Shown in pieces: positions 1 through 33,739 of a stretch of DNA of 33,739 nt (the stretch's first letter is position 1; each line of letters starts with the position of its first letter). Source of the stretch: Methanobrevibacter sp. (lineage in GTDB: Archaea > Methanobacteriota > Methanobacteria > Methanobacteriales > Methanobacteriaceae). The notes under the pieces were generated by a model. It had not been told where the DNA came from. It searched no databases and was given only the letters and a program-made list of their open reading frames with translations. The stretch is taken from NCBI RefSeq assembly GCF_017468685.1, contig NZ_JAFUHT010000005.1:1-33739 (forward strand). Reading direction: 5' to 3'. The position numbers and the translations under genes were made by a program.

Positions 1-63
1 AATAAACTTATCGAGTTGACTATGGAACTTAATTATGAGGGGTAGAAAAATAGTAATTTACAT

Positions 64-110
64 GTTGATGATTAGGTATTATTTTGGTTGATGATTAAAG
101 TTGATGATTA
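64..110. repeat. Three direct copies of GTTGATGATTA
   Basis: The 11-base word GTTGATGATTA occurs exactly at 64-74, 87-97 and 100-110, so the starts are 23 and 13 bases apart. The repeats lie in the 1-273 spacer, downstream of the small gene that ends at 274. They could be binding sites or slippage-derived repeats. The rest of this spacer is A/T-rich, with a short hairpin (CATGC/GCATG) near 247-264 just past that gene's stop. Confidence 0.6.
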
Positions 111-273
111 CATCCTTAAGTCAGATAAACTGATAATTTATAAGCATAGTCATTCAAAGAAAAAAAAATATTTTCAAAATAATTACTCAAACAGTAATCA
201 TTCAAAAAGATTAAAAAACAAAATTATATAAAAAATTGAAGTAATCATGCAAGTTTTCGCATGACTCCAAATA

Positions 274-477
274 CTATTCAAAATAAGCAATGAATTCATC
301 AGACTCTTGTGTTTCACTAAATTCCTTAATGAAATCATTCAAATCTTTAATGAATTCTTCTTTTCTTTTATTTGAATCCTTGATTTGTGAATAGTCCTTT
401 TTAACTGCTATTGTCATGATGATATCATCAGTTTCAAGAGTTAATTCAGGATACAGTTCATCTAAGAAATCATCCAT
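274..477 (-). CDS. Small acidic protein of unknown function, last gene of the hmgA operon
   Basis: This 67-residue acidic protein has no motif I recognise. A longer reading from 513 is open, but the ATG at 477 lies one base after the hmgA stop and is preceded by a purine-rich GGAAGAGGAT stretch, so I chose 477. The N-terminus is rich in Asp, Glu and Leu, the middle contains a short hydrophobic strand (IIMTIAV), and the C-terminal half looks helical. There is no signal peptide or membrane segment. Tight coupling to hmgA suggests co-expression, but no role can be assigned from the sequence. Confidence 0.7.
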   Translation of the reverse strand: MDDFLDELYPELTLETDDIIMTIAVKKDYSQIKDSNKRKEEFIKDLNDFIKEFSETQESDEFIAYFE

Positions 478-478
478 T

Positions 479-1681
479 TTATCCTCTTCCGAGTTCCTGA
501 TGAGCTCTTGCAAGGTGTCCTGCAGCTAGTGCTCCAACAAGAGATAATTCTCCTGCTAAAACTGTGCATGCAACGATTTCTGCAAATTCACGTGCTTTTC
601 CGGAACCTGCAACTCCAAGGATTTCCAATCCTTCATGAGCAACTTCCAAACTGGTTCCTCCACCGACAGTTGCTACAGGCAAATCCGGTAGGTTTACTGA
701 GAAGTATAAATCACCATTTCTGTTTTCTGCTGTTGTGATACCTAGAGAACCTTCAGCAACATGTGCAGGATCCTGACCGGTTGCCAAGAATATTGCTGCA
801 ACCATGTTTGCATAATGAGCATTGAATGCCATTGATCCACTGGCTGCTGAACCTATTAGGTTTTTAGCAGTGTTTACTTCAACTATTGCTTCTGCAGTTG
901 TTTTCAATTTCTTTTCAACTATTTCTTTTGGAACTAGAATGTCTGCTATAACGCTTTTTCCTCTTCCTTCAACAATGTTTATAGCAGCAGGTTTTTTGTC
1001 AACACAGACATTACCGCTTAATGCAATATGTGTTGCGGTGGTGTCTTGTGCTAGCTTGTCTAGGATTTTTTCAGAAGCTATAGTCACCATATTCATTCCC
1101 ATACTGTCTCCTGTTGAGAATACGAATCTTGGATATACATAGCTTCCAACTATTAGGATAGGGTCTATTTTAATTAGTTTACCATGAGAAGTTGTGCTTT
1201 CTGCAATTTCTTTTAACTCATCGAAATTATCAATAAACCATTGTTTTATTTTTAAAGCATCACTTACACCTTCACATTTGATTGCCGGTGCACGAGTCAT
1301 GATATCTGAGACTACTCTTGCATTGGCTCCTCCTGATGAGGTTATTGTTGATGCACCCCTATTGATTGATGCAACAAGTGCTCCTTCAGAGGTTGCCAAG
1401 GGAACAAATACTTCCCTTTGGCAGTACTCACCATTCACTTTTAATGGTCCTGCAATACCCATCGGCAACTGAAGAACACCGATTGAGTTTTCAATGTTTC
1501 TTCGAGAAGCCCTTTCCATGTCAAGAGTGTAATTTGCAATATTGGATAAACTCAAATCATATTTCTGTTCCAGAAATTCTCTTCTGATATCAGTCGCTTC
1601 CTTTGCTGAAACTTCCCTGTCCACTTGGTAAAGTTTCATTTCACCGTTTAATAATTTATCAATAATTTCCTGGTTTGACAT
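479..1681 (-). CDS. hmgA: 3-hydroxy-3-methylglutaryl-CoA reductase (NADPH)
   Basis: HMG-CoA reductase reduces HMG-CoA to mevalonate, the committed step of archaeal isoprenoid lipid synthesis. The 400-residue cytosolic protein has the class I signatures: the ATSEGALVASINRG catalytic Glu loop, the TGDSMGMNM segment, the GTxxGG-type motif near residue 340, and the catalytic His in the C-terminal LARAHQELG (H394). There is no membrane domain, as is normal for archaeal forms. Its ATG directly abuts the sucD stop, and a small gene follows one base after its own stop, so the cluster is one operon. ubiX, elsewhere in this window, may serve the same pathway. Confidence 0.97.
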   Translation of the reverse strand: MSNQEIIDKLLNGEMKLYQVDREVSAKEATDIRREFLEQKYDLSLSNIANYTLDMERASRRNIENSIGVLQLPMGIAGPLKVNGEYCQREVFVPLATSEGALVASINRGASTITSSGGANARVVSDIMTRAPAIKCEGVSDALKIKQWFIDNFDELKEIAESTTSHGKLIKIDPILIVGSYVYPRFVFSTGDSMGMNMVTIASEKILDKLAQDTTATHIALSGNVCVDKKPAAINIVEGRGKSVIADILVPKEIVEKKLKTTAEAIVEVNTAKNLIGSAASGSMAFNAHYANMVAAIFLATGQDPAHVAEGSLGITTAENRNGDLYFSVNLPDLPVATVGGGTSLEVAHEGLEILGVAGSGKAREFAEIVACTVLAGELSLVGALAAGHLARAHQELGRG

Positions 1682-2545
1682 CTACATTACCTTTTTAAGT
1701 AATTCTACAATTTCAGATGGTTTTTTAGCTACTTCCACACCAGCTTCATTTAAAGCTTTGGTTTTACTTGCAACAGTACCGGAATTTCCTTGAATGATTG
1801 CTCCAGCATGTCCCATTCTTTTACCTGGAGGTGCGGTTCTTCCTGCAATGTATGATACTACAGGTTTTGTCATTTCTTCTGCAATAAATTTACCTGCCCT
1901 TTCTTCTGCAGTTCCTCCAATTTCACCAATTAGAACAACAGCTTCAGTTTGATCATCCTTTTCAAACCTTTTCAAGATGTCAACATAATTATCACCAGTA
2001 ACAGGATCTCCACCAATTCCTACTGCAGTACTTTGACCGATTCCAGCATTGGTTAGTTCACTTGCGATTTCATATGTTAATGTACCGCTTCTAGAAATTA
2101 CACCAACATTTCCTTCAGAAAAGATATGGGTTGGCATGATACCTAGTTTACCGACACCAGGAGAAATAATTCCCGGAGTGTTCGGACCGATAATTGTAGT
2201 GCCCATTTCTTTAGCGTATGCCATGATTTTCATACTGTCGTGAACTGGAATGTGCTCAGATATAATGACAACCAAATCCAAGTGTCTGATTGCTTCAAAT
2301 GCTGCATCTTTTGCAAATCTTGCAGGTACAAAAATGATTGAAGCATTGATATCTACCTCTTCAGTCGCTTCTTCCATGGAATTGAAAATTGGAACCTGGT
2401 CTAGGAATTTTTGACCTCCTTTTCCAGGTGTTAGACCTGCAACAATATTAGTATTATATTTTAACATTTGTTCTGTGTGGAATGAACCTTGCTTACCTGT
2501 TATTCCCTGAACTAAACATTTTGTATCCTCATTTAATAAAATCAT
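1682..2545 (-). CDS. sucD: Succinyl-CoA synthetase (ADP-forming) alpha subunit
   Basis: The alpha subunit of succinate-CoA ligase carries the CoA-binding Rossmann domain and the phosphorylated histidine. The 287-residue length is standard. The N-terminal [16 protein letters not shown] motif binds CoA, and the phospho-His is H246 in [12 protein letters not shown], at the same position as in E. coli SucD. In methanogens the enzyme belongs to the incomplete reductive TCA branch. The beta subunit gene sucC is not adjacent, so it must lie outside the window. A GGGGG stretch precedes the ATG, and hmgA starts immediately at its stop. Confidence 0.96.
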
Positions 2546-2556
2546 TAATAAACCCC

Positions 2557-3282
2557 CTATCTTAATATTCTAGTTTTATTTTCAAATGGAACAGCTAAAT
2601 CTATTACATTTCCATTCATAAAAGCAGTAGCTGAAAATATTACACTACCTGGCAATACATTACAAGTTGTTCCTCTTTTAACTAAATAAACATTCTTATT
2701 TCCAAGTGCAGCCCCAATCATTGCACCTGCAACAACACCCACTGATTCTATATTTTCTATTGTTGCAACTACTACCGGATCATCGGTTTCAGGTGAAACA
2801 TATCCGACACCAGGTATCTTTCTTGTTTTCGGTTCAATGTAATCTGATACATCAGTACAGTTGGCCATTCCACGGGCCGCTTCAATTGCTGAGTTTGCAA
2901 CATCAGCCACAAATGGTTCTCCACCATATGTATCAAAACCTAAAACAATTGCATCAGGAAATCTGTCTGGTCTTATGCTTGCCTCGGCATATGAAATTCC
3001 TTCCCCTGCATCATCAGGGTTGTCTGAAATTCCTGATAAATCTCCAATGTGTTCTGCACTCATTTTTAAAACATTAACTAGTCCTTCATTTACGGTTTCA
3101 AGCAAATCATCTTCTACAAATGCACTGACAACCACATCGTCACCTGTGACATTTGTTAAAGCTACACTTCTTGCACCTAATTCACTTACAGTTTGAAGGT
3201 TATTTTCAATAGTTTCTACTAGCTTAGAACTGCAAGATACATCATTTTTTGATATATCTGCACCTATAGCTGTAATTTTCAA
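2557..3282 (-). CDS. Conserved protein of unknown function, first gene of the sucD-hmgA operon
   Basis: I do not recognise this family. An open reading begins at a TTG at 3312, but a second TTG at 3282 has a well-spaced AAGGTG ribosome binding site (3288-3293) and gives the clean N-terminus [10 protein letters not shown], so I place the start at 3282 (241 residues). The protein looks soluble, alternating beta strands with Gly-rich turns; the [14 protein letters not shown] segment is a hydrophobic Gly/Ala-rich helix, and [21 protein letters not shown] is a conserved-looking C-terminal block. Two Cys-containing segments occur, without a CxxC pair. It sits 11 bases before sucD, so co-transcription is likely. 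Its role is unknown. Confidence 0.8.
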
Positions 3283-3358
3283 ATTAACACCTTGTATATA
3301 ATTAATTAACAAATAAATAAAATTTTTAAATTTTATTGATATATAATATGTTCTTTAA

Positions 3359-3369
3359 TTTATATAAAT
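3359..3369 (+). promoter_or_regulatory. TATA box of aroD
   Basis: The stretch TTTATATAAATA is a good archaeal TATA box. With the usual 25-27 base spacing, transcription would start near 3390, leaving a leader of only about 20 bases. That leader has no GGAG/GGTG ribosome binding site, so aroD may be translated from a very short leader. Confidence 0.5.
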
Positions 3370-3412
3370 ATTAAGAAACTTTAATTAATGACAATGATTA
3401 AATTATTAATTA

Positions 3413-4090
3413 ATGTATTCACAAACAAAAATTGCAATTCCCATTTTTCAAGAAAATTGCAAAGATGTAATCACAGTAGCGAATGATTGTATAGATAAAG
3501 GTGCAGATGTTTTGGAGTTCAGAATAGATGCTTTAAAAAATCATGACATCGGCGAAATTAGAGATACAATCAAAGAGATTGATTTTCCAATGATTGCAAC
3601 AAATAGAGTCTCTTCAGAAGGAGGTTCATTTAAGGGTTCTGAAGAAAAGCGTATAAACATATTATATCAATGCAGTGATATTGTGGATTATGTTGACATT
3701 GAGCTTCAAACTAAAGATGAATACATTGAATTAATTCAAAATACCAATGCTAAAACCATCATTTCATATCATGATTTTGATAAAACTCCTGATTTAAATG
3801 AGATAATGTATATTGTTGATAAGGAACATGAATTGGGAGATATTGCCAAAGTTGCTTTTATGCCACAAAATTTGGAGGATACTTTAACCATTTTAGCAGT
3901 TCTTTCTCATTGTAAAGATACTATTGCCATATCAATGGGCGATTTGGGAAGTTACACTCGTGTCATGGCTTCAAAATTTGATTCACCGATTACTTTTGCG
4001 GCAGGTACTGATGTGACTGCCCCCGGCCAAATTGACATTGAAACCATGAAAGCATTATTAAACATGGATTTGAATATTATGGACGAGTGA
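3413..4090 (+). CDS. aroD: 3-dehydroquinate dehydratase, type I
   Basis: This enzyme dehydrates 3-dehydroquinate to 3-dehydroshikimate in the shikimate pathway. The 225-residue TIM-barrel protein has the type I features: the Schiff-base lysine K146 in IAKVAFMPQN, the general base H120 in IISYHDF, substrate-binding Arg in EFRID (R37), and the C-terminal FAAGTDVTAPGQID. aroA, encoding a later step, lies at the other end of the window. It is divergent from the sucD operon and followed four bases later by a signal-peptidase-like gene. Confidence 0.96.
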   Translation: MYSQTKIAIPIFQENCKDVITVANDCIDKGADVLEFRIDALKNHDIGEIRDTIKEIDFPMIATNRVSSEGGSFKGSEEKRINILYQCSDIVDYVDIELQTKDEYIELIQNTNAKTIISYHDFDKTPDLNEIMYIVDKEHELGDIAKVAFMPQNLEDTLTILAVLSHCKDTIAISMGDLGSYTRVMASKFDSPITFAAGTDVTAPGQIDIETMKALLNMDLNIMDE

Positions 4091-4094
4091 AATT

Positions 4095-4697
4095 ATGGCT
4101 AAAAAGATTATTTTAGCTTTAATTATTATTATTTTAATTGTATTTTTAGGAATTGTTTTTTTGGGAAATGATTCAGTTGATATTTATATTGATGGTGAAA
4201 ACGTAAGCGTTGAAACTACCACCTTTGCCGATATCGACAAGCACGGATTAAACGAGAAAATCTGTGATTACACATTGAATGTTATGAACGACACAACAAC
4301 AGACATTTCATCTTATAAAAATAATGTTGGAAATCTTTGTCGAGAATACGGGCTGGAGGATGCTGAAATTAATCTTGATTCAAGCATTGGCTCCAATCAG
4401 ATTCCGGTTATTATTTATGTTGATGGAACTTCCATGCTTCCAACCTTGCAAGATGGACAAACAGTTCTTTTAAATAAAACCCATAATGTTAATGTTGGAG
4501 ATATTGTTGTTGCTGATAGTGACGAATATGGTGGAATAATAAAAAGAGTTGACCAAATAAATGGAAACAACATTCATTTAGTCAGTGACAATAAGGAAAT
4601 ATCATATGAATACATTAACGGTTATCTGTATGAAATTAAAGGGATTTCTACATGGGTTGATATTTCAGACATTAATGGTGTGGTAATCGATTATTAA
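4095..4697 (+). CDS. Membrane-anchored signal peptidase I-like protease (S24/S26 fold)
   Basis: The 200-residue protein starts with a Lys-Lys pair and one strong membrane helix (residues 5-23). A poorly conserved extracellular stretch of about 80 residues follows, then an S24/S26-type catalytic domain. The nucleophile is S113 in DGTSMLPTLQDGQ and the likely general base is K150 in GIIKRVD, so it has the Ser/Lys dyad of bacterial SipS rather than the Ser/His of typical archaeal signal peptidases. The domain is small and lacks a C-terminal membrane helix. It may process a limited set of exported proteins. Translation is probably coupled to aroD through the four-base gap. Confidence 0.8.
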   Translation: MAKKIILALIIIILIVFLGIVFLGNDSVDIYIDGENVSVETTTFADIDKHGLNEKICDYTLNVMNDTTTDISSYKNNVGNLCREYGLEDAEINLDSSIGSNQIPVIIYVDGTSMLPTLQDGQTVLLNKTHNVNVGDIVVADSDEYGGIIKRVDQINGNNIHLVSDNKEISYEYINGYLYEIKGISTWVDISDINGVVIDY

Positions 4698-4703
4698 AAA
4701 AAT

Positions 4704-4735
4704 GGAAAATAATACTTAAAAAAGTACTATTTTCC
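4704..4735. terminator. Strong hairpin between convergent genes
   Basis: A 14-bp stem with one mismatch (GGAAAATAATACTT paired with AAGTACTATTTTCC) encloses an AAAA loop. It lies seven bases after the stop of the plus-strand protease gene and 44 bases beyond the end of minus-strand glnK. Its position suggests transcription termination or mRNA 3'-end protection for one or both convergent units. No long U tract follows on the plus strand. Confidence 0.6.
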
Positions 4736-4778
4736 GAAGGGAGATACCAAATAGTGTTATATGGTTTTAGGAGATGAA

Positions 4779-5117
4779 CTACACAGCACCATCCCCTGAT
4801 TCACCTGTTCTAATTCTTATAACATCATCAACAGGTTGGATGAATATTTTTCCGTCACCAATGTTGCCGGTATATGCTCCTTTTCTGATTGCTTCAACAA
4901 GCAAATCCAATCCCTCGTCTTTTACAACGACCTCCACACGTGTTTTTGGTATTAAATCTATACAGTAACTTGATCCCCTGTATGATTCTTTGATTCCTTG
5001 CTGACTTCCTCTTCCTTTAACTTCAGACACGGTCATTCCTTCGCATCCAACTTCCATTAATGCTTTTTTTACATCTTCAAATTTTTCCTGTCTGATAATC
5101 GCTATGATACGTTTCAT
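4779..5117 (-). CDS. glnK: Nitrogen regulatory protein P-II
   Basis: P-II trimers sense 2-oxoglutarate and ATP/ADP and plug the ammonium channel when nitrogen is plentiful. The 112-residue protein has the standard length, the N-terminal MKRIIAIIRQEKFEDVKKAL, the T-loop (GRGSQQGIKESYRGSSY, with Tyr at both 46 and 51) and the C-terminal GDGKIFIQPVDDVIRIRTGE B/C-loop motif. Tyr51 is the uridylylation site in bacteria; methanogens are usually not thought to modify it. The gene follows amt by 13 bases with a GTGAGGT ribosome binding site, the classic amtB-glnK arrangement. Confidence 0.96.
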   Translation of the reverse strand: MKRIIAIIRQEKFEDVKKALMEVGCEGMTVSEVKGRGSQQGIKESYRGSSYCIDLIPKTRVEVVVKDEGLDLLVEAIRKGAYTGNIGDGKIFIQPVDDVIRIRTGESGDGAV

Positions 5118-5130
5118 ACTTTAACCTCAC

Positions 5131-6345
5131 TTAATTTAAGTTGTATGCTGATTCTTCGTGCAAGTGGCTGTCAAGTCCGCCAACTTCCTGATGGTCGTCT
5201 ACTCTTATTCCGCCCATTGCTTTATCTAAAACTTTAGCAAGGATGAAACTTATTGTAAAGGAATATGCCAATGTTGCAACTACACTGATTAATTGTATCA
5301 CAACCTGTTCAGGGTTTCCTGCAATTAAACCTGCAACTCCACCTATTGCTGGAACTGCAAATATTCCTGTTGCAATTGCTCCCCATATTCCAGACATTCC
5401 GTGAATTCCCCATACATCTAAAGCGTCGTCGTAGCCAAGTTTCGGTTTTAAGTAGTAGATTGCGAAGTATGATACGAATGGTGCCACTGCTCCAATTACT
5501 AATGCTCCTGGAACATCAACAAATCCTGCTGCCGGAGTGATTGCAACAAGTCCTGCCACTGCTCCGGAAATTGCACCAAGCACTGTCGGTTTTCCTACTA
5601 CATAAGTATCAAGGCAACACCATACAATCAATGCTATTGCAGCTGCAACATTTGATACAATTATTGCATTTGCTGCCAGTCCATCTGCAGCAAGTCCTGA
5701 TCCTCCATTGAATCCCATCCATCCAAACCATAGCAATGCTGCTCCTAAAACTGCATAACCTAGGTTGTGTGGAATCAAAGAGGTGTCTTTTCTTTTACCT
5801 AACACAATTGCAACAGCCAATGCAGCTACACCAGAGTTCATGTGAACTACTGCTCCTCCAGCGAAGTCCAGTGCGCCCATTTGCATCAGCCATCCTCCTC
5901 CCCATACCCAGTGGGCAATAGGGATGTATACTAAACAAGCCCAAATTGGGACAAAAATTACCCATGCTTTGGTTTTCATTCTTCCAACCAATGCTCCAGA
6001 TACAAGTGCTACAGTTAATCCTGCAAATGCACATTGAAACATTACAAATAATAAGGTCGGAATTGTTCCATTTAAATCATCAAGCCCAATTCCCTGTAAA
6101 AAGAAATTGGTTGGTGATCCTATTAAACCGTTAATATCGCTTCCAAATGCAAACTGATATCCGAATATTACCCAGATTACACTTACAATTGAAAATGCGA
6201 TGAATGTTAGAAATATTGTATTTAATACATTTTTACGTTTACTTAGTCCTCCATAGAAAAATGCAACAGCAGGAATACTCATTAATAGTACAAGTAAACT
6301 ACAAATTAATATCCATGCTGTGTCTCCTGCGCTAAACATAACCAT
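5131..6345 (-). CDS. amt: Ammonium transporter Amt
   Basis: Amt forms trimeric ammonium channels in the cytoplasmic membrane. The 404-residue protein has the length and repeated hydrophobic segments of the family, with eleven membrane helices expected. The paired pore histidines are visible as H168 (GAVVHMNSG) and H315 (WGIHGMSG). The short hydrophilic C-terminal tail contains the Gly-Gly-Ile-Arg-Val region that contacts P-II in relatives. The operon with glnK and an upstream NrpR-type operator both indicate nitrogen-limitation control. The ATG at 6345 is used here; a second ATG two codons later is also possible. Confidence 0.96.
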
Positions 6346-6403
6346 TTTATCGTTCTCTTGATTTTTGAATTATTTGTTAAATTAATATTATCACCAACAC
6401 TAG

Positions 6404-6443
6404 TCGGCAATATACTGTCGGAAGTATACTTCCGATATATAAT
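6404..6443 (-). promoter_or_regulatory. NrpR-type operator and TATA box of amt-glnK
   Basis: TCGGAAGTATACTTCCGA at 6418-6435 is a perfect 18-bp palindrome containing GGAA-N6-TTCC, the operator recognised by the methanogen nitrogen repressor NrpR. On the minus strand a TATA-like TTATATAT (about 6436-6443) lies directly upstream, so the operator sits between the TATA box and the predicted start near 6413, where it would block transcription. A degenerate second copy begins exactly 14 bases away (TCGGCAATATACTG at 6404-6417, 11 of 14 identical), suggesting an overlapping weaker site. Confidence 0.8.
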
Positions 6444-6603
6444 GATTGAATCTCATCACATATAAACATTTTGTTTAATTGTCCAAGAAATTTTCAAAAA
6501 TAAATAAAAAGTCTAATTTTAGCAAAGCATTAAATAATAGCTTTTAAAAAAAATAATAATAGTATAGTTTAATTTTATAATTAAAAATAGTAAAAGTGTT
6601 ATT

Positions 6604-6918
6604 ATGAGAGGTTCAATAAAAGCAAATTTAATAGTATTTTTAATAATTGCTGTTATTGCATTTTGTATTAGCTCAACTGTCGCATCATTTACAATCCATG
6701 ATGATTACGACTCATATAAATTATTACAGCTTGAAAATGATAGCTTTGAACCTGCCCACATAGATTATGTACCAACAATTATTCCAAAAAATGATACAAA
6801 TACCACTACAAACACTACAGCAGATGACATAACCTATGACACAAACGACACCGACGATACAACAGATTCGTGGAATGAAACTGACGAAGAATTGGAAGAA
6901 GATTACAAGGAAGACTGA
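6604..6918 (+). CDS. Small secreted or membrane-anchored Asp/Thr/Asn-rich protein
   Basis: The 104-residue protein has a basic N-terminus, one hydrophobic helix (residues 7-28) that is a signal anchor or signal peptide, and a low-complexity extracellular tail. The last 45 residues are dominated by Asp, Thr, Asn and Glu, with several N-x-T sequons (for example NDTNTTTNTT) that archaeal N-glycosylation could use. No enzyme motif is present. It lies four bases before the HD phosphohydrolase gene and probably shares its promoter. The function is unknown. Confidence 0.7.
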   Translation: MRGSIKANLIVFLIIAVIAFCISSTVASFTIHDDYDSYKLLQLENDSFEPAHIDYVPTIIPKNDTNTTTNTTADDITYDTNDTDDTTDSWNETDEELEEDYKED

Positions 6919-6922
6919 TAAA

Positions 6923-8149
6923 ATGAGTGAAAAAAAGAAATTTATCAGAGACAGTGTCTATGGAGATATTAGCTTAAACAATTTTGAAGTAAAAATAATG
7001 GACATGCCCCAATTTCAACGTTTGAGACGAATTAAACAGCTCGGATTGATAAGTTTAATTTATCCCGGTGCAACACATACAAGATTTGAACACTGCGTTG
7101 GAACAATGAACCTGGGATCAAAACTAGCTGAAGAACTCGAATTATCCAAAGATGAAGTTGAACTTATAAGAGCCTCAGCAATTCTTCATGATATTGGCCA
7201 TGGACCATTTTCACATGTTTCAGAAGGAGTATTATCTGTTCCCCATGAAGAATTATCAAAATATGTGATAACTAAAACATCAATGAGAGATTTGCTTGAA
7301 GAAAAATTTGATGTTAACAAAATCGTTGACATCATCAATGGGAAAGGACACTTAGGACCAATCGTTTCAGGAGAACTTGATGTAGATAGGATGGATTATC
7401 TTTTAAGGGATTCACATAATACAGGAGTATCTTATGGAATTATAGATTATGAAAGAATCATTTCAAATTTAAAATTAAGCGACGGATTAATTTTAGATAT
7501 AAAAGGTGTTCAAGCAGCAGAGGGAGCATTAGTTTCAAGATATTTCATGTATCCAAGCGTATACCAACATCATACAACAAGAATAGTAAATACAATGTTT
7601 AGAAGAGCCTTAAAAAAAACAATTGATGACGGCATAATTGAAGAACGTGAAATATACAAATATGATGATTCAGACATTATAGCAACATTCAGACATTGTG
7701 AAAATGAATATGCAAATGACATTATGCACAGACTGGACAACAGAATCATTCCAAAAAGGGTAAAAACAATCAGATTGGATAATTTTAAATTCCCTGAAAA
7801 AATGTATAAAATCAAAGCGTCCGAGCTTAGAAAAGCTGAAGAAGAAATAAGTGAAGACTATGAAATTGATAAAGATTATGTATTCGTAAATATCGCCGAA
7901 TATCCTCGTTTTGATGAAATGAAAACTCAGGTAAGTGTTGATGGAAAATTATTCCCATTAACAGAAATCTCAAACATAATCGGTGCATTAAGTAAAGCAA
8001 GATTCAATATACCAGACATCAGCGTTTATGTTGCAGAAGAAGAAAAATCCAAGTTCGAGAAATTCAAACTGGAAAATTACATCGATTTACCTGAAATTGA
8101 CCGTGAAAAATTCCATGGAATTCACTATGACCAAATCAAATTATTTTAG
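6923..8149 (+). CDS. HD-domain phosphohydrolase (dGTPase/SAMHD1-like family)
   Basis: Members of this family hydrolyse phosphate esters, often deoxynucleoside triphosphates, at a metal centre in an HD domain. The 408-residue protein shows H57 (RFEHCVG), the H89-D90 pair in ILHDIGHGPFSH, and the downstream Asp in ELDVDRMDYLLRDSHNTG (near D155), which complete the HD metal site. The N-terminal YGDIxL and FQRLRRIKQLG segments are typical of the COG1078 group. An open reading extends upstream to 6836, but it would overlap the previous gene; the ATG at 6923 gives the natural N-terminus. The substrate cannot be told from sequence. Confidence 0.9.
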   Translation: MSEKKKFIRDSVYGDISLNNFEVKIMDMPQFQRLRRIKQLGLISLIYPGATHTRFEHCVGTMNLGSKLAEELELSKDEVELIRASAILHDIGHGPFSHVSEGVLSVPHEELSKYVITKTSMRDLLEEKFDVNKIVDIINGKGHLGPIVSGELDVDRMDYLLRDSHNTGVSYGIIDYERIISNLKLSDGLILDIKGVQAAEGALVSRYFMYPSVYQHHTTRIVNTMFRRALKKTIDDGIIEEREIYKYDDSDIIATFRHCENEYANDIMHRLDNRIIPKRVKTIRLDNFKFPEKMYKIKASELRKAEEEISEDYEIDKDYVFVNIAEYPRFDEMKTQVSVDGKLFPLTEISNIIGALSKARFNIPDISVYVAEEEKSKFEKFKLENYIDLPEIDREKFHGIHYDQIKLF

Positions 8150-8158
8150 GAGAAAAAT

Positions 8159-8707
8159 ATGATAGTTGTTGGAATTACAGGAGCAAGTGGAGTAATATAT
8201 GGAATAAGACTTCTTGAAGCTCTAAATGAATTGAAAATTGAGAATAGCTTAGTAATAAGTGATGCTGCAAAAATTGTTATTGAATCAGAAACCGAATACA
8301 AAGTTAATGATGTAATTGAACTGGCAGACACATATTATAATTTCAATGACTTGACTGCTTCTATAAACAGCGGATCATTTAAAGCAGATGGTCTTGTAAT
8401 AGCGCCATGCTCCATGAAAACATTATCATCAATAGCCAATGGCTATGGTGCAAATACAATAACAAGAGTTGCTGATGTGAGTTTAAAAGAGCGCAGACCT
8501 ACTGTCATTGTACCGCGTGAAACTCCACTGAGAAGCATTCACTTACAAAATATGCTAACATTATCACAAGAAGGAGCTATAATATTGCCTGCAATGCCTG
8601 GTTTTTACTCAACACACGATACCGTTGACGACCAGATTAATTTTATTGTGGGAAAGATTTTAGATTCCTTAAAAATTGAGAATAATCTATTTAAAAGGTG
8701 GGAGTAA
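8159..8707 (+). CDS. ubiX: Flavin prenyltransferase UbiX
   Basis: UbiX joins a dimethylallyl group to FMN to make the prenylated flavin used by UbiD-type decarboxylases. The 182-residue protein has the N-terminal flavin motif GITGASGVIYGIRLLE, the mid-protein APCSMKTLSSIANGYG, and the VPRETPLRSIHLQNM segment. In archaea prenyl-FMN is needed by a decarboxylase of the modified mevalonate pathway, which would link this gene functionally to hmgA; that link is inference. A GGAG ribosome binding site precedes the ATG, and cbiT starts immediately at its stop. Confidence 0.93.
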   Translation: MIVVGITGASGVIYGIRLLEALNELKIENSLVISDAAKIVIESETEYKVNDVIELADTYYNFNDLTASINSGSFKADGLVIAPCSMKTLSSIANGYGANTITRVADVSLKERRPTVIVPRETPLRSIHLQNMLTLSQEGAIILPAMPGFYSTHDTVDDQINFIVGKILDSLKIENNLFKRWE

Positions 8708-9271
8708 ATGTTAGAAGATAAGGATTTTATTAAATCCTGTGATGTTCCAGGACCTACAAAAGAAGCCATAAGAGCAATAATTTTATATAAATCTGATGTG
8801 TCATCAGAAGACAAGGTTGTTGATTGTGGCTGCGGAACAGGTGGAATTACTTGCGAATTTGCTCAAAGAGCTCGCGAGGTAATATCCATTGACACCAACC
8901 CTGAAGCAATTGATATAACTTCAAAAAATCTTAAGAAGTTTGGTCTTGGAGATAATGTCACATTGATTAATGATGATGGGGCAAATGCCCTAAAAGAAAT
9001 TGATGATATTGACATTGCCATTGTTGGGGGCAGTGGCAGACAACTCGAGAATATCTTAGAGATTGTTGATGAAAAATTAAATTCCAAAGGTAGAATCATA
9101 ATTACAGCCATTTTGGTTGACACTAAAGTTGAAGCAGTGAATAAATTAAAAAATTTAGGATATAATCCCAAATTAATGGAAATTAATGCTTCAAACGGTA
9201 GAATTCTTGACAGAGGAATTCTAATGATTAGCGAAAACCCGATAGCTATTATTACTGCTAAAAAACGATAA
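8708..9271 (+). CDS. cbiT: Cobalt-precorrin-6B C15-methyltransferase (decarboxylating) CbiT
   Basis: CbiT methylates C15 and decarboxylates the ring C acetate side chain in the anaerobic cobamide pathway, which methanogens need for the corrinoid of the Mtr methyltransferase. The 187-residue Rossmann-fold protein begins with the family's DxDFxKxxDVPGPTKEAIRA pattern and has the SAM motif VVDCGCGTGGIT (residues 37-48) and a SIDTNPEAI acidic strand. The AIVGGSGRQLENIL loop is typical of CbiT. The start directly follows the ubiX TAA with a GGTGGGAG ribosome binding site. Confidence 0.93.
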   Translation: MLEDKDFIKSCDVPGPTKEAIRAIILYKSDVSSEDKVVDCGCGTGGITCEFAQRAREVISIDTNPEAIDITSKNLKKFGLGDNVTLINDDGANALKEIDDIDIAIVGGSGRQLENILEIVDEKLNSKGRIIITAILVDTKVEAVNKLKNLGYNPKLMEINASNGRILDRGILMISENPIAIITAKKR

Positions 9272-9289
9272 AAATTCGGAGATTATAAA

Positions 9290-10048
9290 ATGAGTAAACG
9301 TTTAAGTTGGAAAGTGAAATTTTCCATATTAATGGTTATTTTAATAATAATTATTTATGGATCTAATTATCTTGTTTTAGGTGATGCCGAACACATTATA
9401 TCTTATATATGGACACATTTAGGATTTATTCCAGTAGATATATTGCTTGTTGCATTTTTACTTGATGAGATTATTGAAAGAAAAGAAAAAGAGGCAATGC
9501 TTGAAAAGTTAGATATGCTTATGAGTACATTCTTTTCAGAAGTTGGAAACGACCTGATTAATCAGTTAAGTACTGTGAATAAATATAAGGCCAGTACTGA
9601 AAACTTAAAATCCATTAAAAATTGGACTGAAGAAGACTTTGATAACAAATTAGCTGAGCTTAAAGGTTCTTCACTTGATTTTCAGGCAGAGCTTAGCATT
9701 GAAGAACGTGAAGAATTCTTAGAAAATTTAAGAACATTTCTTGAAAGTAAAAGAGAATTTATTATTAATCTGATAAATAATCCTAATTTACTTGAAAAAG
9801 AAGAATTTACTGGTTTAGTCAATGCAATACTTCACCTTGATGAAGAATTGGTACACAGAAGTGATTTGGCTTTGGTCAGCGATGCTGATTTTGGTCATTT
9901 GAATGGAGATATGCAAAGAGTTTATGATAAACTAGTGCATGAATGGGTTTATTATTTGAAATATCTATATAAACACTATCCATATATGATTGCATTAATC
10001 ATACGTACCAATCCATTTGATGAAGATGCAGATGTTTATGTAAAATAA
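9290..10048 (+). CDS. Two-helix membrane protein with a long cytoplasmic helical domain
   Basis: The 252-residue protein has a basic N-terminus, a strong membrane helix at about residues 11-31 and a second at about 43-59. A charged, mainly helical soluble domain of about 190 residues follows, beginning IIERKEKEAMLEKLDML, which could form a coiled coil. There are no Cys pairs or nucleotide-binding motifs. It has a GGAG ribosome binding site and lies between cbiT and mobA, which does not define a role. I do not recognise the family. Confidence 0.8.
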   Translation: MSKRLSWKVKFSILMVILIIIIYGSNYLVLGDAEHIISYIWTHLGFIPVDILLVAFLLDEIIERKEKEAMLEKLDMLMSTFFSEVGNDLINQLSTVNKYKASTENLKSIKNWTEEDFDNKLAELKGSSLDFQAELSIEEREEFLENLRTFLESKREFIINLINNPNLLEKEEFTGLVNAILHLDEELVHRSDLALVSDADFGHLNGDMQRVYDKLVHEWVYYLKYLYKHYPYMIALIIRTNPFDEDADVYVK

Positions 10049-10066
10049 ATTCTGGAGAGATTTAAT

Positions 10067-10696
10067 ATGAGTAATGAATATGATAACAATGAAAATATTA
10101 AATCTTGCATTATTTTATGTGGAGGTAAGAGTAGCAGAATGGGTCAGGACAAAGGGTCTATGATTATTCAAAATGAACCCATGATTAAACACATACTCTC
10201 CACTTTAAACAATCAGATAAATGAAGCTGTAATCGTATTAAACAATAAGGAAAGGATTGATAAATATTGCGATTTTATTGATCCTAAAGATTACACCTAC
10301 AACATCACTTTTGTCGAGGACAAAATCAAAAACAAAGGCCCATTGCCTGGAATCATGACCGGACTTTCACAAATCACCAGCAATTATGCATTAATACTGC
10401 CATGTGACAGTCCATATGTTTCCAAAAAATATATAAATACTATTTTTAATGAAATTGAAGATAATTGCCAAGCTGTTGTTCCATACCACGACATTGAAAA
10501 TAAACTGAAAACATCAGAACCACTACATTCCATCTATAATAAGAATATACTTTCTGAAATTGAAAGATTAATCAGTGAGGATACCCTGCACATTAAAGGA
10601 TTAATTGAAAAAATAGATGCAAAATTTGTACTGATTGATAATAAAAAAATAGAAAAAAAAGAATTTAGAAATCTTAATCGTCCTGAAGACATTTAA
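10067..10696 (+). CDS. mobA: Molybdenum cofactor guanylyltransferase MobA
   Basis: MobA attaches GMP to molybdopterin, forming the MGD cofactor of formate dehydrogenase and formylmethanofuran dehydrogenase. The 209-residue protein has the signature IILCGGKSSRMGQDKG (residues 15-30) of the nucleotidyltransferase fold, and LPCDSPYVS contains the metal-binding Asp. The GPLPGIMTGL segment is also typical. Some archaeal members of this fold serve other NDP-transfer reactions, so the exact substrate is slightly uncertain. Its TAA overlaps the stop codon of the convergent rrp42 gene by four bases (TTAA). Confidence 0.88.
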   Translation: MSNEYDNNENIKSCIILCGGKSSRMGQDKGSMIIQNEPMIKHILSTLNNQINEAVIVLNNKERIDKYCDFIDPKDYTYNITFVEDKIKNKGPLPGIMTGLSQITSNYALILPCDSPYVSKKYINTIFNEIEDNCQAVVPYHDIENKLKTSEPLHSIYNKNILSEIERLISEDTLHIKGLIEKIDAKFVLIDNKKIEKKEFRNLNRPEDI

Positions 10697-11478
10697 AGAT
10701 GTTCTACTAACTCTTTTGTTTTTGTTACTGCCAAATTAACAGCAAAAAGAATATCGTCTTTAGTTAATGGTTCTTTTCCACCTTTTTGCATTGAGCAGAT
10801 GTGACCATCTTTTGTAACTCCAACATTTAAACGAGCACTAGCTACGCTTTCTTCGGATAATGTTGGGTCAATAACCATTTTATCACCAATTTTAACAAAA
10901 GTACATAAAGCTAATTCATTATTAATTGGTAAGTCAAAGGTTTCATCTTCACTAATGACAACTTCCTCATCAACGATAGTTGCAACAGGCAATTTAGTAG
11001 TTTTAAGTGCAGCCATAACAGCCAATTCACATGCGTCAAAAAGGTTTCCGCAGTTATCGATAATATGCAAATCAATGAATAACATCCAAACGTGTTTTCC
11101 TTCTTCGACACATAACTTGTCTAATTCCACCAATTCACTTTCACGAATACCTCTGTCAACTACACGTGCAAGTTCAATTGAATCATCGCTAGGTGGTCCT
11201 GGTTCAAAAGTAGGATCAGCCATCGGTAACATTTCACAATTAGTCATTAAAACTCCTAAATCAGGAGTGTCTGGAAATGGGCTTCCAAGTTGTGGTTTAA
11301 TACCAACAATAACTTGAGTTCCACCAATTTTTACACGAGCAGAACCTTCAGCTTTGGAAATAACATTAGTTTCAATAGAAATGTCCCTATATTCATCAAG
11401 TGCCCTGCCATCTTCTCTTTTATCATTGCTGACAAGGTTTTCAATACTTTTTCTTGTAATTTCTGGTACTATCTCCAT
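10693..11478 (-). CDS. rrp42: Archaeal exosome core subunit Rrp42
   Basis: Rrp42 is the non-catalytic RNase PH-fold partner of Rrp41 in the hexameric ring of the archaeal exosome, which degrades and tails RNA from the 3' end. The start is set at the ATG at 11478, giving MEIVPEITRKSIENL (261 residues). A GGTGG ribosome binding site precedes it, and the upstream GTG at 11490 overlaps the rrp41 stop. Family features are DGRALDEYRDISIETNVI, GSARVKIGGTQVIVGIK and GRxI-type helices. It is the last gene of the superoperon here. Confidence 0.96.
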   Translation of the reverse strand: MEIVPEITRKSIENLVSNDKREDGRALDEYRDISIETNVISKAEGSARVKIGGTQVIVGIKPQLGSPFPDTPDLGVLMTNCEMLPMADPTFEPGPPSDDSIELARVVDRGIRESELVELDKLCVEEGKHVWMLFIDLHIIDNCGNLFDACELAVMAALKTTKLPVATIVDEEVVISEDETFDLPINNELALCTFVKIGDKMVIDPTLSEESVASARLNVGVTKDGHICSMQKGGKEPLTKDDILFAVNLAVTKTKELVEHL

Positions 11479-11489
11479 ATTTCCACCCA

Positions 11490-12185
11490 CTATTCAATTG
11501 AATATTTTTTCATTAAAGCTTCTTTTTGAATCTCGTTTACTTTACGACATCCTTCCATAGCTAAATCAATTGCTTTTGCAAATTCTTCTTCAGTTAAATC
11601 TCCATCACTTTGCAGTAATGTGATTTCACCAGTTCTTGGCATCATAGCTATTGGAACATCAGCTTGTCCTTCCTTATCTTCTTTTTCTGATAAATCAAGG
11701 ACGATTTCATCATAAACTTTACCTGCAGCACAACCTACTACAATATCTTTCATAGGGATTCCTGCATCAACCAATGCAACAGAAGCTGCTGTAATACCAG
11801 CACAACGGGTTCCTCCTTCAGCTTCTATTACTTCTATATAAATATCAATCATTGACCTAGGATAATTTTCTAACATTAATGCTGGTCTTAAAGCATCAGC
11901 AGTGATTTTAGAAATTTCAGATGACCTTCTGTCTGGTCCAGGTCTTTTTCTGTCATCGACTGAAAAAGGAGCCATATTATATCTGCATCTGATAACTCCA
12001 GTATTTGGTTCAAGCAATCTTCTAATGTATGATTCTCTAGGACCGTAAACAGCCACTAATATTTTATTTCCACCAACTTCCAAGTAAGCTGAACCATCTG
12101 CACGTTCAAGAACACCTGCTTCAATTTTAATAGGACGTAATTCATCAAATTTCCTACCATCATCTCTTATTAAATCTGACATCAT
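11490..12185 (-). CDS. rrp41: Archaeal exosome catalytic subunit Rrp41
   Basis: Rrp41 is the phosphorolytic 3'-5' exoribonuclease subunit of the exosome. The 231-residue RNase PH-like protein shows [33 protein letters not shown], the RNA/phosphate-binding [12 protein letters not shown] region and [19 protein letters not shown]. The acidic catalytic segment is in [19 protein letters not shown] ribosome binding site lies upstream of two adjacent ATGs; the first (12185) is used here. It follows rrp4 by 22 bases and precedes rrp42, the conserved archaeal order. Confidence 0.97.
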
Positions 12186-12207
12186 ATCAACCTCTAATTT
12201 TGAAGAA

Positions 12208-13131
12208 TCATTTATTATTTAATATGAAAGAATTATTGGAGTTATCACTATATGATAATGAACCATCTTTGCTTTTATTTTTTCTTTTGAATTCTTCTAT
12301 AACTTCACCAATATCTGGTTTTTCTTTTTTCTCATTTTCTTCTTCTGCTGCTTTTTCTTCAGCTTCTTTTTCTTCTTGTTCTAATTCTTCTTTAAAATTT
12401 TGAAGTTTAGGTTTTTCTAAAACAAATTCCTCTTCTTCTTCAACCTCTTCAGGTGGCAATTCACCATCAATAGCTAAGTATAATTTGTTTTTAATTTTAT
12501 TTGTTAAACCAGAAGTATGAGCTTCAGCTTCAATTAAATGAATTATGTCACGGGTAAGTTGTTCCATATCTTCGTTTCCTTTAACCCAAACAAGACCGTT
12601 TTGACCAACGACAATTTTACATTTTGTTTTGTCTTTAATCATGTTGATCATTGAACCTTTTTTACCGATTAATCTAGGAACCTTGGTTGGAGCAATATCT
12701 ACAATTATTCCTCCCTTGAATTTACCCATTCCTCTACCTTTTAAACCGAGTTTTGCCTTTTTGATTTCATCAACATCGACAACTCTTAAAAATAGCACAT
12801 CCCCAACATCATATACTTTGTTGAGTTCTTTTTTCTCACGACCAAACACTTCAAAAGCAGGTAAAATTCCAGAATATGGTGAATTAATGTCAACATCCCA
12901 CATTGAGAATCTGACATCCTTAATTTTTCCAATTACAACATCTCCTTTTTTAGGAACATATTTGCTTTTTAAAGGAATAACTCTGATTTTTTTATTCCTT
13001 AAAGAAACACGTCCCAGTAAAGAAGAACAAACTTTACCATTCTCTTTAAAGGTACCTCTTCCTGAATAGTATTCGTCATCGGCCAATATTTGACCTGGAA
13101 TAACTAAATCTTTATTTTCCACATGTATCAT
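12208..13131 (-). CDS. rrp4: Archaeal exosome RNA-binding cap subunit Rrp4
   Basis: Rrp4 forms the RNA-binding cap on the Rrp41-Rrp42 ring. The N-terminal domain (about residues 1-58) is followed by an S1 domain (about 62-130, [15 protein letters not shown]) and a KH domain (about 143-200) with the GKKG loop at 156-159. At 307 residues it is longer than usual. The extra length is a C-terminal tail from about 225, highly charged and Glu/Lys-rich, then a Ser/Asn-rich end, predicted disordered or coiled. Similar acidic tails occur on several proteins of this operon, such as PsmA. Confidence 0.96.
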
Positions 13132-13152
13132 AATAATCCCATAAAAATGAAT

Positions 13153-13854
13153 TTATTTAAGAGTTCTAGTTTCTGCTTCTCCACCTGAAATTTCAGCCAT
13201 TTTAGCAGCAAATGAATTTTGAAGCCCTCCAGGCATTTCAATAATTCCAATCCATGAACCGTCTTGTTGCCATTCTTCATTAATTATTTCTCCAAATCCA
13301 TGAATTACATTATAAGCACTTCCGGCTGCAGAGCCTGGAAGTCTAACAGCTACTTTTACTTTTTCAAAACGGATTGGAATAAGTGGCTTAATGGCTTTCA
13401 GTGCTGATTGGACCTGTTGGTCAACTGATGTGAACGGATCAAATTTTACTTTAGCCTCATCACATGCATTTTCAATTCTTTGAACTGGGTGAGGCAGTCC
13501 ATTTTGAGGATTTATTGCTTCTTTCGCAATTTTATTTATAACAAGTTTTCTTTTATCCTCTTGCATCTTTCTTTTTTGATCAGCAGTTAATTGGACAGTT
13601 CCTTTTTCAAGTATAATTTTAGAAACTTCAATAGGATCAGTAGTTTCAAAAATTTTATTCATAGCTTCATCAGAAGCTTTATCTCCTTTTTTAGAGTCTT
13701 TAAAAATTTCTTCAACAGCTAAAAGATCTTCGATGGCAACATCTGGACCATCAGGATTTCGAAAATCTGCTGCCAAATCAGGGTCAACCAATATTTCAAA
13801 GTGTTCTCCCATGTACTCATATTTAGCAATTATAGCTTCATCAACATTTACCAT
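13153..13854 (-). CDS. Ribosome maturation protein SBDS homologue (Sdo1)
   Basis: The archaeal SBDS homologue takes part in late maturation of the large ribosomal subunit. The 233-residue protein has the N-terminal FYSH-type domain ([21 protein letters not shown]), a central helical domain containing the [14 protein letters not shown] basic helix, and a C-terminal ferredoxin-like domain with [15 protein letters not shown]. The ATG at 13854 is chosen; a TTG one codon upstream is also open, and a GGAG lies eight bases before the ATG. It sits between psmA and rrp4, as in other euryarchaea. Confidence 0.96.
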
Positions 13855-13888
13855 CAAAGCATCTCCTAACTAACTAATTAGAAAATAA

Positions 13889-14662
13889 TTATTCTTCTTC
13901 AGAATCTTCTTCTGATTCTTCTGCTTCGTCTTCCTCTTCTTTAGGCAGTACTTCATCAATGTATTTTTGTACTTCATCTTGAGAAAGTTTTACATATTTT
14001 TCATCTTCGATTTTGATAACTGCAATTTCTACATTATTTGAAGTAGTTTCATGGTCGGTTGCTTCATTAATAGCAGTTAATGCTAATTCAATAGCTCCTT
14101 GTAATGATAAGTCATCTTCATATTTTTCTTCAAAGATATCCATTGCAGCAGATCTTCCTGAACCGATAGCAGTTGCTTTATATTCAATTAATGCTCCACT
14201 AGGATCAGTCTCGAATAATTTGCATTTACCATCATATACACCACCAATGATTAAAGCGGAACCGAATGGTCTTACTCCACCATTTTGAGTGTATAACTGT
14301 AACATGTCACATAGCTTTTTAGATAAGCTGTCTACACGAATAGGCTCTGAGTAGGTGATTTTATTGATTTGTGCCTCAACTCTTGCTCTTTCAACCAGTG
14401 CTCTTGCATCAGCAACAAGACCTGAAGTAGCTGCTCCAATATGTTCATCTATTTTAAATATTTTTTCAATAGATGATGCTTCAACTAATTTTGAAGTGGT
14501 TCTTTTGTCTACAGCTAAAACAATACCTTCTGAACTTTTTACACCTATAGATGTAGTTCCTCTTTTAACAGCTTCTCTTGCATATTCTACTTGGAAAAGT
14601 CTTCCATCTGGGCTAAATACAGTAATAGCCCTATCATATCCAGCATTTTGTAAAGGTTGCAT
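13889..14662 (-). CDS. psmA: Proteasome subunit alpha
   Basis: PsmA builds the outer heptameric rings of the 20S proteasome, which gate access to the catalytic beta rings. The 257-residue protein has the alpha signature [24 protein letters not shown], the N-terminal YDRA gate residues, and the K66-type lysine in the [18 protein letters not shown] region that receives PAN's HbYX tail. It lacks the N-terminal Thr of beta subunits. The last 26 residues are almost all Glu, Asp and Ser, an acidic tail common in this genus. The psmB gene is not in the window. Confidence 0.97.
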
Positions 14663-14692
14663 ATTAATACCTCATATTTTTATAAACATAAT

Positions 14693-14706
14693 ATTTTATA
14701 TTTCGA
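14693..14706 (-). promoter_or_regulatory. Promoter of the psmA-SBDS-exosome operon
   Basis: Read on the minus strand, CGAAATATAAAATA is a BRE plus TATA element about 31-44 bases upstream of the psmA ATG, so a start near 14675 and a short leader carrying GAGGT are expected. The 212-base spacer 14663-14874 otherwise shows only A/T-rich sequence. This promoter would separate psmA expression from the upstream RNase P pair. Confidence 0.5.
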
Positions 14707-14874
14707 CAACTTAAAAAAATAAAACCAAATCTTCCATGAAAAGGCAAATTTTAATTTTAATCACCAACAGGCAGTAAATTAAAATATTTTTTATTCTTTT
14801 TTTCCATAAATCCAATTGATATTTATAATTATATTTATTTATAAAGTTTTCTATTTTAAAATAACAAAAAGTAA

Positions 14875-15231
14875 TTAAATGAATTTTTGTGATGCCTTAA
14901 TAGTTCCGGACAATCCGATTGTAGTTAATGAAATATCGTGACCATTATATTTTGCAGCTAATGCAAGACTTGACCTGACATCATCACAGAAATCCCTTTG
15001 ACACCTGACAATTGATTTATAGTGAACATATTCCTCTGTTTTCTCGATTTCATAAAATTTCATAACCCATAAATTAAAATTGGAGGTATTGCATTCACCT
15101 TGAAATCGAATACATGCATCCCAAATAATATTTACCAAATCATCTTTGGTGATTATAGAATCACACTTTATATCCAATGTCAGATACCTATTATTTTTCC
15201 GAAGAGTTGGAGGCAATACTTTAAGCTTCAT
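14875..15231 (-). CDS. rnp2: Ribonuclease P protein component 2 (Pop5)
   Basis: Pop5 pairs with Rpp30 in the archaeal RNase P holoenzyme, which matures tRNA 5' ends. The start is set at the ATG at 15231 (118 residues, MKLKVLPPTLRKNNRYL), with GGAGGG eight bases upstream; a GTG at 15249 is open but would place the ribosome binding site inside the gene. The LPPTLRxxxRYL N-terminus and RCQRDFCDDVRSSLAL helix are typical. It overlaps the end of rpp30 by 11 bases, implying coupled translation. Confidence 0.95.
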   Translation of the reverse strand: MKLKVLPPTLRKNNRYLTLDIKCDSIITKDDLVNIIWDACIRFQGECNTSNFNLWVMKFYEIEKTEEYVHYKSIVRCQRDFCDDVRSSLALAAKYNGHDISLTTIGLSGTIKASQKFI

Positions 15232-15931
15232 CCTGAACCCTCCTAACACCTTTAAATATCAAATCATCACGATGTTTATTAAACTCCAAGATATCTTTTG
15301 AGGTTTTAAATGATTTATGGATTTCATCATCAGTTAATCCGGTTTGTTTAAAAACAGCAAGAAAATCATGAGTGGTTTTAATATCAAAAACAGATTCTGC
15401 TCTTGATGACAATATCAAAGGGAAGTCAAATTTTCTATATAATGTATAAATATCTCTTAGATTTGATATGATTTTCGCTCTAGGAGCCAAATAGCTTCTC
15501 AAAATATCCTTAAAACATAATTCAATAGCTACATTATTCATTACAGCTTCCTTTGCAAGAACATGATTTAGTCCAGAATCATATCTTTTTAAATAGGGTC
15601 TTGATAAAACATCTATTTTGACATTTTCCAAAACTGCCCGATTAACCTTTAAATCGCCACCAACAACCGAAATGCATAATGCCTGATTTCTAAATTTATT
15701 ACTCACTTTTCTGATCTCATTAATGTTTGTTGATTTAATTTCCAAAGTATAATCAAAATCAATTATATTTTCCAAAGAATCTCTTAAGTCAGTTTTTAAA
15801 GTTAAGGCGTTTTGAAAATCATTTTGATTATATGAAAAATTAATATGATGCCAACCATACTGAGAAGCCAGATTTGCTAATTTAATATTATTTTCTAAGC
15901 TACTTCCCTTAACGTTTAAATCAAAAAACAT
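15221..15931 (-). CDS. rnp3: Ribonuclease P protein component 3 (Rpp30)
   Basis: Rpp30 is a TIM-barrel protein that binds Pop5 and activates the RNase P RNA. The 236-residue protein begins with the family's MFFDLNVKGSSLENNIKLA, has a central SVVGGDLKVNRAVLENVKIDVLSRP and a LSSRAESVFDIK block near residue 170, and ends at the Pop5 overlap. RNase P proteins upstream of psmA-SBDS-exosome is a known euryarchaeal superoperon. The upstream spacer (15932-16001) contains the terminator hairpin of the preceding zinc-ribbon gene. Confidence 0.95.
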   Translation of the reverse strand: MFFDLNVKGSSLENNIKLANLASQYGWHHINFSYNQNDFQNALTLKTDLRDSLENIIDFDYTLEIKSTNINEIRKVSNKFRNQALCISVVGGDLKVNRAVLENVKIDVLSRPYLKRYDSGLNHVLAKEAVMNNVAIELCFKDILRSYLAPRAKIISNLRDIYTLYRKFDFPLILSSRAESVFDIKTTHDFLAVFKQTGLTDDEIHKSFKTSKDILEFNKHRDDLIFKGVRRVQDEA

Positions 15932-15981
15932 AGTAATTACTTTATAATTTTATATATTAATAATTTATCAAAAAATAAAAA

Positions 15982-16006
15982 AATAAGTGATAAACAATCA
16001 CTTATT
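15982..16006 (-). terminator. Intrinsic-like terminator of the zinc-ribbon membrane protein gene
   Basis: A perfect 10-bp inverted repeat (AATAAGTGAT with ATCACTTATT, five-base loop) overlaps the stop codon of the upstream gene. On the minus-strand transcript it is followed by two runs of T separated by one A. Stem plus U-tract fits a terminator that insulates rpp30. Confidence 0.7.
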
Positions 16007-16655
16007 GATATCTAAAGAATTCGACTTCCCAATTGACAGTTTCATAATAATCTATTGTGAATATCTCTTCAGATGATGAAGTATATGTAAATGAATCTGA
16101 TCTGGTTTCAACTGCACTTTTAGAACCCCAATCCACTCCGCCGGACTCTCCATTAGAACCGGTTACATATAAATGATTAGTAGCATAATTTTTTATTGGA
16201 TATGCTGAAAGTTTTACCATAATTTTACCTTCAGGAACATTGATAGTTTCAGAACCTGAACCTTTACCTGAATAACTTCCTATAGATACCCATTCTTTAG
16301 AATCGCTTTGCGTTGTAGTTGAAGTTTTTGAAGAAGAAACAGTTGTGGTTTTTGCTGAATCAGACTCTTCATTTGCCTCATTATCTGATTCCCCAACAGA
16401 TTGAACATTATTTTGAGAATCAGCATTTTGTGAATTTTCATTGCTTACCACGGAATCAGAATTAGTATTCAATGCAAAATAACCTATTGTTGCGATTAAA
16501 ATGATTATAATGGCAATCAATCCAATTATAAGATATTTGGAATTATTTGATTTTGCAGGTACACTTTCTGTTGGCTTTACAATCAACGAATTTCCACATT
16601 TTGTGCAAAATTTTGCCTTGTCTTTATTTTCAAATCCACAGTTACTACATTTCAT
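16002..16655 (-). CDS. Zinc-ribbon, single-helix membrane protein
   Basis: The 217-residue protein starts with a zinc ribbon (C3, C6, C17, C20) in the cytosol, then a short linker and one membrane helix (about residues 41-62). A low-complexity extracellular spacer rich in Ser, Asn, Glu and Thr (about 63-125) follows, then a C-terminal domain of about 90 residues that looks beta-rich (SIGSYSGKGSGSETINVPEG onward). Ribbon-helix-extracellular-domain proteins of this plan are common in Methanobrevibacter and have no known function. The gene is divergent from a winged-helix regulator. Confidence 0.8.
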   Translation of the reverse strand: MKCSNCGFENKDKAKFCTKCGNSLIVKPTESVPAKSNNSKYLIIGLIAIIIILIATIGYFALNTNSDSVVSNENSQNADSQNNVQSVGESDNEANEESDSAKTTTVSSSKTSTTTQSDSKEWVSIGSYSGKGSGSETINVPEGKIMVKLSAYPIKNYATNHLYVTGSNGESGGVDWGSKSAVETRSDSFTYTSSSEEIFTIDYYETVNWEVEFFRYQ

Positions 16656-16674
16656 ATTATCAATTAAAAAACTG

Positions 16675-16803
16675 TATTACACTATTATTTTTATATATTA
16701 CACTATTATTAAAATTTACTTATCAAATGTATAATAATTCAAAAAGTGTTTAATTTAATTGTATAGTGTTATAAAATATTTTATATCATAAAGACTATAT
16801 AGT
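16675..16803. promoter_or_regulatory. Repeated ACACTAT/ACTAT sites between divergent genes
   Basis: TATTACACTATTATT occurs at 16675-16689 and again at 16696-16710, exactly 21 bases (two helical turns) apart. An inverted near-copy (ATAGTGTTAT, 16763-16772, nine of ten matching) and a 10-bp palindrome ACTATATAGT (16794-16803) lie closer to the HTH gene at 16809. The shared core is ACTAT. The set looks like an operator array for the adjacent winged-helix regulator, controlling itself and the divergent zinc-ribbon gene. Confidence 0.55.
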
Positions 16804-16808
16804 TTATT

Positions 16809-17099
16809 ATGGTGAAAGAGAACGATGAACTTTTGAAATTAACTTCATATGTTCAAATATCCAAATACCGAGAAAAAACACTAAAATCCATCGGTGATGA
16901 TGTTAAAATACCAACAAATATTGCTAAAGACAGTGGAATTAGAACTAATCATATTTCAAAGGTTCTAAGTGAATTAAAAAGCAAAGAAATTGTTGAATGT
17001 ATTAATGAAGAAGCCCGTAAAGGAAGATTATATAGATTAACCGATACCGGTAAAGATGTATTAGAAACTATCAAAGAAAAAGAGGACAGTGAGGAATAA
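16809..17099 (+). CDS. Winged-helix transcriptional regulator
   Basis: The 96-residue protein is essentially one winged-helix domain. A helix around YVQISKYREKTLKSIG leads into KIPTNIAKDSGIRTNHISKVLSELKSKEIVEC, a helix-turn-helix of the ArsR/MarR-like group, and then a wing (NEEARKGRLYRLTDTGKDVLE). There are no metal-binding Cys residues. It ends exactly where the convergent metallopeptidase gene ends (zero gap), and its upstream region carries repeated ACTAT sites, suggesting autoregulation and control of the divergent gene at 16002. Confidence 0.85.
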   Translation: MVKENDELLKLTSYVQISKYREKTLKSIGDDVKIPTNIAKDSGIRTNHISKVLSELKSKEIVECINEEARKGRLYRLTDTGKDVLETIKEKEDSEE

Positions 17100-18083
17100 T
17101 TATAATTCAATCCCTTCCTTAATACTTTCTAATTCATTAAAATCTTCATTTAATGAGCACTCTCTTAAAACATCACATAATAATTTTAATAATAACGTAT
17201 TTTTGAAAAACAATGGAAAACTTTTATCTGTTTCTTTAAAAATTGATTCATTTGTAGGTGGAGTCAAATCTTTTCTATATTGCATTTTTATCTCATTTCT
17301 TAAATCTTCATCAATATACTTTTCCAAATAAATGATTATTTCATTAGCAAAGGAATTTCCTAATGTTATCATACTTTCCAATGACTCTTCATCAAAATTA
17401 GAATTTTCGACCAAAACATTAAAAGATCCGTAGTTTTGATACCCAAATGGAACAAATCTTCCCTCAACAGTATGTGCACAGTATTCATTCATAATTCTAA
17501 ACTCTGGCAAAGTCATAAAATGCCATATGAAACTTTGAAGAGTTGAAGATGATTTTACCTTAAACATATGGCACAATAAGCTTTCAATAATAGTAAATAA
17601 GAAAAAATGCCCTAATTCATGGATAATTGTTGCAATCTGAACCGAATCCGATAATCTATCATCATAATAAATACCATTTCCCAAAAATATGAATCCTCTT
17701 TCATAGCCTCTTGATTTAGGATTGCACTGTGTAAAAATACTTGCAAAATTTAATATTTTATTTTTTATCGTATCTCCCCAAATATCAATATAATCTGCTT
17801 TTGCAAAAATATTTGATAAAATCTGATTATATTCCTCATCTGATATTTCTGCATTAGCTAACAACTCTTGATTGAAATGTGAAAATAGAATCTCAAAATC
17901 ATCAATACTGATAGGGTTGATTTGACTTTTACATTTAACACAATGAGTAGCAAAATCACTGTTGCTATGACCACATATTGGACAAATATGTTCTAAAATA
18001 AGTTTATTACCACAATGTGTACAGTAATTATTTTCTTTAAAATTTAAAGTTCCACATACGTCACAGCTTTTCACTTTTCTCAC
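17100..18083 (-). CDS. Double zinc-ribbon protein with a HELGH metallopeptidase-like domain
   Basis: The 327-residue protein opens with two CxxC-x10-CxxC zinc ribbons (C7, C10, C21, C24 and C34, C37, C48, C51). A larger domain follows, containing HELGH (H155, E156, H159) in IATIIHELGHFF, the zincin metal motif, and E200 in NEYCAH, which could be the third gluzincin-type ligand. The segment before HELGH (FIFLGNGIYYDDRL) resembles the edge strand of zincins. There is no signal peptide, so it would act in the cytosol. Its start overlaps the stop of the seven-ribbon gene. The protease role is inferred from the motif only; I know no characterised relative. Confidence 0.75.
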   Translation of the reverse strand: MRKVKSCDVCGTLNFKENNYCTHCGNKLILEHICPICGHSNSDFATHCVKCKSQINPISIDDFEILFSHFNQELLANAEISDEEYNQILSNIFAKADYIDIWGDTIKNKILNFASIFTQCNPKSRGYERGFIFLGNGIYYDDRLSDSVQIATIIHELGHFFLFTIIESLLCHMFKVKSSSTLQSFIWHFMTLPEFRIMNEYCAHTVEGRFVPFGYQNYGSFNVLVENSNFDEESLESMITLGNSFANEIIIYLEKYIDEDLRNEIKMQYRKDLTPPTNESIFKETDKSFPLFFKNTLLLKLLCDVLRECSLNEDFNELESIKEGIEL

Positions 18084-18967
18084 TACCCCAACATGTTTTT
18101 AAGACTGCGCACAGTATCAGTGATTGAATTTTTATGCATGAATCTTATTTTAATATTTTTACCGCAATTGGAACAGAATTCTGTATCCCAATCAAGAATT
18201 TCTCCACAGGAACATACAATTTTTGTCTTGACATTCCTTTGAGGATTCAATGGCCTTTCACATTTTTCACAAAACTTTAAATGCTTTTGATTTTTATGTC
18301 CACAAACACAAAGTATTTTGGTATCTTCCTTTTTTAAATTGTTACCGCATTCAATGCAAAAATCAGAAGTGATTTCATTTAAATTAGAACAGGTACATAA
18401 AATTGCCATTTCTCCTATGTTTCCATAGTTGGACAAAGGCAAACCACAGTTACGGCAGAATTTGGAAAATTTTTCATTTTCCTCACCGCAAAAACAAAAT
18501 ATAGAATCGTTGAATTCGATGTTGAAATTACTGTAGTTGTCAGGAATTTCAATCTCATCTTCCTTCAGTTGCTTTCCACACATCTCACAGAAAACGTTGT
18601 CTTTAGAGTTAACTTTACCGCATTCGCATAATACTGTATCCACTGAAAACTTTGGTTTGGATTTTCGTTTTAAAAATTTAGAGAGCTTGCTTTGTGATCT
18701 TTTAGCTCCACACATATAGCAATATTCATCATTAATATCATTCAGGTATCCGCAAGAGCAAATATCATATTTAACATCTTTATTAGAGTTGATATATGGA
18801 GAAAAATCAATTGAAAAATTGAAAAACCCTATATTGTGAATTGGCGGTGTGAAAACATAGACATCATTACTTGCATCATATATTGTTTTATGACCGCATC
18901 CGGTACAATAGGGTTCATTTGGAAGTATTCTATGTCCACATATCTTACAATAGTTCTCTAAATGCAT
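18083..18967 (-). CDS. Protein with seven tandem zinc ribbons
   Basis: This 294-residue protein is almost entirely zinc ribbons. The first is conventional (C7, C10, C21, C24). The other six use a CxC first knuckle: C70/72-C83/86, C114/116-C127/130, C158/160-C171/174, C191/193-C204/207, C220/222-C233/236 and C252/254-C265/268. In all seven exactly ten residues separate the two knuckles. The linker between ribbons 1 and 2 is longer and aromatic, and a basic stretch (KLSKFLKRKSKPK) lies after ribbon 2. No enzyme domain is visible; an adaptor or nucleic-acid/protein-binding scaffold is plausible. It starts four bases after the RecJ-like gene and overlaps the metallopeptidase gene. Confidence 0.8.
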   Translation of the reverse strand: MHLENYCKICGHRILPNEPYCTGCGHKTIYDASNDVYVFTPPIHNIGFFNFSIDFSPYINSNKDVKYDICSCGYLNDINDEYCYMCGAKRSQSKLSKFLKRKSKPKFSVDTVLCECGKVNSKDNVFCEMCGKQLKEDEIEIPDNYSNFNIEFNDSIFCFCGEENEKFSKFCRNCGLPLSNYGNIGEMAILCTCSNLNEITSDFCIECGNNLKKEDTKILCVCGHKNQKHLKFCEKCERPLNPQRNVKTKIVCSCGEILDWDTEFCSNCGKNIKIRFMHKNSITDTVRSLKNMLG

Positions 18968-18971
18968 TTTA

Positions 18972-21233
18972 TCATTTTCTGGATAATGACTGTATTTCCT
19001 CTACAACTTTATACAGTACCTCTTCACCTAATCCTTCAATATATTTAATGGAACCGGCACATTCATGACCTCCTCCATCTACACCTGCCTGAGGAACATT
19101 TTCAATCATTTTTGTGACTATTTCATTTACATTAAATCCATACTGTTCGTTTACAGCATCAGTTGCCCTAAATACTCCAAAATCAGGCCCATGACCTAAG
19201 GTAACAATAGGCTTATCTTCACCTAACTGTTTGATTATATGGTCATGTACAAATCCGCAGGTTTTTCCAGGAGCTGGGAATGTGAATTTATGGGCGAATT
19301 TTTCAACGTCCAACAGGTTAAAGTAGATTCCATTTTCAAGCTGGGTTTGCTTAATATTAGGCAATGCTGCTCTAAGTTGAGTATCGATTCTTTTTTGATA
19401 TTCCTTATATAATGCATCAATCATTTTTCTGTGCTTATCCAAATTATCCACAGCAAGAATAGTGTCCATTATTCCTCTTCCATTCATAAATCTTAAGAAA
19501 TAAGCTTCAAAATCTACACATTCTGCAACTTTTGCTAAGTGTTCCTGACTATATCCCTTTTGGGCAGCAAGCTTTAAGTATTGGTAAACTTCACCACATT
19601 CGGCACGGTCTCCCAAAGCTGCAATTGCCGGCAAATGTTTAATTAATTCTTCAACGTCAGGGTTTATGATATGTGCCACTTCTGTTGCAAGACAACCTGC
19701 TGTTAGCTGTGAGTCTCCACCTACCAGATATGGGTTTACATGACAGTCAACATATTCATCAACCGCTACAGTTGCACCATAAATCTCTCCATCCCTTTCA
19801 TCTTTGGTAATTAAATCTCCGGGAGAGTGGTGGTCAATTACTACGACTTCTATGTCATATATTTTTGCCTGCATTAATGCAACAATATCCTCTTCTGTTG
19901 AACCGTTATCCAACAATACGATTAAAGGCAACTTTTGACCGTGTCTTTCCTGGTCTTCCAGTGCAAAAGACAGATCCTTGACTACATCTTCAAGTTCATA
20001 GAATGGTGCTTTACTTGGAGACCTTTTAAAGTAGTAATACTCAGCATCATTGCTCGGATTGGCCTTCTGAATCAATGGAACAATAGCCTTTTCCATTGCA
20101 ACACCAGAAACAATACCATCTGCATCATTGTGGTGTCTGAGAAGAACAGTTCTTCCATCAAGTATTGCCCTTCTAATTCTTTGGGCAGCCTCATACATCT
20201 TAGGTTTAAGTCTATTTAAAACATCACTTTTGACCAAGAATTCAACATCTTTTGGTTGAGCTTTCCTGTTTAATGCATCATCTATCAATTTATGTAATTG
20301 GCGTGTGCTTTCTTCATCAAGTTTTATCATTGAAGATGACTCAATCTGTGTTTTTCCACTATGTTCATTAACTTCACCTATGACCTGAACAGCATCATTC
20401 AATTCGATTTCAGGATAGGATCTCTCACCCGCCTTATCAAATGCGGCGATTTCAGTAGTGCCACTTTCATCACTAATGATGAAAATTGTTGGACCGGAAG
20501 TTTGCTGAATTTGCTGAACTTCCCCATCAATCCGTACAATCTTTCCTTTCTTCTCATCAAGCTGACTGATAAGGGTTCTTGGAATGGATTTGGTGAGTCT
20601 TTTAAGATTATAAGTTTCAACATATGCAGGAGCAAAATCAATTTTCCCTTCTCTTGACTTGATAGAAGTTACAAATACAATAACCTCTTCACCTACATTA
20701 TATTCAGAGACATCTCCTCTCATGAGTCCCCAAACATTATTGTTCAATGAAACAAAAGCCCCATAACGTTCTATTCTAGTAATTTTTCCTTTATATAACT
20801 TATCCCTATCAATATCCTTCATATTACACAGGGAATCAAGAACATAAACATCCCGAGCCTGTTTTCTTCTAGCTTCATATTCATCATGCTTCATTTTATC
20901 AGCCTTTCTTTTTTCTCCACATTCATGACATATATCATATTTTTCATCAAGAAGCTTTCCACAGTCCCTGCATACATTTATTTGACCTGTTCCATGACAA
21001 TGAGGGCATTCTTCATAAACTTCCACTTGCCCTTTTCCATTACATGCTTCGCATGGAATATCCTCTTCTCCTCCAAGGTCAAATTTATCACGTGCTTTAC
21101 TGTTAACTCCTTTAAAATGATTTCCTATATCAAAAACATCATCTTCATAACCGGTTCCACCACATGCATCACATTCTTTGTAGTCGACCACAACAGAACC
21201 GATTCCCTTACATTTTGGACATTTAGTTTTCAT
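18972..21233 (-). CDS. RecJ-like DHH phosphoesterase with DnaJ-type zinc fingers, S1 and OB domains
   Basis: The 753-residue protein is a predicted single-strand nuclease or phosphodiesterase of the archaeal RecJ group. In order it has four CxxCxGxG motifs (C5, C21, C61, C76 regions) as in the DnaJ zinc finger, a zinc ribbon (C88, C91, C102, C105), an S1 RNA-binding domain (about 146-192), an OB-fold (about 229-305), a DHH domain with HHNDADG at 367-373, LLDNGS near 440 and DHH at 467-469, and a DHHA1 domain with GGGH at 720-723. All DHH catalytic motifs look intact. It leads a tight operon with the zinc-ribbon genes downstream. Confidence 0.9.
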   Translation of the reverse strand: MKTKCPKCKGIGSVVVDYKECDACGGTGYEDDVFDIGNHFKGVNSKARDKFDLGGEEDIPCEACNGKGQVEVYEECPHCHGTGQINVCRDCGKLLDEKYDICHECGEKRKADKMKHDEYEARRKQARDVYVLDSLCNMKDIDRDKLYKGKITRIERYGAFVSLNNNVWGLMRGDVSEYNVGEEVIVFVTSIKSREGKIDFAPAYVETYNLKRLTKSIPRTLISQLDEKKGKIVRIDGEVQQIQQTSGPTIFIISDESGTTEIAAFDKAGERSYPEIELNDAVQVIGEVNEHSGKTQIESSSMIKLDEESTRQLHKLIDDALNRKAQPKDVEFLVKSDVLNRLKPKMYEAAQRIRRAILDGRTVLLRHHNDADGIVSGVAMEKAIVPLIQKANPSNDAEYYYFKRSPSKAPFYELEDVVKDLSFALEDQERHGQKLPLIVLLDNGSTEEDIVALMQAKIYDIEVVVIDHHSPGDLITKDERDGEIYGATVAVDEYVDCHVNPYLVGGDSQLTAGCLATEVAHIINPDVEELIKHLPAIAALGDRAECGEVYQYLKLAAQKGYSQEHLAKVAECVDFEAYFLRFMNGRGIMDTILAVDNLDKHRKMIDALYKEYQKRIDTQLRAALPNIKQTQLENGIYFNLLDVEKFAHKFTFPAPGKTCGFVHDHIIKQLGEDKPIVTLGHGPDFGVFRATDAVNEQYGFNVNEIVTKMIENVPQAGVDGGGHECAGSIKYIEGLGEEVLYKVVEEIQSLSRK

Positions 21234-21247
21234 TTAAAACCTCGACA

Positions 21248-21748
21248 TTAAGTGAATAATTTTGGATTCTCTAGAACAATTTCGTTTCTTTCATTTTGAT
21301 AGTTTACAGCATCCTGCATTATATCATTAGCTTCAGTTCCATGAGTTGATCCAGTGTAATTATAATACATTCTCAAATAATAGATGGCCTCCTTAAGCTC
21401 ATCAACAGCCTTTAATTTGAGATTTAATTCATCAATAGTAGTGTCAATGTAGTCTTTGTGAACTTCATGCAAATCCTTATTGTATTTATCTCTAATCTTT
21501 TCCAGCTTCTTTAAACTATTATTATAATTATCTCCAGCTGAAATCGCTTTTTGATTTGCTTCATCAAAGCTTCGCTCGTTTAATAATTCAACGGATTCAT
21601 TGTAATCTTTATCACCCTGTACAATGCCATCACTAATTGCAGGCATAGAATGATTAATATTTACCACAGAACTATCAATAAAAACAATAGCTACGGATAT
21701 CAAAAGTAAAACTACAATAAAAATTATTAATTTAATATAACTAGACAC
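21248..21748 (-). CDS. Small membrane-anchored helical protein
   Basis: The 166-residue protein begins with one membrane helix (residues 5-26). The rest is hydrophilic and strongly helical, with Asn, Glu, Lys and Leu patterns (ESVELLNERSFDEANQKAISAG, KKLEKIRDKYNKDLHEVHKD) suggesting a helical bundle or coiled coil outside the membrane. The start is a GTG at 21748 with no clear ribosome binding site, and a TATA-like stretch lies about 35 bases upstream, so a very short leader is likely. It lies 14 bases before the RecJ-like gene, in the same operon. The family is unknown to me. Confidence 0.75.
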   Translation of the reverse strand: MSSYIKLIIFIVVLLLISVAIVFIDSSVVNINHSMPAISDGIVQGDKDYNESVELLNERSFDEANQKAISAGDNYNNSLKKLEKIRDKYNKDLHEVHKDYIDTTIDELNLKLKAVDELKEAIYYLRMYYNYTGSTHGTEANDIMQDAVNYQNERNEIVLENPKLFT

Positions 21749-21802
21749 GTTATAAATTATATAAAAAGATATTATTAAAATTTGTTATAAAAAAAATTAA
21801 GA

Positions 21803-21830
21803 AAGTTTAAAAAATATGATTTTTAAACTT
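21803..21830 (-). terminator. Terminator hairpin after the desulfoferrodoxin gene
   Basis: A perfect 11-bp inverted repeat (AAGTTTAAAAA with TTTTTAAACTT, six-base loop) overlaps the stop codon of the desulfoferrodoxin gene. On the minus-strand transcript a T-rich run follows within a few bases. It probably ends the transcript before the downstream operon starting at 21748. Confidence 0.6.
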
Positions 21831-22194
21831 ATTCACTGGACCAGAGTCCATGTTGGTTACAGAACTCAAATGCTTTAACATCATCAGTTGAGTTGACTGT
21901 GAAGGTTGCTTCAGCAACGTCTCCAGGTTTAAAGCATTTTGCGTATTGTTCTCCACCAGCTTCAACAATAATAAATTGAATGTAATGGTCGTCATCCATC
22001 GGGTGAGCAACTTCTCCAACTTTAACAGATACGGTATTACCATCGATTTCAACTACCGGTTTGTGTTTAGGAGCTTTATCACCTTCAGTTTGTACAGGGA
22101 ATTCTAACATGTGATCGTTACATACGTTTTCATCGCCTTCTGCTAAAACTTGGATAATACTTCCACATTCGTTACATTTTAATATTTTTGCCAT
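21829..22194 (-). CDS. dfx: Desulfoferrodoxin / superoxide reductase with a degenerate centre I
   Basis: Superoxide reductase reduces superoxide to peroxide, protecting strict anaerobes. The 121-residue protein has an intact centre II: H44, H64, H70, C112 and H115, with the catalytic lysine K43. The N-terminal desulforedoxin-like domain, which normally has four Cys, has only three: C7, C10 and C25, with Asn26 where the fourth is expected (VCNDHM instead of the usual VCC). The rubredoxin-like iron site may therefore be weak or absent. It follows iscU by 64 bases in the same direction, next to Fe-S assembly genes, and has an AAGGAG ribosome binding site. Confidence 0.92.
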   Translation of the reverse strand: MAKILKCNECGSIIQVLAEGDENVCNDHMLEFPVQTEGDKAPKHKPVVEIDGNTVSVKVGEVAHPMDDDHYIQFIIVEAGGEQYAKCFKPGDVAEATFTVNSTDDVKAFEFCNQHGLWSSE

Positions 22195-22258
22195 AATAAC
22201 ATCTCCTTAGAAATATTAAAATTATTTTAGTTTTTAAAGTATTTATTATTATTGTTTC

Positions 22259-22633
22259 CTATTGGTTATTTTCTTTGTAATTTTCAATAGCAGCCTGAAG
22301 GCCATCTGCTGCAAGGTTTGAGCAGTGCATTTTTATTGGTGGAAGACCATCCAATTCTTCAGCAACATCATTACGGGAGATTTGTAAAGCTTCATCTAAA
22401 GTTTTACCAACAGCAATTTCGGTAATCATACTGCTTGTAGCGATTGCTGCCCCACATCCGAAGGTTTGAAATGAAATGTCTTCAATAACTTCATCATCAT
22501 TAACTTTAATGTAAATTGTCATCAAGTCTCCACATGTTGGGTTTCCTACAGTCCCTACTCCATTTGCATCTTCCATCATTCTACAGTTTCTTGGGTTTGC
22601 AAAGTGATCCATTACTTTTTCTGAATAATCCAT
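22259..22633 (-). CDS. iscU: Iron-sulfur cluster assembly scaffold IscU/NifU-N
   Basis: IscU is the scaffold on which Fe-S clusters form before transfer. The start is set at the ATG at 22633, with AGGAGTG upstream; the GTG at 22642 lies inside that ribosome binding site. The 124-residue protein has the three cluster cysteines C34 (NPTCGD), C60 (FGCGAA) and C104 (HCSNLA), plus D36 and H103. The CGD and HCSNLAADGLQAA motifs match the IscU/NifU N-domain; there is no C-terminal Nfu or ferredoxin-like domain. It follows iscS by 14 bases. Confidence 0.96.
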   Translation of the reverse strand: MDYSEKVMDHFANPRNCRMMEDANGVGTVGNPTCGDLMTIYIKVNDDEVIEDISFQTFGCGAAIATSSMITEIAVGKTLDEALQISRNDVAEELDGLPPIKMHCSNLAADGLQAAIENYKENNQ

Positions 22634-22647
22634 ATAAAACACTCCTT

Positions 22648-23832
22648 TTATTCTCTTCCTACTACTTTATTATAATCTAATTCTTGATTCCATAACGGTG
22701 ACATTTGTCTTAATCTGGTCACTGCTTCTGCAATTATATTTACAAATTCATCAATATCAAAAGTATCACTTTCAGGAGCAAGTGATATTCTTAAAGAACC
22801 ATGAACATCAACTGGGTCAAGATTTAAAGCAGTTAAAACTGGAGATGCCTCTAAAGTATTTGATGAACATGCTGAACCTGTTGAAGCCTGATAACCTTTA
22901 GCATCTAAGAGTAAAATTAATGATTCACCTTCTATTGCCTTGAATCTGAAGTTTACTAAGTTAGGTAATCTGATTTCTTTGTCACCATTCAAATGTGCTT
23001 CAGGAATGGTTGTTAATACTTTTTCAATTAATTCATCACGAATAGCTGATAGTTTTTCGTAATGTTCTTCGAGGTTTTCAACTGCAAGTTCGCAAGCTTT
23101 TCCAAATCCAACAATACCTGGTACATTTTCAGTTCCAGAACGGATCCCTCTTTCTTGTCCACCACCATGAATAAGTGGCACTACACGAGTTCCTTTTTTA
23201 ATGTATAATGCTCCAACACCTTTTGGACCATTTATTTTATGTGAAGATAAAGAAAGTAAATCAACATTCAATTTCTCAACATCTACTTCTATTTTACCAA
23301 AACTTTGTACAGCATCAGTGTGGAATTTAATGCCTTTTTCGCGTGCAATCTTACCGATTTCTTCAATTGGTTGAATAGTACCGATTTCATTGTTTGCATG
23401 CATAATAGTTATTAAAATGGTTTCATCAGTGATTGCATCTTTTAAATCATCAATACTGATTATTCCCTCTTCGTTAACTGGCAAGTATGTGACTTTAAAA
23501 TCTAATGATTCTAAAAAGCCTAAAGTATTTTTAACAGCAGGGTGTTCAATATTAGTAGTAATAATATGTTTACCTTTTTTAGCTAATTTAAAAGCAATAC
23601 CTTTAATAGCAAGGTTATCAGATTCTGATCCTCCACTTGTGAAAATAATTTCTTCAGGTTTTGCATTGATTGCATCTGCCACTCTTTGACGAGCCAATTC
23701 CAATGCTTTTTTTGATTCACGACCAATTCCGTAAAGAGTTGAAGGGTTTCCGAACTCTTCTGTGAAATATGGTTTCATTTCTTCAAAAACTTCTTGGCTA
23801 ACTTGAGTAGTTGCTGAGTTATCTAAATACAT
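22648..23832 (-). CDS. iscS: Cysteine desulfurase (NifS/IscS type)
   Basis: This PLP enzyme removes sulfur from cysteine for Fe-S cluster assembly. The start is placed at the ATG at 23832 (MYLDNSATTQVS, 394 residues), with GGGAG upstream; a TTG at 23847 is open but sits on that site. PLP lysine K199 is in LSSHKINGPKG, and the persulfide cysteine C322 is in STGSACSSNT, the class I form. D-HTDAVQS and the H-containing NIEHPAV motif are present. It forms an operon with iscU, with its own TATA-rich promoter in the 73-base spacer after metY. Confidence 0.96.
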   Translation of the reverse strand: MYLDNSATTQVSQEVFEEMKPYFTEEFGNPSTLYGIGRESKKALELARQRVADAINAKPEEIIFTSGGSESDNLAIKGIAFKLAKKGKHIITTNIEHPAVKNTLGFLESLDFKVTYLPVNEEGIISIDDLKDAITDETILITIMHANNEIGTIQPIEEIGKIAREKGIKFHTDAVQSFGKIEVDVEKLNVDLLSLSSHKINGPKGVGALYIKKGTRVVPLIHGGGQERGIRSGTENVPGIVGFGKACELAVENLEEHYEKLSAIRDELIEKVLTTIPEAHLNGDKEIRLPNLVNFRFKAIEGESLILLLDAKGYQASTGSACSSNTLEASPVLTALNLDPVDVHGSLRISLAPESDTFDIDEFVNIIAEAVTRLRQMSPLWNQELDYNKVVGRE

Positions 23833-23894
23833 TTCATTATCTCCCAATTGTCTTTTATCTTAGTTTAAATTTATAATATAAATATTTAAAGTGA

Positions 23895-23920
23895 TTAGAT
23901 AGTAACTAGATACTATCTAA
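23895..23920 (-). terminator. Hairpin spanning the metY stop codon
   Basis: A perfect 10-bp inverted repeat (TTAGATAGTA with TACTATCTAA, six-base loop) contains the TAG of metY. On the minus strand it is followed by A/T-rich DNA that looks like the iscS promoter rather than a clear U tract. It may end or stabilise the metY transcript. Confidence 0.45.
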
Positions 23921-25201
23921 TGCTTGAGTTAAATCCTCAATTAAATCATCAGCATCTTCCAAACCAATGGATAATCTGATGAAGTCAGGTGTTACTCCAG
24001 TTGCTTCCTGTTCTTCCGGAGTTAATTGTTGATGTGTTGTACTTGCTGGGTGGATTGCAAGGCTTTTTGCATCTCCGATGTTTGCAAGTATTGAGAATAA
24101 TTCTAATTTTTCGATTACTTTTCTTCCAGCTTCTTCTCCACCTTCAACTCCAAATCCTAAGATTCCTGCAAAGTTGTCTTTCAAGTATTTTTTGTTGATT
24201 TCGTAAGTTGGGTGAGATTCTAAACCAGGATAACTTACCCATTTAACTTTAGGATGGGACTCTAAGAATTTTGCTACTTTAAGTGCATTTTCAGAGTGTC
24301 TTTTTACACGTACATCAAGACTTTCTAATCCTTGGAGGAAAATGAAGCTGTGTACTGGTGCTTGAGTTGATCCTAAGTCTCTTAAGAGTCTTGCTCTTGC
24401 TCTTACAGTGAATGCAATGTTTCCAAGTTCTGGTACATCACCAAATGCATCCCAAAATACTAATCCATGGTAACTTGGATCTGCTTTTGTGAAGTTTGCA
24501 AATTTACCGTTACCCCAGTTGAATTTACCTGAATCTACGATATATCCTCCAATTGCAGTACCGTGTCCTCCAACATATTTTGTTGCAGAAGCTGCAATAA
24601 CATCTGCACCATGATCTAGAGGTCTTACTAATCCTACACCGACAATGTTGTCCACAATCAATGGGATGTCGTGTGAGTGTGCAATTTCTGCAATTGCTTC
24701 AAAGTCAGGTACATCCAATTTTGGATTTCCAATTGATTCAACATAAATTGCTTTGGTTTTTTCATCGATTGCTGCTTCAAAAGCTTCTAAGTCCTGTGAG
24801 TCAACGAACTTAACTTCACGTGCTAAGTCCTTGAAAGTATAGTTGAATAATTGGTATGTTCCACCGTAAAGGTTGTCTGCAGATACAATGTTGTCTCCAG
24901 GTTCTGTTACATTTAATATTGCATATGTAATTGCTGCAAGACCACTTGATGTTGCAAGTCCGGAGTTACCGCCTTCGATAGCAGCAATTCTTGCTTCGAA
25001 TACATCACTGGTTGGGTTTGTTAATCTGGAGTAAATTTGTCCAAATTCTTGAAGGGCGAATCTTCTTGCAGCCTCATCTGAGTCTTTAAATACATATGAA
25101 GTTGTTTGATAAATAGGAACAGCTTGAGCCCCTGTCGCCGGGTCTGGAGTTTGTCCTGCACGTACACCTAATGTTGCTAATCTATAATTTTTTTCTGACA
25201 T
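23906..25201 (-). CDS. metY: O-acetylhomoserine aminocarboxypropyltransferase (sulfhydrylase)
   Basis: This PLP enzyme of the Cys/Met metabolism family makes homocysteine from O-acetylhomoserine and sulfide. The 431-residue length is that of MetY rather than the shorter cystathionine enzymes. PLP lysine K208 is in SATKYVGGHG, D184 is in LIVDNIVG, and YSRLTNPT (57-64) and the ADNLYGGTY loop bind cofactor. Substrate choice within this family is hard to tell from sequence alone. The gene has a long upstream region carrying multiple inverted repeats shared with cysK, so joint control is likely. An AAGGTGATT ribosome binding site precedes the ATG. Confidence 0.93.
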   Translation of the reverse strand: MSEKNYRLATLGVRAGQTPDPATGAQAVPIYQTTSYVFKDSDEAARRFALQEFGQIYSRLTNPTSDVFEARIAAIEGGNSGLATSSGLAAITYAILNVTEPGDNIVSADNLYGGTYQLFNYTFKDLAREVKFVDSQDLEAFEAAIDEKTKAIYVESIGNPKLDVPDFEAIAEIAHSHDIPLIVDNIVGVGLVRPLDHGADVIAASATKYVGGHGTAIGGYIVDSGKFNWGNGKFANFTKADPSYHGLVFWDAFGDVPELGNIAFTVRARARLLRDLGSTQAPVHSFIFLQGLESLDVRVKRHSENALKVAKFLESHPKVKWVSYPGLESHPTYEINKKYLKDNFAGILGFGVEGGEEAGRKVIEKLELFSILANIGDAKSLAIHPASTTHQQLTPEEQEATGVTPDFIRLSIGLEDADDLIEDLTQALDSI

Positions 25202-25304
25202 TAATAATCACCTTAATTTTTTTTAAATTTGCATATTGCACGTGATTTATTTAAACTAGCTATATAGTTTAAATATAGGGTGTGTGCGAGTTTTTAATAA
25301 AAAT

Positions 25305-25450
25305 ATATCACGCGTTATATATGCTATATAACAATAGTTATTTTTAATATATAAATGTTTTGGAATACCAAAACTTAAATTATAACAATGAATTAAAACA
25401 TTGTTATATAAAATAACATGTGTTATTTTTAGTATATAAACATTGTTATA
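25305..25450 (-). promoter_or_regulatory. metY promoter with an array of ATAAC-N4-GTTAT inverted repeats
   Basis: The 14-base core promoter word TATAAATGTTTTGG (25350-25363; CCAAAACATTTATA on the coding strand) combines BRE and TATA and is identical to that of cysK. ATAAC-N4-GTTAT sites lie at 25328-25341 (between TATA and the expected start near 25325) and 25413-25426, with a one-mismatch copy at 25305-25318. TATAACAATG occurs as an inverted pair at 25381-25390 and 25399-25408, with another half at 25441-25450. GTTTTGG/CCAAAAC is a further inverted repeat at 25357-25374. The spacer 25202-25561 holds no credible gene. Confidence 0.7.
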
Positions 25451-25561
25451 ATTTTGAAAAAAAATTAAATGAATTAATAAAATTAACAATAAAGAGTAAG
25501 ACTCTGAATTTCTCAAAATTTCATCTAAAGCCCAACCCAATATCACTTTTTCAAAAAAAAA

Positions 25562-25708
25562 TTAAAATAATAACATGAAAAAAGATTTGATTCTTTCAAA
25601 AATTCCCTTTTTCTCATAATCAGGTTCAATGACAAATTCAACACTTGGCTCTGAAAACCATCCAGAATCATCATCCATCTCAATACTATTATATTTTTCA
25701 TTAGACAT
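25562..25708 (-). CDS. 48-residue small protein with an amphipathic or hydrophobic C-terminus
   Basis: This short frame begins MSNEKYNSIEMDDDSG and has an acidic N-terminal half, then KKGIFERIKSFFMLLF, which could anchor peripherally at the membrane. It begins 11 bases after the stop of the upstream membrane protein gene. An in-frame ATG at 25723 overlaps that stop as ATGA, giving five more residues, but a GAGGT after it favours 25708. The codon pattern and tight coupling look like a real gene at the end of the 25562-27448 operon. No homologue is known to me. Confidence 0.6.
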   Translation of the reverse strand: MSNEKYNSIEMDDDSGWFSEPSVEFVIEPDYEKKGIFERIKSFFMLLF

Positions 25709-25719
25709 TGAATCCAACC

Positions 25720-26223
25720 TCATATAATAATTAATAGAACATATAATATAAATATTGTTGTAATTATCAATCCACTTCTCATTAACATAAGTCCATTTTT
25801 CTCTTTAGAACTTTTTTCTTTTATGATAAGTTTATTATCTTTAACACATTTGTTTAAACTAGCAATTATATTATGAGAAATATATTTCAAAGAAATATTA
25901 TTCATTCCGAAATAAATAAGAGTCTCTATTTTAGGAGATGATTGCAGTTTATCAAGATAGGTCAATGTTGATATGAAAAATAATAATGAAAACAAATTCA
26001 AAACAAATGAAATGATAAATAATAACAACATTACAACCATTTCCTGAGGAGAAATGATTGCACCCAATTCAATTAGTCTAACAAGAATAGTGCATTGAAT
26101 TGTTAACATTACCGCTAAAAATGCAACCATCAATTTATTTTTACTGTCAATCGATTCATTTCTTTGTACCTCTTCATCATACCGATGCAAAGCTAATTCC
26201 AAAAGCAACTTTTCACGATTCAT
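25720..26223 (-). CDS. Multi-helix membrane protein of the accessory operon
   Basis: The start is set at the ATG at 26223 (MNREKLLLELALHRYDEE, 167 residues), which has AGGTG nine bases upstream; an ATG at 26250 is open but overlaps the previous gene. A charged N-terminal helix leads to two membrane helices (about residues 32-52 and 61-84), a soluble segment of about 50 residues, and a C-terminal membrane helix. The RNESIDSKNK sequence just before the first membrane helix resembles the entry of small membrane effectors paired with signalling or defence proteins, but that is only a resemblance. It follows two paralogous genes by 23 bases. Confidence 0.7.
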   Translation of the reverse strand: MNREKLLLELALHRYDEEVQRNESIDSKNKLMVAFLAVMLTIQCTILVRLIELGAIISPQEMVVMLLLFIISFVLNLFSLLFFISTLTYLDKLQSSPKIETLIYFGMNNISLKYISHNIIASLNKCVKDNKLIIKEKSSKEKNGLMLMRSGLIITTIFILYVLLIII

Positions 26224-26246
26224 AATAACACCTAAAAAGAAAAAAA

Positions 26247-26855
26247 TCAAAATATTCTATTAATCAACATATTTGAACGGGATAATTGATCAACAGAAGG
26301 TGATTTTAAATTTTTTTCCTTAAATAACTTAGACAATCTTAAATATTTTGACTGGAACTCCCTTTCATCCTTACGGCTCATGAAGGGAAGCATCCATTTT
26401 TGAAGATAGTCATCAACAGTGAACTTCTCGTCATTTTCAAGCTTTTTAATCAAATCATCAACAACACGTTCACCATTATTTTTTCTTGATGAAACAAAAT
26501 GAATGCTAATGTTTTCACTTCCAGGAACTTCGATATCTCGAATTTCAATATGTGGCTCACAGTGTATTATTGCAACTACATAATCCCCAAATGATTTTTG
26601 CAAGAATTTACAGACTTCAAATATGTCATTTACTTCCTCTTTGCTTGGCATTTTCCTTTGAATTTTAAAGTATGCCGCACCTCCACCAATAAATTTCAAA
26701 ACTGTTCCACCAAGCTGGCCTTTTTTTGGAAATTCGACATCACAATTAACATCAAATGGAGAATAAACCCCATAAACTTTACAAAACATCAATTCATAAT
26801 ATGATTTATCCTCTTCGCTATTAACTTCATAATTTTCCTTTTCATACTCAAACAT
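26247..26855 (-). CDS. Unknown soluble protein, paralogue of the upstream gene
   Basis: The start is the ATG at 26855 (MFEYEKENYEV, 202 residues) with GGAGGT six bases upstream. The protein is related along its length to the product of 26858-27448. Shared points are a strand pair around DVEFP, an EVCKFL helix, IHCEPHIEI in the middle, and a strongly similar C-terminal block (NNGERVVDDLIKKLENDEKF, then WMLPFMS). The C-terminal LP-containing segment is reminiscent of the end of Rpn/transposase-like nuclease families, but no catalytic PD-(D/E)xK core is visible. The function is unknown. Confidence 0.75.
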   Translation of the reverse strand: MFEYEKENYEVNSEEDKSYYELMFCKVYGVYSPFDVNCDVEFPKKGQLGGTVLKFIGGGAAYFKIQRKMPSKEEVNDIFEVCKFLQKSFGDYVVAIIHCEPHIEIRDIEVPGSENISIHFVSSRKNNGERVVDDLIKKLENDEKFTVDDYLQKWMLPFMSRKDEREFQSKYLRLSKLFKEKNLKSPSVDQLSRSNMLINRIF

Positions 26856-26857
26856 TC

Positions 26858-27448
26858 TCAAACCTCCTTAATTTCTTCACAGTCATATGTTTCCACTAAC
26901 TCATTATAATGATGCAATTTTTCGTAAAAATCTTCTTTATTTGCATATCCGGTATATGGAAGAAGCATGTGATCAATAGAATCAGAAATAGAAAACTTTT
27001 CATGGTTTTTAAGTTTGTTTTCCAATCTTTCAATTATTTTTTCACCATCATTTACATTGATATAGCTGAAAAACAGGGTAATGTCCTTGCCATTTCTTTC
27101 CACATCAACATTAATATCTTTAAATGGAGCGCATGGAATGTATCCCTTAATTGGACGGTTGAATTTATCATATAAAAATTCACAGGCTTTTGAAATTGAT
27201 TCAACTTCATCATCAGTGATTTCACCGTCAATGCTTTTAACATATACAATGTCACCCCCTTCATAAATCAATACAGAACCGTTATCATCCTCTTGTGGAA
27301 GTTCAATGTCATCACGAACCTGGAACCATCGAGAATCCTTAAAAATACACCTTGAGATTATGCAATACCAATTATAATCATCAGGATGTGAATTCAAAAG
27401 TTCTTGTTCTTTTTTAGTTAATCTCTTATTCAAGTATACTCCAAACAT
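26858..27448 (-). CDS. Unknown soluble protein, first gene of the accessory operon
   Basis: The 196-residue protein begins MFGVYLNKRLTKKEQ after a strong GGAGG ribosome binding site. It is a tandem paralogue of the next gene: DDIELP, KACEFLYDKF, CAPFKDINVDV, NDGEKIIERLENKLKNHEKF and HMLLPYTG align in order with the partner. There are no membrane segments or signal peptide. Divergence is high, suggesting an old duplication. With the following paralogue, the membrane protein and the 48-residue protein it forms a tight four-gene operon inserted between metY and cysS. Confidence 0.75.
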   Translation of the reverse strand: MFGVYLNKRLTKKEQELLNSHPDDYNWYCIISRCIFKDSRWFQVRDDIELPQEDDNGSVLIYEGGDIVYVKSIDGEITDDEVESISKACEFLYDKFNRPIKGYIPCAPFKDINVDVERNGKDITLFFSYINVNDGEKIIERLENKLKNHEKFSISDSIDHMLLPYTGYANKEDFYEKLHHYNELVETYDCEEIKEV

Positions 27449-27500
27449 TTATTTTCCTCCAATTTTTTCAAAAATAAATTTAATTTAAACTTATATTTTT

Positions 27501-27514
27501 TGAAAATATTTTCA
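27501..27514. promoter_or_regulatory. 14-bp palindrome upstream of the accessory operon
   Basis: TGAAAATATTTTCA is a perfect palindrome 53 bases upstream of the 27448 start and adjacent to a TATA-like AAAATATAAG (about 27490-27499). Its place at the BRE edge could make it an operator, although short A/T palindromes are frequent in such DNA. The rest of the spacer 27449-27714 holds the cysS terminator and nothing else I can support. Confidence 0.35.
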
Positions 27515-27698
27515 TGTAAAGAGTAATTAGATTAATTAAGAATATATATTTTGTGATATGAGTCTAGAACAATTTTTAGATGATTTCATAAAAAAATAAG
27601 CTCAAATCATTATTGTTTTAAACTCGTCATAATTGTTAAAAATAAATTACATTAAATTCTAAAAAAAAACTTGAAAAATAATAAAAAATAAAAAAAAG

Positions 27699-27716
27699 AA
27701 GAGAATAAAATCTCTT
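27699..27716 (-). terminator. Terminator hairpin after cysS
   Basis: AAGAGA and TCTCTT pair around a six-base loop, overlapping the cysS stop. The minus-strand transcript continues with eight T, one A and six more T, a good stem plus U-tract terminator. Confidence 0.65.
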
Positions 27717-29061
27717 AATCGTTAATATCGTAACCTAAACCTTGAAGGTTATCACGAATCTTATCGGACAAATCATATTGCTTGTTGGCTCTTAGCTCTG
27801 ATCTTACATCAGAAATCAATTCAAGCAAATCATCAGAACCTGCATTGACTTCTTCTGTCTCAAAACTTACACCGAAAATATGACTTGCATCATTTAAAAA
27901 TGCTTTAATAGCCATTTTATCTTCAGCAGATAAATTATCCAATTCATTTTTGGTATCATTTATCAATCCGAATATTGCTGCAATAGCCTTCGGAGTATTA
28001 AAATCATCATCCATGCTGTTAAAGAATTCATCTTTATGAGGTGCCAATACATCAGATTCGTATTTTTCTTCACCGACTTCAACATCTAAAAGCTCATAGT
28101 ATTTTCTGATTCTCTCCAGGCTTCTTTCAGACTGATGAAGAGAGTCTTTTGAAAAGTCAATCGGACTTCTGTAGTGAGTTGAAAGCACAAAGAACCTGAA
28201 AGTTTCAGCTGCATAATCCTTAAGTAATTCACGGATTGTGATGAAATTGTTCAGAGATTTTGACATTTTTTCTCCATTCACGTTTAAAAATCCTGTGTGC
28301 AGCCAGAATTCAACCATTGGAGCTTTTCCTGAAACCGCTTCCATTTGTGTGATTTCCGCTTCGTGGTGAGGGAATATTAAGTCAAGTCCTCCACCGTGTG
28401 CATCATATTGCGGTCCGAAGTAGTATTCAGTGATTGCTGTATCTTCAATGTGCCATCCTGGTCTTCCATCTCCCCATGGGGATGGCCAGGTCGGTTCATC
28501 TACTCCTTCACGTTTTTTCCATAATGCAAAATCCTGCGGATTTTTCTTTGTGGTTTCTGCAATGTCCCTGTGAGATTCAAGTTCTTCGATATTTCTGTTT
28601 GACAGTTTTCCAAACTCAGGGAATTTATCAATTTCGAAGTATACTCCATCTTCAGTTTCATAAGCAAAACCCTTATCAATTAATCTTTGAATTTGGTCCA
28701 ATATTTCATCAACATGATCAGTTGCTCTTGCGAATAAATTAACACCATTGACATTTAATTTATGCATGTCTTCTTTGTATCTTTTTTCAAACTTACGGGC
28801 TAACTCATGTGCAGGAATTCCGCTTTCTTTTGATCTGTTGATTATCTTATCATCAATGTCTGTGATATTTTGAATATAGAATACTGCGTATCCCTTATAT
28901 TCCAAGTATCTTTTTATTGTATCAAAAGAAATGTATGTTCTTCCATGACCAATATGAGCATCATCATAAACAGTTGGTCCGCAAACAAATAAGTTAACTC
29001 TATCTTTATTAATTGTTTTAAAAGTTTGTTTACTACGAGTTAAAGTAGAATAAACGTCCAT
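27715..29061 (-). CDS. cysS: Cysteinyl-tRNA synthetase
   Basis: CysRS charges tRNA-Cys. The 448-residue class I enzyme has HIGH at 36-39 (DDAHIGHGRTY), KMSKS at 265-269, and metal-site residues C27, H232 and E236. The second zinc cysteine of the E. coli enzyme (C209) aligns with D207 here (GWHIEDTAI), a substitution that may change metal binding. Its ribosome binding site is GAGGT. A tRNA-Cys gene lies 32 bases upstream in the same orientation and probably shares the transcript. Many methanogens instead make Cys-tRNA through SepRS/SepCysS; this genome has at least the direct route. Confidence 0.97.
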   Translation of the reverse strand: MDVYSTLTRSKQTFKTINKDRVNLFVCGPTVYDDAHIGHGRTYISFDTIKRYLEYKGYAVFYIQNITDIDDKIINRSKESGIPAHELARKFEKRYKEDMHKLNVNGVNLFARATDHVDEILDQIQRLIDKGFAYETEDGVYFEIDKFPEFGKLSNRNIEELESHRDIAETTKKNPQDFALWKKREGVDEPTWPSPWGDGRPGWHIEDTAITEYYFGPQYDAHGGGLDLIFPHHEAEITQMEAVSGKAPMVEFWLHTGFLNVNGEKMSKSLNNFITIRELLKDYAAETFRFFVLSTHYRSPIDFSKDSLHQSERSLERIRKYYELLDVEVGEEKYESDVLAPHKDEFFNSMDDDFNTPKAIAAIFGLINDTKNELDNLSAEDKMAIKAFLNDASHIFGVSFETEEVNAGSDDLLELISDVRSELRANKQYDLSDKIRDNLQGLGYDIND

Positions 29062-29093
29062 AAAAATAACCTCAAAAAAATAGTAATTAAAAA

Positions 29094-29164
29094 AGGCAAG
29101 TGAGGGACTTGAACCCCCGTATTATGGTCTGCAGCCACACACCTAGCCACTCGGTAAACTTGCC
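29094..29164 (-). tRNA. tRNA-Cys (anticodon GCA)
   Basis: A complete cloverleaf can be folded on the minus strand. The acceptor stem is GGCAAGT with ACTTGCC. The short D arm is ACCG...GGT. The anticodon stem is TGTGG/CCATA around the loop CTGCAGA, giving anticodon GCA. A four-base variable region and a T arm with the TTCAAGT loop follow. The discriminator at 29094 is T (U73), the identity base of tRNA-Cys. CCA is not encoded and no intron is present. cysS follows 32 bases downstream. Confidence 0.96.
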
Positions 29165-29204
29165 ACTAAAATTAATAGGATAATAAAATATTGGTAATTA
29201 ATAG

Positions 29205-29214
29205 TTTATATACT
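29205..29214 (-). promoter_or_regulatory. TATA box for tRNA-Cys and probably cysS
   Basis: On the minus strand AAAGTATATAAAC is a good BRE/TATA element. The predicted start is near 29184, giving a leader of about 20 bases before the tRNA. No other clear promoter lies between the tRNA and cysS, so read-through is likely. Confidence 0.55.
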
Positions 29215-29235
29215 TTACTATTTTTTCCAATATTT

Positions 29236-29616
29236 TTAACACTTGCTAGATTCAGAACCTAAACAAGACTCACAGTCTTCACCAAGCTCAGACTTATCAA
29301 TATTTAGTTGTCTTAAAACATCTACTGTTTCAACATGCTTGCAGATAGCACAGGTTCTTGAAATTAATTGTCCTTTGGTGGCTTTTCCATCAGCCAATTC
29401 TTTTGCAAAGTTTTTAACCATTTGCCTGACATTTTCATCAAGTTTAATTCCACTACCACGTTTGTCAGTAATGTACTGAGAAACAGCAGGCTGAGTTATG
29501 TCCATAAGTTCTGAAACATCTTTCTGTTTCATACCTAAATTCAATAATTCTTTTGCTAATTCTGATCGAATTGCAGGTATTACATACCAAACTACGATTT
29601 CACAAGGCGGTTTCAT
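29236..29616 (-). CDS. HTH transcriptional regulator with two CxxC pairs, candidate cysteine/sulfur regulator
   Basis: The 126-residue protein resembles the archaeal HTH group of COG2522: it starts MKPPCEIVVWYVIPAIRSELAKELL and has a helix-turn-helix at about residues 29-54 (MKQKDVSELMDITQPAVSQYI). The C-terminal third contains C89/C92 and C115/C118 plus a terminal C126, with C5 at the N-terminus, enough to bind zinc or an Fe-S cluster. It starts 11 bases after the cysE stop, so it is probably co-transcribed with cysE, and it lies next to tRNA-Cys and cysS. A sensor for cysteine, sulfide or cluster status is inferred from context. Confidence 0.85.
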   Translation of the reverse strand: MKPPCEIVVWYVIPAIRSELAKELLNLGMKQKDVSELMDITQPAVSQYITDKRGSGIKLDENVRQMVKNFAKELADGKATKGQLISRTCAICKHVETVDVLRQLNIDKSELGEDCESCLGSESSKC

Positions 29617-29627
29617 AAAAATCCCTT

Positions 29628-30335
29628 CTATTTTTTAAACAAATCCTCTAAATCTTCTTGTTCATCCCGAATATCCTCAGTCAAACATATCTCATGTTTT
29701 TCAAATAAGATCTCAAATCTTTTATCATTGTCTTGAAGATGTTTTTCGAGAGTTCTGATTGCATCAGCAACAGGGTCTGGAAGCTTGTTGTGATCAAGGT
29801 CAACCTTTTCAGGGCGTACCCCTCTACGTCTTACGATACGTCCCGGAACGCCGACACAAGTTGATTGTGGAGGAACATCCTTAAGGACTACTGCACCTGT
29901 ACCAATCTTTGAGTATTCACCAATTGTGATGTTACCCATTACCTTAGCACCGGCACCTATAATTACTCCATTTTCAATTGTAGGGTGTCTTTTTGTTTTT
30001 TCTGTACTTGTACCACCAAGAATTACGCCCTGATAGATTAAAACATCATCCCCCACGATTGCTGTTTCTCCAACAACAACTCCCATACCATGATCTATAA
30101 ATACGCGTTTACCAAATGTTGCACCCGGGTGAATTTCAATTCCAGTCAAGAATCTTGCAATGTTAGATATTATACGTGCAAGAAGCTTAAATGAATGTTT
30201 CCATAGCCAATGGCTAAGTCTATGAAATAATAAAGCATAAAATCCAGGATAGCACAGAAATATTTCCAATGTTGAACGTGCTGCAGGATCTTTTTCTTTT
30301 ATTGCTTTAATTTCACTTCTCAACCCATCGAACAT
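29628..30335 (-). CDS. cysE: Serine O-acetyltransferase
   Basis: CysE acetylates serine to O-acetylserine, the substrate of CysK. The 235-residue protein has an N-terminal helical domain and a left-handed beta-helix of hexapeptide repeats (about residues 65-165) with the catalytic [13 protein letters not shown] and [17 protein letters not shown] segments. It matches the short bacterial EpsC/CysE type, with an extra C-terminal helical tail of about 60 residues. It has its own TATA-like promoter in the 60-base spacer after cysK and a GAGGT ribosome binding site. The regulator gene follows 11 bases later. Confidence 0.96.
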
Positions 30336-30349
30336 GATAAACCTCGAGT

Positions 30350-30390
30350 ATGTTATAGATTAAATTTTATAACATATGGTATATATAGTT
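30350..30390 (-). promoter_or_regulatory. cysE promoter with inverted repeats related to those of metY and cysK
   Basis: On the minus strand a TATA-like ACTATATATACC (about 30379-30390) precedes ATAACATATGGTAT (30369-30382 on the plus strand), which matches ATAAC-N4-GTTAT in nine of ten fixed positions. ATGTTATA (30350-30357) and TATAACAT (30368-30375) form an inverted repeat with a 10-base spacer. The expected start is near 30359, inside this repeat. Confidence 0.5.
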
Positions 30391-30395
30391 TTTAC

Positions 30396-31343
30396 TTATT
30401 CAAATAACCAATCTACTGAGAGATATCTTTCACCATTGTCCGGTAAGATAGCTATTATTCTTTTACCTTTATTTTCTTCTTTCTTAGCTAAATCCAATGC
30501 AGCCCAAGTTGCTGCTCCAGAGGATATACCTGAAAATATACCTTCCTCACGAGCAAGTGCAAGTAAAGTGTTTCCTGCATCTTCATTTGCAACAGGAATA
30601 ATTTCATCAATAACGCTATCATCATAAATTGACGGTACAAATCCTGCACCGATACCTTGGATTTTGTGAGGTCCTTTTTCACCTTTTCCTAAGGTTTGTG
30701 AGTCTTTTGGTTCCACTGCAACAATTTTTACATCAGGAACTTCTTCTTTTAAGACTTTACCAATTCCTGTGATTGTTCCTCCAGTACCTACACCACCGAT
30801 TACAATGTCAACTTTTCCTTCAGTGTCCCTTAATATTTCCTGAGCTGTGGTTTCAGAATGGATTTTTACATTAGCAGGGTTGTCAAATTGACCTAAAATA
30901 ATTGAATTGTCATTTTCTTCAGCAAGTTCATTAGCTTTTGCAATTGCTCCACCCATTCCATCTGCACCAGGAGTTAAAACTAATTCTGCTCCAAGGACAC
31001 TTAAGAATTTTCTTCTTTCAATGGACATAGTTTCAGGCATAGTTAAAATTAATCTGTAGCCTTTTGCAGCGGCTGCAAATGCAAGTCCAATACCAGTGTT
31101 ACCACTTGTTGGTTCGATAATTATTGAATCTTGATTTAATAAACCTTTTTCTTCTGCATCTTCGATCATTGCAACAGCAACTCTGTCTTTTACACTTCCA
31201 GTCGGGTTGAATGATTCAAGTTTTACATCTACTTCTGCTTCTAATTCTTTTGTTAAATTATTTAATTTTACAATAGGGGTGTTTCCGATAGCATCTGTAA
31301 TACTGTCAAGCACTCCTCTTTTTAATTTTGGAATATTTGCCAT
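30396..31343 (-). CDS. cysK: Cysteine synthase A (O-acetylserine sulfhydrylase)
   Basis: CysK makes cysteine from O-acetylserine and sulfide. The ATG at 31343 ([15 protein letters not shown], 315 residues) has GGAG eight bases upstream; the longer frame from 31379 starts inside the leader. PLP lysine K52 is in [10 protein letters not shown], the substrate loop is [10 protein letters not shown], and the phosphate-binding [11 protein letters not shown] is present. It ends 60 bases before cysE. The promoter carries two perfect ATAAC-N4-GTTAT repeats. Confidence 0.96.
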
Positions 31344-31405
31344 GATTTTTTCTCCTATATTATTATTTATAAAAGGCATATTAAAAGGGTTATTTAACAG
31401 CTAAT

Positions 31406-31465
31406 ATAACATTCGTTATAATAACTATTGTTATATAACATTGTTTTACTTTATAAATGTTTTGG
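31406..31465 (-). promoter_or_regulatory. cysK promoter with paired ATAAC-N4-GTTAT operators
   Basis: The core promoter TATAAATGTTTTGG (31452-31465) is identical over 14 bases to that of metY. ATAACTATTGTTAT at 31421-31434 overlaps the expected start near 31428, and ATAACATTCGTTAT at 31406-31419 lies 15 bases downstream. A degenerate third unit (ATAACATTGTTTT) abuts at 31435-31447. The 31421 site is the exact reverse complement of the metY site at 25328. The rest of the leader has only the GGAG ribosome binding site. Confidence 0.75.
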
Positions 31466-31480
31466 TAAAACTAAAAAAAA

Positions 31481-32110
31481 TCATATATTTTCAGCAAAAT
31501 AATCACAAATTTCAGTACATGGACAAATCTCACACTGAGGGCCAATCGGTTTACAGATATTTTGACCAAACTGAACCATCAAATCATTTAACTTAATCCA
31601 CAAATCCTCAGGAGCGATTTTACACAATTCCAATTCAGTATCTTCCGGATTTTTGGTATCAACCAGACCCAAACGATTGGAAATTCTGTGAACATGAGTA
31701 TCAACAGGAATTGCCGGAAGCTCAAAAGCAAAAACCATAACACAATTAGCAGTTTTACGGCCAACACCCGGAAGTTTAATCATCTCTTCAACAGTGTCTG
31801 GAACCTCACCACCATACTGGTCAATTAAAATCTGTGAAACCTCCTGAATACGAGCTGCCTTGACATTATAAAAACCGGCAGGCCTTATCAATTCCTTAAC
31901 ATCATCAATCGGAGCATCAACAACAGCATGAATATCAGGATACTTTTCAAAAAGATTATTGGTTGCCTGATCAGTATTCTCATCTCTTGTTCTCTGAGAC
32001 AGAATTGTTCTGATTAAAACTTTATAAGGATCATGGTCAAGAAATGTCCTTATTGTAAAAACACCTTCCAACTCTTCAATTAATCTAATTACACGTTCCT
32101 CTTTATTCAT
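31481..32110 (-). CDS. nth: Endonuclease III, DNA glycosylase/AP lyase
   Basis: Nth removes oxidised pyrimidines and cleaves the abasic site. The 209-residue protein has the helix-hairpin-helix [12 protein letters not shown] with the Schiff-base lysine K119, catalytic D137 in [11 protein letters not shown], and the [4Fe-4S] cluster cysteines C186, C193, C196 and C202 in the canonical C-x6-C-x2-C-x5-C spacing. An additional C198 lies inside the loop. Its start overlaps the end of aroA by eight bases, so the two are co-translated. Confidence 0.97.
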
Positions 32111-33425
32111 TTTTTAACTCCAACTCGAAACCTAATTCCTTCATGCTTTCAATGAAATTAGGGAAAGACACATCAAAAACTTCCCCATTTGTAATTTTAA
32201 TATCATGCTTAAGGCCAATCAAGCTAAATGCCATTGCAAGACGATGGTCACCGTGAGAGTCAACAACACCAGATGTTACACCACCAGTGATGCTCATTCC
32301 ATCCTCTCTTTCAGTTAGTTTACAGCCTAATTTCTCCAATTCCCTGCAAGTAGTATCAATCCTGTCAGTTTCCTTTACACGTGCATGAGCAACACCAGTT
32401 ATATTAGTTGTTCCTTCAGCCATAGCCGCCAATACTGCAACAGTAATCAATAAATCCGGCGCATTAGCCAAATTAACATCAATAGCTTTAAGATTGCCAT
32501 CTGAAACTATTTCAACATAATCTTCTCCACGAATTATTGTAGCGCCCATTTTCTGGAGGATATCCAAAATATACTTATCCCCCTGCTTTGAATCAAAGAA
32601 CAGATTCTGAATTTTGGCCTTACCCCCATTGATAGCAACTAGAGCCAAAAGATATGATGCCGAAGAGTAATCCCCCTCGACAGTATACTCACAGGCAACA
32701 TAATCCTGTTTTCTGACAATGAATTCATCAATTCTGCAGCTTTGTTCAAGTTTGTCACAGATTTCATGCTTTAAATAATATCCTTTAATTGTTTTAACAC
32801 CGAATTTTTTCATTATATCCAAAGTCATATTAACATAAGGCTTTGACTTGAATTCCGGCAGCACATACAGTGTAACGCCCTTTTCAGACAATGGTGAAGA
32901 AATTATAATTGATGATATAAATTGTGAACTGACATTTCCCATGATATTGGTTTCACCGCCAACATAACCTGGCTTAATTAAAATTGGCGCTTTTTCATTA
33001 TCATTTAAAGATTCTGTTTCAACACCTAATGGCCATAATGCATCCATCAAAAGACCCATCGGCCTAGTCTGGAGAGATTCATCACCGGTTAAAACGACTT
33101 CATTGTCACTTAAGGCAGATACGCTTGTCATTAATCTTAAGGTAGTTCCTGAATTAGCCAAATCAATCGCATCACTGCTTGAATTATGAAGCTTACCCCC
33201 AGTACCTATGACTTCCAGATAATCATCCTTTTGAGTTATTTGAGCACCAAGTGCTTTGCAGACTCTTATTGAAGCCAAAGTGTCCTCTGAGTATAACATA
33301 TCATATAGTTTTGATGTTCCTTTTGCTAAACTGGCTAATATCACTGCTCTGTGAGAGTAACTTTTTGAAGGTGGCGCTTTAACAACTCCACCAATTTCTG
33401 AAATATTTTTTACCTTAAGAATCAT
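32103..33425 (-). CDS. aroA: 3-phosphoshikimate 1-carboxyvinyltransferase (EPSP synthase)
   Basis: AroA joins phosphoenolpyruvate to shikimate-3-phosphate, the sixth step of the shikimate pathway. The 440-residue protein has [17 protein letters not shown] near residue 18, [13 protein letters not shown] near 95 (active-site loop), [11 protein letters not shown], and the C-terminal [17 protein letters not shown] and [10 protein letters not shown]. aroD, an earlier step, lies at 3413. The upstream spacer contains a tandem 18-base repeat. Confidence 0.97.
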
Positions 33426-33456
33426 TTTATCATACCCAAAAGATATTTAACTAATC

Positions 33457-33492
33457 AATATTTGTTATTACTTTAATATTTGCTATTACTTT
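33457..33492. repeat. Tandem 18-bp repeat upstream of aroA
   Basis: AATATTTGTTATTACTTT (33457-33474) is immediately followed by AATATTTGCTATTACTTT (33475-33492), one difference in 18. The pair begins 31 bases upstream of the aroA start codon, in the leader or promoter, and could be a tandem operator or a recent slippage duplication. The remaining spacer to 33739 is A/T-rich, with long T runs and no gene I can support. Confidence 0.6.
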
Positions 33493-33739
33493 TCTATATT
33501 TATCTTTGATTACTAGATAAATAAATTTATGCAAAAAAATTAAAAAATGAGATTGACATTACCAAAAAGGCAATTAAAAAATAAAAAAATATGAAAAATG
33601 AGACCGTCCAATAAATAATTTTTTCTAATTTTTTTATTTTTTTCTTTATTATTGTTTTTAAATTTCCTGATTTTTAATTTAATTTTTTAAAAAGTAGTTA
33701 ATTATAAATATGTGAGAAGATAAATAGTTATTTAACCCA

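Follow-up and report, generated by a model that had tools for sequence, protein, structure and literature searches.

A predicted zinc-ribbon peptidase gene and its seven-ribbon partner behind HAN

In the window, a 33,739-nucleotide stretch of a Methanobrevibacter contig (NZ_JAFUHT010000005.1), a conserved array opens with the gene for HAN (Hef-associated RecJ-like nuclease), continues with the gene for a seven-ribbon protein (R7) and ends with the gene for a predicted zinc-ribbon metallopeptidase bearing an HELGH motif (Table 1). The HAN product matched the NCBIfam model HAN_nuclease with an E value of 1e-208 and 694 bits, under the model cut-off of 840, and its Pfam matches run in the order DnaJ_CXXCXGXG, S1, tRNA_anti-codon and DHH (DnaJ and S1 slightly under cut-off), giving the HAN domain order of a DnaJ-type zinc finger, two OB-type folds and DHH. 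An earlier reading of this DNA, made without database searches (the sequence-only reading), had placed a RecJ-like nuclease directly upstream; the nuclease is indeed there, its gene 4 nt from that of R7.

Table 1. Coordinates of the genes and protein features at the locus, in window positions.
Feature	Position	Strand	Basis
Convergent winged-HTH (wHTH) regulator, 96 aa	16809..17099	+	Synteny; not obligately linked to the pair
Predicted zinc-ribbon M78-like metallopeptidase gene	17100..18083	-	ORF; orthologues in nearly all Methanobrevibacter genomes
Catalytic domain, residues 60-327	17100..17906	-	AF2 models
E200 on an ExxA helix, possible third metal ligand	17484..17486	-	Invariant 91/91
HELGH active-site motif, residues 155-159	17607..17621	-	H155, E156, H159 invariant 91/91
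Zinc ribbon 2, C34/C37/C48/C51	17931..17984	-	Sequence; Pfam DZR
Zinc ribbon 1, C7/C10/C21/C24	18012..18065	-	Sequence; in A1, all four Cys unchanged in 16/16; Pfam DZR
Seven-ribbon partner R7, 294 aa, 28 Cys	18083..18967	-	ORF, conserved Cys
HAN, first gene of the conserved array	18972..21233	-	NCBIfam HAN, synteny

The HELGH gene encodes 327 residues as an open reading frame, or 324 residues if read from the GTG at 18074 (codon 4). Because its orthologues mostly begin with MKxCDxCG, this GTG is probably the true start rather than 18083, and the overlap with the R7 gene would therefore become an 8-nt gap. The distance from R7 stop to HELGH-gene start varied only from -4 to +9 nt in 93 orthologous loci, and this narrow spacing makes the translational coupling proposed earlier for the two genes plausible. 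Judged from spacing, the adjacent genes are apparently co-transcribed, as in type II toxin-antitoxin modules. Scans for bacterial-type promoters and terminators gave signals at background level.

Both peptidase ribbons have the form CxxC..CxxC, and Pfam DZR spans residues 7-51, a match that is sub-threshold for the single protein. Together with the intact HELGH, this bears out the description of a protein with two zinc ribbons and a peptidase motif. The count of seven ribbons in the neighbour likewise holds, as all 28 R7 cysteines are at least 95% conserved (94 orthologues), with the last six ribbons of the form CxC...CxxC, not CxxC...CxxC. Ribbon proteins are abundant in the window's genome, which has 23 DZR matches.

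Every orthologous locus whose contig was long enough showed the order HAN, R7, HELGH gene and convergent wHTH gene. In locus L169 (genome G032), HAN and wHTH lie approximately 180 nt apart and both pair genes are absent, and in G029 the next gene after HAN is RNase P p30, the pair and wHTH both missing in between. Since both genes are missing in each case, the pair is gained or lost as one unit. Two further loci are shaped by their contigs: in G023 R7 lies at a contig end, and L147 (G012, contig C83) is a palindromic contig with mirrored peptidase genes in broken frames, a probable assembly artefact. An apparent 613-aa R7-peptidase fusion (L058:213-2054 and L141:3538-5379) was rejected, its junction being an assembly N run. 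Outside Methanobrevibacter, where the contig continues, HAN is followed by unrelated genes and the pair is absent.

The distance matrices of R7 and the HELGH protein correlated beyond what HAN and wHTH explain (partial r 0.68, reached in 0/1000 permutations), a value to which shared linkage may contribute. The candidacy of wHTH as a dedicated substrate is weakened, as the gene is kept without the pair in L169 and showed no co-variation with the peptidase (partial r -0.42). A ribbon and transmembrane protein with a conserved extracellular-looking domain is encoded at 16002-16655 (reverse strand) in the window and is also found downstream of wHTH in L169, and in another locus an inserted transposase-like ORF (L040:1773-2978) separates the peptidase gene from wHTH.

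The catalytic domain and its relation to M78 peptidases

AF2 modelled the full-length protein with a pLDDT of 89.3 and the catalytic domain alone with a pLDDT of 93.8 and a pTM of 0.92. The predicted layout comprises helices, three beta-strands (119-141), the HExxH helix (146-174), a helix bearing E200 (193-210) and a helical C-terminus. We aligned the catalytic domains of 91 homologues, paralogues included, ranging from 80% down to approximately 25-30% identity, and found H155, E156, L157, H159, E200 and G130 invariant in 91/91 and A203 almost invariant. No homologue had lost H155 or E156, the loss that would have spoken against the motif, and E200, which the model places on the helix at 193-210, is likewise invariant and stays a candidate third ligand, as suggested earlier. 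Among near relatives, with synonymous sites nearly saturated, dN/dS was approximately 0.05-0.12 for the R7 and HELGH genes and approximately 0.03 for HAN. Because H155, E156, L157 and H159 are invariant down to approximately 25-30% identity and dN/dS is low, the HELGH motif is beyond chance.

The best catalytic match in Pfam is Peptidase_M78 (PF06114), at 17.4 bits for the window protein versus a gathering cut-off of 22, a cut-off that paralogues L065 and L072 barely pass (22.3 and 22.4 bits). M78 is also the commonest non-ribbon Pfam match, found in 12 of 16 family members at E<=0.1 (best 4e-4). Against 13 bona fide M78 proteins that came from organisms of the same family, profile-profile comparison by hhalign gave a probability of 91% (E 1e-6) and set HELxH on HELYH, the alignment ending before E200. 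PprI/IrrE ranked first in both PDB fold searches (probability 0.77 and 0.80), but neither search gave a significant structural match (best E 0.11-0.14, TM approximately 0.2), and a sequence search of solved structures returned nothing beyond unspecific matches to ribbons or short helices. A zincin fold, as anticipated by the sequence-only reading, is thus favoured by the profile match and by the top-ranked structure, without significance for the latter.

The predicted protein resembles M78/COG2856 proteins (PprI/IrrE of Deinococcus, ImmA of ICEBs1) in being cytosolic and in carrying, behind a three-strand sheet, an HExxH and then a Glu on a helix with ExxA. It differs from them in its two N-terminal zinc ribbons and seven-ribbon partner, its extra helical C-terminus, and an H159-E200 spacing of 41 residues compared to approximately 20-30 in genuine M78 proteins that the same genomes encode. 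It also has no fused or linked XRE repressor, the only nearby regulator being the non-XRE winged HTH. Because the single-protein profile score is sub-threshold and the fold matches are not significant, we name the catalytic domain M78-like, a putative divergent relative of IrrE/ImmA metallopeptidases, without assigning it to the family; the window's genome encodes separate, genuine M78 genes besides the HELGH protein.

Two further groups of metallopeptidases share features with the domain. The putative metallopeptidase DUF6782 (PF20573) gave weak matches in 10/16 family members (E<=0.1), sub-threshold where scores are shown and confined, where coordinates are shown, to the region around HExxH. 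SPRTN/Wss1 and the selecase of M. jannaschii have an HExxH metal site, SPRTN in addition zinc modules or a DNA-repair context, and the selecase was among the top, non-significant fold matches, but no sequence similarity to either was found. The third metal ligand of SPRTN-type proteases differs from the Glu that is the candidate here.

Distribution and paralogues

The pair is present in approximately 62/66 Methanobrevibacter genomes. R7 was found in 63/66 but, within the order, in none of the other genera, and a match to the HELGH protein in 59 of 60 sampled Methanobrevibacter genomes. Wider searches placed the peptidase family in four genera, all Methanobacteriaceae; the named matches are Methanobrevibacter and, for paralogues, Methanosphaera. 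Co-occurrence of the two genes across methanogens had been put forward as a check, and it is strict, with the genes adjacent, but within one genus for the pair and within four genera of one family for the peptidase. The R7-peptidase pair behind HAN is therefore genus-specific, HAN itself being already known, and the literature we searched held no mention of the pair. Collections of plasmids, phages and viral contigs yielded no relatives.

HAN-linked copies form one clade apart from all other copies of the peptidase domain (100/100), of which the window's genome has one (C92). Some of these paralogues carry a TPR N-terminus, and some lie in restriction- or defence-like loci. In L076:1098-6709 and L078:1061-6720, HSDR_N, a SWI2/SNF2 helicase and ribbons are fused to the M78-like domain (1166-1167 aa), with a 700-717-aa protein encoded 5-6 nt downstream, in which Methylase_S was detected for the L076 copy; the arrangement resembles a system of restriction type that carries a protease domain. 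Another group of peptidase proteins is associated with MrcB_N (L086:3548-5146, L087:3341-5152, L098:2708-4177 and 11793-13292, and L099:2461-3972), a domain that Pfam detected in L086, L087 and the second L098 copy. The L087 gene adjoins a DinG-type helicase, and that of L099 is near an MTES_1575 nuclease-like gene. In L061:1845-4397 and L062:1947-4496, adjoining 2-oxoacid:ferredoxin oxidoreductase genes, the peptidase domain belongs to 850-aa proteins and is preceded by unknown repeats that take up approximately 570 residues.

A second recurrent partner is a ribbon protein with the motif KKLKELTGG, which lies beside or tail-to-tail with short ribbon-peptidase copies in L060, L063, L064, L066, L067, L071 and L074 and carries a SAP domain in L060 and L067. 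This is a better observation than the idea that CxxC multi-ribbon neighbours are systematically over-represented next to paralogues, which we rejected (4/81 versus 3/200 in the background), the cases being too few and the search pattern having missed CxC ribbons. That HsdR-, MrcB_N- and SAP-linked proteins share this catalytic domain suggests that proteolysis is used in DNA-associated systems in a lineage-specific way.

Predicted function and alternative explanations

With its conserved active site, M78-like profile, confident fold model, obligate pairing and fixed place behind HAN, the pair is tentatively interpreted as a two-gene module for regulated proteolysis, possibly linked to DNA stress. 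Of the functions named in the sequence-only reading, regulated proteolysis thus survives as the best-supported guess. The 17100-18083 product would be a cytosolic zinc metallopeptidase, IrrE/ImmA (M78)-like, whose HExxH and E200 bind metal, and its N-terminal double ribbon would dock it to a partner, most likely R7 from the same transcript. R7 would in turn act as an adaptor, sensor or substrate presenter bound to nucleic acid or to a complex. A signal, plausibly stress on DNA or at the replication fork, would allow the peptidase to cleave a specific regulator. We infer the peptidase activity, the R7-peptidase binding, the nucleic-acid sensing, the DNA-stress link and the substrate alike. A DNA-stress signal is plausible because HAN lies in the same array, yet this step is the weakest because HAN lives without the pair in other genera, and the neighbourhood to HAN may be positional.

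DNA-damage sensing in most archaea is poorly understood, and most archaea are not known to have an SOS system. Abundant gut methanogens offer a concrete, testable candidate in this conserved predicted protease, fixed with its ribbon partner behind the nuclease for fork repair. By analogy, the HELGH protein may act like PprI, an ssDNA-binding metallopeptidase in DNA-damage signalling that cuts a specific protein when it senses ssDNA (PMC10904395); COG2856 (M78) proteins, moreover, pair with repressors (PMC2701414). It is a bolder and doubtful proposition that the locus encodes an archaeal PprI counterpart, a peptidase with a multi-ribbon sensor coupled to HAN/Hef, and that it represents the founder of a methanogen peptidase family whose domain was taken up repeatedly by restriction- and defence-type proteins to serve as their proteolytic effector.

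HAN cooperates with Hef at stalled forks (PMC5717133), and its place in the fixed array would also suit a protease that clears forks or DNA, brought to DNA by its ribbons and R7 to degrade proteins stuck there as SPRTN/Wss1 do, together with HAN at stalled forks and without a dedicated regulator as substrate. Relatives of the domain on DNA modules (HSDR_N and SWI2/SNF2 helicase with a specificity-type gene, MrcB_N, and the ribbon and SAP partner) point the same way. We nevertheless consider this unlikely, as the profile points to M78 and not to SprT/WLM, the third ligand would be Glu rather than His, other paralogues have TPR or unrelated N-termini, and in every other genus examined HAN functions in the absence of the pair.

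Somewhat more remote is a housekeeping role in which the ribbons bring the protein to the ribosome or RNA polymerase, where the peptidase domain would process or remove components without any link to DNA damage. The ribbons weakly resemble the ribosomal zinc proteins L32, L40e and L37 as well as DNA polymerase D, and the pair is retained in the genus much like a core gene; such unspecific matches are expected for any ribbon, however, and confinement to one genus with clean loss in L169 ill suits an essential translation or transcription factor.

A defence or toxin-like effector, in which the peptidase would be restrained by R7 and, upon infection, kill the cell or arrest it, appears quite improbable for the HAN-linked copy, despite paralogues fused to an HsdR-like protein with a specificity-type gene next in line, and MrcB_N paralogues that have a DinG-type helicase or a restriction-nuclease-like gene close by. 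That copy is single, and its separate clade stands apart from those paralogues; PADLOC gave no match. The patchy, mobile distribution of type II toxin-antitoxin modules was not seen: the pair is near-universal in the genus, keeps a single chromosomal position, evolves under purifying selection and was found in none of the plasmid, phage and viral collections, and the toxin-like module suggested earlier is therefore not supported at this locus. Very improbable, finally, is a pseudo-enzyme that keeps the HExxH fold as a metal-stabilised binding domain without proteolysis, since structure alone would not need the catalytic base E156 and both His to be invariant in all 91 homologues.
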